A stretch of 64,000 bases of DNA from an uncultured Candidatus Poseidoniales archaeon (GTDB lineage: Archaea; Thermoplasmatota; Poseidoniia; Poseidoniales; Poseidoniaceae): positions 136,178-200,177 of the forward strand of contig CAJJAP010000004.1 of assembly GCA_905182185.1 (NCBI GenBank), written 5' to 3'. The notes below the pieces were generated by a model, which saw nothing but the letters and a program-made list of their open reading frames with translations, searched no databases and was not told where the DNA came from. The position numbers and the translations under genes were made by a program. This document shows positions 1 through 64,000 of the stretch, piece by piece; the first letter of the stretch is position 1; every line of letters begins with the position of its first letter.

Positions 1-558
1 TTCACCCCAAGTAGAAGTGATAATCAGTACTCTCTTGGAACCAACCAAACTTGCAGGGTCGTATCCATCCATATCAACTACGTTAGCAATCAATTCATAA
101 TTAGCAGCCAACTTTGCAGTTTTTTCTGCAAGTCCTGCTGCATTACCTGTTTGAGAACCGAAGAAAATGGTTAGTGTTCTATCTCCAGCTAATACTGCTG
201 CTAAAGCATCGCTTGTTCCTGCTGAAACTGCAACTGGTGCTGCTACTGCCGCAGGTGCGACTTCAGCGACTGCTGCGACTTCTTCCGCAGCAGGTGCTGC
301 GGCACCAGTCATTTCGAACTTGATGATGTCAACTGGACAGGCTTCTGCTGCCTCTTCGATATAATCTGCGAATTCTTTACCGAAGTCAGCCTTCAAAAAA
401 GAGCCACCGATATTGCGGTCAAATACTCCATCAACACGCACTGCCGCTACAATTTGAGAGGTTTCATCGGTCAATTGGAAGACTTCAGGGCAAATGTCCT
501 GACATGCATCACAGGTGATACAGTCTTCTTCAATCCAGACCTTTGCGATTACGGACAT
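1..558 (-). CDS. Ferredoxin-flavodoxin fusion reductase, N-terminal part (cut by window edge)
   Basis: The first 186 residues are present and the gene runs off the window. Residues 1-80 form a single-cluster [4Fe-4S] ferredoxin domain with CITCDACQDICPE and a later CPVDII. An Ala/Glu/Val-rich linker follows (about 85-128), then the start of a flavodoxin domain with the FMN phosphate loop FFGSQTGNAAG and ITSTWGE. The flavodoxin part resembles CysJ or cytochrome P450 reductase, so the missing part may hold FAD/NADP domains of a sulfite-reductase-like flavoprotein; that is inference. Start is the ATG at 558, ahead of a 159-bp gap to the thermosome gene. Confidence 0.75.
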   Translation of the reverse strand, partial: MSVIAKVWIEEDCITCDACQDICPEVFQLTDETSQIVAAVRVDGVFDRNIGGSFLKADFGKEFADYIEEAAEACPVDIIKFEMTGAAAPAAEEVAAVAEVAPAAVAAPVAVSAGTSDALAAVLAGDRTLTIFFGSQTGNAAGLAEKTAKLAANYELIANVVDMDGYDPASLVGSKRVLIITSTWGE

Positions 559-717
559 TCGGGCCACCGACGCTCAAGCATACGCTGAGCAATCTTTCCA
601 CCTAAGAACGGCCTTTCAAGGTTACCACAAACCGGTCATACAATTGCGGCAATGAAATGTATTCAATACCTTATATCGTAACAACAAAAATACCACTAAA
701 AATGAAGTGAACGGGCT

Positions 718-2340
718 TCACATTTGGAAGTCGCCCATTCCACCCATGCCTTCGCCCATTGGTACGCCCTTGGACGAAATGACGTCATCAATTCTTAAAA
801 TCATGATCGCTGTTTCAGTAGCTGATTGAATCGCTTGTTCAACAACACGCATTGGCTCAAGCACATTCTTGGATTTCATATCTATTACTCCACCTTCATA
901 GACATTGATTCCTGTGTGACTTGCGCCATCTGCATGTGCTTTACGAAGCTCAATTAGAGTCGTAACTGGATCAAGACCTGCATTTTCTGCTAATGTGCGA
1001 GGGACGATTTCCAAAGCGCTAGCAAAAGCCTCAATAGCCATTTGCTCCAATCCACCAACTGTTTCTGCATATGTTCGCAAGTCTCTTGACAAAGCGGCTA
1101 GTACGGAACCTCCACCGGTTAGAACTGCACCATCTTCCCAAGCAACTGAAACAACACCTACTGCGTCATCAAATGCTCTTCGAATCTCATCAACAACGTG
1201 TTCTGTGCCACCGCGAAGTAATACAGAAACTGATTTTGCTTCAGGGCATCCGGTAATGAAAGTCATGTTTGATTCTCCGATTTTCTTTTCCTCAACCTTT
1301 GCAGCATTTCCTAAGTCGTTTGCAGTTAAATCATCTAAGTTGGTGACAATCTTACCACCTGTAGCCTTTGAAAGAGCTTCCATATCAGATTTCTTAGCAC
1401 GACGAATAGCCATGATTCCTGCCTTTGCCATGTAGTGTTGTGCTAGTTCATCAATTCCCTTTTGACAGACCAATACAGTTGCACCACTTTCTTGGATTTT
1501 TGTTACCAGTCCGCGAATATAACTTTCTTCTTCGGCTAAAAAGTGAGCGAGTTGACTCGGGTCAGTAATCTGAATCTTTGCATCTACTTCTGTTTTCTTT
1601 ACCTCTATTGCAGAATTAACCAATGCTATTTTTGCATCGCTAAGTGAACGTGGCATGCCAGAGTGAACTCTCTCCTTATCCAAAATAATTCCATCTATTA
1701 GGCTAGAGTCTTTGATAGAGCCACCTTGGCGCTTCTCGACTTTGATATCGGAAAGGTCAATTATCCTCTCACCATCTTCAACAAATCCTACTGCATTTAC
1801 AGCACGAACACAGATGTCTGCCATGAAAGACTTTACCGCACCAGCAGATTTGCCAGTTAGTGCTGTCTTTGCGACTTCCATCAAGACCGAATCATCATTA
1901 TTGGTAGGTATTCCATGACTATCCAATAATTCAACTGCTTTCTCTGCTGCAAGACGGAATCCCTCACAAATTACAGTTGGATGTACATTTTGGTCGATTA
2001 AGTCTTCACTTCTCTTCAACAGTTCACCGGATAGAACAACCGCAGTTGTGGTTCCATCGAAGCAATGTTGCTCTTGAGTTTTTGCGACTTCTATGATCAT
2101 CTTAGCAGCCGGATGGTCTATGTCCATTTCCTTGAGAATTGTTGCTCCATCATTGGTGATTACTACATCACCCATAGAGTCTACTAACATCTTGTCCATT
2201 CCCTTTGGACCAAGTGTTGAACGAACCGCATCAGCAACGGCTTTTGCTGCTGCAATGTTATTCGATTGTGCACTTCTTCCGCGAGTTCTTTGTGTGCCAT
2301 CTTTTAAAATGAAAATTGGTGCTTGTCCATTACCGTACAT
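718..2340 (-). CDS. ths: Thermosome subunit (group II chaperonin)
   Basis: 540 residues, full length for an archaeal chaperonin that folds proteins in the cytosol in a double ring using ATP. Visible family motifs: [15 protein letters not shown] near residue 42, [11 protein letters not shown] near 63, [14 protein letters not shown] near 96, a late VLTGGGSV segment, and the Gly/Met-rich tail [12 protein letters not shown]. The usual GDGTTT reads FDGTTT here; the Asp needed for ATP chemistry is kept. The gene stands alone on the minus strand behind an AT-rich upstream region, as expected for a strongly expressed gene. Confidence 0.97.
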
Positions 2341-2408
2341 TGGATTGAATCTCCCTGTAATTTTGCCGACGGCTCTCCCGACTTGAACCCTACGCTTGTT
2401 CGTTAAGC

Positions 2409-2420
2409 AATTTATTTAAC
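2409..2420 (-). promoter_or_regulatory. Possible TATA box of the thermosome gene
   Basis: On the minus strand the run GTTAAATAAATT lies about 70 bases upstream of the thermosome ATG in an otherwise mixed-composition stretch. It fits an archaeal TATA element by position and composition only; no transcript evidence is available. Confidence 0.3.
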
Positions 2421-2556
2421 AAAACTCGTAGAATTTATCGCTTAAGCGCGACCATTTTGCTCTAGCCACATCTGACCATATGCTTCCCATTGCTCCATTG
2501 ACCAACCATCTGGCAGACCTTCAGCAGGAACTGGTGGTGTTTGGGTGACCGGAACT

Positions 2557-3426
2557 TCAGCAACTAGGCGCAGGGGCCACTGGAGCTTCTGCGACTGGTG
2601 CTACCGAAGGAACTTCTTTGACGGGATCTGGGTCAGAGAATACACCCTGAGATGTCACTGTTGGGGCAGATGCTACAGAACCATAGGTTGATTGTAAACT
2701 CTCTTCGTAGCCGTCTTCTCCCCAGCCACCGTAGTCATCTTCTTCTTCTTCCACGAATATTTGGTTCTTGAGGAAAACTCCTCCGACTCCCATAACCACT
2801 ATGAAAATAATCCAAATCAAGATATTTTGGAAATCGAAAGCGGATGATTCGCCATTGACACCCTCACCCGAAGTTGAGTCTGTTTTGATTAATTTAACTT
2901 GCAAATTGTAATTGGCTGCATCGCTAACAGTCTCCGAACGTGCCCACAATGTGAGGTTTGTAGATAAAGTATCTGAATCTAGATTTAGAAGTGTAGTTTC
3001 TGAAATATCAAACACAATAGTAACTGAGCGTTCTTCATTAGCTGCTAAAACAAATCCTCTGTCAGAACTTTGAATTCTGGCTTGGAACCAAGAACCGGAT
3101 TCACGATTGTCCAATTCCATAGCAACCGATTGTGAACCAGTGTATTGGTTTCGAACTAAAACCGTGATTGTATAATCCTCTTCAGAATCGACGATTTCTA
3201 ATGTTGGTTGGTTATAGATAATCCTCAACCAGCCAAGTGAACCGACTGAGTAAATCGCTTCCCCTCTAGCAGAAATATTTTGATCCGATACGCTCGTTGC
3301 TATTACGCCAAGTGTTCTTTCTCCATCTGTTCCTTCAACGAATGAGAATCTAACCGACACATTGACGCTTGCGCCAGTCTCAATTTCAGATGTTACTCCA
3401 TCCATCCAATCCTGTGAATTCTGCAT
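2557..3426 (-). CDS. Large secreted surface protein, C-terminal fragment (frameshifted)
   Basis: 289-residue frame continuing the protein begun in the 3386-5815 frame. It has beta-sandwich-like sequence (about 1-190), one transmembrane helix near residues 203-222 (IWIIFIVVMGVGGVFL) and an acidic, Ala/Pro/Val-rich cytoplasmic tail. The frame ends early: removing one base near 2566 lets translation run on to the stop at 2442-2444, adding a tail with LPDGWSMEQWEAYGQMW. The N-terminal junction is at three tandem TCCA copies (3397-3408); removing one copy joins the frames as FTGLDGVTSEIE. The real gene is probably 2442-5815. Confidence 0.7.
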   Translation of the reverse strand: MQNSQDWMDGVTSEIETGASVNVSVRFSFVEGTDGERTLGVIATSVSDQNISARGEAIYSVGSLGWLRIIYNQPTLEIVDSEEDYTITVLVRNQYTGSQSVAMELDNRESGSWFQARIQSSDRGFVLAANEERSVTIVFDISETTLLNLDSDTLSTNLTLWARSETVSDAANYNLQVKLIKTDSTSGEGVNGESSAFDFQNILIWIIFIVVMGVGGVFLKNQIFVEEEEDDYGGWGEDGYEESLQSTYGSVASAPTVTSQGVFSDPDPVKEVPSVAPVAEAPVAPAPSC

Positions 3427-5815
3427 TCATTCCTTCTGGGATATCTAATGACATTGTGAAGCGGTCAGGATTATTACCATCATTTCTAACTTCAAAGGCC
3501 ATCGTTTGAGCTGGATCTCCTGGAATATAGGATTGCTCCGCATCTTCATTAGAAACCCATACTGCTGCAGTATCTATGATTTCAACTGTGACAATTAGTT
3601 CTTGTTTGATAGAATTATCAACAGAATTGGTAGCGATTACTCTGACGCTGTATAGACCTGGAGTTAATCCAATTGGCATTGGTAAATTGAGAATAATTGT
3701 TGATTCCCCATCCCATGCATCCATTACTGGACTTTGAGCAGCGGTTATTTCTGCCCCTAGTAGCCAATTAGACTGAATTATTGAATAATTGTATACCTCA
3801 TCATCATTTCCTTGATTTAGAATGGTGATATAAACCTTCTTTTCAACTCCATTTGCTGCTCCTTCGATAGTTACCACATCAGATTCTAGCGACAATTCAC
3901 GGAAGATCGGAACTTCAACATTACGTACCAGCACATCATTTCCGAATAGTGCACCACAAGAACCACATGTTGCTCTCAAATTGAAAGATGCGATACCTGG
4001 TGATGCATCGCTTGGAGCAGTAATGTTGAGCATGTAATTGTCAGAATCACCACGGTTAAGAGTAATTGGTAGCGATTGGGATACTCCGGTTTCATTTTCA
4101 ATTAGTGCTAGCCATCCATCTTCTGAAAATGTTGTTGCGAGATTAAATGCAGCATCCTTATTTCCTGAGTTTTGTAATCTAAATGGGACTGCCATTGATT
4201 CCCCTGGACCAACATTTCCAGCATTTAGAGAGACTGAAGATGTAAGTGATACACCGAATTGTTCTGATACTGCGACATCCATTGTCAATCTTCCTTTCTC
4301 TCCTGTAGAAGAACTACTGGCATCAGTAAACCAAAGTTCCCAAATCACTTGTTGAACATCGGCACCTGCTGGTATGCTAAGATTAACATAAACTTCACGC
4401 GTTGCTCCACCTGGGATTGGAGGCATTAAGACATTAAAATCGTGGTCGTTAGAGTCTGCAACGTCAATTCTAATCATTGGCATTTGAGGACTCATCCACG
4501 ATGCATTTGTTACATTTGTTTCGACTCTAACAATAGCGGTTGAATATCCATTATTGGTGAGATCACACTTTAATTGCATTATCCCCAATGGTGGACCTGA
4601 ATACCCACCAGATGGGTTATCACAGTCTAATTCTAATGTGTAATCTGAAACTTTTGTAACACCGAATTGAATCCAATCATCAATATGGAATCCTTCACTT
4701 GCACCACCTGAATCTGAATTGAAAAGCATTCCCATGAAGAATGAGTTGCCACCAAGGAATAAGTCTGGGTTACTCAAACTTGGATTTTGTGCCCATGTCA
4801 CCTGCGGGTCCCAAGAGATGTTAGACCACTGGCCCGGTGCTGGACTTGGATTACCATTTGCGATATCCCAGTGTACAGACTCCATCGGACTACTGATATT
4901 ACCTGAACTACGCCATAATTCAATTGAGACGGAGTCTCCTGCTTCCATGCTCCCCCATGCTTGAATATGGAATTGGGATGAAATATAATTGCTTGAGTAA
5001 AATTGCTTTCGGCAAATCCATGTTTGGTAAATTTGAGACATACCTGAATCAAGTTGTCCTTCTGAACCACATTGCCCATCATTAACTTGGTACATATTTA
5101 CTAAGCGGTCATTAGCACTTGATGGGTAATCTGAACCACCTGGAGTAGAATGTCTCCAATGTTTTGTGCCAACTGCACCAGTGGAATCATCTTGCCATGA
5201 ACCCGCAGCAGTAGCATCCCCACCACTAGCAGGATAGCGAGCGGATAAGAAAGTTAACTTTCCAGGGCCTGCCCAGCCATCAAAAATATCTTCTGCAATC
5301 GCAACTGGAACTGATTGTTCCATCTGGTCGTTCTCATTTCTGTCATCACCTGGGTAACTAACAGTTGCCCTTAGAATCAAACCACCACTTAGGTCATTTG
5401 TCGTAGTGTTAAGAATTGAATGTGCTGCTGAAGGAGTCCATACAAATGATTCTGATGCACCCTGGCCACCGATCAAATCGCCACTAGTCCAACTAAAGGT
5501 CTCCATTACGAAGCCTATTGGATGGATTACTTCCAGTGTTGCTGATGTTGCTTTCGCACCTAGTTGGCTTCCACCTCGTACAATCGACATTGAGATTTCA
5601 ATTGGCGCTTGTTCAAAAATATATTCAACTGTGGTACCATCTGATTGAACCCATGTATCCGGCATTATGCTACCATTTCCAATACTGATATCACTAACTC
5701 TAAAATCATCATTAGCACCACCTGCGTGAACAGGATTTGACAATCCTAAAGCCATTGTTTGTAACAATAGTAAAGCAACAAGGGCAACATTTGAGACACG
5801 ACGCATAAGCACCAA
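3386..5815 (-). CDS. Large secreted surface protein, N-terminal fragment (frameshifted)
   Basis: 809 residues starting with a signal peptide (VSNVALVALLLLQTMALGLS) and continuing as Asn/Ser/Gly-rich beta-sandwich sequence with many NxS/T sites. Repeated LQNSGNKDAAFNL, ILNQGNDDEVYNY and VRNDGNNPDRFTM segments look like CARDB/NEW3-type extracellular domains. The chain is then broken by a frameshift at the TCCA repeat near 3400. With the next fragment it would be roughly 1,120 residues, anchored by a C-terminal membrane helix. Its function is unknown; a cell-surface or substrate-binding role is inferred from architecture only. Confidence 0.75.
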   Translation of the reverse strand: MVLMRRVSNVALVALLLLQTMALGLSNPVHAGGANDDFRVSDISIGNGSIMPDTWVQSDGTTVEYIFEQAPIEISMSIVRGGSQLGAKATSATLEVIHPIGFVMETFSWTSGDLIGGQGASESFVWTPSAAHSILNTTTNDLSGGLILRATVSYPGDDRNENDQMEQSVPVAIAEDIFDGWAGPGKLTFLSARYPASGGDATAAGSWQDDSTGAVGTKHWRHSTPGGSDYPSSANDRLVNMYQVNDGQCGSEGQLDSGMSQIYQTWICRKQFYSSNYISSQFHIQAWGSMEAGDSVSIELWRSSGNISSPMESVHWDIANGNPSPAPGQWSNISWDPQVTWAQNPSLSNPDLFLGGNSFFMGMLFNSDSGGASEGFHIDDWIQFGVTKVSDYTLELDCDNPSGGYSGPPLGIMQLKCDLTNNGYSTAIVRVETNVTNASWMSPQMPMIRIDVADSNDHDFNVLMPPIPGGATREVYVNLSIPAGADVQQVIWELWFTDASSSSTGEKGRLTMDVAVSEQFGVSLTSSVSLNAGNVGPGESMAVPFRLQNSGNKDAAFNLATTFSEDGWLALIENETGVSQSLPITLNRGDSDNYMLNITAPSDASPGIASFNLRATCGSCGALFGNDVLVRNVEVPIFRELSLESDVVTIEGAANGVEKKVYITILNQGNDDEVYNYSIIQSNWLLGAEITAAQSPVMDAWDGESTIILNLPMPIGLTPGLYSVRVIATNSVDNSIKQELIVTVEIIDTAAVWVSNEDAEQSYIPGDPAQTMAFEVRNDGNNPDRFTMSLDIPEGMNAEFTGLDGWSNI
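3397..3408. repeat. TCCA x3 tandem repeat at a frameshift
   Basis: Three tandem copies of TCCA inside the coding region. Deleting one copy restores one continuous frame across the two fragments of the surface protein. Confidence 0.8.
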
Positions 5816-5876
5816 CGACTATCGCACATTGGTTCGGGTTATGAAGATGGCCATCAAATGATTGTCACTAAAACTA

Positions 5877-5891
5877 GACCCCTAAGGGGTC
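5877..5891. terminator. GACCCCT/AGGGGTC hairpin, copy 1
   Basis: Two 7-base complementary arms around a single central A. It lies just downstream of the minus-strand membrane protein gene (5936-7285) and upstream of the surface protein gene. A near-identical hairpin with the same ACTA prefix is at 25778-25793, also just after a gene end, so a transcription-end or RNA-stability role is plausible. Confidence 0.4.
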
Positions 5892-5935
5892 CAAATGGAT
5901 TGAATCGCCTTGATTCAATCTATTGTCGGATGATT

Positions 5936-7285
5936 TCAACTAGGCCCCAATCCCCTAATCGCAGGTTTTTTATGATCATCTAGGTCGGATTCTGCCGAAA
6001 TAACATCACCCAAATTACCAAAGTCAAATTCATCTTGAGCCAAATCCGTTATTGATGAGAATTGATTATTTGAACCACCAATTACATCACTAGCAGCACT
6101 AAGACTATCACTCTCAGATAATATTTCTGCGCCTGATTGTGCCATTCCAATCCCTTGAGTTGCTGCAGTGGTTGCACCGGGGGTGCCTGCCGCCATTGCA
6201 CCAAGACCTTGAACTGCCATTTGTGATTTCCCAGCAGCGCCTGTTGCTGCGACTAAAGCGGCTGTAGCGCCACCTGCCAGCATCATGCCTGCACCTTTGA
6301 CCACCATGCTGTCAAGAAATGCTGGCTTGTCTCTTTCGCTTCCTGCTTCCTCGATAACCGGCTCATTACCCATTCTCATCCATTCAGGAGGCTCTCCCGA
6401 GCACCCCCCTAATACTGCTAGAGTGGTGAAGGCTGCCATCGGCATAACCGCTAACGCTGTTAGCAAATCAATGAATGATGTATCTGGAATAGAGGAGACC
6501 CCCAATCGCGATTCAAAGAAACCTTTCTCAAAAGAGAAACTTAACCCACCATCTTCGCCTATCCAGCCAAGAACAATTATTGCAGCCATACGCCCCATCA
6601 TATACAAAACTAAAATCGGTGCTAACCAAGAGAGTCTAGTCATTGAAACTAACCATTTTCTAGTTACAGATGCGGCCCCAATATATCTGTATGCAATTCG
6701 GGGGAAATATTTCATCACAAAAACAAGACAGATTAGGTAAACCAATAGAGCCAATTCTAGACCTCTATGAGTTCGTACAACATTTTCTGGTAGCAGTAAT
6801 AAAACGGTCAATGGAATTGTCGCTAATAGGACTTGGAAAGGGACTGCCAGTAACATCAAACCACCATGTGTAGAAAGAAATTTGTAGCCCATTACATCTC
6901 GATCATAGGCTAATATAGCCAGTTGACCATGTGGCGAATTTGCAGCTATTTTTCTAGACCCCCTACGTTGATGTGCATTCCTTGGATTCCGGCTTAGCCC
7001 AAGTGATCTTCTCCAACCGCCTCTCTCAACGATTGAAACTGGAGTATACCCCCCCATAATCAATGCCAATAACAATGCCAACATCCCATAAAACAACGAT
7101 GCTGCACCTACCCAAGGAACCATTTCAAGTTGAAATGACAAAGAAATCGAATCCCCCGAATTATCGAAATTAACTAGATATGTCATTGAAAATGCGATTA
7201 GTGGAGTGAGGAATATTTGTGCAAAGGCGATTATCGTTAACCACAACCTTGTGCTTAACGGACCCTTGCCAGAGTTCCTTCCCAT
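5936..7285 (-). CDS. Polytopic membrane protein of unknown function
   Basis: 449 residues. Hydrophobic segments are visible near residues 13-35, 55-78, 143-163, 176-193, 220-238 and 275-290. An Ala/Gly-rich stretch (about 325-375) may be a further helix pair, and the tail is acidic and Ser-rich. No catalytic motif is recognised. The start is the ATG at 7285, preceded by a GGAGGTT Shine-Dalgarno-like run. It lies upstream of the surface protein gene on the same strand, separated by the hairpin at 5877-5891. Confidence 0.6.
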   Translation of the reverse strand: MGRNSGKGPLSTRLWLTIIAFAQIFLTPLIAFSMTYLVNFDNSGDSISLSFQLEMVPWVGAASLFYGMLALLLALIMGGYTPVSIVERGGWRRSLGLSRNPRNAHQRRGSRKIAANSPHGQLAILAYDRDVMGYKFLSTHGGLMLLAVPFQVLLATIPLTVLLLLPENVVRTHRGLELALLVYLICLVFVMKYFPRIAYRYIGAASVTRKWLVSMTRLSWLAPILVLYMMGRMAAIIVLGWIGEDGGLSFSFEKGFFESRLGVSSIPDTSFIDLLTALAVMPMAAFTTLAVLGGCSGEPPEWMRMGNEPVIEEAGSERDKPAFLDSMVVKGAGMMLAGGATAALVAATGAAGKSQMAVQGLGAMAAGTPGATTAATQGIGMAQSGAEILSESDSLSAASDVIGGSNNQFSSITDLAQDEFDFGNLGDVISAESDLDDHKKPAIRGLGPS

Positions 7286-7388
7286 AACCTCCGGGTATTA
7301 CTTCAATCCTCAAAGGTTGCCCTTAACAACAGCCAAAAAAGTGCTTTTACGACAGTTTGATAGTTTTTCGGATAAGTCACAATTAAGG

Positions 7389-7973
7389 CTATTCTTCACT
7401 TTCTTCACTAACAATAGGGTAGCCATCACTTGCCAATAACCGTATACTGCCAGTAAAGATTCCATCAGACCTCTTCCGGCCTAAGTCCGGCCTTGGCATT
7501 TCATCTAAGGTAATGTTACAAGATGAACAACGAACCGCAGTTAATTGCCATTCTGGCTCGGGGAAATCGCAACATGGATTTTGCTTTGACTTATTCATAA
7601 CAACTTGTAACCTAATAGCCATTTCATAAGTCCAAGGTGGTGGAGTTCCACCAATAAAAGTTTGAAGCTTATTGATTACCGACCATCCCGAACTTAACCA
7701 CATCCCAAATCCAAGTGCTGCAGAACCCCAAACAAGCGATGCATAACCTGCCGCTATTGGGATTAGAGCAAAGCCAAGGCCTAACCAGTAAAAGGTCCGC
7801 ATGTGCAATAGCCTTTGAGTGAGATGCGGACTAAGAGAAATCGGCTCAGGGTGACGTGGGAAATGGTAATTGAATCCTTTTGCGCGGGTAATAATTAATA
7901 TCGGCAATTTGGGACTAATATAACCAATAAAACTGCCTAAAACAAATAGAATTACTGACTCTATCATCTTCAA
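7389..7973 (-). CDS. Small membrane protein with a CxxC pair, unknown function
   Basis: 194 residues: a membrane helix at the N-terminus, a second hydrophobic pair near 70-110, then a soluble tail with CC and CSSC that could bind a metal. Its ATG overlaps the stop of the upstream aminotransferase gene by four bases (ATGA), so the two are probably translationally coupled. No family is recognised. Confidence 0.55.
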   Translation of the reverse strand: MKMIESVILFVLGSFIGYISPKLPILIITRAKGFNYHFPRHPEPISLSPHLTQRLLHMRTFYWLGLGFALIPIAAGYASLVWGSAALGFGMWLSSGWSVINKLQTFIGGTPPPWTYEMAIRLQVVMNKSKQNPCCDFPEPEWQLTAVRCSSCNITLDEMPRPDLGRKRSDGIFTGSIRLLASDGYPIVSEESEE

Positions 7974-9124
7974 TCCTCTTTAGATCTTAGGCGCTTTAAT
8001 GTTGCTTCAACCTTATCCATGCCCCGAATGATATCTTTCTGAGAAATTGTATAAGCAAATCTCAGATGGCCTTCACCTGCTGAACCGAATGCGCTACCTG
8101 GGGAGCACAATACTCCATCTTTGAGCAATTCTAAGGCGATTTCTTCGCTATTCATGCCTTCAACTTCTACCTTTGGAAATACATAGATTGCACCTTTCGG
8201 CTTATGGCATTCAACCCCATCCATATTATTGAGTCGTTCAACTATCAAGTCACAACGTTGCTTGAATTCTGCAGAAACAATTTCTGGGAAATCTGAAGCT
8301 TCTTGCATTGCTGCTAAAACACCATATTGCATTGCATCATTAGAACATGCAGTCATGTAGTATTGCATTTTTATTACTTGTTCCATCGCTTCTAGGTTGG
8401 TTGACATGATATATCCTAGCCTCCAGCCAGTCATTGCAAATGTTTTGGAGAAAGAATTGATCAACAGTACTTTGTCATATCCAGTTCCCATGAATGAAAC
8501 GTGTTCACCTTCGAATACTATCCGGTCATAGACTTCATCTGTAATTATCCACAGGTCATGCTTTTTGGCAAAATTAAGAAGTGCATCTCTCTGCTCCACA
8601 TTTAGAGTTCCACCAGTAGGATTGCTAGGAAAATTATACAAAATGGCCACTGTATTTTCATCAATGAGTTGTTCTAAACTTTCGACATTAGGAACAAATT
8701 CATCCTCAAAGCGGCATGGATAGTATTTGGCATCTCCACCACATAGTTTGGCATCGGGTCCGTATAGGGGGAAATATGGCTCTGGAATCAAAACATTATC
8801 GCCAGGGTTTACAAGTGTCAAAAAGAGATTTAGTATTGCATTTGTCCCAGACATTGTAATACAGACATTGTCGGAATTAAGTCCGTCCTGATAAGCGCTC
8901 CAACCTTCTGCGATTTGTTGCCTTAAAGCAGGAAGACCTGCGGTTGTTGTATACTTGTTATGTCCATCTTTCATTGCTCGATAGAAAGCCTCAATCGCTA
9001 CATTCGGTGGTTGGAAATCTGGCTCTCCCAAACCAAAGGAAATAACATCATCTCCAGCCAAATCAAACATCTTGCGAACGCCTGTTGGTTGGATTGAAAG
9101 TACTCTGTCACTGAATGTTCGCAT
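7970..9124 (-). CDS. Class I/II PLP-dependent aminotransferase
   Basis: 384 residues, fold-type I aminotransferase of the AspC/AlaT group, moving amino groups between amino acids and 2-oxo acids in the cytosol. Visible features: YNFPSNPTGG (Asn contacting PLP), ITDEVYDRIVF (Asp contacting the pyridine nitrogen), the PLP lysine in SFSKTFAMTGWRLGY, and the substrate-carboxylate Arg in GHLRFAYT. Substrate cannot be fixed from sequence; aspartate or alanine are the usual choices for this subgroup. Ends in an ATGA overlap with the small membrane protein gene. Confidence 0.93.
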   Translation of the reverse strand: MRTFSDRVLSIQPTGVRKMFDLAGDDVISFGLGEPDFQPPNVAIEAFYRAMKDGHNKYTTTAGLPALRQQIAEGWSAYQDGLNSDNVCITMSGTNAILNLFLTLVNPGDNVLIPEPYFPLYGPDAKLCGGDAKYYPCRFEDEFVPNVESLEQLIDENTVAILYNFPSNPTGGTLNVEQRDALLNFAKKHDLWIITDEVYDRIVFEGEHVSFMGTGYDKVLLINSFSKTFAMTGWRLGYIMSTNLEAMEQVIKMQYYMTACSNDAMQYGVLAAMQEASDFPEIVSAEFKQRCDLIVERLNNMDGVECHKPKGAIYVFPKVEVEGMNSEEIALELLKDGVLCSPGSAFGSAGEGHLRFAYTISQKDIIRGMDKVEATLKRLRSKED

Positions 9125-9187
9125 AACGACCCCTCACCCATATTGCATTTCAATCATCGTGAAGGTCCACGGCATAATTGTGAAACT

Positions 9188-11368
9188 TCAACCATTTGAA
9201 TCGCCGTCGCCTACTAATTCAGCATCGACTACTGCCGCTAAATCATCATCAGCTTCTAAAACTTCATCAATTCCATTATCTGAATAAGTCAAAGCAAGGC
9301 TATGTGGAGCTTCAGTGCGTGAGATGAATATTAATCCAATCAGACATATCACTAACAACGAACTTGCCGAAGCAATATACTGTCCTACTGTCCATGACAT
9401 TGAGGAACTAGATGAGGAACTTGTTCCTTCAACTTGAGTTAAGATTGGTAAAGATTGCATTCCTTCCGAATTAAGCGCACGTATTTCTATGGTTTGATTT
9501 CCTTTAGCAATATTTGTTGGGTCTAATGCAATTGTCCAAGAGATTCTTTGCAAAGCAGTAACATTATCTTCCATCTGGAATGAAGCACTGTTCCAACCAC
9601 CATCATTTATTCTATATTCAACAGAACTTACTGAACCCATCTGGCCCCAAGTTTCCCCAGTTAATTCCAGTAATCCAGTTGACTCATTGACACTGGAATT
9701 GCTTAGATGAACTTGAGTATAAACATCCAGTGCCCCATTCAATCCACTTTGGTTGATGTATTGGGAAAGTTTTACTGCTTCGTATGCATCCGCCATACCC
9801 CAGCCAAAATCACGATTCCAGAACGGGTCAACATCAGGTTGAGTCGCTTCACCACGACGTTCTGCTGTGAATTTGAGAATTTCTTTTACTTCTGCAGGGG
9901 AAAGGTCTGGGTTGGCTTCGAGCATCAAGGCAATGATTCCTGAGACTGATGGCGTAGCATAAGATGTTCCTGAACCACGACCAGTATAGCCGTTATCAGC
10001 CGCATCGCCACCCAATAGATTGTTACATAATCCAGAAGTCACACATCCTTCAGCTTGAATGATATTTGAGCCAGGTGCTGAAAGTTCAGGTTTGAGTTCG
10101 TTCAAAGGATTGCCATCGCCATTATCTCGACGTGGTCCTCTTGAAGAATAACCTGCAACCGTATCATCTTCTCTGTTAATGGTGTTTAGATCATCTGTAG
10201 CGCCGATTGTAATCGATAGGTCAGATGAGCCCATTCCCGAAAGTCCATCGTTATCAGGGCCATCGTTTCCAGCAGCAACACTGACAACAATTCCAGCCTC
10301 CATAGCCACATTGAGAATTTGGCTGTGCATATCGTTACCATCGGAACCACCGCCTTCATGCGAGGTTATACCCCAAGAAAGAGAAAGAATATCAATACCG
10401 TAATTAGTTCCGTCAGCACCTTGCCAAGCCGTATCTTTATTGTCGATAATCCATTGAATCCCGTTCATTGCAGATTCATAGAATTCTTGTTCGAGAACAT
10501 AATTTTCAAACGGTCCTGCACCTGCATCAGTGCCGATGCGAACATCGACCAGTGCAGCATCGGGCGCTGCTCCATAGAATTCTGTTTGTTCTCCATTAGA
10601 ATCAATTCCAGTAGAAGCGGCCATGCCCATGCATGCTGTTCCGTGTTGATTTCCGTCATCCGGGTCATAAGTTCCATCTGTTCGGCGTAAGATGTCACCA
10701 TAGCAAGTAGGGTCAGTGGTGAGATAGCAAACTGCATCGTAACCAGCAACGAATTTGTCACTAAGTCCTGGGTGCTCATTGTCGACACCAGTGTCTACCA
10801 TGGCGATATTGATCCCAGCACCAGAAACGCCAAGGTCCCAAGCACCGATTGGATAAAAGCTGGAATTGCTAGCCTTTACAGAAGGTGTTTGAATATCTCC
10901 ATAGAAAATTACTTTGCCATATTGTTCAACCATGACAACGCCATCAAGTGCAGCAAGAGTCGGGGCAAGAGAAGTATTGACTTGCCCCAAAAGAACACCA
11001 TCAACTGCTTCAATTACATCGACGACAGTCAATCCAAGTTCTTCTAAAGCATTCAAATGAATTGCTGTGACATCTGTTTCATAGACCAAAGCAATACCTG
11101 TAACACCTATCATTGATTCAAGAGAATCGTGAATTTCATTACGGTCTTGGTCAAGAACGGTTCGCTCCCACCATGAAGTTTCATTATCAATCCATTGTGG
11201 AGAGATTTGCTGTGGAATTTGCAAGGTTGAAGATTTGGGCATCCACTGAATTTGTTGTTCATCTACTGCGACCCAATCGGATAGATTGGAATCCTGCTGA
11301 TTTGTCAATGAACCGGTTAATGGACCCATTAATAATGAAAATAAGAAAATTGCAATCGCTCTTTGCAT
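9188..11368 (-). CDS. Secreted subtilisin-like serine protease (S8) with C-terminal membrane anchor
   Basis: 726 residues. A signal peptide (AIAIFLFSLLMGPLTGSL) and an inhibitor-like propeptide precede the S8 domain. The catalytic triad is visible: Asp in IAMVDTGVDNEHPG, His in NQHGTACMGMAAS and Ser in GRGSGTSYATPSVSG. A beta-sandwich C-terminal part follows, then a Ser-rich stretch and one membrane helix near 670-690 with an acidic cytoplasmic tail. The protease is probably displayed on the cell surface and degrades external protein, in line with the protein-eating habit inferred for this group. Confidence 0.95.
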   Translation of the reverse strand: MQRAIAIFLFSLLMGPLTGSLTNQQDSNLSDWVAVDEQQIQWMPKSSTLQIPQQISPQWIDNETSWWERTVLDQDRNEIHDSLESMIGVTGIALVYETDVTAIHLNALEELGLTVVDVIEAVDGVLLGQVNTSLAPTLAALDGVVMVEQYGKVIFYGDIQTPSVKASNSSFYPIGAWDLGVSGAGINIAMVDTGVDNEHPGLSDKFVAGYDAVCYLTTDPTCYGDILRRTDGTYDPDDGNQHGTACMGMAASTGIDSNGEQTEFYGAAPDAALVDVRIGTDAGAGPFENYVLEQEFYESAMNGIQWIIDNKDTAWQGADGTNYGIDILSLSWGITSHEGGGSDGNDMHSQILNVAMEAGIVVSVAAGNDGPDNDGLSGMGSSDLSITIGATDDLNTINREDDTVAGYSSRGPRRDNGDGNPLNELKPELSAPGSNIIQAEGCVTSGLCNNLLGGDAADNGYTGRGSGTSYATPSVSGIIALMLEANPDLSPAEVKEILKFTAERRGEATQPDVDPFWNRDFGWGMADAYEAVKLSQYINQSGLNGALDVYTQVHLSNSSVNESTGLLELTGETWGQMGSVSSVEYRINDGGWNSASFQMEDNVTALQRISWTIALDPTNIAKGNQTIEIRALNSEGMQSLPILTQVEGTSSSSSSSMSWTVGQYIASASSLLVICLIGLIFISRTEAPHSLALTYSDNGIDEVLEADDDLAAVVDAELVGDGDSNG

Positions 11369-11491
11369 GATAACCCCTTAGCCCAAAGGGCTATCACCAC
11401 ACACATCAATATATTGCACATAATGTTTCTATTTGATGGCCTAATTATCCAATAAAATAAAAAGCAGAACCTCCACAGCGTATTGATTACA

Positions 11492-12385
11492 ATGGATGCA
11501 CTGACCTACTTCAATAGCCTCAAATCACAAGGATTCGATGATGGTGCGGCATTAACCCACACCAATCAACACTATCCGGAGTTCAAATTGAATCCCGTTG
11601 CTAATGTAGAGGAGCCAATAAACTACGATAATTGGCTACATCAGAATTTTCAACAAATTGCTGCTGAATGTTATCCTGATGATGAAGGTGCAATCTTCAC
11701 TATTGCCAGTATAACAAATAATGGAGAGTTTATCGAAGTTATTGCTCATTCAAACCCTCCTATCGGATATGACCCTGTTCGCTATGATTTTTCAGTTTCT
11801 AACGGAGTACCAGCACTTAAACACACCTTTACACAGAGACCAGATGGTACATGGAGCCATTTCTTTAGCACTGGAAATTCAGTTCCACAACCGACTCCAG
11901 TGACAGTAACTCCAACAACCCAAACTAATGCAGTTCATCAAGCCCCTCAGCAGTCCCAAAACCCACAACCTCAACAAATGATGAGTGGGCAGTATCAACA
12001 GCAGCAATATGTACCTCAGCAACAACAACAACAACAACCGATGAGTGGGCAGAATCAGCAGCAGCAATATGTACCTCAACAACAACAACCGATGATGCAA
12101 GGACAACCAATGCAAGCATATGGCCAACAGGGAATGATGCAGCAAGTTACTAAAGGTTCAAGATCAAAAATAGTAACTTTCCTTCTAGCGTTTTTCTTGG
12201 GTTATTTAGGAGTTCATAATTTCTATCTTGGCAAAACAGGACTTGGGATTGCACAACTTCTTCTCACCGTCCTTACATTTGGAATTGGCATTTTAATTAC
12301 AGTTCCTTGGTCTTTTATTGAAGGAATATTGGCATTGGCGTCATCTAATTTTAGAGATGGCGATGGATTGCCACTTTCTGATTGA
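11492..12385 (+). CDS. TM2-domain membrane protein with Gln-rich linker
   Basis: About 297 residues from the ATG at 11492; a TTG three codons earlier is a less likely start. The N-terminal 120 residues are soluble and unrecognised. A Gln/Pro/Met-rich linker (about 135-215) contains a near-repeat of QQQYVPQQQQ. The C-terminus is a TM2 domain: two helices around FLGYLGVHNFYLGKTGLG, a typical motif of this family. TM2 proteins occur in bacteria, archaea and animals and their function is mostly unknown. First plus-strand gene after the minus-strand block. Confidence 0.8.
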   Translation: MDALTYFNSLKSQGFDDGAALTHTNQHYPEFKLNPVANVEEPINYDNWLHQNFQQIAAECYPDDEGAIFTIASITNNGEFIEVIAHSNPPIGYDPVRYDFSVSNGVPALKHTFTQRPDGTWSHFFSTGNSVPQPTPVTVTPTTQTNAVHQAPQQSQNPQPQQMMSGQYQQQQYVPQQQQQQQPMSGQNQQQQYVPQQQQPMMQGQPMQAYGQQGMMQQVTKGSRSKIVTFLLAFFLGYLGVHNFYLGKTGLGIAQLLLTVLTFGIGILITVPWSFIEGILALASSNFRDGDGLPLSD

Positions 12386-12808
12386 GCAATAGTTTAATCA
12401 CTATAAATTAGTAAATCGATATAGAAATCAGAGTAATTGTGGTAACAGTTTTTTAATCCGCAAGGGATTGATTTTTTACTTTAGCAATAAAATAGATATG
12501 CTGAAATTATTAAAAAAATATGGTTGGATCGGTATAGTTTGAACCAACCTCTTGAACCACCAAAAAGGCGCTATCGAATAGTGTGAATCGGGTAAAAAAG
12601 GCTCTATGCAGAACCGATGTTAAGTTGGTGGGAGCAGTGAGATTTGAAGTTGATTTTTGTTTACAAAACGAAACCGAGATTGGACTGAACATCAACAATC
12701 AAAACGACCGTTCAATCGAAGCCTGAGCATTTGAAACAGATAAAAGCAAAACAAATGCGAAATGAAAATCACTCGCTCACACCATGATGAAATCAACATC
12801 TATCAAAA
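12386..12808. other. Gene-free stretch with a tRNA-Trp 3'-end copy
   Basis: No convincing coding frame. It holds an imperfect copy of the tRNA-Trp 3' end (12626-12648) and the stem-loop partner of the tRNA-Trp CCA end (12776-12785), annotated separately. The rest is AT-rich. Confidence 0.5.
12626..12648 (-). repeat. Copy of the tRNA-Trp 3' end
   Basis: These 23 bases match 12809-12831, the T-arm, acceptor strand and CCA of tRNA-Trp on the minus strand, with two mismatches. No upstream tRNA body is present, so this is a fragment 160 bases downstream of the real gene. It looks like an attachment-site remnant or a duplicated processing site. Confidence 0.7.
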
Positions 12809-12817
12809 TGGTGGGAG
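12776..12817 (-). other. Stem-loop formed by the tRNA-Trp 3' end and downstream sequence
   Basis: The tRNA-Trp end CTCCCACCAT (minus strand, 12808-12817) faces ATGGTGTGAG (12776-12785) across a 22-base loop, pairing at 9 of 10 positions. The 5' arm is the acceptor strand plus CCA of the tRNA, so this fold would compete with the mature tRNA. Equivalent structures follow tRNA-Ala and tRNA-Ser. Confidence 0.6.
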
Positions 12818-12997
12818 CAGAGGGATTTGAACCCCCCCCAGCGGATTTCTTCTGAAACCACCTCTCTAGATGAGGCTACGGTTTGCAGGATTGCAACAGG
12901 TCGGCGCTCCAGTTGGTCATCAACTGTCAGCAAACCCACTCGTCGTCATTCCTGTGCAACTGGAGCCCGCGATACTACCAAGCTATACTATACTCCC
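12809..12997 (-). tRNA. tRNA-Trp (CCA anticodon) with a 113-nt intron
   Basis: Acceptor GGGAGTA pairs with TGCTCCC; discriminator A and an encoded CCA end the gene. The D stem is GTAT/GTAT-like, the anticodon stem GCGGG/TCCGC, and the T arm GGGGG-TTCAAAT-CCCTC. The anticodon CCA lies at 12961-12963. The 5' exon is 12960-12997, the 3' exon 12809-12846, and the intron 12847-12959 sits after position 37, the standard archaeal site. The intron carries a C/D-box guide RNA. Confidence 0.95.
12847..12959 (-). ncRNA. C/D-box guide RNA in the tRNA-Trp intron (targets C34 and U39)
   Basis: Boxes in minus-strand order: C ATGACGA (12943-12949), D' CTGA (12927-12930), C' TGATGA (12917-12922) and D CCGA (12901-12904). 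Box C is preceded by CAGG and box D followed by CCTG, giving the terminal stem of a kink-turn. The guide before box D, CTGGAGC, is complementary to the anticodon loop, and its fifth base upstream of D faces C34. The guide before D' pairs with the precursor around U39, with a G-U at the target. Euryarchaeal tRNA-Trp introns are known to guide 2'-O-methylation at these two positions. Confidence 0.9.
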
Positions 12998-13014
12998 ATA
13001 GATTGTACACCACA

Positions 13015-13122
13015 TCAAGCCTTGGCTTGTCTGCGAGCGCGCTTACGGCGTCGTAGCTTCTTGCGTCGCCACTTCCACCGTTGGTTTCCGGTTTTTTTCC
13101 AAGCACGTGAACCTCGCTTCAT
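13015..13122 (-). CDS. rpl41e: Ribosomal protein eL41
   Basis: A 35-residue protein starting MKRGSRAWKKTGNQ and ending KRARRQAKA, with a core WKWRRKKLRRRKRARR. It is almost entirely Arg/Lys/Trp, as in eL41, the tiny single-helix protein of the large ribosomal subunit (25 residues in eukaryotes). The extra ten residues are at the N-terminus. It sits on the minus strand between tRNA-Arg and tRNA-Trp, which it may be co-transcribed with. Confidence 0.85.
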   Translation of the reverse strand: MKRGSRAWKKTGNQRWKWRRKKLRRRKRARRQAKA

Positions 13123-13246
13123 AGTGAACAAGTCGCCGACTGACCATCCCTATATGAGTGCATCGGGTTATGCCGCCCTTAATCCACTACAACTCTTTCA
13201 GAAAATTAGCCTAATGCAAGACAGCATCAGCACCTTTTATTGGAAG

Positions 13247-13320
13247 CGGGCGTATCAGGATTCGAACCCGAGTTTTCGGCTTAGAAGGCCAAAGTGATAT
13301 CCAAGCTACACTATACGCCC
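13247..13320 (-). tRNA. tRNA-Arg (TCT)
   Basis: Acceptor GGGCGTA/TACGCCC, anticodon stem TTGGC/GCCGA with loop CTTCTAA giving anticodon TCT, and T arm CTCGG-GTTCGAAT-CCTGA-like. Discriminator is G; CCA is not encoded (the next bases are CTTCC). Unlike the CCA-encoding tRNA genes of this window, it is not followed by a stem-loop made from its own 3' end. Confidence 0.93.
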
Positions 13321-13438
13321 TTATCCACAGGCGGTAGCCAACTATTGATGAATGTTGCACATGAACAAATAGCAATTACGTGTAATTGTGATACAATAAA
13401 GTTGCTCAAAATCGTTCCAAAAGAAGATTTTAAGCAAA

Positions 13439-13993
13439 TCACAAAGGTTTTGCACACTTGAGGCAGCGTTTTGGCTTTCTTACTGTTTTACGGTCCCAAA
13501 CAAAGCCACAATTTTTGCAGTTCCAATGCGAGATTTTGGATTGTCCAAGCAACCCATCTCTCATTTTCCGCAATAGAGTTGATTCACTCATTTTCGGAGC
13601 AGGTGCAAGCATAGTAGTCAAAGAATCATGCTTCTTTGAATGGAGCGTTAATCCACTAGCATGTAGCAACTCATGAACAAATGTATGCTCATACAATAGA
13701 ATATCCTCAAGAAGTGCTGGGTGGAGTCCGATGGTGACCTGTCCTGGGTCAAGTCGCAACCTGCGACGGCGAAGTAATTCATTAGCACCTTCTTCAAAGC
13801 GAGTCATTCCTAAACGGTCATCGTCAACCTCTAGCCATACTAGTTCGAATCGATCTGCGATCCAAGGAGTGAACACTGCTTCTAATTCTCCAGATAATGA
13901 TTTGATTACTTTCTCAACAATATCATTAGGAACGTGAGGTGGTTTATCTGGAGTCTTGACATCACCCAAAATACCACCTGGATGTTTGCCCAT
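13439..13993 (-). CDS. SprT-like zinc metallopeptidase
   Basis: About 184 residues from the ATG at 13993; an in-frame TTG at 14005 would add four. The zinc-site helix is TFVHELLHASGLTLHSKKH, i.e. HExxH followed by a further His. A C-terminal zinc ribbon has CKNC and CLKC. This matches SprT/Spartan-like proteins, whose eukaryotic member degrades DNA-protein crosslinks; the archaeal role is not established. It is on the same strand as, and just downstream of, the phosphatase gene. Confidence 0.8.
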   Translation of the reverse strand: MGKHPGGILGDVKTPDKPPHVPNDIVEKVIKSLSGELEAVFTPWIADRFELVWLEVDDDRLGMTRFEEGANELLRRRRLRLDPGQVTIGLHPALLEDILLYEHTFVHELLHASGLTLHSKKHDSLTTMLAPAPKMSESTLLRKMRDGLLGQSKISHWNCKNCGFVWDRKTVRKPKRCLKCAKPL

Positions 13994-14028
13994 ATCCCAA
14001 GCCAATCGTATCTACATCATCAATTCAT

Positions 14029-14862
14029 TTACGGTGTTTTTGCTAGATGTCTTTCTCGGTCATCCCAAACTTCAACTCTTGGCATCTGTTTGATCTCCAT
14101 TGTTTGTAGATTGATTGCACTCAGCCATGCTGGCAATTGTTGTTTATGGAAAAGACAGGTGTCTATCCCAATAGACGCTGCTCGACCATCTTCCAACCTA
14201 ACATCTGAATACCAAATCTGACCATAAGAATCATCTGAACCAGCAAATAAAAGCATAGTAGGGGTATGGCCAAATACAACACATCTCTGCTCATCTATTG
14301 CTGTTGTTGAATTATGAAAAGGAGTACGAATCCACAAATGCTCAGCCTCACCTTGTTCATCTAAGTCGGTTCGTGGATCGTATCCTGCATGAACTAATCT
14401 CCACTTGTCAAGAATAACATGTGCAGGTAAACTATTCATCCATTTTTTATCAGCAATTATTTCTTGCTCTAATGCCGCACTATCTTCTTCTCCATTATGA
14501 TTAGTAAATGCCCTTATGTATGAAGCAGCAGTTTCTATACCACCGTTTCTGAGCCATAAATTTGCTTCAAGTTTGTGAGATATACCTTTTGGAATAAAAC
14601 CCTCGACCATCATTTGTTCATGATTTCCTTTGGTCGAATAGATTCTTGAATCGGCTTGAACTATTTTTACGACACTGTAACTGTCAGGCCCTCTATCTAT
14701 CAAGTCACCTAAAACAACAACTCTATCGTTTTCTGATAATTGCAAGATGTCAACTAAATTTTCAAAGGTTACTGAAAATCCATGGATATCACCAATTACC
14801 CAAACTGATGCGCCATCATCCAAACTTCTTTGCAAATCCTTTTCCATTTCTTTATTTCTCAT
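14029..14862 (-). CDS. PPP-family Ser/Thr protein phosphatase (calcineurin-like)
   Basis: 277 residues of metallophosphoesterase fold. The dinuclear metal motifs are in order: GDIHG (near 22), GDLIDRGPDS (near 50), GNHEQ (near 79), then His residues in VHAGYDP and VVFGHTP. This pattern is that of the PPP group, including phage lambda phosphatase and bacterial PrpA/PrpB, which remove phosphate from Ser/Thr in proteins; related enzymes cleave diadenosine tetraphosphate. Substrate is unknown. A 23-base gap separates it from the SprT-like gene downstream. Confidence 0.88.
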   Translation of the reverse strand: MRNKEMEKDLQRSLDDGASVWVIGDIHGFSVTFENLVDILQLSENDRVVVLGDLIDRGPDSYSVVKIVQADSRIYSTKGNHEQMMVEGFIPKGISHKLEANLWLRNGGIETAASYIRAFTNHNGEEDSAALEQEIIADKKWMNSLPAHVILDKWRLVHAGYDPRTDLDEQGEAEHLWIRTPFHNSTTAIDEQRCVVFGHTPTMLLFAGSDDSYGQIWYSDVRLEDGRAASIGIDTCLFHKQQLPAWLSAINLQTMEIKQMPRVEVWDDRERHLAKTP

Positions 14863-15009
14863 ACTAACTCTATATCATGCATTCAACACATAATAAAGAA
14901 AAAGCGGATTAGACCGTTAATTCAGTGTTTTTAGTCCAAAAATCATATTGAGCAATTGAAAATCCTTATGATGCTCCCGCAGGTGGACGGTTTGCTTGAA
15001 GCAACCTAT

Positions 15010-15085
15010 GGGCGTGTAGATCAGTTGGAAGATCGCTACCTTGGCATGGTAGAGGCCGCGAGTTCAAATCTCGTCTCGTCCACCA
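15010..15085 (+). tRNA. tRNA-Ala (GGC), CCA encoded
   Basis: Acceptor GGGCGTG pairs with CTCGTCC, including G3-U70, the alanine identity pair, and one T-T mismatch at 6-67. D arm GATC/GATC, anticodon stem CTACC/GGTAG with loop TTGGCAT (anticodon GGC), T arm GCGAG-TTCAAAT-CTCGT. Discriminator A82 and CCA at 15083-15085. The leader at 14982-14989 (GGTGGACG) is an exact complement of the 3' end CGTCCACC. Confidence 0.93.
15059..15083 (+). repeat. tRNA-Ala 3'-end repeat, copy 1 (att-like)
   Basis: 25 bases spanning the T arm and acceptor strand of tRNA-Ala. They recur without mismatch at 16434-16458, after the ATP-grasp gene. The last 16 bases with CCA (15070-15085) recur once more at 16545-16560. 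Confidence 0.85.
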
Positions 15086-15130
15086 ATTAACTCAGTAATT
15101 AAAAGCAATTGGTGGTCGTAATGTCCACCA
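15080..15130 (+). other. Two stem-loops built on the tRNA-Ala CCA end
   Basis: CCACCAATT (15080-15088, the tRNA 3' end) pairs perfectly with AATTGGTGG (15107-15115) across an 18-base loop. The same TGGTGG then pairs with CCACCA at 15125-15130 across 9 bases. The tRNA tail is thus followed by an inverted copy and then a direct copy of itself. Confidence 0.7.
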
Positions 15131-15154
15131 TTTGGTCATGTTTGATATTGTCTT

Positions 15155-15181
15155 GGACGTGACTGGATTCGTGTTTCCTTC
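15155..15181 (+). repeat. 27-bp flanking repeat, copy 1
   Basis: 27 bases beginning GGACGTGACTGG recur at 16483-16509 with two differences. The copies lie on either side of the ATP-grasp gene, each just after a tRNA-Ala 3' end. Confidence 0.8.
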
Positions 15182-15206
15182 TACATAAAAAAGTTCGAGC
15201 CGACAG

Positions 15207-16325
15207 TCACTTACCGTTCCACTCGAATTCATAAGTTGTTGCAGAAATCAAAGAAATTCTACGTCTGAGAGCAACCATTGTAAATCCTAGCAGTAGAATC
15301 AATTGTAAAATGCCAGGTCGCGGATCAAAAGCATTCCATTCAACCGATTTAGATCGCTTGGTTGCTTTTCTCCAATTCTTGAAATGACTTTTTTTGAAGA
15401 GGTTAGATACTAGGTTAATCCACATTGGTAAAACCAATCTTCGACTGGTGCCAGTACATTGGATATCATCCCCTTTCAAAATAGCATTATCGATCTTGTC
15501 TTCAGTTGAATATAGATGTAAGGCGCTAGTTGCTCTGGGATTACATTCTATTGGCCGTACAATTCCATCCTCGCCAAGTATTACGTCGAATGAAAGAAAT
15601 CCGGTGTAGTTACAATTCGATGCGACTTTTTCGACTATTCCACCTAAGTCGCCTTTACCGGTTTTCTCAAAGAAAACTGAACTTTTAGAAACGGTAAAAT
15701 CGCTAGAGTACGCCACGCATGACAAAACTTTGCCATCCTTGCAAATTCCTTGCAAACAGTATTGTTTTCCATCCAGCCTTTTTTGAAGAATCCAAGGATT
15801 TGTTTCGCTTACATCGATTTTCAATTTGTTTGGATTAGGTTTGATGATAACATTTTCACCAAACCTCGAATACACCGGTTTTAGAATGTAATCTGGAGTT
15901 AGTTTTGATTTGATTTGTGAAATATGTTCTACTAAAATCGTTTCTGGAACATTGATACCTATGCTTTTTGCAAATTGAATGAACTCAAATTTATTGTGTA
16001 ATCTATCCACAGTCTTAATATTCGAACAGAAGTGATCACAATCTAAAGACCCATGATTCAATGCATGATGGAAGGTTTCTTCATATACTGGAATTACACA
16101 ATCAATGGCTTCTGTTTTCACAACTTGTTGTAACCACTGCGAAAATTGCCGACTCTCGAAACGAGGCGATGGATGACGCAAGCACTTGTTTGGCCAGGAT
16201 CTCCACCTACCCAAGTGAAATCTTTTAGTATCTGCCAAAATTACAGAGTGTCCTGATTCATGCAACAATCTACCTAGATGTATGGCTGCAGGGCTTCTCG
16301 CACATGTCACAAGTACCTTTGCCAT
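15207..16325 (-). CDS. ATP-grasp enzyme (carbamoyl-phosphate-synthase-like fold)
   Basis: 372 residues. A Rossmann-like start (MAKVLVTCARSPAAIHLGRLL) precedes an ATP-grasp core: YILKPVYSRFGENVIIKP for nucleotide contact, LDGKQYCLQGICKDGKVL, and the metal-binding segment FDVILGEDGIVRPIECNPRATSALHL. Such enzymes activate a carboxylate as acyl-phosphate and join it to an amine or thiol; the substrate is unknown. A hydrophobic patch near 345-360 may touch the membrane. The gene is the only cargo between two copies of the tRNA-Ala 3' end, so it may have arrived by integration there, though no integrase is present. Confidence 0.8.
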   Translation of the reverse strand: MAKVLVTCARSPAAIHLGRLLHESGHSVILADTKRFHLGRWRSWPNKCLRHPSPRFESRQFSQWLQQVVKTEAIDCVIPVYEETFHHALNHGSLDCDHFCSNIKTVDRLHNKFEFIQFAKSIGINVPETILVEHISQIKSKLTPDYILKPVYSRFGENVIIKPNPNKLKIDVSETNPWILQKRLDGKQYCLQGICKDGKVLSCVAYSSDFTVSKSSVFFEKTGKGDLGGIVEKVASNCNYTGFLSFDVILGEDGIVRPIECNPRATSALHLYSTEDKIDNAILKGDDIQCTGTSRRLVLPMWINLVSNLFKKSHFKNWRKATKRSKSVEWNAFDPRPGILQLILLLGFTMVALRRRISLISATTYEFEWNGK

Positions 16326-16433
16326 GAACTAACCACCTTGTTATATTGAATAAAGTATGGCTGCTGTTGAAGCATATAGAATGGGGAGAACAGATAATTA
16401 GTCTTTGTACGCTTCTTTCCGCGATGTGGTTCC

Positions 16434-16458
16434 CGAGTTCAAATCTCGTCTCGTCCAC
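16434..16458 (+). repeat. tRNA-Ala 3'-end repeat, copy 2 (att-like)
   Basis: Identical over 25 bases to 15059-15083. The bases upstream do not form a tRNA, so this is a 3' fragment only. Its last seven bases CGTCCAC pair with GTGGACG at 16481-16487 across a 22-base loop, repeating the architecture seen after the intact tRNA. Confidence 0.85.
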
Positions 16459-16482
16459 TTTAATTATTCATAATGTTCTCGT

Positions 16483-16509
16483 GGACGCGACTGGCTTCGT
16501 GTTTCCTTC
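16483..16509 (+). repeat. 27-bp flanking repeat, copy 2
   Basis: Matches 15155-15181 at 25 of 27 positions. Confidence 0.8.
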
Positions 16510-16544
16510 GATGAATAATTATTTCGTTCAGTCCAACACTCACC

Positions 16545-16590
16545 CTCGTCTCGTCCACCATTTAGTTCATCCTAATTCTGCAAATGGTGG
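16545..16590 (+). repeat. Third tRNA-Ala end with its own stem-loop
   Basis: 16545-16560 repeats the last 16 bases of tRNA-Ala including CCA. CCACCATTT (16555-16563) pairs perfectly with AAATGGTGG (16582-16590) across an 18-base loop, the same stem and loop length as after the intact tRNA-Ala but with different loop sequence. Confidence 0.75.
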
Positions 16591-16892
16591 CCGTAGACAA
16601 CAAAAAAATTAATTGATATCCAACCTTTGTTGCCGTAATGTCCACCATTCAATCCATTATCAATTCGCGAATGATTGAGGTGTACAACAAACTGATTAAT
16701 CAGATTCCAACTAAGTTTTTGCACAAATGTCCACTTTTAATGATTAATAATGTTCTCCTGTAAGGAATTATCATCCTCAACAGCGAGTTATTTGGCCATT
16801 TATTACAAGCGAGTTAATAGCAGGTGGTTTGGGCCATGCAAATGTAAGTCCCTTGTACCTACCATTCAAAGTGATTTTTTTCAGGTGTTTTT

Positions 16893-18323
16893 ATGTCAAC
16901 TTTTCAATCCCTAGGCCTTTCGCCAAATATCCTAAAAGCAATCGAAGCTGAAGGATATAAGACTCCAACTCCGATTCAAGAACAAGCGATACCTCCACTT
17001 TTGGATGGAAGAGACGTGTTAGCAGTTGCTCAAACTGGAACTGGTAAGACCGCTGCTTTTTCGCTTCCAGTTCTTGAAATAATGAACAACAGAACTCATC
17101 CAAATAAATCAATAAAAGCACTTATTCTCAGCCCTACGAGGGAATTAGCCGCACAAATTGACCAACGCTTTGCCGCATATAGCAAACATATGGACATTTC
17201 CCACATGGTTATTTTTGGAGGAGTGAAACAAGGAGCGCAAGTAAGTAAACTTAGAAGAGGTGTTGATATTTTAGTAGCAACACCTGGAAGGCTTCTTGAC
17301 TTGATTGGGCAGGGACATATCGACATTACAAAAGTTGAATTCTTTGTTCTTGATGAAGCAGATCGAATGTTAGATATGGGTTTTATTCGAGATATTCGTA
17401 AAGTTCTCCTACTATTACCGAAAAAACGACAAAACTTGTTATTCAGCGCAACCATGCCTAAGACAATTGCTGAATTAGCAGACTCAATACTAAAAAATGC
17501 AATCACAATCGATGTGAGCCCAAAACAAAAAACTGTTAAACGTATCACTCAGAAGATTATGTTTGTAAGAAAGGCCGATAAGCGCAGATTATTGGTCAAA
17601 ATTATCAAAGCTGAAAAAGTTCAATGTGCAATTGTATTCACACGGACAAAACATGGTGCTAATCGCTTGGTAAAGCAACTAGCACAAAGTGGAGTCGATG
17701 CCTCAGCAATACATGGTAATAAGAGTCAAGGGGCGAGAACTAAGGCACTTGCTGGATTCAAAAATGGAGAGATACCAATACTGGTAGCAACTGATATCGC
17801 AAGTCGCGGTATAGATGTCGATGATGTTACTCACGTTTTCAATTACGACTTACCAAATGAGCCTGAAAGTTATGTCCATAGAATCGGAAGAACTGCTCGT
17901 GCTGGGAAAGATGGAATCGCATATGCATTTTGTGACGAAAGCGAAAGTGGATATTTGGTCGGAATTGAGCAAGTGACAGGAACTACAATTCCTCGTGATT
18001 TAACACAAGAGTTTCATTACGCTAATGCAATACCAAAGCCTGGTCAAAAGGCTGGTAAGATAAAAGAAGCCAAGAGTTCAAAACCAAATAACCGCAATAA
18101 AAAGAGTGCTCCAAAGCAGGGCAGTTCTAACAATAATAATTCTAATCGAAGACAAGGCGGTCAAACTAATTCGAATCAAAGCCAAGGTAGAGGGAATCGG
18201 AGCAATAACAATCGTTCAAATCAAAATACCAATAATAATTCTTCACAGAGAAGAAATAATAGCGACCAATCAAGAAGTCCATCTCGCAGAGATAGAGCGC
18301 AGAATCAGCAAAGAGATGATTGA
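16893..18323 (+). CDS. DEAD-box RNA helicase with disordered Asn/Arg-rich tail
   Basis: 476 residues, RhlE-like. Motifs in order: Q motif near 27 (TPTPIQEQAIP), AQTGTGKT, PTRELA, TPGR, DEAD, SAT, then the second RecA domain with ATDIASRGID and HRIGRTARAG. ATP-dependent unwinding of RNA duplexes in the cytosol, as in mRNA decay, ribosome assembly or cold adaptation. Residues after about 385 are a low-complexity Asn/Ser/Arg/Gln tail likely to be unstructured and RNA-binding. Transcribed alone, after the tRNA-Ala repeat zone. Confidence 0.96.
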   Translation: MSTFQSLGLSPNILKAIEAEGYKTPTPIQEQAIPPLLDGRDVLAVAQTGTGKTAAFSLPVLEIMNNRTHPNKSIKALILSPTRELAAQIDQRFAAYSKHMDISHMVIFGGVKQGAQVSKLRRGVDILVATPGRLLDLIGQGHIDITKVEFFVLDEADRMLDMGFIRDIRKVLLLLPKKRQNLLFSATMPKTIAELADSILKNAITIDVSPKQKTVKRITQKIMFVRKADKRRLLVKIIKAEKVQCAIVFTRTKHGANRLVKQLAQSGVDASAIHGNKSQGARTKALAGFKNGEIPILVATDIASRGIDVDDVTHVFNYDLPNEPESYVHRIGRTARAGKDGIAYAFCDESESGYLVGIEQVTGTTIPRDLTQEFHYANAIPKPGQKAGKIKEAKSSKPNNRNKKSAPKQGSSNNNNSNRRQGGQTNSNQSQGRGNRSNNNRSNQNTNNNSSQRRNNSDQSRSPSRRDRAQNQQRDD

Positions 18324-18341
18324 ATATTCAAAGACCAATCA

Positions 18342-19556
18342 TTAACGATCTTGTTCGATTTGTTCATTTTGTAATTGCTGCCAATCGGTATATTTTGTAA
18401 TCGGAGGATTTTTCTTTTTCAAAACAAATAATAATGCACCTATTAGAACACTAAAGCCAACCACTCTGATAGCAACATCGAACCAATTATCCATTGTTGA
18501 AGTATCTGGGAACATGTCATAGGCATCTGCGATTCCATCCCCATCACTGTCGTATTTTGCCTTAGGATCTGTCGGATATTGGTCACTGTTATCTCCTAAA
18601 CCATCACCATCAATATCACTCCATTCACCAGTATTATCCGGGAAAGCATCGGCATTATCACCGATTCCATCATAATCTCTATCACCGCATTCTTCAGGGT
18701 CATTTGGCCAAACATCGGAATTATCACCACAGCCATCTAAGTCACTATCATACCATTCAGTGGAATCTGTTGGAAATGCATCTGCATTATCGCCCATACC
18801 ATCTCCATCAGTATCATTCCACTCATTCGGATCACTAGGGAAGACGTCTCTATTATCCCCATATGAATCATTATCTCGGTCTGCCCAATCTGTTGGGTCT
18901 GTCGGGAATAAATCTCTATTATCACCTACAGAATCATTATCCATATCGGCCCAATCTTCAGAGTCATTAGGGAATAAATCAACAATATCGCCAAATCCAT
19001 CACCATCTCTATCTGGACAACCTTGTGGAATTAGTGATGAACCACTTTCAGTTGGACAGCCGTCCCGATTATCTCCAAAACCATCATCATCACTATCTAG
19101 CCATTCGCTTTCATCATCGGGAAACACGTCAATGTTGTCGCCAAATCCGTCTTCATCAGAATCTAAACATTCAGAATCGTCCAATGGGAAATCATCGCTA
19201 TTATCACCACAGCCATCCCCATCGCTATCTGTCCATTCCAATGGGTCTAGCGGGAATGCATCTTCACCATCAATAATTAAGTCGCCATCGCTATCAGGAT
19301 TTCGTGAATCAGTTCCAATCAAATCTTCTTGTGAATTACTAAGCCCGTCACCATCTTCATCATCATCTTCCAAATCATGGCAGCCATCAACGTCTAAATC
19401 GGCAGAATGAGTTCCAATTAATCCCTTAGGGCAATTATCTTCACTGTCAAGATGTCCATCGTTGTCATCATCAAGATCAACTTCATCTTCGCAACCATCT
19501 AAATCGTGGTCAGGTAAAGATTGGCTGAAAGGACAAGGGTCAATGGCGTCATTCAA
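18342..19556 (-). CDS. TSP3-repeat domain and membrane anchor of the SGNH hydrolase (C-terminal fragment)
   Basis: 404 residues made almost wholly of calcium-binding thrombospondin type 3 repeats, such as DSDGDGCGDNSDDFPLD and DTDGDGMGDNADAFPTD, about 15 in a row, each with Asp/Asn ligands. A membrane helix near 366-383 (VVGFSVLIGALLFVL) and a short cytoplasmic tail end it. The frame joins the one upstream if one base near 19596 is removed (VDSEGCSAEQRDTDEDG). The listed start is therefore not a true start. Confidence 0.85.
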   Translation of the reverse strand: MNDAIDPCPFSQSLPDHDLDGCEDEVDLDDDNDGHLDSEDNCPKGLIGTHSADLDVDGCHDLEDDDEDGDGLSNSQEDLIGTDSRNPDSDGDLIIDGEDAFPLDPLEWTDSDGDGCGDNSDDFPLDDSECLDSDEDGFGDNIDVFPDDESEWLDSDDDGFGDNRDGCPTESGSSLIPQGCPDRDGDGFGDIVDLFPNDSEDWADMDNDSVGDNRDLFPTDPTDWADRDNDSYGDNRDVFPSDPNEWNDTDGDGMGDNADAFPTDSTEWYDSDLDGCGDNSDVWPNDPEECGDRDYDGIGDNADAFPDNTGEWSDIDGDGLGDNSDQYPTDPKAKYDSDGDGIADAYDMFPDTSTMDNWFDVAIRVVGFSVLIGALLFVLKKKNPPITKYTDWQQLQNEQIEQDR

Positions 19557-19566
19557 ACCATCTTCA

Positions 19567-20655
19567 TCAGTATCTCTTTGCTCTGCAGAACAGCCATTCA
19601 GAATCTACTTCTGCACCACTTATTGTATCTGGACATAGGTCATTACCATTATTGACAGCATCAGAATCGTCATCTCTTTGCGACCATGAACAGCCCTCTA
19701 AATCCACTGTGGACATATCCTCAGTCCATGCACAATTGTCATATTGGTCAATAATTCCATCAGCATCTGTATCTGCTTCACCTACTGATTCAATAGCATA
19801 TTGTCCAACAATACGATGCATTACTCTAGTAGGATGAGCCTTATCAAAATATAAGTATTCGTCTGGATTTTGAACTACAGTATCACCAGCATTACATATT
19901 GGTAATGGCAAGAGTGATGCTCCACCTGTACATGCAGCATCCTGGACATTTGTGATTCCCAGAGCCTGTTTGTTTGAAACTATGTCATTGAAGACTGAAT
20001 ATGCATCAATACTGTGAAAAGTTATAGATAATTCTGCACTTAAATTAACCAATAAACTGGCTAGTTTGGTATTATAGACCTGAACTTCATTTGCGATTGC
20101 ATTTTGCTGTGTTTGTGATTTACCAGCTATTTCGGGGGTGGTCTCTAAAGGTGGTAAATTGGGAACGATAAATTCATCTGCTCCAGCAGTGGCTAATGCC
20201 CTAATATGTGATTCCATATTTGCTACAATAGTATTTGCATTGGCACTACCGTAAAGGAAATCATTACCACCAGCCCAAAGAGAAATTACCGTATTAGCAG
20301 GAATAGTACTTTGTACATTTGCCAAATATTCAGTGATTTGTGCACCAACGTTTGGTAGAACTAAATACGAATATCCTTGACCTGTTTGCGCACCACCAAA
20401 GGCACGATTATCACCCGGTTGAGTACTCGCTCCTATCGTGGTATTAACCGAATATGCAGTTGACAAGTATTCAACCCAAACTGCACCATTAGAAAATCGA
20501 CCTTGCCAATATGGCGGCACATCTGGAACATTGAGCCATGATGCTTTGGCATTACCCATATCTGAGAGTGAATCTCCAAAAACTAACAAATTGGCAATTT
20601 GAGGTAGTTTACTATTTTGGAACATGGTAAATTGTATTTCATCTTGAGCGATCAT
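19567..20655 (-). CDS. SGNH/GDSL hydrolase domain (middle fragment, frameshifted)
   Basis: 362 residues. Block I is LLVFGDSLSDMGN with the catalytic Ser near 29; block III is WAGGNDFLYG with the oxyanion Asn; block V is YFDKAHPTRVMH with the catalytic Asp and His. This is the family of secreted lipases, esterases and thermolabile hemolysins. TSP3 repeats begin after residue 290 and continue into the next fragment. It lacks a signal peptide because the N-terminus is in another frame (20639-21064). Confidence 0.85.
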   Translation of the reverse strand: MIAQDEIQFTMFQNSKLPQIANLLVFGDSLSDMGNAKASWLNVPDVPPYWQGRFSNGAVWVEYLSTAYSVNTTIGASTQPGDNRAFGGAQTGQGYSYLVLPNVGAQITEYLANVQSTIPANTVISLWAGGNDFLYGSANANTIVANMESHIRALATAGADEFIVPNLPPLETTPEIAGKSQTQQNAIANEVQVYNTKLASLLVNLSAELSITFHSIDAYSVFNDIVSNKQALGITNVQDAACTGGASLLPLPICNAGDTVVQNPDEYLYFDKAHPTRVMHRIVGQYAIESVGEADTDADGIIDQYDNCAWTEDMSTVDLEGCSWSQRDDDSDAVNNGNDLCPDTISGAEVDSEWLFCRAKRY

Positions 20656-21064
20656 TGCAGGCTGTTTCTATCAACCAAGGCCACTTCAATCTCGATAGTA
20701 AGTGGTCACCGTTGAAAAAATGTTTAAGTGGGATTTGAATTGAATCCGTAGAACCAATTGCTTGGAATTGGACTGTACCATTCAAGATATCAGTTCCACT
20801 TTCATCATAAACAACCCATTGCGCTTGTAATTGCACTCCATTTGGTGGCGAGGTCATCAATACATCAATATTTACAGTCTCATGACTTAACCAATCGTAT
20901 TTCTGTACTGAACATTGCATAGTTGTCGCTCTACCTTCGGCTACTACAATCATAGAAATAGATTGTAACAACAAAAATGTAACTAAGACAATGCTTCGGC
21001 TGCGCACAGACCAAACCAAACGCCATAGGTGTAAAAAAGTTACCAAATCAATTGTAGAGAGCAT
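20639..21064 (-). CDS. Signal peptide and N-terminal domain of the SGNH hydrolase (frameshifted)
   Basis: 141 residues with a hydrophobic signal segment near 25-45 (IVLVTFLLLQSISMIVV) followed by a small beta-rich domain containing LMTSPPNGVQLQAQWVVYD. It overlaps the next frame by 17 bases, and the next frame needs an export signal, so the two are probably one gene broken by a single-base shift near 20645. The full gene would be 18342-21064, about 900 residues, secreted and membrane-anchored. Confidence 0.65.
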   Translation of the reverse strand: MLSTIDLVTFLHLWRLVWSVRSRSIVLVTFLLLQSISMIVVAEGRATTMQCSVQKYDWLSHETVNIDVLMTSPPNGVQLQAQWVVYDESGTDILNGTVQFQAIGSTDSIQIPLKHFFNGDHLLSRLKWPWLIETACNDRSR

Positions 21065-21086
21065 TCAACAATAACAAACTGCTCGC

Positions 21087-21617
21087 ATGACCATGGCAAG
21101 AGCAATTCTCGGTGGCGGCTGCTTTTGGTGCGTCGAAGGTGCATTCAAACAATTAAAGGGTGTTAGTTCTGCATTACCAGCCTATGCAGGTGGGCCAAAG
21201 CCCAATCCAACTTACAAGGGAGTATGTTCTGGTAAAACTGGCCATGCTGAAATTGTCGAAATCATTTTTGAACCATCTATAATTGATTACAATACTATTT
21301 TAGAAATATTTTTCACAGTTCATGACCCGACTCAACTAAATCGTCAAGGTGGAGATATTGGAACTCAGTATCGCAGTTGTATCATGCCTGTTGAAGAGGG
21401 CCAAGAGGAGATTGCCCTAGAGGTGATCAATACAATGCAGCAACTATACAATGAACGAATCGTCACAACAATAGAGCCAGCAACCAATTTCTTAATCGCT
21501 GAAGAATATCATCATGATTATTATGCAAGAAATCCAAATCAAGGATATTGTACCGCAGTGGTTAGTCCGAAACTTTCCAAGGTTCGCAGTAAATATTCTC
21601 ACCTCTACAAACAATAA
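21087..21617 (+). CDS. msrA: Peptide-methionine (S)-S-oxide reductase MsrA
   Basis: 176 residues with the signature GGGCFWCVEGAF, where the first Cys is the nucleophile, and later RYQTVD-like GTQYRSC and GYCTAVVSPK. Reduces S-methionine sulfoxide in oxidised proteins. ATG codons at 21087 and 21093 are both possible. It diverges from the SGNH hydrolase gene and is followed 44 bases later by the P5C dehydrogenase gene on the same strand. Confidence 0.96.
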   Translation: MTMARAILGGGCFWCVEGAFKQLKGVSSALPAYAGGPKPNPTYKGVCSGKTGHAEIVEIIFEPSIIDYNTILEIFFTVHDPTQLNRQGGDIGTQYRSCIMPVEEGQEEIALEVINTMQQLYNERIVTTIEPATNFLIAEEYHHDYYARNPNQGYCTAVVSPKLSKVRSKYSHLYKQ

Positions 21618-21661
21618 CTTCAAGCGAGATATTGAAGAAGCGGTTGCACCCCCCTCGTATT

Positions 21662-22198
21662 ATGGTGAACAATGTTCCAAAGCCACCGACCCCAATTAAC
21701 GAGCCTATTCTGGGATATCTTCCCGGTTCCCCAGAGCGAGCAGCTCTGAAGGCAGAAATTAAGCGTCAAGAAGCAACAATACTCGAAATACCTTGTATTA
21801 TCAATGGAAAAGAAGTATTCACTGGCAATATTGTTGAACAGGTAATGCCTCACGATCACAGCCATGTAATTGCAAGAGTTCACATGGCTGGAGAAAAAGA
21901 AGTTCACGCTGCAATAGATTCAGCACTAGATGCGCACGATATGTGGTCCAACATGGATTGGGAAGCACGTTGTGCAATCTTCTTGAAAGCAAGTGAATTA
22001 CTAAGGGGCGATTACCGTGCTCAAATCAACGCAGCAACAATGCTCAATCAATCAAAAACTTGTCACCAAGCAGAAATTGATGCTGCTTGTGAATTAATTG
22101 ATTTCTGGAGATTTAACCCTGATTATGTTCGCCAAATCTATGAAGATTTACAACCACCGGTATCACCTTCGAAGCATGTGGAATTCAAGCGAGGTTAG
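21662..22198 (+). CDS. pruA: 1-pyrroline-5-carboxylate dehydrogenase, N-terminal fragment (frameshifted)
   Basis: From the ATG at 21662, about 178 residues that match the N-terminal part of the eukaryote/Bacteroidetes-type P5CDH (ALDH4A1-like): NEPILGYLPGSPER, then IPCIINGKEVFTGN and QAEIDAACELIDFWRFN. The frame breaks at about 22171-22180; removing one base joins it to the next frame as SNMWNSSEVRPLEGF, the sequence expected at this point. The intact enzyme oxidises glutamate-gamma-semialdehyde to glutamate with NAD in proline breakdown. Confidence 0.88.
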   Translation: MVNNVPKPPTPINEPILGYLPGSPERAALKAEIKRQEATILEIPCIINGKEVFTGNIVEQVMPHDHSHVIARVHMAGEKEVHAAIDSALDAHDMWSNMDWEARCAIFLKASELLRGDYRAQINAATMLNQSKTCHQAEIDAACELIDFWRFNPDYVRQIYEDLQPPVSPSKHVEFKRG

Positions 22199-23300
22199 AC
22201 CTTTGGAAGGATTCGTCTTCTCAGTTACCCCATTCAACTTTTCAAGTATCGCAGCAAATCTACCTACGAGCGCTGCAATGATGGGTAATACCGGTGTGTG
22301 GAAACCAAGTCGTAATTCATATCTGTCAAATTACTTATTGATGCGCCTAATGATGGATGCTGGACTTCCTGCTGGAGTCATCAACTTCATACCTGGACCT
22401 GCTGCAATGATTGGTGATATCTGTATGACGCACAACATGTTAGCAGGTATTCACTTTACTGGCTCAACCCCTGTTTTCCGCAAGATGTGGAGAACTGTGG
22501 CAAACAATTTGGAGAATATGCGTTCATATCCTCGAATAGTCGGAGAAACAGGTGGAAAAGATTTCATCGTCGCACATCCTGATTGTGACAGAAGAGCACT
22601 ATCTGTGGCAATGCTACGTGGTTCATTTGAGTTCCAAGGACAGAAATGTTCCGCAGCATCAAGAGCATATGTCCCTACATCGGTTTGGAATGCTATCAAA
22701 GATGAATACTGCGCAGATGTTGCAAAAATCACCGTTGGTGACCCAAGAGACTTCACCAACTTTATGTCAGCTGTAATCGATAAGAAATCCTTTGACAATA
22801 TCACTGGCTATATCGACCGTGCAAAGGCAGATCCTGGATGTGAAATAGTAACAGGTGGAGGCTATGATGGCTCAGTTGGATATTTCATTGAACCAACTAC
22901 CATCGTTTGTTCAGATCCAAAATATGAATCTATGAGTGAAGAAATATTTGGACCAGTATTATCTGTTTATGTCTATCCTGATGAAGAGTTTGAAGCAATA
23001 CTCAAGACCTGTGATGAAACTTCTGAATTCGCATTAACTGGCTCAATTTTCGCTCGTGACCGCAGACATATTGTCACAGCCATGGAAGCCTTGAGATATA
23101 GTGCTGGTAATTTCTACATTAACGACAAGCCAACTGGCGCAGTTGTTGGTCAGCAACCCTTCGGTGGTGCTAGAGGAAGTGGAACAAATGATAAGGCTGG
23201 ATCTCCACTTAATCTGTTAAGATGGGCTTCTCCTCGTTCCATCAAAGAAACATTCGCTCCACCTCACGATTGGACTTATGGTTTCCATTCACAGCAATGA
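22098..23300 (+). CDS. pruA: 1-pyrroline-5-carboxylate dehydrogenase, catalytic fragment (frameshifted)
   Basis: About 372 true residues, from near 22180 on; the first 25 residues of the open frame are out of frame with the gene. Visible aldehyde dehydrogenase features: VTPFNFSSIAANLP, WKPSRNS, HFTGSTPVF, general base Glu in VGETGGKD, nucleophile Cys in GQKCSAASR, EEIFGPVLSVYVYPD, and the C-terminal INDKPTGAVVGQQPFGG. Together with the upstream fragment, one gene of about 545 residues, 21662-23300. Confidence 0.92.
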   Translation: MISGDLTLIMFAKSMKIYNHRYHLRSMWNSSEVRPLEGFVFSVTPFNFSSIAANLPTSAAMMGNTGVWKPSRNSYLSNYLLMRLMMDAGLPAGVINFIPGPAAMIGDICMTHNMLAGIHFTGSTPVFRKMWRTVANNLENMRSYPRIVGETGGKDFIVAHPDCDRRALSVAMLRGSFEFQGQKCSAASRAYVPTSVWNAIKDEYCADVAKITVGDPRDFTNFMSAVIDKKSFDNITGYIDRAKADPGCEIVTGGGYDGSVGYFIEPTTIVCSDPKYESMSEEIFGPVLSVYVYPDEEFEAILKTCDETSEFALTGSIFARDRRHIVTAMEALRYSAGNFYINDKPTGAVVGQQPFGGARGSGTNDKAGSPLNLLRWASPRSIKETFAPPHDWTYGFHSQQ

Positions 23301-23468
23301 ATTGAATCAAAGGCTTGATGAAAGGGGAACGGTTGGTTCCATTCCCTGCAATGATGAGTGCTTATGCCGACTGCTGTTTATTCAGTGACGAGTGATGGGC
23401 GAACTGAGCGGGACTCAATTTCTCAATTCTTACAAATCATTGATATCCCTCTGATTTAATCCATTGAC

Positions 23469-24908
23469 ATGCAAGGTGCGGGCATCCCTCTTAGCCCAAC
23501 CCCTGCAGGTTTTGCACTGTGGCATCCATCATCACCATGGAAAACGGTTCGTAGCATGCTCTGGTTGGTCTTACTGCTCTCATTAATTACCCAATTCACA
23601 GCACTATTATTCGCCTCGATATTCGACTCAAATTTCAATGGAATCTTTGGCCCAACAGATTCACTATTGACTCTTGTTTCAGCAATTTGCCTAACACCAT
23701 TATTAATAATATTAGTTTATATCAGAAGGCCTAAATTATTGCAATTAGTAAAAGCAACACCCTCTATAGAAGGTGTTACACACCATGTTGTTGATAACAA
23801 TACGGTAGTCACATCACCAATGCCGACAACGATTAAACATCATATTGTAAAGGATTCCACTCCACTTGAAATGCCAAAACCTAGCCACTTGTGGGCACTA
23901 TTTTTTGGTGGGGTTATTATCGCTGCCATTTCATTAATTATTTCAACTGCATTTATGGATAATTTTTTAATATTATTGTTATTGATTTTCATCATTGTAA
24001 TACCAGCTTGGATAATTGGATTCTCAACCCCAGTATTTGCTTGGTGGTCTGCATCTACGAGATTTTTCGGATTTAGATTGACAAGAAGAGAAGGCGAGGC
24101 AATGCTAATGGCTGGAATGATTTCGGCATTACCCGCTATTGTCATTAATACTACATTATTCCCTATTTCTATAAATTTTCTAGGAGTTGATGATCCGATG
24201 GGTAGTGCCCTTGGAGAATTTCTCAGCCTCGCCATCTCTGCTCCAGTGGGTGAAGAGTTATCAAAAGCCCTTGCAGTATTGCTATTATACTCATATATTG
24301 ATTCTGCAAAGAAAGGTTTCTATGTAGGTACAACTGTTGGCCTAGGTTTTGCATTAATTGAAAATCTGTCTTATATCATGGCATCATTAACTGGTGTATC
24401 CGGCCTTGCATTTGCATTTACATCAATAATGAGAGGCATCGGTTCGGTTCTAGGCCATGCCATGTGGACGGGGATAAGTGGTTATGGAATTGGCCATTAT
24501 TTGCATAAAAAACGGGGCTTTCCGAATGCAAGCCAGGATACTTCATGGGTTCTTTATGATGAGAATACACGACAAGTTGTTTCTTATTCGAATCAGAGCA
24601 AGGCTGTAACTGCAGATTTACCATTGTGGTGGATGCGCCATGTAGGCTCTGGTTGGAAACTTCCCAAGTCACCCATATTTGCCATTCTTTTGGCTATATC
24701 GGGACATTCTTTTTGGAACGGTAGTTTATTCATTATCTATGCTGTTTCAGTAAAAGTTAATCCAGTGCTGGGTATTCTAGCCTTTTTAGGATGGTTGGTA
24801 ATCCTCATATTCATGTTGTGGTATTGTTCTTTGCGTATTCTACCCTCTTTATTTAAACCAACTTACATGGAAAAGAGTTTGGATTATGGAGACGGGCACA
24901 CACTGTGA
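23469..24908 (+). CDS. PrsW-family intramembrane metalloprotease-like protein
   Basis: 479 residues with about ten membrane helices. Conserved PrsW-type motifs are present: SAPVGEELSKALAV (EExxK), GFALIENLSYI, GHAMWTGISGYGIGHY and GHSFWNG, whose Glu and His residues are thought to hold zinc in the membrane. PrsW cleaves the anti-sigma factor RsiW in Bacillus; archaea lack that pathway, so the substrate here is unknown. The N-terminal 30 residues are soluble and Pro-rich. Confidence 0.85.
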   Translation: MQGAGIPLSPTPAGFALWHPSSPWKTVRSMLWLVLLLSLITQFTALLFASIFDSNFNGIFGPTDSLLTLVSAICLTPLLIILVYIRRPKLLQLVKATPSIEGVTHHVVDNNTVVTSPMPTTIKHHIVKDSTPLEMPKPSHLWALFFGGVIIAAISLIISTAFMDNFLILLLLIFIIVIPAWIIGFSTPVFAWWSASTRFFGFRLTRREGEAMLMAGMISALPAIVINTTLFPISINFLGVDDPMGSALGEFLSLAISAPVGEELSKALAVLLLYSYIDSAKKGFYVGTTVGLGFALIENLSYIMASLTGVSGLAFAFTSIMRGIGSVLGHAMWTGISGYGIGHYLHKKRGFPNASQDTSWVLYDENTRQVVSYSNQSKAVTADLPLWWMRHVGSGWKLPKSPIFAILLAISGHSFWNGSLFIIYAVSVKVNPVLGILAFLGWLVILIFMLWYCSLRILPSLFKPTYMEKSLDYGDGHTL

Positions 24909-24980
24909 AATTGGGCACTTTACGGCCACAATATAGGCAAAGCACCTTTCAATGATTAATTTACACGCGCAGTTTGAGGG

Positions 24981-25763
24981 ATGCTCATGGATGTCTTGCA
25001 AGGTGGTTTAAACCAAGGCAATTTAGCGGTTACTTCAGTCATCCTCCTTGGCTTAATTATCGTTTCAACCAAGGCTAATATCCTTGACAAAGCAGGAATC
25101 TTATCGGCATCACTTCTCGGATTTGTTGTTGGAGGAATGGGTCATTGGAGTTGGCTATTGATTCTTCTTGGATTCTTATTGTCGAGTCATAAGGCAACAA
25201 AGTGGAGATTTGAAGAAAAAATGGCCTTAGGGTTGAGTGAATCTTCTGATGGCCACCGCAGTTGGGGCAATGTAATTGCAAATGGAGGAATGCCTGGATT
25301 AGTTGCTGTTTATGCTTTTATCAATGAAGATTGGAGTAATGGATTATGGTTATTCAGCGCTGCAGTCGCAGTTGCTGCATCCGATACATTTGCTAGCGAA
25401 ATCGGATGCTTGGACAGTAATGTCAAGCTTATTACAACCTTACAACCATGTCAACAGGGAATCAATGGCGGATACTCTCCGAGTGGGCAAAAGGCTGCTG
25501 CATTGGGTTCACTTATTATCTCGATTTTGACTTTTTGTGCTTGGCTTATTATCAATATCGATTCTTTATCTGACAATGTTGTTTGGGGGATATCTGCTTC
25601 AATAACTATTGCGATTATTGGATTCCTTGGATGTCAAGTTGACAGCGTTCTAGGAGCTGTTCTTGAAAATAGAGGCTACCTCACTAAGGGCTCTGTTAAT
25701 GCGTTAGCAATTTCATTTGGAATGATCGCTATGGCCACATTCCTAGAATACTCTCCAATTTGA
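24981..25763 (+). CDS. DUF92 family integral membrane protein
   Basis: 260 residues with about six or seven helices. Family features: ILDKAGILSASLLG near the N-terminus, ASDTFASEIGCL and GINGGYSPSGQKAA, which match the ADTxxSExG and GTNGG motifs of DUF92 (TMEM19-like). Plant members phosphorylate phytol; whether archaeal ones do is not known, though prenol or phytol salvage for lipids would be reasonable. Followed by the GACCCCT hairpin at 25778-25793. Confidence 0.85.
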   Translation: MLMDVLQGGLNQGNLAVTSVILLGLIIVSTKANILDKAGILSASLLGFVVGGMGHWSWLLILLGFLLSSHKATKWRFEEKMALGLSESSDGHRSWGNVIANGGMPGLVAVYAFINEDWSNGLWLFSAAVAVAASDTFASEIGCLDSNVKLITTLQPCQQGINGGYSPSGQKAAALGSLIISILTFCAWLIINIDSLSDNVVWGISASITIAIIGFLGCQVDSVLGAVLENRGYLTKGSVNALAISFGMIAMATFLEYSPI

Positions 25764-25777
25764 ATCAAATATTACTA

Positions 25778-25793
25778 GACCCCTTTAGGGGTC
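25778..25793. terminator. GACCCCT/AGGGGTC hairpin, copy 2
   Basis: Seven-base arms around TT, directly after the DUF92 gene and followed by TTAATTAG. Shares the prefix ACTA and both arms with the hairpin at 5877-5891. A role at transcript ends is likely. Confidence 0.45.
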
Positions 25794-25875
25794 TTAATTA
25801 GAAATATCCCAATTTTAACCATTCTGAAAATATTGAGGCATCGGTTTCTTGAACTCATGACAGTTGCCATGAGTC

Positions 25876-28176
25876 ATGCGCAAGCAGATTGTGGCCTTAC
25901 TACTACTCGCATTGGTGAGTACTGTTAGCCTTGCAAGCGCAATTGAAATACAAAAAGATGTAAAATATGAACCTGGGTTCGTTGAATGGGAACTTGCCCA
26001 AGAGGAACATCTATTCGTTGAAGGACTAAATGTTGGAGAAGCAGTTCTGCAAAGAGCCCGCCCAGATGCTGCAGTTGGTAGTTTTACTACCCAAATCACC
26101 AATGGACCGGTCACTGTTTTCAACCTTGATAGCGAACCAATACAAAGCCCTCTTAACAGTAATATCACCATGCAAGTTTATTTTTCAGTAACAATTGATG
26201 CATCATCAGCCAATACTTGTAAATCAAATCCCATAGGTGATTCCTCAACCACGTTATTTTATGTTGTTAGTGTCGGTGGAAATGTAATCTATGAATCAAC
26301 TGTAAATGCAGTTGTTGATGTTACAACAGATAATGCGGCAATGCCATTTGAGGGTGAAGTCAAAAATCTAATTCTCAATATGTCTAAAGGTGATGTTTTC
26401 ACATTAGACCTGCAAATAGAACATAATTGCATTGGAACTAGAGCAAATGTTCATTGGGGCGGTTTTGAACAGAATAGCGGCGGAATCGTGATGATGGGCA
26501 CATTAAGTGAGCCCACTGCATCAGTATACGTTGACCAACAACACAGGGCTCACATCGAATTTGAACCAACTTTAGCATGGGGCGAATTCGATGTTTCTGA
26601 AGTCGGCTGGGAAATTTGGGGCCCTTTAGCATCGGATGAAAAGTATGTCAATGATGCTGACCTATTAGTAGAAACATCTTCAACAAATGTTATGATGAAA
26701 AGAGATTTGGGAGATAATCGTACTGTTTGGGTTTGGGCTGCTTCTGAAAAAGTTCCTAATGGAGATTCAAATGTCCAAATCTGTGTAAACCAAATCGGTG
26801 GAGATCTTAATGAGGATTGTCATGCATATGGAATAATTCGGTTTGAAGTTTTGCAACCGGATGAAGGCTTTGCAAACGCTGCAATATGGCTTTCACTGAC
26901 AACATTCCTTTCTTTCATTGGATATTTCGCCTTCCTATTCCGTAGTGGTATTGTACTTCCCCCTCCAATATTGGGTGCAATGTTTGTTTTGACGCTACTA
27001 TTCATTCCTACAGCATTTGATCAAATCGATTTAGGTGCTGAGAATATTCAACAGGATTCTAGAATCGTTGACCGAACATTGCAAAACACAGCAGGTGAGG
27101 AATATTCAATATCCCAGTTAATGGAAGGCAAGGATGCAGTCATTGTTGGCGTAATACTACCTGGTTCTGTCAATGCTCAAGACCAAGCTGCCGAATTCAA
27201 TTACACATTAGGAAAGATGCCTGAGCGAATTTCTATCGTTCAGATCGTTGCTGGACCTGATGCTACGATGCGAGATGTCACATTTTATGAAAATCAATTA
27301 AATGCATCATGGCCGATATTATATGATCAAGATAATTTGCTGACTTCCAGTTTCCCTTCAGGTGTGGCTGATGCAGTATTCGTGATCGACCCATCAATGC
27401 ACATTGCCTATTCAACAGCATCATCTGCTGGCTCAAAGGAATATACAGATGCCATAGACACCATCGATAATGGTGGCTCTCACGGGATTGCAACTTACTT
27501 ATCCCTAATATTTGGCCCAGGCTTATTCCTGCTACTACTTGCACTACCTAGGTCTAATTGGGAGCCTCCGGAACAAGCGATTGCTCCAGGACTATTGTGG
27601 CTCAGCACAATTGTTTCAGGTGCTGCTGCTATTTTGACAATCAACCTAATCCCACTGATTGTAACTATTTTACCAATATCTAGTAATATCAACTTCTACC
27701 TCAATATTTTGATGTTCATTTGGATGTTTGAAATGAGTTTCTTCGCCGCAAAGAATGGTAGCCCTTACGAAGTAAAAATAATTGCAAAACAAATTCATCG
27801 ATTAATGCCCGATAGTTTCTCCGACTGGAGAGAACTTGAGGATATGGAGCGCGATGTACTAATCGGTGCATGGCTAGGATGGTTTGGATGGTTATCTTTC
27901 CCCTCTCTCATTCAACAAGGTGTAGGTGCTAGCCTCTTGAGTGGTGGTTTTGGTATAGCCTATGGAATAGGGTTCTTACTAGGAATCGTATTAGTGGGCG
28001 GATTGACTGGTTTGTGTTTACGCTGGATCGCAGCAATAGGCGGCCCATTTTCACGCTTATTCGGCAAGTTCGGTTCAGAAGTATTTGCTGAATTTATTGG
28101 ATGGTGTGTTGTGCCTGTATCGCTATGGGCACTCGTTAACTCAATTATTGCTGCTAATCGTTTCGGTTTACTTTGA
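25876..28176 (+). CDS. Membrane protein with signal peptide and a thioredoxin-fold domain lacking CxxC
   Basis: 766 residues. A signal peptide (IVALLLLALVSTVSLASA), an extracellular beta-rich region to about 330, and a helix pair near 345-390 come first. An AhpC/TSA-like segment (about 405-540) follows: NTAGEEYSISQLMEGKDAVI, then a WPILYDQDN and FVIDPSMHIAY stretch. The expected catalytic Cys is missing, so redox activity is doubtful. Five or more helices end the protein. The function is unknown. Confidence 0.6.
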   Translation: MRKQIVALLLLALVSTVSLASAIEIQKDVKYEPGFVEWELAQEEHLFVEGLNVGEAVLQRARPDAAVGSFTTQITNGPVTVFNLDSEPIQSPLNSNITMQVYFSVTIDASSANTCKSNPIGDSSTTLFYVVSVGGNVIYESTVNAVVDVTTDNAAMPFEGEVKNLILNMSKGDVFTLDLQIEHNCIGTRANVHWGGFEQNSGGIVMMGTLSEPTASVYVDQQHRAHIEFEPTLAWGEFDVSEVGWEIWGPLASDEKYVNDADLLVETSSTNVMMKRDLGDNRTVWVWAASEKVPNGDSNVQICVNQIGGDLNEDCHAYGIIRFEVLQPDEGFANAAIWLSLTTFLSFIGYFAFLFRSGIVLPPPILGAMFVLTLLFIPTAFDQIDLGAENIQQDSRIVDRTLQNTAGEEYSISQLMEGKDAVIVGVILPGSVNAQDQAAEFNYTLGKMPERISIVQIVAGPDATMRDVTFYENQLNASWPILYDQDNLLTSSFPSGVADAVFVIDPSMHIAYSTASSAGSKEYTDAIDTIDNGGSHGIATYLSLIFGPGLFLLLLALPRSNWEPPEQAIAPGLLWLSTIVSGAAAILTINLIPLIVTILPISSNINFYLNILMFIWMFEMSFFAAKNGSPYEVKIIAKQIHRLMPDSFSDWRELEDMERDVLIGAWLGWFGWLSFPSLIQQGVGASLLSGGFGIAYGIGFLLGIVLVGGLTGLCLRWIAAIGGPFSRLFGKFGSEVFAEFIGWCVVPVSLWALVNSIIAANRFGLL

Positions 28177-28220
28177 ACAAACTAGTGTATTATACAGGTT
28201 GACTACAGAGCATATCGATT

Positions 28221-29201
28221 ATGGAATACCACAAAGTGTGGAGTAAGAGCAGAAGAGAGTTATTTCTTGCGTGCCCACGCTGGTGGGTAATTAGATATGG
28301 ACTTAATCAAGCAAATTGGGGTCAATCTAAATCAAGAGAATGGCATTCTATGAGCGATATTCGCCCACATTGGGATTTAATGCTACGCTCATGCAAACAG
28401 ACCATTTTTGAGCGACTGGAAGACCTTCAGATGAATATTGAATGGTCGCCATTATTTATTGAAAGAAAAATAAGAGAAAATCTTAGTGAAAAAATATCTC
28501 ATCAGCAAAAGGTTTTGTCTATACATGAAGTAATTGGCACAAAAACAGCAATTGATGAGAATCTAAAATTAGACGATGTCGACATTGAATATTTGGTTAA
28601 ACACTCTATGAAAAGAATTACCACTCTCTGGAATAATGATTTTATTCAAGCCCTTGTTAGTAGATTTCACAAGCAATGGATGGTTTTTGAAAGAATAGAA
28701 CGTAGTTCTGTAAATGGAATAGATCTCTATTGCTGTCCCGATATAGCAGTAAAAATTCAAAATCATTGGCATTTGATTCGAATAGATATGCAAGGCAAGA
28801 AGGATTCATCCTTTGAAGAATTAGAAGCGATGGCAATGGTTTCATGGATAAGAGGGAAACAGAATTTCCCAATTTTAGCAAATAAATATACCATTAGAGT
28901 AATTGCTTGGCGTAACGGTTTTTGGAATCAGCAGCGCATCACCTCAAGTAATGACAAGCTTACTCAATCTAATTATCTAATTGAATCTGATATCAATCAG
29001 ATGCAAAAAATGTTATCAAAACTAGGATTGGAGAACTCATTTAGCCAAATACCCTTGGCCAAGAAGTCATCAACATGCCGTAAATGTGCATTAAGAGAGT
29101 CATGTCCAGGAGGTCGTAACCTCAGTTCTGGAATAATGCAACAAAGTGTATTGGAACTAGCCGAGTTCACTAAAAAGGGAAACTCAAAAATTGCTTACTA
29201 A
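28221..29201 (+). CDS. Cas4/RecB-like PD-(D/E)XK fold protein with Fe-S cysteines, active site degenerate
   Basis: 326 residues. A Cys near residue 18 (LACPRWW) and a C-terminal CRKCALRESC (C-x2-C-x5-C) match the four-Cys Fe-S site of Cas4/AddB nucleases. The core CCPDIAVKIQNHWHLIRIDMQ sits where PD and ExK should be: the Asp is there, but ExK reads DMQ, so the catalytic Lys is lost. The following helix EELEAMAMVSWI is in place. Probably a DNA-binding relative rather than an active nuclease. No CRISPR or cas gene is nearby. Ends convergently with tpiA, overlapping by 18 bases. Confidence 0.5.
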   Translation: MEYHKVWSKSRRELFLACPRWWVIRYGLNQANWGQSKSREWHSMSDIRPHWDLMLRSCKQTIFERLEDLQMNIEWSPLFIERKIRENLSEKISHQQKVLSIHEVIGTKTAIDENLKLDDVDIEYLVKHSMKRITTLWNNDFIQALVSRFHKQWMVFERIERSSVNGIDLYCCPDIAVKIQNHWHLIRIDMQGKKDSSFEELEAMAMVSWIRGKQNFPILANKYTIRVIAWRNGFWNQQRITSSNDKLTQSNYLIESDINQMQKMLSKLGLENSFSQIPLAKKSSTCRKCALRESCPGGRNLSSGIMQQSVLELAEFTKKGNSKIAY

Positions 29202-29849
29202 ATCAGCTAAGACTGAATCAACATCATTTGCTTTGGTAACTCCACTGGCAAGAAGCACTCCTTCTGCACCTAATTTAATTGCCATAGCAACATCTTCTCC
29301 ATTCTTTACACCGGCTCCACATAAAATCCTAACATTAGGATTTACTGACTTCACTGCTGCAACTGTGTCGGAAACAATAGATGGATCTGCTGATGTTACA
29401 GAGATATCCCCGCCAATCAATTCTGGTGGTTCAACTGCGATGAATGTTGGACCCAATGCTGCAAGAGCTTTTGCTTCTTCAACATCGGCTGCACAGGCAC
29501 AAATTGGAAAGTTATCTGGAAGAATCTTCATCAACTCCTCGACATGAGATAATGGTACTTTGTGTTCTGCATGATTGATTATTACTCCCACTGCGCCTCT
29601 TTCAATCGCATTACCCACTTCAAGCCATCCAGTAAAACTACCATTTCCTGCACAATCAAGGTGCTGTGCCCAAACTTCTAAGTCGGGGTTTTCGTTTGTA
29701 ACCGAATCTAAATCAAATGCTGAAACAACTGCAACCATTCTATAAGATTGTGAAATCTGTTTTGCCATTGCAGAGGCTAGTGCATTGGCTTGAAAGCCAC
29801 TTGCTGAAGCATAAGTCTTGAAATTTACAACAACTAAAGGAACGCTCAT
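29184..29849 (-). CDS. tpiA: Triosephosphate isomerase (archaeal type)
   Basis: About 221 residues from the ATG at 29849 (MSVPLVVVNFKTY), shorter than bacterial TIM as in archaea; an upstream GTG at 29873 would add eight residues. Catalytic Lys is in NFKTY, His in IINHAEHK and Glu in AVEPPELIG; the phosphate loop is GAGVKNGEDV and LASGVTKA. Interconverts dihydroxyacetone phosphate and glyceraldehyde 3-phosphate. Confidence 0.95.
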   Translation of the reverse strand: MSVPLVVVNFKTYASASGFQANALASAMAKQISQSYRMVAVVSAFDLDSVTNENPDLEVWAQHLDCAGNGSFTGWLEVGNAIERGAVGVIINHAEHKVPLSHVEELMKILPDNFPICACAADVEEAKALAALGPTFIAVEPPELIGGDISVTSADPSIVSDTVAAVKSVNPNVRILCGAGVKNGEDVAMAIKLGAEGVLLASGVTKANDVDSVLADLVSNF

Positions 29850-29909
29850 AGTGTTGCCAAAACGCAATATCACTTGAGGGCTTTCATCAAATACTATGCA
29901 AGAGTGGAG

Positions 29910-30314
29910 TTAATCCAATTGTTGTGAAAGCCATTTCCCACCAATTTGATTCGTTTCAGGAGGAATTATAGAATTGTGATCTACAACTACTCCATCTAGG
30001 TTACAATTATTTCCAATCGTTGCATTACGTCCGATTAGGCATGAAGATAATACTGTGTTATCACCAACTAATGAGCCTGATAATATCGTGCTTTCGATTA
30101 CTTCACTTTTGCCAATACCAACATTACCTTCGACCATAGACCCAACTACTCTCGCACCTTCTGTGACCTTGGCCATCGGATTAGAGAACCATGAACCTCC
30201 ACATACTTCTCCACTGCTAAACCTCTTCTTACGTATGCATTCTTGCACACCTTCCGACCATGATTCTGGCGTTCCTGCATCGACAAAATATCCATCAAAT
30301 TGCAGACCATTCAA
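29910..30314 (-). CDS. NDP-sugar pyrophosphorylase, C-terminal left-handed beta-helix (frameshifted)
   Basis: 134 residues continuing the nucleotidyltransferase frame upstream. It begins MNGLQFDGYFVDAGTPESW, the usual end of the catalytic domain, and then shows hexapeptide-like repeats (ESTILSGSLVGDNTVLSSC). The listed Met is internal to the real protein. Confidence 0.85.
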   Translation of the reverse strand: MNGLQFDGYFVDAGTPESWSEGVQECIRKKRFSSGEVCGGSWFSNPMAKVTEGARVVGSMVEGNVGIGKSEVIESTILSGSLVGDNTVLSSCLIGRNATIGNNCNLDGVVVDHNSIIPPETNQIGGKWLSQQLD

Positions 30315-30315
30315 C

Positions 30316-30921
30316 TTACCTTCCGTAGCGAGAACTGGAAATACATCTCCTTTCTATAGAGTGCTTGCCATCATGCATGAAATCAAAAATATCATCTTCT
30401 AAAATATAAGATCCGGCATTAATTAAATTACTAAATACCTCTTCTTTTTTAGGCTTCTCTTTGAATTGAGTTATTCTTGAATCTTCATCTAATCCAACTA
30501 TTCCAAAACGAGTTGGATCTTCCACTTCCCAAAGTGCTAGTGTCCCGATACCGCCATTTATTTTATGCAGTTCAATCATTGGAGTGACATCCAATGAAGA
30601 AACAATATCGCCATTGAAGCAAGCAAATGTCCCACTGACTATATCTGAACAATTTGCAAGTGCGCCACCAGTCCCAAGCGGTTCATCTTCGGGAATTATA
30701 GTTACATCAAAGTCTACATCTGCATCTGCAAAATATTGCCTAATCATATCAATTTTATATCCACCAGCAACAATAACTTCGTCAACCAAATCACTTGGCA
30801 CACCTTCAACCACTCTTTCAAGCAGTGTTTTATCGAGCATCGGCAATAATGGTTTAGGAATTTGGTTGGTCCAAGGTCGCAATCTCGAGCCAACTCCTCC
30901 TGCCAAAACAACTACCTGCAT
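30316..30921 (-). CDS. NDP-sugar pyrophosphorylase, catalytic domain (frameshifted)
   Basis: 201 residues. Signature GGVGSRLRPWT, then KPLLPMLDKTLLE, EPLGTGGAL, FNGDIVSSLD and QFKEKPKKEE identify a sugar-1-phosphate nucleotidyltransferase of the RmlA/GlmU/mannose-1-phosphate guanylyltransferase group. It makes an NDP-sugar for surface glycans or protein glycosylation; the sugar is not determined. Removing one base near 30348 gives IERDVFPVLATEGKLNG and joins this frame to 29910-30314; the full gene would be 29910-30921, about 337 residues. Confidence 0.88.
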   Translation of the reverse strand: MQVVVLAGGVGSRLRPWTNQIPKPLLPMLDKTLLERVVEGVPSDLVDEVIVAGGYKIDMIRQYFADADVDFDVTIIPEDEPLGTGGALANCSDIVSGTFACFNGDIVSSLDVTPMIELHKINGGIGTLALWEVEDPTRFGIVGLDEDSRITQFKEKPKKEEVFSNLINAGSYILEDDIFDFMHDGKHSIERRCISSSRYGR

Positions 30922-31037
30922 GGCATTGCCTCAATGCTTTAACCTATCAATAAACCCCATTCACGCTCTGCATAAATGTCATTGCCGAATCAAAGTATTC
31001 AAAGACGGCCTACAATTGGCATTGCTTGGAGAGAGTC

Positions 31038-32246
31038 ATGAATATCCACGAGTACCAAGGCAAAGCAATGCTAAGAGAGTTCGGAGTACCTGTATTAGAA
31101 GGCGTACATTGTACTTCAGTAGAACAAGCGCTAGCCGCTTACGACAATCTCAATTCGAAGGTTGTAGCAGTAAAGTCTCAGATTCATGCTGGTGGAAGAG
31201 GAAAAGGGACACTGTATGATCCTCAAACTCGAGAGGAAGTAATGCAAGGTGGAGTGAAGATTGCATTTTCAAGAGATGAAGTTGAAACATATTCAACAAA
31301 TATTTTAGGCAATATCCTCAACACTATTCAAACTGGGGATGAAGGAAAGGTTGTAAAGAACCTATATATTGAATCCGGATGTGATATCGCTCACGAATAT
31401 TACCTTGCATTACTAGTTGACAGAGATAACAAATCTGTACTCATTATGGCTTCGACTGAAGGTGGAGTAGATATTGAGCATGTAGCCGAACACACACCTG
31501 AAAAAATTCACAAAGTCATAATAGATGTTAATGCCGGATTATTGGGATTCCAAAAGAGAGACTTAGGACTTGCACTCGGGTTATCAGGGATGTCCCTGAG
31601 GTCTTTCGGAAAGTCATTGGGTGCGATGTACGAAATGTTCGTCAGCCAAGATTGCGCAATGGTAGAAATTAACCCACTGGTTAAATCCAAGAGTGATGAG
31701 ATAATTGCTCTTGATGCAAAGATTTCATTTGATGAAAATGCCGAGTTTAGACACAAGAACTGGTCTCAATTGCGCGATTTGTCAGAAGAAGAAGATGTTG
31801 AAATACGTGCTAAAGAAACTGGATTATCATATGTCAAACTAGATGGGAATATTGGATGTTTAGTAAATGGTGCAGGATTGGCAATGGCTACAATGGATGT
31901 CATCAAGTTGTATGGCGGAGAGCCTGCAAACTTCCTTGATGTCGGTGGTGGCGCTGATGAAGAACAGGTCAAGATCGCATTCTCAATGATTATGGAAGAC
32001 CCAAATGTCAAAGGAATATTAGTCAATATTTTTGGTGGAATTATGCGTTGTGATATTATTGCTCGCGGAGTAATAGCTGCTACAGAAGCATTGTCACTAG
32101 AAGTACCCTTAGTAGTCCGTCTCGCAGGTACAAATGTAGAGCAAGGCAAGGAGATATTAGCAGCGTCTGAGTTGAATATTCATTCTGCTAATGACCTAGC
32201 AGAAGGCGCTCAAATGATTGTATCTCTAATCGGAGGTGATGAGTGA
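31038..32246 (+). CDS. sucC: Succinyl-CoA synthetase beta subunit
   Basis: About 402 residues from the ATG at 31038, preceded by GGAGAGAG; the TTG at 31026 is not needed. ATP-grasp part: [30 protein letters not shown]. CoA-ligase part: [28 protein letters not shown] and [11 protein letters not shown]. With SucD it makes ATP or GTP from succinyl-CoA in the TCA cycle. Its TGA overlaps the sucD ATG by one base, a coupled pair. Confidence 0.97.
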
Positions 32247-33169
32247 TGGCAATATGGATTGAAGAAGATGCAAAGGTACTAGTTCAAGGAATTACAGGAA
32301 AGCAAGGTCATTTCCATGCTGGAAAAATGGTTGAATATGGTACAAATATTGTTGGCGGTTGCACTCCTGGAAAAGGTGGACAAACTGTTGAATTAGAAGG
32401 AAAGGATTTTCCAGTTTGGGATTCAATGACCGAAGCGATAACAGCAACTGATGCTGATGCTACAGTTATTTACGTACCTCCTCCTTTTGCTGCAGAAGCA
32501 ATTATGGAGGCTGCGGAAGCCTTTGATTCGGTCAAAGGAGAAGGGATAGTAATTTGTATTACAGAAGGAATTCCAACTCTAGATATGGTCAAAGCGGTTG
32601 CATATGTTGATAATCGACCTGGTGTTAGGTTGATTGGGCCAAATTGCCCGGGTATTATTACCCCAGGTGAAACCGGCGGAGCAAAAATAGGAATTATGCC
32701 TGGCCACATCCATGCCAAAGGAAGAATTGGAATTGTTTCAAAGTCTGGAACATTAACTTACGAAGCGGTTGCACAAACAATGAGTATCAATGAGGGTCAA
32801 TCGACCTGTATTGGAATTGGTGGTGACCCAGTTAACGGAACTGGATTCATTGAATGTCTTGCTGCATTTCAAAACGACCCACAAACTGCTGCAATTGTAA
32901 TGATTGGTGAAATTGGTGGTAATGCAGAACAAGAAGCTGCCGCCTTTGCTGCGGAAAATGTTACCAAACCTATTGTCGGATTCGTAGCAGGTGCTACCGC
33001 ACCTCCTGGGAAGAGAATGGGCCACGCAGGAGCAATCATTTCTGGTGGAAAGGGAACTGCTGAAGAAAAATTCGAGGCGTTCAAGAAAGCGGGCATTGCA
33101 TGTGCAAATGATCCAAGTGAAATTGGTTCTGTTCTTCTTCAAGCATTGAAAGATGCTGGACTACGCTGA
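32246..33169 (+). CDS. sucD: Succinyl-CoA synthetase alpha subunit
   Basis: 307 residues from the ATG at 32246. CoA-binding Rossmann part: [21 protein letters not shown]-like start, then [12 protein letters not shown], and the phosphorylated His in [17 protein letters not shown]. Partner of SucC. The end is convergent with the repeat-rich zinc-ribbon gene, and the 498-residue frame of that gene overlaps its last bases only through a frameshift. Confidence 0.97.
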
Positions 33170-34657
33170 AACATCATCAATTAAAGATTGATTAGAAATA
33201 TGATTGTGATTTTGAATCACAATATCATCTTGGCGGGCTGCGCTTAGGACCTTTAGGACCGCCCTTTGGAGGGCCGCCCGACTTACTAGGACCTGGTGGA
33301 CCGCCTGACTTCTTTGGAGGCCCGCCCGATTTACTAGGACCTGGTGGACCACCTGACTTCTTTGGAGGCCCGCCCGATTTACTAGGACCTGGTGGACCGC
33401 CTGACTTCTTTGGCCTGATGGACCGCCGGATTTGCTTGGACCTGGTGGACCGCCTGACTTCTTTGGGCCCTGGTGGACCGCCTGACTTCTTTGGGCCTGG
33501 TGGACCGCCGGATTTGCTTGGACTTGGACCTGGTGGACCGCCTGACTTCTTTGGCCTGGTGGACCGCCCGATTTCTTTGGGCCTGGTGGACCGCCTGATT
33601 CTTGGCCTGGTGGACCGCCGGATTTGCTTGGACCAGGGGGGCCGTTGGAATTAGGAGCACTCGGTTCGGCGTCTTCATCTTCAAACATTGCACCACAATG
33701 TGGGCATTCATTATCACTTTCTTTGACCAGACCATCACAAATTTCGCAGGCGAACATTTCCTCTTCGACAACTTCTTCTGACCCTTCTCCAATGAGTTTC
33801 TCGATCTCACCTTCCTTGGAGCAAAATAGGCTAATACTTGCAGAATAGTCATATCCCTTCAATGCTAATTCTGTTTGTATTGAATGTTCAAAGGCTTGTG
33901 CTAAATCTTCAGGAGTATCCAAAACACGACCATCGTCAACATAGGTTACTGTGACATTTAGTTGGTCACCCTCTGCACTTGATTGAGGAGTTTCAACTGC
34001 AACACCTCTCTTTCTAGCAACCCTTCTAACAGCAACTTCACATATTCTTCGTAGTAAAGCTTCACTTGGCCCATCAACTACAGTTTGCCCCATAGCACCT
34101 GCCATTACATTTGCAGCCGGGTTTACTTGTTCCTGGCGGAGATGTGCGGGTAGTTCAGCTCCTAGATTGGCCAAAACATTTGTTGCCGAAGACTGGTTCA
34201 TGTTTAACCACTGACTACGACGTTCATCTTTCATTGCTCTTTCAGCCTCAGCTAATTGATTTACCATCCGATCAGTCGGTGAATTACTTGGATTATCACC
34301 GATGATAGAACCCACAACTTCGGTTTCATCTATCGGCCTATTTGGCATTGCACCACTACCTAGACTCTGCCCCTCATGGTTAGAGGGGATATTGCTTCGA
34401 TTCAATGGTGGGAAATCAGACTGTTGTTGGGAATTGTTGGTTCTGTGGAGGGAATTGTTGGTTTTGTGGAGGGAATTGTTGGTTCTGTGGAGGGAATTGT
34501 TGGTTCTGTGGAGGGAATTGTTGGTTCTGTGGAGGGAATTGTTGGTTCTGTGGGGGGAATTGTTGGTTCTGTGGAGGGAATTGTTGGTCTTGAGGAATCT
34601 CCTGTTGCGGTAACATACCTGGAGGCGTATTTTGTGGATTTTGGATACCTTGTGCAA
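33161..34657 (-). CDS. Zinc-ribbon protein with GPPGPSK repeats, main fragment (frameshifted)
   Basis: This frame holds the centre of the gene from about 34428 to 33560; outside that it reads repeat DNA out of frame. The centre has an acidic helical region, a possible RING-H2-like position [11 protein letters not shown], and a Cys pair CEICDGLV...CPHCGAMF forming a zinc ribbon. A tail of Gly/Pro/Ser/Lys repeats ([17 protein letters not shown]) follows; the frames shift several times where GG and GGG runs differ. In the correct frame the end is [12 protein letters not shown] with a stop at 33225-33227, so the gene is about 33225-34898. Function unknown. Confidence 0.6.
33266..33640. repeat. 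Gly-Pro-Ser-Lys coding repeats
   Basis: Irregular tandem units of about 33-54 bp with a shared core CCTGGTGGACCGCC. On the minus strand they encode GGPPGPSKS and GGPPGPKKS modules. Length differences of single G bases between units throw the reading frame. Confidence 0.8.
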
Positions 34658-34898
34658 TTTGTTGCATTATATCAGTTGGAATATTTCCAGTAGCACCAGA
34701 TTGTTCATCACGTTGTTGACGTACCGCTTCTCCAGAAACTACGCCGAAAGAACGACCACCTGAAACTTCCTGCCCACCTAGTCCAACTGTGTTGTGTGAA
34801 GTAAATCCACCAGCACGAGACATCTCTTGCCTAGCACCACATTCAGAACAAAAAATACTGTCATCGGGGATGACTTCAACACATGAACCACATTCCAT
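34416..34898 (-). CDS. Zinc-ribbon protein with PPQNQQF repeats, N-terminal fragment
   Basis: From the ATG at 34898 (MECGSCVEVIPDDSIFCSEC), about 160 residues; a longer in-frame start at 34931 is less likely. A zinc ribbon with CxxC and CxxC opens the protein, followed by a Gly/Gln/Glu region and eight copies of a PPQNQQF heptad. Removing one base near 34430 joins it to the next frame as [12 protein letters not shown]. Two zinc ribbons around low-complexity arms suggest a scaffold or nucleic-acid partner, but nothing fixes its role. Confidence 0.7.
   Translation of the reverse strand: MECGSCVEVIPDDSIFCSECGARQEMSRAGGFTSHNTVGLGGQEVSGGRSFGVVSGEAVRQQRDEQSGATGNIPTDIMQQIAQGIQNPQNTPPGMLPQQEIPQDQQFPPQNQQFPPQNQQFPPQNQQFPPQNQQFPPQNQQFPPQNQQFPPQNQQFPTTV
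34430..34587. repeat. 21-bp tandem repeat (7 full units plus a partial)
   Basis: Units of GGAATTGTTGGTTCTGTGGA(G), nearly identical, encoding PPQNQQF on the minus strand. The recent homogeneous copies suggest slippage or unequal exchange, and copy number may vary between cells. Confidence 0.92.
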
Positions 34899-35094
34899 CG
34901 CAACGCCACCCCTTAGCCTTGCCTTGCGCAACCCTCAATAAAGGATTGTGTAGTAACTCTAGAATAATAAGCAAATTTTGGATAAATGATAATTTTCAAG
35001 AGCCTTTTTGGCTTGGTAGGTGCAATTCAATTTAGCAGCATAATAGCGCCAATAAATGCCAATGTTCAATTCAAATAACCACCCGCCTTGACTT

Positions 35095-35871
35095 ATGGAT
35101 GAAGGGCATGTCATCGTCATTGGTGGCGGACTTGCGGGAATTTCTGCCGCTCTTGCATGCAGTGATGCTGGACGCAAGGTCACTCTCATTGAAGCGAGAA
35201 GCCATTTGGGAGGCAGGGTTAGCAGTGTTAAACACCCGAGACAAGATTGGCAACTAGATAATTGCCAACATGCTTGTTTTAGAGTATATGACCGCTTTTT
35301 ACAACTAATGGGGAGGGCAAATGCTCAACAGTCAATCAAATTACAAGCCAATACCCACTTGCCATTTGCACTACCAGAGAAAAAGGTATTTTCTGCATTA
35401 ACTACAGGCCGACTTTCCCCTCCGAATCACATGATGGGTTCTATGCTGTCATTCCCATTTTTATCAATGCGTGATAAATTGGCAATGCGTAAGGCTGTGA
35501 AAGCACTTTCTTCGATGGATAATCAACAGATGTGGCAATTGGATGACACTTTATTCATTGATTGGTTAAGACAAAATGGCCAAACTGAGAGAGCGATTGA
35601 TCGGTTTTGGGCATTCTTTGTACTTGCTGCATTGAACATTAGTATTCAAGAAGCAAGTGCCGCACAGGCATGTATGCTATTCAAAAATGGTTTATTTGGG
35701 GCGGCAGATGCTTTTGACGTTGGTGCTTTTACATCAGACCTATCCGATTCCATTGAACCTGCATTGAGTTCTGCCCTTGAACAAGCAGGTGTCAAGATAA
35801 TCAGAAATTCAACAGTAAAGTCTGTGGTTATTGAAAATAATGTTCTTCACTTCTGTCGAATTGAAGGATGA
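35095..35871 (+). CDS. hpnE: Hydroxysqualene dehydroxylase HpnE, N-terminal fragment (frameshifted)
   Basis: 258 residues. The FAD dinucleotide fold is clear: VIVIGGGLAGISAALACSDAG and LIEARSHLGGRVSS, followed by DNCQHACFRVYDRFLQLMG, the pattern of squalene-associated FAD desaturases. The frame breaks at about 35831-35871; the continuation is in 35831-36565. With hpnC and hpnD next to it, the assignment to HpnE, which reduces hydroxysqualene to squalene using FAD, is well supported. Carotenoid desaturase is the alternative. Confidence 0.85.
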   Translation: MDEGHVIVIGGGLAGISAALACSDAGRKVTLIEARSHLGGRVSSVKHPRQDWQLDNCQHACFRVYDRFLQLMGRANAQQSIKLQANTHLPFALPEKKVFSALTTGRLSPPNHMMGSMLSFPFLSMRDKLAMRKAVKALSSMDNQQMWQLDDTLFIDWLRQNGQTERAIDRFWAFFVLAALNISIQEASAAQACMLFKNGLFGAADAFDVGAFTSDLSDSIEPALSSALEQAGVKIIRNSTVKSVVIENNVLHFCRIEG

Positions 35872-36565
35872 AAGTTTGCAATGCAGCGACGTAATCTTCG
35901 CCACCCCACACCACATCACCGCCAGAATTCTAGAAAATAGTGTCACCAAATCGAAGATACCAGTTTTAGAAGAAATGGGTTCTAAAATTGACAAATTATG
36001 CACGGATATAGGTCGTATGGAATACCGCTCACTCATCGGCATACACTCATTCTATAGAGGTGATAGAGTTCCGAAAGATTTTACATTCGCAGTAATGGTA
36101 GATCAGCCCTTAATACAAATGGTATTCAATAGAAATTCAGAATTATCCAGCCCAATTGAAGAAGGAGTTCAATGGGTCACTGTACCTGTTAGTGCTGCTG
36201 ACGAATATTTGAAAATGGAAGATGAAGAAATATTACAACAATTGGACAAAGTTTTACTTCAATTATGGCCGGAAAATGCCGATGTTGAAAGAATTGATCA
36301 CCTGATAGTAAGAACACCAAAGGCCACATTCGCCCCAACCCCCGGTAGTGCCGAATTACGACCAAACGCTTCATTTTTGGGCAATAATATTGCAATCGCT
36401 GGATGCTGGACTAAAACTGATTGGCCGAGCACTATGGAAGGTGCAGTTCGTTCTGGCCTCAATGCAGCAGCGCATATTCTAGAGATTGAATGGGACAGTG
36501 ACAAACCTTGGCAACAATGGCCACTGCGTCCACAGAGGGGCGATGCAAAATGGCCTACTTGGTGA
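35831..36565 (+). CDS. hpnE: Hydroxysqualene dehydroxylase HpnE, C-terminal fragment (frameshifted)
   Basis: The true sequence begins near VELKDESLQCSDVIFATP. Features: ATPHHITARIL, GIHSFYRGDRVP and the C-terminal FAD contact NIAIAGCWTKTDWPSTMEGAVRSG. The listed Met is not the start. The combined gene is 35095-36565, about 490 residues with one extra base, ending 24 bases before hpnC. Confidence 0.85.
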   Translation: MKIMFFTSVELKDESLQCSDVIFATPHHITARILENSVTKSKIPVLEEMGSKIDKLCTDIGRMEYRSLIGIHSFYRGDRVPKDFTFAVMVDQPLIQMVFNRNSELSSPIEEGVQWVTVPVSAADEYLKMEDEEILQQLDKVLLQLWPENADVERIDHLIVRTPKATFAPTPGSAELRPNASFLGNNIAIAGCWTKTDWPSTMEGAVRSGLNAAAHILEIEWDSDKPWQQWPLRPQRGDAKWPTW

Positions 36566-36589
36566 GCAAATAGCGATGATGGAGGAGAG

Positions 36590-37558
36590 ATGATGGGAGA
36601 GAAGTTCACTTGGGGCATACACACAATTGATGGAGAAAATATTCATCTTGCTGGATGGGATACTCATGCTGACATAGATTCCGCGCAGCAATATTGCACT
36701 GCAATAGCCAAGGCACATTATGAGAATTTTCTCATCACCAATTATTTCACACCTAAGCACATCCGGCAACATATAGAAAATATCTATGCATTTTGTAGAT
36801 ATGCTGATGATTTAGGAGATGAAGCACCGTTTGAGAGAGAGGGGAGAATTGCATTGCTTGAAACTTGGCAAAGCGATTTGGAAGAAGCTGCAAAAGATGA
36901 TTGGGGTGGCAATCCGAGGCATCCGATATTGCTAGCAGTTGCTCATACTTCAAAAGAATTTAATATTCCTCTGAAACCATATGTGGACCTAATTCAAGCA
37001 TTCAAACTCGACCAAACAAAAACAACTTATTCAAATTTTGAGGAGTTGAGAGAATATTGTATTCTATCAGCAGATCCTGTTGGTCATTTATTCCTCTACG
37101 TATACGGCCATGATGATGAAAACCTAAGAAGAATTAGTGATTATACTTGTACTGCCCTTCAGTTGGCCAATCACTGGCAAGATGTTGCAAGAGATTTAGA
37201 CCAGAATCGTTCGTATTTCCCAATTGAAACAATGGAGATGTTTGGTTACACTCCACAAGATTATCAGAATAGAGTATATGATGAACGCTGGTGCTCAATG
37301 ATGAAGCATGAAGTTGATAGAGCGCAGAAGTGGTTCGATGACGGTAAGCAATTATGGGATTTAGTTGACCCCCATTTAGCGGTTGACCTACGCATGTTCA
37401 CATTTGGTGGAGAGGCGATTTTGAACTCAATTAGAAAGCAGAAATACAATACTTGGAAAAAGCGCCCTAGAGTAAGTAAATTCAGTCAATTAAAACTATT
37501 TTTTACCGCCAGAAAGGATTGGAAAAAGGTCCAGAAGATGCAAAATAAATCAAACTAA
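36590..37558 (+). CDS. hpnC: Hydroxysqualene synthase HpnC
   Basis: 322 residues of the squalene/phytoene synthase family. AHYENFLITNYFTPKHIR and IYAFCRYADDLGDE (first Asp-rich motif), SADPVGHLFLYVYG and LANHWQDVARDLDQNRSYFP (second Asp-rich motif) match HpnC closely. HpnC converts presqualene diphosphate to hydroxysqualene. A GGAGGAG run sits just before the ATG pair at 36590/36593. Middle gene of hpnE-hpnC-hpnD. Confidence 0.9.
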   Translation: MMGEKFTWGIHTIDGENIHLAGWDTHADIDSAQQYCTAIAKAHYENFLITNYFTPKHIRQHIENIYAFCRYADDLGDEAPFEREGRIALLETWQSDLEEAAKDDWGGNPRHPILLAVAHTSKEFNIPLKPYVDLIQAFKLDQTKTTYSNFEELREYCILSADPVGHLFLYVYGHDDENLRRISDYTCTALQLANHWQDVARDLDQNRSYFPIETMEMFGYTPQDYQNRVYDERWCSMMKHEVDRAQKWFDDGKQLWDLVDPHLAVDLRMFTFGGEAILNSIRKQKYNTWKKRPRVSKFSQLKLFFTARKDWKKVQKMQNKSN

Positions 37559-37663
37559 TTTGCAAATAACAACTTTGTAAGTTTTTGCTTACATAAAAAA
37601 ATTATGCGCTTCTAAACAGCTATCAAAATTAATTTGTAATGAGAAAAATTGGCCATTTAGGGG

Positions 37664-39004
37664 ATGACCTCAAAAAGGGTGGACGATAAGGACTGTACGG
37701 TCAAGATGCTAGAACGCCGCAAACCTTTGGATTTACTCTTCCCTCTAAAGGGTGGAGCGACTTCAAATAATTCAGCGGGTGATAGAAAACAATTGACAAC
37801 TCTTGACAGACTTAGAGCTGGTGTAACATTAGCCAGAGATACTGTCAAAGCAGTAAGCGTAACTGCGATGGAAGCAATCCGTGAAGGTGCCACTTACATC
37901 GGAATAGTTGGTGAGGCTGATGAATTAGTAGATCCATTTTCACATCTAGATGCACCTATTTGGTCACAAAGACCTCCTGTTGAGTTATTGAAGCTAGCAT
38001 ACCGCTACTGTGAAGAATTGACCATGCGAGAGGCTGGTAATTTTTACCACTCCTTCAAATATTTACCAGATGAACAAAGATCTGCAATGTGTGCAGTCTA
38101 TGCATTCTGTCGAAGAGCAGATGATATTGCAGACGGTGATTGGGCAGACAAGTTTCCAGGCGGAAAGGGTGAAACTGACCCTGAGGCAGTTGCATATAGA
38201 GAACAATTAGAACGTTTACAACAACAAGGAACAATTCTTGACCAAGAGGCATACCTGAACAAAATCACACAACTATTCTTCTTCCGAAAGAAGTTATCAA
38301 CTGCATATACTGATGTCTACTCAACAGACCCTGTATTCCTGGCATTGAAAGATACAATAAACCGCTATTCTATTCCTCGTACTGTCTTTGATGATTTGAT
38401 TTCAGGAATGGAAGATGACCTTTACAATAACAGATACAGAACATTTGATGAATTATATGTTTATTGCTATCGAGTCGCATCTGTTGTTGGACTTATGTGC
38501 ATTGAGATATATGGATACGAAGACCCAGCGGCAAAGAAGTATGCAGAGTCTTGGGGAATATTCATGCAACTAACAAACGTTCTACGTGATGTTGGAGAAG
38601 ATATTGCAAGGGATAGAGTCTACCTACCACTAAACGAATTAGAAGCCAATGGCCTAAATGAATCTGAATTGGATGGTAAGGTCGTACTAAATATGAATTG
38701 GGAATCATATTGTGCAGCATATGCAAAGAGGGCAAGAACATACTTGGATGAAGCAAGGCTACTACTTCCGCTTCTCCCAAGAAGAACACGATATTCCCCT
38801 GCCGCAATGATCGCTTTCTATGACAAGATACTTCACCAAATAGAAAAACAGCAAGGTGATGTATTCTCTAAAAGAGTAAAATTGAACAAGGTTCAGAAGA
38901 TTTCTCTTGCTGCGGCTGTATATATCCGCCATAGAATACTCCCTGAATTCCTCAATCCAATTTGGACTGGACTTTCAAAACTAGGACTACTGCCAGCAGT
39001 ATGA
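37664..39004 (+). CDS. hpnD: Presqualene diphosphate synthase HpnD with an N-terminal extension
   Basis: 446 residues against about 280-300 for usual HpnD. The first 115 residues (basic, then helical) are extra and unrecognised. The synthase part has YAFCRRADDIADGD, SIPRTVFDDLISGMEDDL, YRVASVVGLMCIEIYGYE and LTNVLRDVGEDIARDRVYLP, both Asp-rich motifs intact. Joins two farnesyl diphosphates to presqualene diphosphate. The C-terminal 60 residues are basic and may lie against the membrane. A hairpin at 39038-39060 follows. Confidence 0.9.
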   Translation: MTSKRVDDKDCTVKMLERRKPLDLLFPLKGGATSNNSAGDRKQLTTLDRLRAGVTLARDTVKAVSVTAMEAIREGATYIGIVGEADELVDPFSHLDAPIWSQRPPVELLKLAYRYCEELTMREAGNFYHSFKYLPDEQRSAMCAVYAFCRRADDIADGDWADKFPGGKGETDPEAVAYREQLERLQQQGTILDQEAYLNKITQLFFFRKKLSTAYTDVYSTDPVFLALKDTINRYSIPRTVFDDLISGMEDDLYNNRYRTFDELYVYCYRVASVVGLMCIEIYGYEDPAAKKYAESWGIFMQLTNVLRDVGEDIARDRVYLPLNELEANGLNESELDGKVVLNMNWESYCAAYAKRARTYLDEARLLLPLLPRRTRYSPAAMIAFYDKILHQIEKQQGDVFSKRVKLNKVQKISLAAAVYIRHRILPEFLNPIWTGLSKLGLLPAV

Positions 39005-39037
39005 TTAATTTGTTGTGTCTGCAATAGATTCTATTAA

Positions 39038-39060
39038 ACGCTCTAATAATTTTAGAGCGT
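39038..39060. terminator. Convergent hairpin between hpnD and the acyl-CoA dehydrogenase
   Basis: ACGCTCTAA and TTAGAGCGT, nine perfect pairs around a five-base loop, between two gene ends that face each other. It can serve either direction. Confidence 0.55.
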
Positions 39061-39130
39061 ATTATACCTTTACATCTAATTCGATGGTAGAATGTTAGCA
39101 CCAATACTGGGGCTTATTCTGGTGACAAAT

Positions 39131-39700
39131 TCAAATAGTTCTTGTAAATGCTTGAATACCAGTAATATGCTTACCTATAATCAAATTGTGAATGTCATGT
39201 GTACCTTCGTAAGTCTTTACTGACTCAAGGTTAGCCATGTGCCTCATGATAGGATATTCATCAAGGATTCCATTTGCTCCGTGCATGTCACGAGCCATTC
39301 TAGCAATATCCAAAGCAATGTCTACATTATTCATCTTGGCCAGCGAGATTTGTTCTGGAATCCATGTTCCAGCATCCTTCTTCTTACCCAGATGATAAGC
39401 CAGTAATTGTCCCTTGGTAATTTCTCTTAGCATCCAAGCTAATTTGTTTTGAACCAATTGGTATGATGCGATTGGATGGTCAAATTGAATACGAGATAGA
39501 GTGTAAGTTTTTGCTGAGTGGAAACACGCCATAGCAGCACCTAACGCCCCCCATGAGATTCCAAACCTTGCATTATTCAAACAAGAAAACGGTCCACGAA
39601 GGCCCTTCACACCAGGTAAGATACGATCTTTAGGGATTTTACAATCTTGGAATACTAATTCACTTGTAACACTTGCTCGCAAAGAATACTTCCCTTTCAT
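39131..39700 (-). CDS. Acyl-CoA dehydrogenase (glutaryl-CoA type), C-terminal fragment (frameshifted)
   Basis: 189 residues: KGKYSLRASVTSELVFQDC, RFGISWGALGAAMACF, QLVQNKLAWMLREITKG and the catalytic Glu in VKTYEGTHDIHNLIIGKHITG. The listed Met is internal. The missing link (GVIRGFIVEKGDEGFSAPE) lies in this frame upstream of it, with the shift at about 39762-39770. Confidence 0.9.
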   Translation of the reverse strand: MKGKYSLRASVTSELVFQDCKIPKDRILPGVKGLRGPFSCLNNARFGISWGALGAAMACFHSAKTYTLSRIQFDHPIASYQLVQNKLAWMLREITKGQLLAYHLGKKKDAGTWIPEQISLAKMNNVDIALDIARMARDMHGANGILDEYPIMRHMANLESVKTYEGTHDIHNLIIGKHITGIQAFTRTI

Positions 39701-39731
39701 TTCAGGGGCGCTAAAACCTTCATCGCCTTTC

Positions 39732-40316
39732 TCAACGATGAAACCACGAATTACTCCATCTCAATTTTGCCCAAACAATTGCGACTTGTGCAATAGTTCC
39801 ATTGGTAATCCACATCTTTGCTCCATTTAGTAAATAATGGTCGCCTTTATCTTCTGCCTTAGTGATCATATCACCCGGGTTTGAACCATAATCTGGTTCG
39901 GTCAAGCCAAAGCAACCAATCCATTCTCCACTTGTCAATTTTGGTAAATAGTAATTCTTCTGTTCCTCTGTACCGAAATCCCAAATTGGATACATTGCTA
40001 ATGAACCTTGAACCGAAGCAAAGGAACGTAGTCCTGAATCTCCTCTCTCAAGTTCTTGACAAATTAAACCATAGGCGACATAGGAAAGTCCTGGGCAATC
40101 ATATCCCTTTAGCGGCGCACCTAGCACTCCCATTTCACCAAGAGCAACACGCCACTCATCTGGGAATACCCCATCTTCGCATGCTTTTTCGATATTTGGC
40201 AGGACTTCTTCATCCACCCAATCTCGAACCATGTCACGAATCATTATTTCTTCTTCGCTCAACAAACTTTCAATGTCGTAAAAATCAAGTCCCTCGTATG
40301 GCTCCACTACAATCAC
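39732..40316 (-). CDS. Acyl-CoA dehydrogenase (glutaryl-CoA type), N-terminal fragment (frameshifted)
   Basis: 194 residues: FDYxDLLSEEE-like opening, LGAPLKGYDCPGLSYVAYG, SFASVQGSLAMYPIWDFG, CFGLTEPDYGSNPGDM and MWITNGTIAQVAIVWAK are typical of glutaryl-CoA dehydrogenase, which makes crotonyl-CoA in lysine and aromatic breakdown, passing electrons to ETF (etfBA is 4 kb away). Candidate starts are GTG at 40316 or at 40307, the latter placed better behind AGGAGTGAT. The whole gene is 39131-40316. Confidence 0.9.
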   Translation of the reverse strand: MIVVEPYEGLDFYDIESLLSEEEIMIRDMVRDWVDEEVLPNIEKACEDGVFPDEWRVALGEMGVLGAPLKGYDCPGLSYVAYGLICQELERGDSGLRSFASVQGSLAMYPIWDFGTEEQKNYYLPKLTSGEWIGCFGLTEPDYGSNPGDMITKAEDKGDHYLLNGAKMWITNGTIAQVAIVWAKLRWSNSWFHR

Positions 40317-40380
40317 TCCTATTGAGAACGAATAGCAACCGCTTCTTCAACATACCCCTTTCATAATCAAACAATAAACG

Positions 40381-41592
40381 TCACTTTCGATTATCCGACC
40401 GTTGCAATTCCTTCTTTTTCCAAATACGCTTTCTTCGCTCTGCATATTTTCTCTGCAAAAATGGACTATTCATGTAGATTAGACCAATAATGACTCCAGG
40501 CACAGATACTGCTACTGCAATCAAAATCATCATTGTCATAATACTATTATCGATTTCTACTGTAGCCGGTTGAAAAGCAATAATGTTTCCATAATCGGTA
40601 ATGAAATAGCCATTTAATGGCTTATTTTCCCAAGTTAATTTTATGGCCCTGCCCGCCACTACTGCATCCCATTCCTCGACATCGGAATAAACAAGTTGAG
40701 CATATGCCTCACTTGTGATAGGTTGTTGCCTGACCAGCCCAAATGGAGTAAGATGTATCAATGAAGATGAGTCAGAACCTCTTGAAACTCCGGTTAGATC
40801 TCCTTCAAGAGTTGTCAACACCATTGTTGTTTTCCCATAGGAGAGTGAAGAATCTTCGAAATTCAAGTGAATGGCCTTAGTTTTCAGCCCACTTGCAAAT
40901 GCGACACATTCACTCAAAGTTGGGTCTGCACAATCTACTGCCATCCAAGTTTCACTGTTGGTGTTGCCCATCCAAGTCACATGGTGGTCCTTTCCAATTA
41001 CTGCAATTCCGTCATTTAGAGTAACGACAACACAAATGTTGTTTGTTCTATGGCAAGCGATATCACTCACCGGTGAAGGCTTTTCATAACTGTCTAATTT
41101 CTCAAACCCAGAGCCTTCTGAAAATTTCCAAATGCTTCCATCAACAGCTCCAAAATAAGCATAATCACCTGAAGTTCTCCAAGCTACTGAAGTCATATCT
41201 AAGCCATTAACTGCTCCTGAGCCATTGACGTTGCTAATACTGTGGTCATATGTATCATATCTCAATGCCATGCCGCTCTCTCCAGTAATTAGCGCAGTAT
41301 TTCCTCGAGGGTGCCATGCTACATCTTGAAATTCTTTTGAGGTACCGGCATTTAATTCGATATCCTTGCTTCTATCCAATGGCTTAATCGCTGAAATCCT
41401 ATGTGCATAGCCATCTTTTCCAACTAGTAGTACCGCCTCTCCATCCGGAGAAATTGAACCGGAATTGATTCCAATATCATTTTTCTCTAATGTGCTTGAA
41501 GAAGTTATTTGTATCACTGAACTTGGTTCAGCAACCACTATTGGCAATAGTAAAATTGCGAGGAAAATTGAGTAGATGATTTGCCCTCGCAT
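40381..41592 (-). CDS. Secreted beta-propeller-like membrane protein
   Basis: About 403 residues from the ATG at 41592. A signal peptide (IIYSIFLAILLLPIVVA), then WD40/YVTN-like repeats such as SGSISPDGEAVLLVGKDG and DVAWHPRGNTALITGESG, then a C-terminal helix (MTMMILIAVAVSVPGVIIGLIY) with a basic tail. Paired Cys in the extracellular part (CADPTLSEC) may form disulfides. Likely a surface-exposed beta-propeller; ligand unknown. Confidence 0.7.
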   Translation of the reverse strand: MRGQIIYSIFLAILLLPIVVAEPSSVIQITSSSTLEKNDIGINSGSISPDGEAVLLVGKDGYAHRISAIKPLDRSKDIELNAGTSKEFQDVAWHPRGNTALITGESGMALRYDTYDHSISNVNGSGAVNGLDMTSVAWRTSGDYAYFGAVDGSIWKFSEGSGFEKLDSYEKPSPVSDIACHRTNNICVVVTLNDGIAVIGKDHHVTWMGNTNSETWMAVDCADPTLSECVAFASGLKTKAIHLNFEDSSLSYGKTTMVLTTLEGDLTGVSRGSDSSSLIHLTPFGLVRQQPITSEAYAQLVYSDVEEWDAVVAGRAIKLTWENKPLNGYFITDYGNIIAFQPATVEIDNSIMTMMILIAVAVSVPGVIIGLIYMNSPFLQRKYAERRKRIWKKKELQRSDNRK

Positions 41593-41712
41593 GTACTTGC
41601 CACAAGCCAATCAATGAAAACTCCATCGTATCAACAGATTACTGAAATAGACTGTGATTTTCAATGTTAATGACGGTGAGCCTTATGTCAAATGGACTTC
41701 TGCCATTGACTT

Positions 41713-42237
41713 ATGGAACGATTTGCTGTAAAGCGTGGACTACAGAAAGAAATGGGCGGAAGCGCTGGATTGGCTAAAATTGCTACTGGCTATTTTAACG
41801 ATGTTAATGCTGATGCGGAAGGGAAATTCACAGGTTCTTACGGAATATTGTTAATGGTATCTGGTCACTTTGATGAAGAAGGAAAACTAGCAGTTGATGT
41901 TTCTCAAATGAAAGGGGCAGAACTTGGTGATTTACTCGAATCCGATGGAGGAAGAGAAATCGCAATGGAATCTCGTAAGCGTTGGTCCACATTCTTGGAC
42001 GAAGTCACCGGATATAATGCAAAGCAAAGAAGTGACAAGGCTAAGGAGAATGCTAAGAAGTTTTCAAAGGCTAAAGGCGCAATAAAAGTCGCTCAGAAGA
42101 CTATGCAGATGTCGAAGAACTTGACTGCAGAGAAGGAAGAAAAAGTCACCTCTATGATCAATGAACTCCAGCAGATGATAGATGATGGAACCCCTCCAAG
42201 TGAAGGCAAAGTCAAGAAATTAAATGACATGTTTTAA
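41713..42237 (+). CDS. Conserved-looking hypothetical protein with helical C-terminus
   Basis: 174 residues, soluble. The N-terminal half has a beta-rich stretch (GSYGILLMVSGHFDEEGKLAVDVS); the C-terminal half is Lys/Glu-rich helix suited to a coiled coil. No family recognised. It lies 47 bases upstream of tyrS on the same strand and may share its transcript. Confidence 0.6.
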   Translation: MERFAVKRGLQKEMGGSAGLAKIATGYFNDVNADAEGKFTGSYGILLMVSGHFDEEGKLAVDVSQMKGAELGDLLESDGGREIAMESRKRWSTFLDEVTGYNAKQRSDKAKENAKKFSKAKGAIKVAQKTMQMSKNLTAEKEEKVTSMINELQQMIDDGTPPSEGKVKKLNDMF

Positions 42238-42284
42238 TCAACTATTAATTCTATAGAGCCGGCAATAAAGCGTGATGTGATAAA

Positions 42285-43427
42285 ATGAATATTGAAACTA
42301 TTCTATCACCTCATCTTGAAAAGTGCCCTCAGATTTCGCAACTAAGCGATGATAAGCGTCAGCAATTAGCATCTATTATTGGTTTTGTTGATGAGACTGT
42401 AGGAGTTGACCATTTAGTTAAATGTCTTACAGATGGAACTAGTATGGGTGGCGATGGAATCATTCGATGCTATGTTGGCTTTGAACCGAGTGGAAAAGCG
42501 CATATTGGCTGGAAAGTTCTTGCCCTTCAACTACGGAGAATGCTAGATTCCGGAACCAATGTAATGATTTTCTTAGCAGATTGGCACGCTTGGGTCAATG
42601 ATAAGTTCAATGGCAATATGGAACACATTCAAACAACTGCAAGATATATGGAAGATACTTTTAGAGCATTGTTGAACCACCCTGAAGAAGGTGATGGAGC
42701 AGGACAACTACGATTTGTTTGGGCATCAACAATAATGGATTCAGGTGAATATTGGGCTCGCGTATTGAGATGTTCAAAAGGCGCTACTTTGGCCATGGTG
42801 AGAAAAACATTCACAATAATGGGAAGAGATGAAGCCTCAAGTGACCATGACTTATCCAAATTCTATTATCCTGCTATGCAGGCAGCTGATATCTTTGAAA
42901 TGAATATTGATATTGCAATCGGTGGAATGGACCAAAGAAAAGCGCACATGTTCATGAGAGATATGGCAAGTAAATGGAAATGGCAGAAACCTACTTGTTT
43001 GCATACTCCAATTATTTCCTCACTAAAGGCTACCGGCGTACGAATGGAATCCTTTGACCATAAAATGAGTAAGTCCGATCCATCCGGCGCTGTACTGGTC
43101 CACGATACACAAAAACAGTTACAAAAGAAATTCCGAAAGGCATACTTAGACCCTGAAGATGACCATTCACCCGTATACGAATTAGCACAATATATCGTAC
43201 TACCCGAGTTTGGTGAAATCAAAGTGACTCCTGATCCGAGATATGGAGAAGAGAGTACTTGGACTGACCTAGAATCATTTAGAGCCGCCATAAAAGATGG
43301 AACATTACATCCATTTGATGCTAAAATGGGAGTTGCAAATGGTATATCAAGAGGCCTTCAATCCGTAGCTGACCACTTTGAAGCCAATCCACAATTATTA
43401 GAAACTGTTACAAAGATTACTAATTGA
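42285..43427 (+). CDS. tyrS: Tyrosyl-tRNA synthetase
   Basis: 380 residues. Class I motifs: GFEPSGKAHIGWKVLAL (HIGH variant HIGW) and FDHKMSKSDPSGAV (KMSKS). Tyr-site features DWHAWVNDKFNG, SKFYYPAMQAADIF and IGGMDQRKAHMFMRDMA are archaeal/eukaryal TyrRS type. Charges tRNA-Tyr with tyrosine using ATP. Ends nine bases before the convergent MCM-like gene. Confidence 0.95.
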   Translation: MNIETILSPHLEKCPQISQLSDDKRQQLASIIGFVDETVGVDHLVKCLTDGTSMGGDGIIRCYVGFEPSGKAHIGWKVLALQLRRMLDSGTNVMIFLADWHAWVNDKFNGNMEHIQTTARYMEDTFRALLNHPEEGDGAGQLRFVWASTIMDSGEYWARVLRCSKGATLAMVRKTFTIMGRDEASSDHDLSKFYYPAMQAADIFEMNIDIAIGGMDQRKAHMFMRDMASKWKWQKPTCLHTPIISSLKATGVRMESFDHKMSKSDPSGAVLVHDTQKQLQKKFRKAYLDPEDDHSPVYELAQYIVLPEFGEIKVTPDPRYGEESTWTDLESFRAAIKDGTLHPFDAKMGVANGISRGLQSVADHFEANPQLLETVTKITN

Positions 43428-43436
43428 TTAGTTTTC

Positions 43437-44342
43437 TTACTCTTCAAGTTCAATGCTCATTTCTGATGCATTGCTAACATTGAAAGGACTTTCTTCAATA
43501 CTGTGAATATTTAATAGTATTATTCTTCTTGTGTCTTTGATGAAATCCCTATTTGGTAAATGGTCAACTGCAATCTCTGCATTGATTCTATGAATTGAAC
43601 CTGTTACTAATTCGCCAACGTATTCATCGTTGATGACTCCGATGTATTTTTCATCTCCCAAGTGAATCAAATTACCAGTATCATCGATAGAGATTTGGCG
43701 TAAATTCAGATATTCAATATCTTCATAATAACAGTCCTCAACCATCAATTTGATGTCTCTTGGTGGATAAGGTGGCAATTCACCTTTGTTTTTCGCAGCA
43801 AAAATATCTATACAACTAAAGCACATTTTGGGTGCTTCTCTCTCCCTAGCTAATCTTTGCTTTATTTCAGAACGATGTCCACATTCATTGCATTCATAAA
43901 CTGCTCTTTTTATCCATCCAAGCGGCCCTCCCAATGGACTAATGATTACATCAAAGGTCAGCATTGCTGAACGGTGTCTCATCCTTAATTCATCGAGTGA
44001 AAAATGATGATTTTTGGAGAAGTTTACAACCCTTATTACCAAACGGGAATCATTTCCTTCCATCACTTGCTCTTTGAGAACCATATTTCCAATATCTAAT
44101 GTCCACTCTGGTCTTGTATGGAATTCAGTTCTCAGTGTATCATTTAGGCAAATAAGTGAGTGTTCAACTTCTAATCCAAATACTCTTTCTTCAAGCCCGT
44201 TCAGCCTCTCAATTTCATCAGCATGGTTGTTGGTGAAGAATAACCTCCATGCAGTTAGGACTTTTCTCATTCTTTCGTCTGGTTCAATGCCTTCTTCTTT
44301 CGCCATAGAACTTAGTTGCGAGGGCCGAAGGCTTTCAATCAT
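43437..44342 (-). CDS. Stand-alone MCM N-terminal-like protein (no helicase domain)
   Basis: 301 residues. The order of elements matches the MCM N-terminal tier: a helical part with TAWRLFFTNNHADEI and LEVEHSLI, then a strand block VVNFSKNHHFSLDELRMRHRS, an OB-like ISPLGGPLGWIKRAVYECNEC, a zinc pair (CNEC...CFSC), then EDCYYEDIEYLNLRQISID, equivalent to the DxQxLxLQE region. The protein stops where the AAA+ ATPase would begin. Probably binds DNA or MCM; inference from fold similarity only. Confidence 0.6.
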   Translation of the reverse strand: MIESLRPSQLSSMAKEEGIEPDERMRKVLTAWRLFFTNNHADEIERLNGLEERVFGLEVEHSLICLNDTLRTEFHTRPEWTLDIGNMVLKEQVMEGNDSRLVIRVVNFSKNHHFSLDELRMRHRSAMLTFDVIISPLGGPLGWIKRAVYECNECGHRSEIKQRLAREREAPKMCFSCIDIFAAKNKGELPPYPPRDIKLMVEDCYYEDIEYLNLRQISIDDTGNLIHLGDEKYIGVINDEYVGELVTGSIHRINAEIAVDHLPNRDFIKDTRRIILLNIHSIEESPFNVSNASEMSIELEE

Positions 44343-44351
44343 TGCGCAAAG

Positions 44352-44399
44352 AAATATAATTTATTCTTCGGTAAGGTTCATCAATCCGACTCAAGTCGG
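44352..44399 (+). promoter_or_regulatory. etfBA upstream region: TATA-like run and CCGACT hairpin
   Basis: AAATATAATTTA (44352-44363) is a plausible TATA element shared by the divergent genes. CCGACT CA AGTCGG (44386-44399) is a compact inverted repeat that could be an operator or leader hairpin. A GAGGAGGAG Shine-Dalgarno run lies 10 bases before the etfB ATG. Confidence 0.35.
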
Positions 44400-44439
44400 A
44401 GAACTACCCCCCTATAGTGTAGAGGAGGAGTGACCCATT

Positions 44440-45177
44440 ATGACAAATATCGCAGTCCTCGTAAAGCAAGTCCCAGATACCAATGCTCGCATCGTTATTT
44501 CAGACGACCGAGTGGATTTATCCGCAGTCAAAATGGTCATGTCTCCATATGATGAATTTGCGGTAGAAACGGCATTACAGCACCGTGAAGCAAGTGGTGG
44601 AGAAGTAACTGCAATTACAGTCGGTGGTGCTTCTGCTGACAAGGTACTAAAAGATGCAAAGGCAATCGGTGTCGACCATATTGTCCGTATTGATTGTGAC
44701 TCATATTTAGATTCAAACTCTCTCCAGAGCATGATCTCAAGCGTAATTAGTGAAATCGGCGCAGAAGTAGTCTATTGTGGAAAGGCTGCAGCCGATACTG
44801 GCGCTGGTTCAACTGGACCAGGTATTGCAGAACGCCTTGGTTGGGCAAGCGTATCAAATATCATTTCTGCAACGTTCTCAGACATAATTTCAGTAGTCGC
44901 TCCAGTACAAGGTGGTAATGCAAGAATCAGTGTTTCGCTCCCTGCTGTGATTTCATGCGACAAAGGTAATGTCAAGGTGAGAAAACCAAATGTCAAAGGA
45001 ATCATGCAAGCCAAGAAAGCACAAGTTGATGTTAAATCTGCCAGCCCATCTTCTTCATCCATTAGTATTATTTCTCACAGTCTACCTCCTTCAAAGCCTG
45101 CTGGTAAAACATACGAAGGTGGAGCAGCAGCAGCTGAAGTTGCTCAACTTCTAAGAGATGAGGCAAACGTAATTTGA
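44440..45177 (+). CDS. etfB: Electron transfer flavoprotein beta subunit
   Basis: 245 residues: NIAVLVKQVPDTNARI start, MSPYDEFAVETALQHRE, VYCGKAAADTGAGSTGPGIAERL and the loop KPNVKGIMQAKK. Binds AMP and carries electrons with EtfA from acyl-CoA dehydrogenases to the quinone pool. etfA follows ten bases later. Confidence 0.95.
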   Translation: MTNIAVLVKQVPDTNARIVISDDRVDLSAVKMVMSPYDEFAVETALQHREASGGEVTAITVGGASADKVLKDAKAIGVDHIVRIDCDSYLDSNSLQSMISSVISEIGAEVVYCGKAAADTGAGSTGPGIAERLGWASVSNIISATFSDIISVVAPVQGGNARISVSLPAVISCDKGNVKVRKPNVKGIMQAKKAQVDVKSASPSSSSISIISHSLPPSKPAGKTYEGGAAAAEVAQLLRDEANVI

Positions 45178-45187
45178 GGTGAATATC

Positions 45188-46120
45188 ATGAGTCAAACAA
45201 TTGTAATCGCAGAAATAGCAAAGGGTGCAATCCATCCAACAACCGCAGAACTAGTTACAGCAGCAAATGCACTTGGTTCCGCTCCAATCGTCATAGTACC
45301 TTGTACCGATTCTACAATCGCAGACGCGGCTGGATCTATTCAAGGAATCTCCAAAGTCATTGCATTAAAATCCGATATATTCGCTGAATATGATGCATCT
45401 GGCTGGGCTACTGCAATCGATGCTGTTGCTCCTAGCGGGATAATTATCACTTCAGCCAACCCACAATCCAAGGATTTGGCTGCCCGACTTGCAGCCCGCA
45501 GAAATATTTCTGTAGTGCAAGATGTTGTCGCTATTGAAGGCGGTAATTTAGTATCGCCAATATACTCTGGAAAGGCAATGCAAACTGTTTCTCTTGCTGG
45601 AGATGCTGCAGTCAGTGTCCGAGCCAATATTTTTGCAGCATCCCCTCAAGGTGCTTCTGCTGATGTATCAGTTGTTGATGCTACGGGAGATATGGCTACT
45701 GCTGTTGAAGAGTTCTTGGCTAGAGCGAGTACTCGATTAGATGTTGCAGAAGCAAATATCATTATCTCTGGAGGAAGAGGAATGGGATCCCCTGATAATT
45801 TCTCTCATCTTGAGAAAATCGCTGATACAATCGGTGCTGCTGTCGGGGCATCACGTGCTGCTGTTGATACTTGGGAACCTATTTCTCACGCCATGCAGGT
45901 AGGACAAACTGGTAAAACTGTCAATCCGAACCTATACATCGCTGTCGGTATATCTGGTGCGATCCAACATCTTGCTGGAATGCGTTCTTCAAAATATATT
46001 GTTGCAATAAATAAAGATGCAGATGCTCCAATTTTCCAACATGCAGATTATGGAATCGTTGCAACTTGGGAAGAAGCTTTACCTGTCCTTCAAGCATCAC
46101 TTTCTGCAATGATGAATTGA
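45188..46120 (+). CDS. etfA: Electron transfer flavoprotein alpha subunit
   Basis: 310 residues from the ATG at 45188; a GTG at 45179 is possible but the GAGGTGA run favours the ATG. FAD-binding end: [50 protein letters not shown] and [18 protein letters not shown]. Partner of EtfB; likely serves the acyl-CoA dehydrogenase at 39-40 kb. Confidence 0.96.
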
Positions 46121-46126
46121 TTCTAA

Positions 46127-46891
46127 TCAGAGGTATTTCCCTCTAGTGTAGGCACCGCCATTAGCCGATAGTCCTACAAAGGGATTATTCATTTTCTCTT
46201 CACCAATAGTTGTCAATGGCCCATGTCCGGGATGAACGATTATTTCATCAGCAAGTGGCCATAATTTATCATGAATCGATTTTGAAAGTAAATCAAAGTC
46301 CCCACCTGTGTCAGGTAAATCAGTTCTACCAACAGAACCTGCAAACAGAGTATCACCAACGAAGATGTGATCTGCTTCCCCATCTATCAATAGTCTGAGA
46401 CAACATCCTCCCAATGTATGCCCTGGCGTATGTAAAATTTCTAAATCAATGGAACCGAAACTCATCACTGAACCAGAAATTAACTTTTCATCTGCAACTG
46501 CTGGCGTGGGTATTTCAAATCCCCAACTTTGACCAGATGATTGAGCTAGTGATTGCAGGTAAGTATCATCTTCATGTAAGTACCATTTTACATTGTAATT
46601 CTCTAGCAAGTCCGGTATGTGGCCGCTATGGTCAAAATGCGCATGCGTATTCACTAATGCGACCACCTTTCTTTGGGGTAAATCACCACTAGAATATTCA
46701 CCACGGCTAGGTCCTGTTGACCAATCTGGCCCTCTGCCTTGCCAATTTTCGATCCATGCAATCAGCCTCTCTGGCTCTGCTCCGCCATCGATAATTATCG
46801 TATCACCACTAGCCGTATCCGTGACCACTGAGCAGCGCATTTGTAGAGCACCGACAAAATAGTTTTCAATAAGTGGTTTTGAAACTGCCAT
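46127..46891 (-). CDS. Metallo-beta-lactamase-fold hydrolase (glyoxalase II-like)
   Basis: About 254 residues. The start is the ATG at 46891 because GGAGGGAGA lies just upstream; a longer frame to 46978 overlaps the next gene and is not needed. Zinc motif NTHAHFDHSGH, then HTPGHTLGGCC, FVGDTLFAGSVGRTDLP and a final HPGHGPLTT. Resembles glyoxalase II and persulfide dioxygenase relatives; substrate undetermined. Confidence 0.9.
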   Translation of the reverse strand: MAVSKPLIENYFVGALQMRCSVVTDTASGDTIIIDGGAEPERLIAWIENWQGRGPDWSTGPSRGEYSSGDLPQRKVVALVNTHAHFDHSGHIPDLLENYNVKWYLHEDDTYLQSLAQSSGQSWGFEIPTPAVADEKLISGSVMSFGSIDLEILHTPGHTLGGCCLRLLIDGEADHIFVGDTLFAGSVGRTDLPDTGGDFDLLSKSIHDKLWPLADEIIVHPGHGPLTTIGEEKMNNPFVGLSANGGAYTRGKYL

Positions 46892-46928
46892 AAATCTCCC
46901 TCCGGTACCATCTAAATTAGTTTGAGCC

Positions 46929-48593
46929 TTATTCAATGATGACAGAAACAACATCTGATGTCCAGTTTCCTTCCCCACTTTGAACTCTTAACTCAAAACT
47001 ATGCCTGCCTATTGATAATTTCACCTTGACTTTTCTTGATGTTGAAATCTCTTTTCCTGAAGATTCAATCCAAGACCAGTTAGTAATTCTGTTTTGAGGG
47101 TCAAATGAATCGCCACCATCTAGTAAAACAACGACAGTACCATCTTTTGTTGCTGAAATAACTTTGTCATCACCTGCATCTGCTTGAGGTAATATCATTT
47201 CTTTAACAGTTTGACCAAGTTCACTTAATAAGTCATTTTCATCGAGCATAGCCATTGATTGAATGCTATCCTCAAATTCATCAAGTAATTGACTGGATTC
47301 TATTTCAGCCGTAGTAATATCAATATTCTTTACCTCGTGTTCAAGATCTTCCATAAGTCCATCAAATCCGATTTCAACATTATCATCCATCTGTTTTCGT
47401 TCTTTTTCAGTCAATAAATTGGCCACTGAATCATCTACTCTATAGATTTCATCCGCAGTTAATTGTGGAATGAGAGATTTCTCTTGATACCATAGACCAA
47501 TATCAGATTTATCAATATCATATGCTTCTTCGTTCAAATCGATTAATCCTATTGGTTCTTCAGAGGTCCAATCATTTTGGTCTTCTCCGGCAAAAACAAG
47601 GAAATTATTTTTACTATCTGTACATACAAAATCAGGCATTCCTTGATGTTCGATTTGCCATTTGATGCCATCATTATCGACACCATATAGATAAAACCAA
47701 CATGCGGCTACTACCAAATCACCACATGTTGTTAACGATTTGATTGGAAATTGTAAATTCGTTATTGTGGACAATTCATTTGAAGATGAAAGTTTACCGA
47801 CATCACCATTGTCAAAGCCATACCATGTACCATCTTGATCACTTGCGATGCTAGTTAATCTAGCTCGTAAATCATGCCTTTGAATAAGTTGGTCACCTGA
47901 CCATAACTCCATCTCCAATGCTTCTTCATCACCTGCTACAATTGCATATCCTTCTCTACCTATCATCACAAGACCTTGTGAAGTATAACCCATTGCAGTA
48001 ATGGATTCTCCCAAATCCCCTCTACTTGGCCTAGTCCAAACCTCTTTGCCTTCCACCAAGCATCTGACAATACCATCTTCACTAGCGACTAGTAATTTTT
48101 GTTCTCTTCCAATTATCAAAGCACAATTATTTTGCACTGGGTTCTGGCAATAATCCTTTCCATGAAAACTTACTAAATGTACTCTGCCAATTGAATCTAA
48201 TACAGCCAAATATTGCTCAAAACGAATTAAGGTTCTTCCACCCGCCCCAGTATCATATGTCCATTGCAAACGGCCATCATAGTCGAAACAGTGCAATCCT
48301 TCCATCTCATCAATAATGTATAGGCTATTGCCTCGCAGTATAATTTCGTTAACTTGCGATGGACCTTTTATTGTTGTAATAAGATTCAACTTGGTATCGG
48401 ATAATTTTGCTAATTTAACAACACCATCTGCTTCTGACCAAGCGACTTCATCTCCTACTGATGACATGCTAAGTGCGAAGACTCTGCTCTCAACCGCAGT
48501 AGGATGACATGTCAGCGTCTTTACCATAGCAACTTCACATACCTCATTGCTGAAAACCTCTCCGCAACAAAGTGCAGGATTTAATTCAAACAT
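46929..48593 (-). CDS. Cytoplasmic beta-propeller with acidic linker and PKD-like C-terminal domain
   Basis: 554 residues without a signal peptide. The first 340 residues show propeller-type repeats (FDYDGRLQWTYDTG, GIVRCLVEGKEVWTRP). An acidic helical linker (about 390-460) follows, and the last 90 residues look like a PKD/Ig domain (LPQADAGDDKVIS, LDGGDSFDPQNRI, WSWI). It overlaps the ThiI-like gene upstream by eight bases. Function unknown; a protein-interaction platform is likely. Confidence 0.65.
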   Translation of the reverse strand: MFELNPALCCGEVFSNEVCEVAMVKTLTCHPTAVESRVFALSMSSVGDEVAWSEADGVVKLAKLSDTKLNLITTIKGPSQVNEIILRGNSLYIIDEMEGLHCFDYDGRLQWTYDTGAGGRTLIRFEQYLAVLDSIGRVHLVSFHGKDYCQNPVQNNCALIIGREQKLLVASEDGIVRCLVEGKEVWTRPSRGDLGESITAMGYTSQGLVMIGREGYAIVAGDEEALEMELWSGDQLIQRHDLRARLTSIASDQDGTWYGFDNGDVGKLSSSNELSTITNLQFPIKSLTTCGDLVVAACWFYLYGVDNDGIKWQIEHQGMPDFVCTDSKNNFLVFAGEDQNDWTSEEPIGLIDLNEEAYDIDKSDIGLWYQEKSLIPQLTADEIYRVDDSVANLLTEKERKQMDDNVEIGFDGLMEDLEHEVKNIDITTAEIESSQLLDEFEDSIQSMAMLDENDLLSELGQTVKEMILPQADAGDDKVISATKDGTVVVLLDGGDSFDPQNRITNWSWIESSGKEISTSRKVKVKLSIGRHSFELRVQSGEGNWTSDVVSVIIE

Positions 48594-49533
48594 TTATCCA
48601 AGAGGTTAGATCTGGGTGGGATATATGGGTGCTCGGTTTTTCAATGTGATTAAGAAGTGCTATTTTCTCTTCTTCACTCCAACCACAGAGTGGTTCCAAT
48701 GTTGAAAGAGGCGTTGTTTTTACGGCATCGGCGTGTTTTTCAACAAATGGTTCTGCCTGTTCAGTTGTCAATCCGAGTACACCCCATGCTGGGCGTTGAT
48801 GTCTTTTTCCATTATCGTTATTTACACGTGTACGTAATCCGATGAATGGGTCAAACTTTGACAACATTGCAACCAACTCCTCATCACAGTCCAATACTGG
48901 AATTAATCTCGTACCTCTACGCATTATCAAAAATGCACCTAACATGTCATCTCTATTTTTTATTTGAATAAGAACATCTCCTTGAACTCCTGAAGGAAGA
49001 CCTCCTGCACCCTGGATTCTCTTTTCAACTAAAGAAACTCTATCGTGTTCCATAATCAGTTTTACCCACATGTCTGGTTCGCGTAAATTAACGCTAAGTG
49101 AATCATCCCCTGCCTGTAATGCGGAACCCACTGCCGCTGAAAAAGACTGACTGTTCCACTGTTTGCTTTCACCAACGCGGCGAACTCTAACACCGAATGA
49201 TCTCGCCTTTCCAACTTTTTCGTCTCTACTGAGGAAAGATTTTGCAACTTCACTTGGATTTAATTCATCACACAAAACTACAACTCTATCAAGCGCAGCA
49301 ACACCGAATACGTGGCACAATAAATCTTCAACAACTGCAATAGGTGCACTTGAAGATATGATTTCTTGCTGGCGTATCAATTCGTGAATCATTGGAGTGT
49401 TAGAATTGATTGCTAATTGTTCCAAATTCCTTCTCAATACTTTTTGAAAAGCGCTACGAACTGGCTTAGACTTCAGTCCTAATTCTCCGAATCGAAGTAT
49501 CCAAGAATTTTGTGTCAATGAAATCAACCTCAT
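48586..49533 (-). CDS. ThiI-like THUMP protein with a degenerate PP-loop
   Basis: 315 residues. The N-terminal ferredoxin-like start [20 protein letters not shown] and the THUMP part ([33 protein letters not shown]) match ThiI. The linker [20 protein letters not shown] leads into what should be the PP-loop SGGxDS but reads KNRDDM, so ATP pyrophosphatase chemistry is lost. [14 protein letters not shown] follows as in ThiI, then divergent sequence. Probably binds tRNA without making thiouridine. Its ATG overlaps the purF stop by four bases. Confidence 0.7.
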
Positions 49534-51068
49534 TCATCGTCATTGTGCATATCAATGACGTCATCTTCTTCTTGATTGTCCTGCTTTGCACCATCGTTTC
49601 TTGCATCATGTAATTGTTGCAAATATTCTGCGCTAATATCCCCGGTAACATAATCACCATTGAAACAAGAAGTATCAAATCGAGTTAACTTTACTTCACC
49701 AATATTTGTTGCTTCAACTAAATCTTCAAGAGTTTGGTAGAATAGTTTGTCACATCCAATTTTCTTACTGATCTCATCGATTGTTCGACCATTTGCAATG
49801 AATTCATTAACTGCTGGCATATCAATTCCGTAGACATTTGGATGTCGAACTGGAGGGGCTGCTGAAGCAAAATAGACCTTACTAGCACCGACTTCACGAG
49901 CCATTTCAATTATCTTGGCAGAGGTTGTACCTCTAACAATAGAGTCATCTACAAGTAAAACATTTTTACCTCTAAATTCTTGTTCAATTGCATTTAATTT
50001 ACGACGGACTGATTTCTCTCTAAGAGCTTGACCTGGCATGATAAAAGTACGACCAACATAACGATTCTTTACAAATCCTTCTCGATATGGGACACCCAAA
50101 GTGTTGGCCATTTGAAGAGCAGAGATTCTACCTGAATCAGGAACTGGAATTACACAATCAATGTCATGATCTGGCCAAGACTCAAGAAGACGTTCTGCTA
50201 ATTTTTTGCCTTGTGCCAAACGTGCTTGATAAACTGGAATACCATCAATAACTGAATCTGGCCTTGCAAAGTATACATGCTCAAAGATACATGGAGAGTG
50301 AAGTATATTTTCTGAACATTGCCTAGTGAATAAATGGCCGGAATTTGAGATGAAAACTGCCTCACCAGGTGCAACGTCACGGACGATTTCAAAACCAAGT
50401 GCAGTAATAGCAACTGATTCAGATGCTACTATCCATTCGGTTTCTCCATCTTGCTCTCTCTTACCAAAGATAAGTGGTCTGATTCCATTTGGATCTCTAA
50501 AAGCCAATAAACCATACCCCGATATAATGGAAACACAAGCATATCCACCTTTTGCAGAATTATGAACTCCAGAGACGGCACCGAATACCGATTCAATATC
50601 GATATGCTGCTCTCCACCAATGTTTAGACTATTAGTTCGAGAGTATAATTCAACAGCTAGAGAATTTAGCAACAATTCAGAATCACTATTGGTATTCATG
50701 TGGCGCATGTGAACATCTCTAAGATTAACCCTTAATTCTTCAGCGTTGCTTAGATTACCATTATGCGCTAAAGAAATCCCATATGGTGAATTAACATAGA
50801 AAGGTTGAGCCTCAGATCTTGATGATGAACCAGCCGTAGGGTATCTAACGTGTCCGATACCAGTGCTACCCTGTAGGCGTAACATATGTCGACTGTAAAA
50901 AATGTCAGAAACTAGGCCATTTGATTTTCTTAGGCGGAACTTACCTTGGTAGTCGGTCATGATACCCGCTGCATCTTGCCCTCTATGCTGAAGAACAGTC
51001 AATCCATCGTAAATCAGTTGATTTACATGTGTTCCTTGCCGGCCAACGACTCCAATAATACCACACAT
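49530..51068 (-). CDS. purF: Amidophosphoribosyltransferase PurF
   Basis: 512 residues from the ATG at 51068, chosen because the catalytic Cys must follow the initiator Met (MCGIIGVVG); the frame extends 15 codons upstream. Glutaminase part: [37 protein letters not shown] part: GYVGRTFI-like [17 protein letters not shown] and [17 protein letters not shown]. First step of purine synthesis, making phosphoribosylamine. The C-terminal tail is acidic. Overlaps the ThiI-like gene by four bases. Confidence 0.96.
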
Positions 51069-51146
51069 TGATGTTGCCCCTAGACAGACCAACAGAACCT
51101 TGCTTGTAGCCATTGCGCTTGGAGCGCTAACTAAAAAGAAAAATAA

Positions 51147-51326
51147 TCAAGCTTTTGGACGGTGAGTCTTCTTGCTCCAAGAAAACTTTCGTATGCGAGC
51201 AGTCTCGCCATATCCGCATGATGCACATACAGACTTTTGCTTGTGATATGAGTTGCCACCGCAACGACGGCAACGAATGTGAGCAGTCTTTTGACGCTTA
51301 CCTCTTGATGGAGTACCCTTAGACAT
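51147..51326 (-). CDS. rpl37e: Ribosomal protein eL37
   Basis: 59 residues, [20 protein letters not shown] start. A four-Cys zinc site is complete: CRRCGG...[23 protein letters not shown] ends it, as in eL37 of the large subunit near the exit tunnel. Its ATG at 51326 is in a different frame from the longer open frame across this region. It reads into purF 78 bases downstream, possibly as one transcript. Confidence 0.95.
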
Positions 51327-51412
51327 AGAAACACCTTGACAGCCAGCCCACCAACCTCCTCCTTATGAAACCAACGGAACGAAACTGCCCCGGATAAAAG
51401 GTCATTGCGAAC

Positions 51413-51865
51413 CTATTCTTCCTCGAACAGTTTACGCTTTGGCCTAGAGGTGATTGCCACAAAAGTACCCCCTAATGCAACTGCAACTGCAATGATTAAT
51501 GCCACTAAAGACACTAATATACGAACAATATTGGAAAGGGCTTGCGCTCTAACAGAGCCATTTTCTTCCAATAATAAATCACCCTGAGACAATAACCACA
51601 AGGTGATGATTGAACCCAAAAAAGTTGCCATCATCATTCCAAATAATGGTGCTAATGGGCGGTGTCTTGAATCTGCATAGAAGAACATATTGATGAATAA
51701 TAACCCTGCACTAAATGTGTAGCCAGTTATCAGTGCATTACCGAATCTTTTGAATGCTTGACTAGTAATGTCATCACCCATTAGCACTGCAATTATCATT
51801 AACAACAATGGCGGAGCACTAATTGCCATAAGAATTATTTTCCAGGTCTTTGATACATCGCTCAT
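51413..51865 (-). CDS. Small four-helix membrane protein, unknown
   Basis: 150 residues with hydrophobic segments near 10-27, 43-62, 70-92 and 113-137, and an RPKRKLFEEE tail. Its ATG overlaps the stop of the gene upstream by four bases (ATGA), so the pair is coupled. No family recognised. Confidence 0.6.
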   Translation of the reverse strand: MSDVSKTWKIILMAISAPPLLLMIIAVLMGDDITSQAFKRFGNALITGYTFSAGLLFINMFFYADSRHRPLAPLFGMMMATFLGSIITLWLLSQGDLLLEENGSVRAQALSNIVRILVSLVALIIAVAVALGGTFVAITSRPKRKLFEEE

Positions 51866-52653
51866 TCTTGCTCACCCCCAATATGTTTGGCAACGATTGA
51901 AGAGGCTTGTACTAATTCTTGTTGTGACGGTGCGTCTAAAGATTTTGTAGGCTCCAGATTGGATTCATAAATCCAGATCACTAAGGCAAACACAAGTATT
52001 GACAAACCAACACCCAAGCCTAATCCAAAGATATCAGAGATTGCGAGCCAAAAACTATCCCTAAAGATTTCAGCGCTGATATTAGGACCATCAAGAATCA
52101 TCCCTAGGGCAGTTAGAGTGAATGTTAGAGACGATATAACCAACATAAAATTGGATTCTTGCTCCCTAGAATCCCCCAGGTACCTCAATGAAAATGCTGC
52201 GCCACTACTCAACCCAGTTGACAATAAAAGGAAGGTCGGCCAAAAAACCAACCAATAGGGATTGACTTCCCCATTCAACATTGGAGTCCAAGTCCACCAA
52301 TGCATCCCCTCTAACCATACCAAACCCAAAAAGGTACAAGCAGCACCAACCTTTCTATCGGTTGGAGAGAGTTTTTCGACTTCCACATTTCCTGAAAAGG
52401 CTAACAAATAAATCCCTGTAACTAGGAGAGCACATGGCCCAATAATAGATCCGAGTAGATGTCCTGCTGCACTTGAAGGAGATTCTGGGACTGTCACTGG
52501 ACTAAATAGAACCATTACAAATCCAACTACTGCAATTATTTTCGATAATCTCTTTATCAAATCAGACTTCGAGGAGAGAGCTGTACCCGTCCCAACCACT
52601 ACTGCAATAGCCGGAAACCAGAACCACAATGCTGCCTGCATTAACGCATCCAT
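51862..52653 (-). CDS. Seven-helix membrane protein, unknown
   Basis: 263 residues, mostly hydrophobic, with helices near 5-25, 35-53, 65-88, 108-125, 133-155, 165-185 and 205-228. A short polar tail (EPTKSLDAPSQQELVQASSIV) ends it. No catalytic motif. Divergent from the eL42 translation operon. Confidence 0.6.
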   Translation of the reverse strand: MDALMQAALWFWFPAIAVVVGTGTALSSKSDLIKRLSKIIAVVGFVMVLFSPVTVPESPSSAAGHLLGSIIGPCALLVTGIYLLAFSGNVEVEKLSPTDRKVGAACTFLGLVWLEGMHWWTWTPMLNGEVNPYWLVFWPTFLLLSTGLSSGAAFSLRYLGDSREQESNFMLVISSLTFTLTALGMILDGPNISAEIFRDSFWLAISDIFGLGLGVGLSILVFALVIWIYESNLEPTKSLDAPSQQELVQASSIVAKHIGGEQE

Positions 52654-52785
52654 ACAGGGTGCTTAGGCCCCAACCTTATCAATAATGCCCGTCAAATCCC
52701 TTTCAGTGTGGCGTTTTAATAGCACTTACTATTGCGGTACGGCTAAATACCCGACCCTTGTGGGCGAGATGCTTAAGGTGTTCTT

Positions 52786-53070
52786 ATGGTAAAAATGCCA
52801 CGTCAAATAATGCGATACAGTCCATCTGCTGGTAAGCACACTCTGCATACCATTGAGCGTGTTAAGAAGAGACGCGCTTCTGAATTAAAGTGGGGTCAGC
52901 GCCGTTTCCGTAAGGTTATGGCAGGATACCGAGGTTTCCCTCGTCCAAAACCAGAAGGACGCGAGAAGCCAACTAAGAGAGTAAATATTCTATACCGCTG
53001 CACCGTAACTGGCAAGGCGCACTACGCTCCATGTCAGCGTGCAAAGAAGTTCGAATTAATCGATCGATGA
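52786..53070 (+). CDS. rpl42e: Ribosomal protein eL42 (L44e), zinc cysteines mostly lost
   Basis: 94 residues. RASELKWGQRRFRKVMAGYRGFPRPKPEGREKPTK-type core and AKKFELID at the end are eL42. The usual N-terminal YCPFCKKHT reads YSPSAGKHT and the second CTECGKAH reads CTVTGKAH, so three of the four zinc ligands are gone. Sits in the E site of the large subunit. First gene of the eL42-eS27-aIF2alpha-Nop10-PAC2 cluster common in archaea, which supports the identity over eL34. Confidence 0.9.
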   Translation: MVKMPRQIMRYSPSAGKHTLHTIERVKKRRASELKWGQRRFRKVMAGYRGFPRPKPEGREKPTKRVNILYRCTVTGKAHYAPCQRAKKFELIDR

Positions 53071-53081
53071 GGTGAATATAT

Positions 53082-53252
53082 ATGACAAGTAATTTCCTAA
53101 AAGTCGCATGCCGTGACTGCAGCAATGAATCAACAATTTTCTCCCGTGCTACCTCTATCATCTCGTGTGATGTTTGTGGCGCAACACTAACCAGCCCATC
53201 TGGTGGAAAGTCCGACCTAGTTGGATGCAATATAGTAGAAACCCTGGAATGA
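53082..53252 (+). CDS. rps27e: Ribosomal protein eS27
   Basis: 56 residues, MTSNFLKVACRDCSNESTIF start, with the zinc site CRDC...CDVCG complete and SGGKSDLVGC near the end. Too short for most ORF callers. GAGGTGA lies seven bases upstream of its ATG. Small-subunit protein, between eL42 and aIF2alpha. Confidence 0.96.
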   Translation: MTSNFLKVACRDCSNESTIFSRATSIISCDVCGATLTSPSGGKSDLVGCNIVETLE

Positions 53253-53266
53253 GGAGGCTACCCTCC
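53253..53266 (+). promoter_or_regulatory. Hairpin hiding the aIF2alpha Shine-Dalgarno
   Basis: The ribosome-binding run GGAGG (53253-53257) pairs perfectly with CCTCC (53262-53266) across CTAC, two bases before the ATG. Translation of aIF2alpha could be held back until the preceding eS27 ribosome opens it, or by a factor. Confidence 0.5.
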
Positions 53267-53267
53267 C

Positions 53268-54059
53268 ATGAGCAAAGGAAATCTAACTGGCGGCCCTCAA
53301 GAAGGGGAGTTAGTCGTTGTAACTGTAAAAACTGTTAAACAAAATGGTTGTTATGTCGATTTTGATGAATTCAAAGACATAGAAGGTTTCATTTTCATTG
53401 GCGAGATTGCCAGTGGTTGGGTAAAGAACATTCGGGGCTTTGTTAGAGAAGGTCAAAGGCTAATCTGTAAAGTGATGCGCACCCGCAAAGATGGCACATC
53501 TCTAGAACTATCTCTCAAATCAGTTTCCGAAGAACGACGTCGTGGTCGTTTACAAGAATGGAAGAATGAAAAGAGAGCTCATCAATTGTTGAAGGTTATC
53601 GGCGAGAGAGTCAGTTGGAATGAAGCTGAAATTGCTGAAACCGCTGAAGAATTATCTGGATCATTTGAAACACTTTATGGATCTTTTGAAGAGGCTGCAA
53701 TGAAGGAAGGTGCTTTGGTTGATGCTGGTTTTGAAGGAGATTGGATCAAAGTCTTCATTGAAGTGGCAATTGAGAACATCATCCCAGACTTTGTTGAAGT
53801 ACGGGGAACAATCTCACTGAGTATTGACTCAGTTAATGGGATTGAAGTTATTCGTGAATCATTACTTGCTGCAGAGAATTTCTCCTCGGAAGTAGATGAG
53901 ATTGAGATTTCATGCCACTACAATGGTGCACCACAATACAGAATTGAATTGAAAGCCCCAGACTTCAAGAGTGCAGAGTCTGCATGGGAAAATGCGACAA
54001 ATGCTGCAATTGAATTAATGCAAAGTTCTGGTGGAGAAGCAAGAGCTTGGAGAGAGTGA
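53268..54059 (+). CDS. eif2a: Translation initiation factor aIF2 subunit alpha
   Basis: 263 residues. An N-terminal S1 OB domain (EGELVVVTVKTVKQNGCYVDFDEF, EGFIFIGEIASGWVKNI, LEL SLKSVSEERR), a helical middle and an alpha-beta C-terminal domain match aIF2alpha, part of the trimer that brings initiator tRNA to the ribosome. Start ATG 53268 behind GAGGAGG. nop10 follows after five bases. Confidence 0.96.
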   Translation: MSKGNLTGGPQEGELVVVTVKTVKQNGCYVDFDEFKDIEGFIFIGEIASGWVKNIRGFVREGQRLICKVMRTRKDGTSLELSLKSVSEERRRGRLQEWKNEKRAHQLLKVIGERVSWNEAEIAETAEELSGSFETLYGSFEEAAMKEGALVDAGFEGDWIKVFIEVAIENIIPDFVEVRGTISLSIDSVNGIEVIRESLLAAENFSSEVDEIEISCHYNGAPQYRIELKAPDFKSAESAWENATNAAIELMQSSGGEARAWRE

Positions 54060-54064
54060 TAATT

Positions 54065-54316
54065 ATGGCTAAACAATTACTACAACAATGCCTAGATTGC
54101 AATGCATGGTCATTGTCAACCACCTGCCCATCTTGCGGGAAAAATGCACAAGCCGCTGCACCCCTAAAGTGGTCACCTGAAGACCACCGAGCAGAACTTC
54201 GTCGTAAAATGTATAATGTTGAAGATTCTTCTTGGCCACAAAGCCTCCCAACTCTACCATCCTTGGAAGAGATGCGTGAATCTGCAGTAATCAAGGTAAT
54301 TGATGAAGAAGAATAA
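54065..54316 (+). CDS. nop10: H/ACA ribonucleoprotein Nop10
   Basis: 83 residues from the ATG at 54065. Zinc ribbon CLDCNAWSLSTTCPSCG, then the Pro-rich linker APLKWSPEDHRAELRRKM that wraps Cbf5. Needed for H/ACA-guided pseudouridylation. The C-terminal 30 residues (SSWPQSLPTLPSLEEM...) extend beyond the usual ~60-residue archaeal length. Confidence 0.93.
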   Translation: MAKQLLQQCLDCNAWSLSTTCPSCGKNAQAAAPLKWSPEDHRAELRRKMYNVEDSSWPQSLPTLPSLEEMRESAVIKVIDEEE

Positions 54317-54327
54317 TTTTTATTAAG

Positions 54328-54346
54328 AAAATCGGCTTCCGATTTT
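54328..54346 (+). terminator. Hairpin after nop10
   Basis: AAAATCGG CTT CCGATTTT, eight pairs, followed by AACTC. It may end the ribosomal transcript before the PAC2 gene or set its level. Confidence 0.5.
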
Positions 54347-54420
54347 AACTCTAATAATAGGGTGCTGTGGTTTGAATCAATGTCAAACATTATAACGCGT
54401 CGCGTTAGGATTGCTGATTC

Positions 54421-55176
54421 ATGGTTCTAACTATTGAATGGAGAAACGGTAATACCGGCCTCCCAAACCATGATCTAATGCTAATTGCATTCCCAGGAGT
54501 AGGCAACGTTGGCAAGGCCGCTATCGATGCTGTCAACTCAGTTAACAAAGCAACACAAGTTGCTAGACTCTATGATACTTCATTACCACCTTTAGCATGT
54601 CTTGATGAAGACGGTTTATTGGTCCCCCCGCACTACACCCTGTCCTCTATAGAATCCACTACTGGGAAGGTAGTACTAACACTAACTGGCACAACACAAC
54701 CAGTTGACCCCAATAGTCAAGGGTTGTTGGCGAATGATATCATGCGGTTTTTTATGAAACAAGGTGTCAAAGAATTAGTTGTAATGGCCGGTTTGGGAAG
54801 TGAACCATCTAGAAAGGAAACTTTCGTTGTTGCAAGTAATGCATCACACAGAATTGAATTAGAATCAAAAGGAATAGATGTTCGTAGAGATGAACCGAGT
54901 TCTGGAGCAATCGGTTTGACTGCTTTATTGGCTAGCAGCGGCCCTCTTTACGAAATAGATTCATGCTTAGCAATAGCGACAACTGTCGGTGCTAGTGGAG
55001 ATGTTATGGCAAGTCAAAGATTACTTGATAGAATTGACAATTGGTTTGAGTTGGGAATATCACTACCGAGTGATACCTCAGCAAATCTATTAGCAAAATT
55101 ACAGAGTATGGCACCAGAAAAGGCACAGGACGTTATTGCAGAATTGACCGATTCGGCAGATGCTTTTTACAATTGA
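54421..55176 (+). CDS. PAC2-family proteasome assembly chaperone-like protein
   Basis: 251 residues. FPGVGNVGKAAIDAV near 25, MAGLGSEPSRKETFVV and GASGDVMASQRLLDRI match the PAC2 family (COG2047/COG1938), related to eukaryotic proteasome assembly chaperone 2. It usually sits at the end of this translation cluster in archaea. No peptide binding site can be assigned. Confidence 0.85.
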   Translation: MVLTIEWRNGNTGLPNHDLMLIAFPGVGNVGKAAIDAVNSVNKATQVARLYDTSLPPLACLDEDGLLVPPHYTLSSIESTTGKVVLTLTGTTQPVDPNSQGLLANDIMRFFMKQGVKELVVMAGLGSEPSRKETFVVASNASHRIELESKGIDVRRDEPSSGAIGLTALLASSGPLYEIDSCLAIATTVGASGDVMASQRLLDRIDNWFELGISLPSDTSANLLAKLQSMAPEKAQDVIAELTDSADAFYN

Positions 55177-55184
55177 TTGAGACC

Positions 55185-55385
55185 TCAACCGCCTGAAGAT
55201 ACCGTGGTGACAAGTAGAGTCACATCGCTGCTTAGAATAGTCGAATGGGGAAGAATTGTTCCTTCGAAACTAACAATTACTGTTGAAGGTAAAATATTCG
55301 CTTCAGTTAGTACTTGTCTAACCGTTTGACCAGGCTCAACTTCGATTTTTAAATCGTGGTCGCGTCCGTTTAAGTGCACCTGCAT
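55185..55385 (-). CDS. SAMP2-like ubiquitin-fold protein
   Basis: 66 residues from the ATG at 55385 (MQVHLNGRDHDLKIEVEPGQ), ending VTTVSSGG. The Gly-Gly end, the beta-grasp pattern and the length fit SAMP2, which is attached to proteins and acts as a sulfur carrier for tRNA thiolation in haloarchaea. Longer frames run into the divergent tRNA-Ser. PAC2 is convergent with it by nine bases. Confidence 0.8.
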   Translation of the reverse strand: MQVHLNGRDHDLKIEVEPGQTVRQVLTEANILPSTVIVSFEGTILPHSTILSSDVTLLVTTVSSGG

Positions 55386-55441
55386 AGCGATTGGACAGTG
55401 CATCATCCTTATGACCGTCGCGTAGGAGCGGGCACATAGAG

Positions 55442-55527
55442 GCCAAGATCGCATAGCCCGGTATTGCGGTGGATTCGAAATCCACTGTTCCCTGAACACG
55501 GGAGTTCAAATCTCTCTCTTGGCGCCA
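55442..55527 (+). tRNA. tRNA-Ser (CGA), CCA encoded
   Basis: Class II tRNA. Acceptor GCCAAGA/TCTTGGC, anticodon stem GTGGA/TCCAC with loop TTCGAAA (anticodon CGA), long variable arm TGTTCCCTGAACA, T arm GGGAG-TTCAAAT-CTCTC. Discriminator G (55524) and CCA (55525-55527). The last four bases are also the 5' arm of a 13-pair hairpin. Confidence 0.93.
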
Positions 55528-55568
55528 ACAACTGAGACTATATTCAATATAAATCCTCAGTTGTTGGC
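55524..55568 (+). other. 13-pair stem-loop built on the tRNA-Ser 3' end
   Basis: GCCAACAACTGAG (55524-55536) pairs perfectly with CTCAGTTGTTGGC (55556-55568) across 19 bases. The first four bases are the discriminator and CCA of tRNA-Ser. Confidence 0.8.
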
Positions 55569-55616
55569 TAAGTTTCGAACATAACCGATGAACAACGCTT
55601 GTTCGAAACTGGCGCC
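55564..55616 (+). repeat. 53-bp tRNA-Ser-end repeat R1
   Basis: Starts TTGGCTAA and ends GGCGCC, both pieces of the tRNA-Ser 3' end. Inside, GTTTCGAACA and TGTTCGAAAC form ten perfect pairs around an 18-base loop. Confidence 0.85.
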
Positions 55617-55636
55617 ATCCAGCATTAGATGACAAG

Positions 55637-55703
55637 ACGCCGAGAGAAGATTTGAACTAGACGAGAACTGAACCCTTGTTAGCGCTTCAACTGTTCTCGG
55701 CGT
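55637..55703 (-). other. tRNA-like inverted element
   Basis: ACGCCGAGA and TCTCGGCGT (nine pairs) enclose, on the minus strand, a T-loop-like GTTCAAATC and a GAAGCGCTAAC stretch. It lacks a normal D arm and CCA, so it is at most a decayed tRNA. Confidence 0.35.
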
Positions 55704-55764
55704 AGTTCAGAACTTTCAATAATTATTATTTAGCGAAAGTTCTGAGCAATAGAAGTCCTCTCTC

Positions 55765-55817
55765 TTGGCTAATTTTAGAACATAATCGATGAACAACGCT
55801 TGTTCGAAACTGGCGCC
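55765..55817 (+). repeat. 53-bp tRNA-Ser-end repeat R2
   Basis: Same length and design as R1. The bases before it, CTCTCTCTTGGC, repeat a longer piece of the tRNA-Ser acceptor strand. Confidence 0.85.
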
Positions 55818-55931
55818 TATCTCTCTTTCAAATAAAGGAGATAGGCTCTTTTTGAAGGATAAATAGCGTTTGATAGTTTCAAAAAACTGGCGCCAATGAC
55901 TGAAAATATAAGCGATGAGAATCTTCATTTA

Positions 55932-55984
55932 TTGGCTAGTTTTCGAACATAATCGATGAACAACGCTTGTTCGAAACCGGCGCC
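55932..55984 (+). repeat. 53-bp tRNA-Ser-end repeat R3
   Basis: Same length and design as R1 and R2; the second half (from CGATGAACAACG) is identical in all three but for one base. It touches the stop of the first gene of the accessory operon. Confidence 0.85.
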
Positions 55985-56787
55985 TATAACGTCTTTGGAG
56001 AATAAAAATTACGAATCTTCCACCATCTGTGTAGCAAAATCATGCACAGTACAATTGAAACTACACGGAATAGGTTTTCTGATACTAGTGTGATTCGGTT
56101 TTCCGGGGAAAAAAACTCCGAATAGAACCAATCATAAATTGAAAATCCATTTCTTGAGAAAAGTGCATCTAGAATAATTAAATAATACAAACTATATATT
56201 CTAAATGAAATCCATTTATTCCATTTTTGGACATAGCCACAGCTTAACAAAGCAATTGCTAATATGGCAATTCCGCTGGAGGTGAGCAGAGATTCAATCG
56301 GATGAAAAAGTAATCCAATCATCAGACCCAATGAGTAACTAACCGTCCATAAAATATCCTCAAAACCAATGTCCTGGTTTTCATCATATGAAAATTTAGG
56401 AATGGTAAATATCAAAACAATACCGAAGAATGCTGTAACAAATTTATCAAACAAAAATACGTAAACTACGGCTTCTGCAATATTCAATGCTAGAGCGAAG
56501 CGAAGTATTACTGGCATTAAAGCAAATACTTTTTCAAAAGACTCACCTGTAAAATGTGATTTACATTTAGAAAAAGAAAATAAGACTGTTGGAAAAATTA
56601 CACTATAATATTTAATTTGCATAAAATAACTAAAATCACTCATTTCTGCCACAAAGGGGAAGATAATTGCAATAATTACTGTAATGGCAAATGTAGTGAT
56701 TCTATACTTTTCAGCAATTGTTAAGAACAAAAAACAACCAAAAAGGTACAACGCAAATTCGAACATAAAATCACTATTCCATTTCAC
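55984..56787 (-). CDS. Polytopic membrane protein (last gene of the KAS operon), unknown
   Basis: 267 residues with about seven helices and few charged residues. Overlaps the PaaK-like gene by 14 bases. No recognisable catalytic motif; a flippase or lipid-handling role can only be guessed from its operon. Confidence 0.6.
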   Translation of the reverse strand: MKWNSDFMFEFALYLFGCFLFLTIAEKYRITTFAITVIIAIIFPFVAEMSDFSYFMQIKYYSVIFPTVLFSFSKCKSHFTGESFEKVFALMPVILRFALALNIAEAVVYVFLFDKFVTAFFGIVLIFTIPKFSYDENQDIGFEDILWTVSYSLGLMIGLLFHPIESLLTSSGIAILAIALLSCGYVQKWNKWISFRIYSLYYLIILDALFSRNGFSIYDWFYSEFFSPENRITLVSENLFRVVSIVLCMILLHRWWKIRNFYSPKTL

Positions 56788-58060
56788 ACTCTCTGTATAT
56801 TCTCCTCAATTTATTGGTCGAAGGAATGTGAGAGTGTTCAGTGATAATCAATTCGGCTTTTCGCACATTTTTTTCTTTGAATAATTCTTCAAAACCGCTA
56901 AAGTCAAGTGGATCAAGATTAGTGGGTTGAAGGCCAATTTCTATTTTACTTCTAGATTTTTGAATCGCGTGATAGGCTTCGATTTTTGGATTTAATCTCA
57001 TTACAGCTCGACGAATAAAATCTGGAACAATAGGCTCAAATTCATCTGAATTATTTTTCTGTAAATAGAATACATCATCTGAGCGACCCATTACTTGCGA
57101 AATCGCAGTTCTTGCATCACCACATTTGCAACCTTCTTTTTGTAGCACTAAAATATCGTTTTGTAGATATCTGATAATCGGTTGAGTGGTTCGCATAAAA
57201 TCGGTTAATATTGGGTGGAAGAGTCCATTTTCCTCATCGACCCACTGTTTTCCAATGTGCATGATACTCTCATTGAGATGCAAAGTACCGAACTCACAGG
57301 TTGCGGCCATTTCTCCTTCAGTTGAAGTATAAAATTGATGAACAATTTGTGAGAAGTATTCGGATATTATTTTCTCATCTATCGGATCTAGTACTTCCGC
57401 TGCAGAAATAATCCGCTTAGGATTAATTTTACAATTATTGTCTGCTAGATAACGCAAAACACTGGGTGGAGCAATCAGTTCTGTTGGATTGGCTATTTCA
57501 ACTTCCTTTTGCAATTGCTCCATCGGTTTCAGTAAATCAAAAAATGAAAACTTTATTCTTTTTGAGTTTATTTTTTCATAATTATTTGAATTCGCTCGTA
57601 AAAATAATGCAACATGATGTTTGCCTAAAATACTGCTACCTAGACCCCTCGCCAGCATAAATCCTGCCCAATTACTACCTTCATTATCACTGACAACATG
57701 TACTCCTCTCGAACCACTTGTTCCTGAAGAAAAACCGATAGAGATATCTCCAATGTGGGGTGAGAAATCCCTTGTTATTTCTGCGCTCTTTGCAATACTA
57801 TATGCCTCTTCTAAATCTAGATCTATAGTCAATAAGTTTTCAAGATTATCCATCATTAAAGCTTTGTTTACTAAGGGGAATTTCTGCCAGTCCTCATCAC
57901 CAAGACCCTGCCAATGGTTTGCGTAAAATACTGAATTCTTCCGTACGAATTTTATGTGCTTAGCAACTCTTTTTCTTTGCCACTTTTCAATCTGGGCCCG
58001 AGATTTAAACTTCTTCGGAGTCCTCAGATACCTCCACAAAGTAAGCAACTTGTTACTCAT
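56774..58060 (-). CDS. PaaK/F390-synthetase-like adenylate-forming enzyme
   Basis: 428 residues of the ANL superfamily. The phosphate loop is SIGFSSGTSGSRGVHVVS; later FYTSTEGEMAATCEFG (adenine site), YLQNDILVLQKEGCKCGD and MGRSDDVFYL (hinge Asp) follow the PaaK pattern. Such enzymes activate a carboxylic acid as its adenylate and load it onto CoA or another acceptor. Its ATG overlaps the epimerase stop by four bases. Likely supplies or consumes the acyl groups handled by the KAS-like pair. Confidence 0.82.
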   Translation of the reverse strand: MSNKLLTLWRYLRTPKKFKSRAQIEKWQRKRVAKHIKFVRKNSVFYANHWQGLGDEDWQKFPLVNKALMMDNLENLLTIDLDLEEAYSIAKSAEITRDFSPHIGDISIGFSSGTSGSRGVHVVSDNEGSNWAGFMLARGLGSSILGKHHVALFLRANSNNYEKINSKRIKFSFFDLLKPMEQLQKEVEIANPTELIAPPSVLRYLADNNCKINPKRIISAAEVLDPIDEKIISEYFSQIVHQFYTSTEGEMAATCEFGTLHLNESIMHIGKQWVDEENGLFHPILTDFMRTTQPIIRYLQNDILVLQKEGCKCGDARTAISQVMGRSDDVFYLQKNNSDEFEPIVPDFIRRAVMRLNPKIEAYHAIQKSRSKIEIGLQPTNLDPLDFSGFEELFKEKNVRKAELIITEHSHIPSTNKLRRIYRECEME

Positions 58061-58551
58061 ATTATTTCCTCCAAACCTTCTTCAAAACTTTGTTTTGGAA
58101 TCCATCCTAAAAACTTCTTAGCACCTGAAAGATCCATCACCATTCTCTTTGTTAATTGATTTACTGAATATGGAGTCAAATTTGGTTGAATAAGTCCTAT
58201 ACTTAGATGACCCATTACATTAATTGCATGTGATAAGACCTTTACTGGAAATTGAGGAATATGTTTTGCTTTGGCATTAGGATGTATGTTTTGTGCAATT
58301 TTCGACATCATGTAACCGGTCTCTAGTGGTTTGCCATTACTAATATTGTAGACTCTCCCTGTTGCCTTTACATCTGCATCAATTGCACATTCAACAGCAT
58401 CTAGGAAATTACTCATACAAGTTACATCAACCAATGTTTTCCCATTTCCAATAACCAAATAGCGCTTAGAATTAATCAGTTTTTTTATTCTCGGTAGAAC
58501 TGTTGTATCATTCTTGCCAAATACTGCCCTAGGTCTCAATCCAATCCACAT
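58057..58551 (-). CDS. NAD-dependent epimerase/3-beta-HSD-like reductase, C-terminal fragment (frameshifted)
   Basis: 164 residues: GLRPRAVFGKNDTTVLPRI, the catalytic-side DVTCMSNFLDAVECAID and KFLGWIPKQSFEEGLEEII are usual for the C-terminal half of this extended SDR family. Separated from the N-terminal half by at least two frame changes. Confidence 0.75.
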   Translation of the reverse strand: MWIGLRPRAVFGKNDTTVLPRIKKLINSKRYLVIGNGKTLVDVTCMSNFLDAVECAIDADVKATGRVYNISNGKPLETGYMMSKIAQNIHPNAKAKHIPQFPVKVLSHAINVMGHLSIGLIQPNLTPYSVNQLTKRMVMDLSGAKKFLGWIPKQSFEEGLEEII

Positions 58552-58647
58552 ACCCTTCGGGAAATCATCTCAGTATTTCCTCAGCCCGATATTTACTCAG
58601 TGAGTATGGGTGTGAAGGTGCGTTTGGATGGTAGTTCATCGCTATGA

Positions 58648-58959
58648 TTAGTCATTTGGATTTGCTTTTTCAAAAACTGAGGATGAAGAAATTACAATTA
58701 CGCGGTTGACATTCATATTAAGAGCGCTTTGCATGACTGAACGAGTTCCTTCAACATTTGTTTTAGTGAATTTATTGTTTGATCCGAAAGGTGCTGCAAA
58801 AGCTGCACTATGAATAATACAATCTGCATTGGTGAAACATTGTTCCATTTCATCTGAATTCTCTAATGAACATTTTAAGACATCAAAACCACTCTCTTTA
58901 AGTTTCTCAATCTTGTTACCATTGCGGCCTAAACCGATAACTTCATGCCCACTTTCCAC
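58648..58959 (-). CDS. NAD-dependent epimerase/3-beta-HSD-like reductase, N-terminal fragment (frameshifted)
   Basis: 103 residues. The true start is about 59019 (MRIVITGATGSLGSSIMNR), overlapping the membrane protein stop; removing one base near 58968 gives MNRLVESGHEVIGLGRNG. Then ADCIIHSAAFAAPFG, TNVEGTRSVMQSAL and VIVISSSSVFEK. The YxxxK active site (HPYSLSKYRAEEIL) lies in a third frame near 58590, so the gene has at least three breaks. Resembles OleD-type 2-alkyl-3-ketoalkanoate reductases and sugar epimerases alike. Confidence 0.75.
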   Translation of the reverse strand: MESGHEVIGLGRNGNKIEKLKESGFDVLKCSLENSDEMEQCFTNADCIIHSAAFAAPFGSNNKFTKTNVEGTRSVMQSALNMNVNRVIVISSSSVFEKANPND

Positions 58960-59016
58960 TAGATCGATTCATTATTGAAGAACCAAGTGAACCTGTTGCA
59001 CCAGTGATTACAATCC

Positions 59017-60702
59017 TCATTCTTCTTCACTCTCAAAAATTGCTGCTTTATGGAGGCTTACCTTCCACAATATAACTCCCATAGCAATAGGCCATCCCAA
59101 ACCTATAATCCACATAATTGGAACTGGTAATAGGGGAGGACTCTCAACGTATACGTCGATTGCTGTGTAATCTGAATTACCATCAATATTGGCCCAGAAT
59201 TGGATTGTATTATTGCCTGAGAATGGAAATTCTACGGTTGAAATCCATATGTCTCTGCCAGATAGTTTCTCAAATTGAAAAATCATCTTTGTCTCTCCCC
59301 TTTCACCAATGAAAATAACTTCTACCCAAACATCAGATACATTCGCTGTTTCATCCACTGGGAAGATGATTATCTCTGTTGAACCCAGTGCTTTCGGGGG
59401 ATATATCATAAATTCGACCCAAAAATCAGTACCTTCGATATCGAATAGCATTCTCATTGGCGCATCAAAGCCTTCTCCTTCCTCCGTTCGATGAACGCCA
59501 CCATGACCCTGTACTACTGGGATAAACATCATGCAAATCAGCAATAACATTGCAATAATAGCATTTATTGAAGATCGGTTATGCTTTTCTTTATTATCCA
59601 AGGGCTCTTTTTTATTCATCACTCTTAGTATCAAATTATCAATAACGATTGAAACTTTTTTAGAAGCACTATATGCAAAATACATTACCGCCATTGAAAT
59701 TATTATGGAACTAATTACTCCAAGAAGACCTGCTAATTGTGGAATTTCACTATTTGCTGGCAACCAAATTGGGTCAATACATAAGATCATTGAGAAATAT
59801 ATCCATTTGTTTTTCATTAACTTGGGCCACTTTCTAAAACACAACATCATTGGTAATAGTAGCCATGGTAAAAAAATTGTAATCTGTACTTGATGTGGAG
59901 AACCTGGCCGATATACATGTTCTGGACCCATTAACATCTCCACAAAAACTGGAATCGAAAATAATAACAATATTTGAGAAATGAAAATGATAAGTGATAA
60001 CTTTACCATCTCATCTTGGCCGAATAAGTGGATTGTCACTTCTATCAGTAGTATTGTCACTAACCCTGCAAGTGCCAGATGAGGTAATAATTTCAAACCT
60101 GCGAGTTCAATAACTGCCTCTCTTGGATTCAAGAAATCACCAATAGTGAAAAAGAAATGAAACATTAAAGTCCAAATTGCAAGAAGTGCAATCATAATTA
60201 ATAATTTATTTTCACTATTTCCTTCTCTTTGTGAAATAGATATCAATTGACAAGCCAGTACCAGTGTTGCTAATTCTGCTAACACGCCGCCAAAAATAGT
60301 CCAAAAGTGAGGCGGGGTTGCAATATTAACATCAATTCCATACTGTGCGTGCCAATAATCATCGAAAAGAGCTCCAAAAAGGATTGTAATTTGCCCGAGT
60401 AAAGTCATCCATATTGCGACTGGCGCAACGATCGGACCTATTTTCAATCCTGGGACTTCGAGACCCCTATGAAAATCGCGAGTTGTCCACATCATAAAGA
60501 GCAGTGAAACAATCATAGCTGGAAATAAACCTGCTAGTATCATGACATGGGGTGGGGTAAACATTTGATCTCGACCAACATCTAGATGCCACTGTAAATC
60601 TATAGAAAGGCCAATTCGCCCAATAATATGCCAGAGTGAGTAAACGAGAAGGATACCAAAAAGATACCTTTTTTCGATACACTCGCGTTCCGACAACATC
60701 AC
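59017..60702 (-). CDS. Polytopic membrane protein with paired WH...PPH motifs and an extracytoplasmic domain
   Basis: 561 residues. Two similar segments, LQWHLDVGRDQMFTPPHVMI (near 34) and DYWHAQYGIDVNIATPPHFW (near 115), share WH, G-D and PPH and suggest an internal duplication that could bind a metal or heme. About ten helices are followed by an exported domain after HGGVHR (near 400), then a final helix. Start ATG 60699 or GTG 60702. Function unknown. Confidence 0.65.
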   Translation of the reverse strand: MMLSERECIEKRYLFGILLVYSLWHIIGRIGLSIDLQWHLDVGRDQMFTPPHVMILAGLFPAMIVSLLFMMWTTRDFHRGLEVPGLKIGPIVAPVAIWMTLLGQITILFGALFDDYWHAQYGIDVNIATPPHFWTIFGGVLAELATLVLACQLISISQREGNSENKLLIMIALLAIWTLMFHFFFTIGDFLNPREAVIELAGLKLLPHLALAGLVTILLIEVTIHLFGQDEMVKLSLIIFISQILLLFSIPVFVEMLMGPEHVYRPGSPHQVQITIFLPWLLLPMMLCFRKWPKLMKNKWIYFSMILCIDPIWLPANSEIPQLAGLLGVISSIIISMAVMYFAYSASKKVSIVIDNLILRVMNKKEPLDNKEKHNRSSINAIIAMLLLICMMFIPVVQGHGGVHRTEEGEGFDAPMRMLFDIEGTDFWVEFMIYPPKALGSTEIIIFPVDETANVSDVWVEVIFIGERGETKMIFQFEKLSGRDIWISTVEFPFSGNNTIQFWANIDGNSDYTAIDVYVESPPLLPVPIMWIIGLGWPIAMGVILWKVSLHKAAIFESEEE

Positions 60703-61410
60703 CTATGCACTCCAATTAGTGGCCGATGTGGAACCCGCTCTATCTACTATAGTATGTTTTAAATTACCTTTTTTGTTTTGGCTCCACAACAAAAAATCAC
60801 GCATTTGAACAGACCCTAAAGAAGAACTATCGGAGGTGAATTCTGTTTCCGTTTTTATTTCTCCTTGATTCGTATAATCTCCAAAATAATTAATTATTGT
60901 TGCTTTCTTATTTGAATCAAAAGAAGATTTTGTATATGCAGATAGTTTCTCCACATTATATTCACTGGAAACAAATTCCAGCCCAGTATCATTGCTCGAT
61001 AAGACCATAGCAAGCGCATGATTTTGATAAGGCCATTTACTGTGTTTTGACGGTTTTACATCTGCACAAACAATCAGTGCATTTTTTACTTCTAAATTTT
61101 TTATAAAATGGCTAACTGTTTGAATTGAACGATGTGCACCGCGACTTCCGTCAATAATATCAAAACTGAAACAATGTTCGCTTGATAATTCTAGATCATG
61201 ACAACGAATACCTAATTTGCTTTGAATATGAGCCGCACACGATGGTTCAGAACGAAAATTAGGTCTGTAGACTCCTGAATAAATCACAACATCTATTTCC
61301 TGTAGCAAAATATTTGCCTCTTTGCACGCTTTCCTCGCAAGTTTAGCACAGTCCGCAATATTGTTTTTAGCTGTTATTTTGCCATCGGCCCAAGCAGCGA
61401 TTATAACCAT
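60703..61410 (-). CDS. KAS III-fold protein without the catalytic Cys
   Basis: 235 residues, shorter than KAS III. Thiolase-like pattern: LARKACKEANILLQEIDVVIYSG, SCAAHIQSKLGIRCHDLELS, then FDIIDGSRGAHRSIQ where an active KAS III has a nucleophile Cys (FDxxNAC). The C-terminal half is weakly conserved and the His/Asn pair cannot be found. It overlaps the active paralogue by ten bases, as a coupled partner, reminiscent of KS-chain-length-factor pairs. Confidence 0.65.
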   Translation of the reverse strand: MVIIAAWADGKITAKNNIADCAKLARKACKEANILLQEIDVVIYSGVYRPNFRSEPSCAAHIQSKLGIRCHDLELSSEHCFSFDIIDGSRGAHRSIQTVSHFIKNLEVKNALIVCADVKPSKHSKWPYQNHALAMVLSSNDTGLEFVSSEYNVEKLSAYTKSSFDSNKKATIINYFGDYTNQGEIKTETEFTSDSSSLGSVQMRDFLLWSQNKKGNLKHTIVDRAGSTSATNWSA

Positions 61411-62408
61411 GAGTTCACCCCTTGAGGAATAATAAAGTGGGCGATAAAAATACTGAGACCTGACCCATATGAATGTAGAAGGACATCCTCTCCAGCATTG
61501 AAATGGTTATCCTCCAATCCTTTCTCAAGGGCAACTGCATGAGTTGTACTAGCTGTATTTCCGGTCTCATCAACACAGATGTGATAGCATTTGCATTGTC
61601 CAAAAGCATCTACTGTAACATCATTGCCTCGTTCGATGACTTTTACTGAAGTTTGATGCGTAATAATGTGATCAATTTCTAGCCAATCTAATTCTAATGT
61701 TTTAAGCACTCTCCTAAATGATGGAATTAACTGTTTCATAGCAGCTTTATGTAGAGCCTTACCTCTTGTCCTCATTCTAGGTCCAGTTGCTCCAATAGCT
61801 GCATCTGCTACGCAGTATGAATCATATTGCGCAAGAGTCTGTGGTTCTCCGAAACGAAGCATTTTCGGATTTGAAGATACTCCAAGAAGATACGCTCCAC
61901 CCCCATCACCTACAGATAATGACGGAATCGCTCTAGGATTCAGCCAAAATGAAACTTTTTGTGCTTCATATATCACTGGTGAAGTATATTCTCCCGAGGT
62001 TACGAGAACATGCTTTGCCATGCCTGTTTTTATGTACATATCAGCAACTTTCAAGGCCGTTATCATACCCGAACAAGCATTTGAAACATCAAAATGGTCC
62101 GCATTGATCGCACCTAAGCGTTCAGCTAAAAATGATGCAAAACTTGGTTCAAGCATTTGATTACATTCTACATCTAGTTTGGAAACTGAACAATTAATGA
62201 TCAAATCAATATCTCTGACCCCAATATTGCCGCGCTTCAAAGCTTTGATACTCGCTTCATATGCTAGGCTAATAGCACATCCTCCATCCCCAACTTCTCG
62301 ATGTGATTTTATTCCAGTCAAGTCTCTCGAAATCAATCTTTCTTGGAATTGAACCCAGTGGAGCAATGTCCTTTGTGAAAACCACTTTTTTAGGCAGAAA
62401 ACCTGCAA
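61401..62408 (-). CDS. Beta-ketoacyl synthase III-like enzyme, N-terminus frameshifted
   Basis: 335 residues with the full C-H-N triad: FDVSNACSGMITAL, IDHIITHQTS and DETGNTASTTHAVAL. The first 35 residues look wrong; in another frame upstream lies SFAGFLPKKVVFTKDIAPLG, the usual KAS III start, and removing one base near 62316 joins them as FERLTGIKSHREVG. The true start is near 62454, in a region that may hold a further shift. Condenses acyl thioesters (FabH- or OleA-like); HMG-CoA-synthase-like use is possible. Confidence 0.85.
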   Translation of the reverse strand: MQVFCLKKWFSQRTLLHWVQFQERLISRDLTGIKSHREVGDGGCAISLAYEASIKALKRGNIGVRDIDLIINCSVSKLDVECNQMLEPSFASFLAERLGAINADHFDVSNACSGMITALKVADMYIKTGMAKHVLVTSGEYTSPVIYEAQKVSFWLNPRAIPSLSVGDGGGAYLLGVSSNPKMLRFGEPQTLAQYDSYCVADAAIGATGPRMRTRGKALHKAAMKQLIPSFRRVLKTLELDWLEIDHIITHQTSVKVIERGNDVTVDAFGQCKCYHICVDETGNTASTTHAVALEKGLEDNHFNAGEDVLLHSYGSGLSIFIAHFIIPQGVNSWL

Positions 62409-62454
62409 AGGATAGTATCTGGCTGTGAAGAGAACCTAACCATATGCATAACAA

Positions 62455-62963
62455 GATTTTATCTGTAAAAAGATTTATCCGGTTATTATTGAGATAATCT
62501 TATTTTTATTGCTGTTTAAGTTTCAAGATATCAATTGAAAAGATTAAGGTGGCGAATTAAAAGTGAAAATTCAATGACTTAACAAAACAAGGTTTCAAAG
62601 TTAGAAGCCGATGGCACTAACCATGGGCAAACTTCCAGATTATGGTGAAAGATTACAGCCCATACACATATGGAACTATATCTCTTGTATTGTTAATATC
62701 AGTTTTTGCAGGGTGGAGATTAGATCTCCTCGCATTGATAGAAAATACCCCTTTCAATTCCAATCAAATAGTTTCCCAGATATATTACTAGCAATTTTCC
62801 GTACTGCTTGCTTCGCCTCAGTTTTTATACGATTATTATCTTGATGGTGCGCTCTAAAACCCAGGAAAAATGAACTGCATTAAGGCATAAAGAACGGGAT
62901 TATCATCTCTTTGAAATACTTGGTACTGAGCGATTGGTAACCTTCAGCAGTTGGACTCTTATC
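62455..62963. other. Gene-free stretch upstream of the KAS operon
   Basis: About 500 AT-rich bases hold no convincing gene. A 77-codon open frame at 62611-62844 lacks any recognisable feature. Divergent promoters of the KAS operon and the next membrane gene probably lie here. Confidence 0.45.
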
Positions 62964-63539
62964 ATGTTTGGATTAGTGTTTTTATTTTCTAGTATTGGCA
63001 CATGGCACATTGTTCTTGGCAATGAAATTCCAGATTCAGTTAGATTACTTTCTACAGCGATCTATCCTTTGGCACTAGGTTCTGCTTTCCTAACTTCAAC
63101 TGTTGTACGTTACATTATTATCCCTAGCGAAATAAAAATGGAACGCGATTTGAGCCATCTCTTTTTGCCTCATGAAATAGTAATGCACAATCTGACAGTC
63201 ATCCTACTTGCTGTTGATCTCATTGCTACGCAGCCTAATCTGCGACCTGAATTCGGATTGATGGGAGTAATCATGGGAATCATCTATGTCATTTTCGCCT
63301 ATATTTGGGCTAATTATGGCGGTGGATATTATGTGTATTCATTCATAGAACCGCGGGTAAAAGGAGCCCCTATGTTCCTCACTGGCCTCGCATTTTCCAT
63401 AGGCCTATTCTACCTAGGTTTATGGCTGATAGTCGAATTGATGAACGAAATATACTTGCTTGGAGTATTATTACTATGCTTGTGGGTAAAACAAATAATA
63501 ATGTTCAAGCAACCTATTCCAAATATGAAACCAATCTAG
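62964..63539 (+). CDS. Six-helix membrane protein, weakly AIG1/FAR-17a-like
   Basis: About 191 residues from the ATG at 62964; a TTG at 62934 could add ten. Helices cover most of the length. HLFLPHEIVMHNLTVILL and FAYIWANYGGGYYVYSFIEP recall the conserved His and GxxVYPF regions of AIG1/FAR-17a proteins, which hydrolyse fatty-acid esters in animals, but the similarity is by eye only. Confidence 0.5.
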   Translation: MFGLVFLFSSIGTWHIVLGNEIPDSVRLLSTAIYPLALGSAFLTSTVVRYIIIPSEIKMERDLSHLFLPHEIVMHNLTVILLAVDLIATQPNLRPEFGLMGVIMGIIYVIFAYIWANYGGGYYVYSFIEPRVKGAPMFLTGLAFSIGLFYLGLWLIVELMNEIYLLGVLLLCLWVKQIIMFKQPIPNMKPI

Positions 63540-63548
63540 AGAGTAAAA

Positions 63549-64000
63549 TTATTCCGAAATCCGATCAATTACTTGAAACGTAGAATTTCGTGAGATCTCA
63601 CCACGTACTTCGGTTGCCCAAGCATCAATTCCAATATTGGCGATAACAACCGTATCCCCAATATTTACTGTGCTATATTGAGGCCCCCAGTCATTGGCCC
63701 AACCACCGACCTTCATGGCTCCTGAAGAATCTTGAATCATCATTCCTTTTCTATGCCATTCCTTACCATTACGGCCAACACCTCGCTTATCAAAGCGATA
63801 AATCACCCTTCCTGCAACATTATATTTCGCTCTATAGGATAATAAATCAGTAGTAGATTCCTCATCCGGTAAAGCTGGAATTATTCTTGCATGAGGGTCG
63901 ACTTTGAGAATTATTTCACCTTTCCAATTGACAGTAAATACCAATCCTTCCAATTTGACAATATCTCCCTTCTTGATTCCAATTGGCCAACTTCTTTGAC
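63549..64000 (-). CDS. OB-fold nucleic-acid-binding protein, C-terminal part (cut by window edge)
   Basis: At least 150 residues; the open frame continues past the window edge (IGIKKGDIVKLEG), so the internal TTG at 63953 is not the start. Two strand-rich units, GDIVKLEGLVFTVNWKGEI and YNVAGRVIYRFDKRGVGRNG...MMIQDSSGAMKVGGW, look like tandem OB folds as in RPA/SSB-type proteins. Confidence 0.55.
   Translation of the reverse strand, partial: QRSWPIGIKKGDIVKLEGLVFTVNWKGEIILKVDPHARIIPALPDEESTTDLLSYRAKYNVAGRVIYRFDKRGVGRNGKEWHRKGMMIQDSSGAMKVGGWANDWGPQYSTVNIGDTVVIANIGIDAWATEVRGEISRNSTFQVIDRISE

Follow-up and report, generated by a model that had tools for sequence, protein, structure and literature searches.

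Paired-hairpin arrays behind tRNA genes of Poseidoniales archaea suggest a site-specific recombination system with an integron-like layout

Results

Organization of the tRNA-Ser(CGA) locus

The analysed stretch of 64,000 nt (the window) originates from a Ca. Poseidoniales genome (G000) that is 63% complete, and holds a tRNA-Ser(CGA) gene followed directly by an array of 457 bases (55528-55984) and then by an operon on the minus strand (Table 1). The operon (55984-62408) includes two ketoacyl synthase III genes, an adenylate-forming ligase (TIGR02304), an OleD-like reductase and membrane proteins, and resembles a hydrocarbon or polyketide-like pathway; among sister species, it was found to be present, absent or deleted. 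Its OleD-like reductase (58057-58959, minus strand) is split into two ORFs (58057-58551 and 58648-58959), and the gene looks broken here or misassembled. On the other side (55185-55527), the tRNA gene faces the end of a PAC2-family gene in much of the genus, but an OB-fold gene in family f2 and the window group, and the block upstream of the tRNA looks inverted relative to its neighbours.

When cut at each GGC↓GCC or GGC↓T boundary, the array falls into eight stretches, all ending with GGC. U modules represent a single family of conserved 45-nt hairpins, composed of an 11-bp stem, an 18-nt loop and a GGC end, and H modules are variable hairpins of 19-45 nt, mutually unrelated in sequence, that start with GCC and end with GGC. 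The first-pass annotation had recognised three 53-bp units starting with TTGGC and ending with GGCGCC, and these were recovered exactly, each overlapping one of the modules U1, U2 and U3. The actual unit proved to exceed in size the one described there. The 18-nt loop of the first-pass annotation was retained, while the stem, described there as having up to ten pairs, comprises 11 bp due to an additional, covarying A-T or G-C pair. The proposed derivation of the unit ends from the end of tRNA-Ser applies to the last 5-8 bases only, and a separate 12-base copy of the tRNA end, CTCTCTCTTGGC, is located within block B. Drift of the left arms was also evident, as those of U2 and U3 have changed in the window and some of their pairs are broken. 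In agreement with the earlier description, the array has a much more stable fold than its dinucleotide shuffles (-141 kcal/mol, in comparison with -100.6 +/- 6.1, z = -6.6), and the other hairpins that alternate with the units proved to be real (z = -8.5 for H1, -5.3 for H3 and -2.8 for H4).

Table 1. Features of the array and its anchoring tRNA gene; the arrow marks the module boundary.
Feature	Position	Strand	Size	Remarks
tRNA-Ser(CGA)	55442..55527	+		array anchored and cut at its last bases, TTGGC↓GCC; same gene array-free in G071, G001 and G076
Module H1	55524..55568	+	45 nt	13-bp hairpin GCC...GGC; GCCA overlap with tRNA end
Module U1	55569..55613	+	45 nt	53-bp unit 55564-55616
Block B	55614..55769	+	156 nt	shared with UBA242, partly with G007
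Block B, spacer	within 55614..55769			
Block B, stretch resembling minus-strand tRNA 3′ end	55638-55658			
Block B, U-like stem	within 55614..55769			GAGAAC/GTTCTC
Block B, hairpin H2	55707-55745			
Block B, tRNA-end copy	55758-55769		12 bases	CTCTCTCTTGGC
Module U2	55770..55814	+	45 nt	53-bp unit 55765-55817
Module H3	55815..55846	+	32 nt	hairpin
Module U′	55847..55891	+	45 nt	diverged fourth U copy; relatives after tRNA-Ser(GGA) in G007, G071 and G001
Module H4	55892..55936	+	45 nt	hairpin
Module U3	55937..55981	+	45 nt	53-bp unit 55932-55984
Terminal GCC	55982..55984	+		completes last GGC↓GCC; array-free sister G071 joins tRNA to operon here

No credible gene was found in any of the modules, which are 32-156 nt long, and in an Rfam search of the window only tRNAs gave matches, the array corresponding to no family. 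The assembly of the window is supported by the independent genome UBA242, a close relative classed in Ca. Poseidoniales (a placement consistent with the window genes), because H1-U1 and the block after it recur there in identical order and position.

Fold and distribution of U modules

The alignment of ten U copies gives a common fold of the form GGC-TA-11 bp-18-nt loop-11 bp-GGC-GCC, and the boundary GGC↓GCC is present in every strong copy. In this alignment, 90.7% of the cells are paired, compared with a maximum of 59% after sliding of the partner, and both sides have changed in 12 cells, compared with 3.8 +/- 1.4 in shuffles (0/500). The fold is thus supported but not proven, since the changes sit in only four pairs and the copies are related. 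Such covariation fits DNA and RNA alike, and does not distinguish between them.

The search for U modules covered 63 genomes from the genus and 319 from the order, and used a covariance model built from five copies (R1), a spacing pattern, and a covariance model built from ten copies (R2). With R2, 11 strong matches (E < 1e-10), ten of which had gone into building that model, were found at seven loci in seven genomes, belonging to three genera of one family. Matches weaker than E = 1e-4 were located away from the target tRNAs and were taken as chance. Outside the window and UBA242, sequence or model searches that took no account of tRNAs yielded five loci: G072 through a DNA search, G076 and the G007 tRNA-Asn array through R1, G188 through the pattern, and G107 through R2. 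All five are positioned directly 3′ of a tRNA-Ser(GGA), tRNA-Ser(CGA) or tRNA-Asn(GTT) gene ending with GGCGCC, and in the 319 genomes strong copies were found only directly behind tRNAs with this end. Eleven examined loci of tRNA-Ser(GCT) and tRNA-Ser(TGA), which end with CGCGCC or TGCGCC, contained no U, the sets of tRNA loci with and without U being small and not fully blind. U was also considered as a dispersed repeat, but the 19-20-mer matches with 0-3 mismatches located away from tRNA-Ser are apparently due to chance and lie inside genes.

The tRNA-Asn array of G007 consists of three successive H-U pairs; its first U has CTCAATCGGCGCC in common with the end of tRNA-Asn, and two near-identical U copies adjoin in it. 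In UBA242, G071, G001 and G007, tRNA-Ser(GGA) is also followed by U or U′ copies. In the UBA242 assembly (L207), a run of N lies right within the U behind tRNA-Ser(GGA) and cuts it, and the G107 contig (L206 1-240) stops about 170 bases past its U. Hairpin arrays may break assemblies, and hence be under-counted.

Presence and absence of modules among relatives

In the sister species G071, the 8-kb operon region is collinear with the window at 92% identity and is attached straight to the tRNA, the whole array being missing exactly at the GGCGCC junction. At the junction with the operon, G071 reads CTCTCTCTTGGCGCC joined to TATATCGTC, and the window AACCGGCGCC joined to TATAACGTC. UBA242 has kept H1-U1 and most of block B, and the part from U2 to U3 is missing exactly after CTCTCTCTTGGC. 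G001 and G076 have neither operon nor array behind tRNA-Ser(CGA), and thus represent empty sites with an intact tRNA, as does G071 for the array alone. Behind tRNA-Ser(GGA), G076 carries an H-U pair and then GCCAATAACGCTT, which is the start of the first H in G007, so the two genomes differ at this locus by one H-U unit at GGC↓GCC.

Modules are also shared between genera, as exemplified by the H sequence ATCGTAGATTGTTGGCT, common to UBA242 and G107. Between genera, tRNA and modules align at 82-91% and flanking genes at 66-77%; the modules either move or are unusually constrained. Their absence in a sister genome at 92% identity argues for movement.

The link between the array and the operon at 56-62 kb, proposed in the first-pass annotation, did not survive this comparison. 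G071 has the full operon and no array, while in UBA242, which has an array, an internal deletion has removed the operon apart from traces of its two ends, and it follows that the array is not an att site of the operon, nor the operon its cargo. The array kept in UBA242 is shorter than in the window, and its persistence there tells against the operon link while leaving an att-like reading intact. Islands beside tRNA genes can have hairpin-array borders that are unrelated to the island.

Other insertions at tRNA ends and recombinase genes

Only GGCGCC bounds the complete array, and tRNA-end copies about 20 nt or more in length are found inside the arrays of UBA242, G007, G188 and G072. Copies of roughly 20-28 nt follow inserts in the same four genomes and in G026, the inserts of UBA242, G007, G188 and G026 being short. 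In G072, tRNA-Ser(GGA) is separated from a 28-nt copy of its own end by a 1.36-kb insert (L134 8129-9490), and H-U is located outside this insert, whose ORFs (155, 106 and 187 aa) have no relative among PHROG, Pfam, viral contigs or phages. These copies and the G072 insert indicate that ordinary integration at tRNA ends occurs here too. Charybdis elements, which are 4.6-kb circles and in some cases integrated beside tRNAs in Poseidoniales (PMC12324425), are possible agents of such insertions. A phage or virus origin of the array was rejected, because exact patterns of U, the tRNA-end core and block B were all absent from viral contigs and a distant blastn search with the array recovered nothing beyond chance level in phages.

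A conserved XerA-like protein was found in 8 of the 9 array-bearing or sister genomes, as a rule one per genome; none was found in G007, the genomes being incomplete. The single recombinase of the window genome scores best with NF040815 (XerA), at 186 bits, under the cut-off of 220. For the integron integrase IntI, integrase_gron gave 110 bits against a cut-off of 265 in this 63% complete MAG. Second tyrosine recombinases occur in G001 (313 aa) and G188 (346 aa), both away from arrays; no viral relative was found for the former, and the gene of the latter (L229 1510-2550, minus strand) is situated about 0.6 kb from a tRNA-Glu gene, where it could belong to an element integrated at another tRNA. 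No integrase gene lies within the array, within the operon, or adjoining any array seen, and Y1_Tnp (PF01797) is present in none of the nine genomes. A recombinase dedicated to the arrays was accordingly not found among the nine genomes, which is the main weakness of our account, although this absence is weak evidence because the genomes are incomplete.

Discussion

In regard to the origin of the array, we give about an even chance (a probability of roughly 0.5) to the explanation that it consists of gene-free, att-like DNA cassettes which recombine site-specifically at tRNA 3′ ends and have an integron-like layout. According to this model, cassettes would be strung onto the 3′ end of tRNA genes that end with the palindrome GGCGCC, each cassette closing with a U hairpin whose GGC, together with the GCC of the next module, would rebuild a tRNA-like end. 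A recombinase acting in trans would connect the GGC↓GCC of a cassette with that of either the tRNA or another U, and whole blocks could in this way be inserted or excised precisely behind the tRNA, which would be left intact. The likely recognition element is the U fold itself, with its outer GGC/GCC pairs, unpaired TA and GGC, 11-bp stem and 18-nt loop, comparable to the folds of integron attC sites; the substrate might be a folded single strand, the process might pass through a circular intermediate, and a benefit for the host, if there is one, would be equally conjectural. Such a site-specific reading at the level of DNA is favoured since it accounts for the cut point and the specificity for tRNAs as well as for the precise gain and loss and the sharing between genera. 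The suggestion of serial att sites made in the first-pass annotation therefore stands in outline, given the exact presence and absence at the tRNA 3′ end, the tRNA-end duplications of about 20-28 nt and the modules behind other tRNAs with the same end, while its connection to the operon does not. Several observations count against this explanation: neither a fresh insertion nor an excised circle was seen, the cassettes are gene-free, so that their persistence lacks an explanation, and some U left arms (U2, U3) have lost pairs.

The best rival, which we nevertheless regard as doubtful, is that elements with tyrosine integrases (viruses, Charybdis-like circles or plasmids) repeatedly integrated at the tRNA 3′ end and were then largely deleted, leaving H-U as the attP arm beside the core, with tandem integration stacking the arms. 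The tRNA-end copies behind inserts in five genomes, the G072 insert and the integration of Charybdis elements beside Poseidoniales tRNAs (PMC12324425) would all be expected from such a process, and tandem integration is known for archaeal elements (PMC8371274). It fits poorly, however, with back-to-back H-U pairs that have clean GGC↓GCC boundaries and no gene remnants, or with the exact-pattern absence of U, core and block B from viral contigs. Replication without any dedicated enzyme could also duplicate and delete neutral hairpins by slippage between GGCGCC repeats; in line with this, all boundaries are short direct repeats adjoining hairpins, and the tRNA-Asn array holds an adjoining, near-identical U pair. 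Slippage of this kind could have caused losses, and it can account for losses only; homologous U behind three different tRNA genes and in three genera, and modules better conserved than the flanking genes, are left unexplained, and as a full explanation we find it hardly probable.

It is quite unlikely, in our opinion, that the modules are a structured RNA, transcribed behind the tRNA and acting as processed small RNAs or trailer hairpins whose GGC/GCC ends mimic the tRNA 3′ end. The fold with its covariation, the invariable position downstream of a tRNA in the same orientation, and the tRNA-like ends (GGC-G-CC) are in line with such a role. On the other hand, the modules have no Rfam match and are missing from most of the genus, H has been free to decay in G001 and G072 (z near 0), and exact presence or absence between sister species is behaviour of DNA, so that gain and loss at the DNA level explains more. 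Very improbable is a relationship to REP-like elements, mobilised in single-stranded form by a Y1 transposase (IS200/IS605 or RAYT) and inserted 3′ of GGC. Alternation of the hairpins, the lack of a target duplication exceeding GGCGCC and the CTAG at the foot of many U copies would agree with it, and short, palindromic, alternating, non-coding sequences that are thought to be mobile are indeed characteristic of REPs and of GTAG- and CGTC-tagged palindromes; yet those are dispersed, tagged and mostly short-looped (PMC3733652), whereas U has an 18-nt loop, carries neither tag and is found only behind tRNAs, in genomes without Y1_Tnp.

Returning to site-specific cassettes, the resemblance to integrons and CALINs, whose attC hairpin arrays have also been reported in Archaea (PMC9668308), extends to several features: a tandem array anchored at one end, a unit-ending hairpin conserved more in fold than in sequence, a fixed cut point, the precise loss of whole units, and two sets of paired boxes, outer and inner, that are separated by unpaired bases, a resemblance to attC in layout. 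Unlike integrons, the arrays have no GTT core (RYYYAAC / GTTRRRY) and are cut at the palindrome GGC↓GCC, they are accompanied by no integron integrase, their units hold no genes and include a second hairpin, H, and their anchor is a tRNA end. As core, integrase and gene cassettes all failed the comparison, we describe the array as working like an integron and do not call it one. Tycheposons and similar tRNA-side islands of marine plankton likewise carry tRNA-end remnants, but these are bacterial, kilobase-sized, and equipped with cargo and recombinase genes. Archaeal tRNA-targeted elements (PMC8371274), including Charybdis (PMC12324425), share with the arrays the target, namely the 3′ end of a tRNA, which is restored once insertion has taken place, and tandem tRNA-end copies similar to those of such elements (PMC8371274) also occur in arrays; the array units, in contrast, are gene-free and 70-90 nt long, with a hairpin U common to different tRNAs and a crossover-like identity down to GGCGCC.

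A literature search of partial coverage returned no description of such arrays, and the paired-hairpin module behind serine and asparagine tRNA genes of these open-ocean archaea is apparently an undescribed kind of DNA module. Its gain and loss at one exact point in the last bases of the tRNA suggests an unrecognised site-specific recombination system. Tentatively, this could be a gene-free, integron-like system of marine archaea, in which tRNA ends act as start sites, folded single strands (U hairpins that close at GGC↓GCC) act as cassette sites, and either the XerA-like recombinase of the host or an unseen mobile element serves them in trans. If this is true, common surface-ocean archaea would own a recombination platform outside the known kinds, acting with single-base precision at tRNA ends, which would become start sites for cassette capture. 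Archaea would then also have a counterpart of integron attC arrays that does not depend on the GTT core, and the arrays would allow a compact test for the action of XerA-like recombinases on folded DNA.
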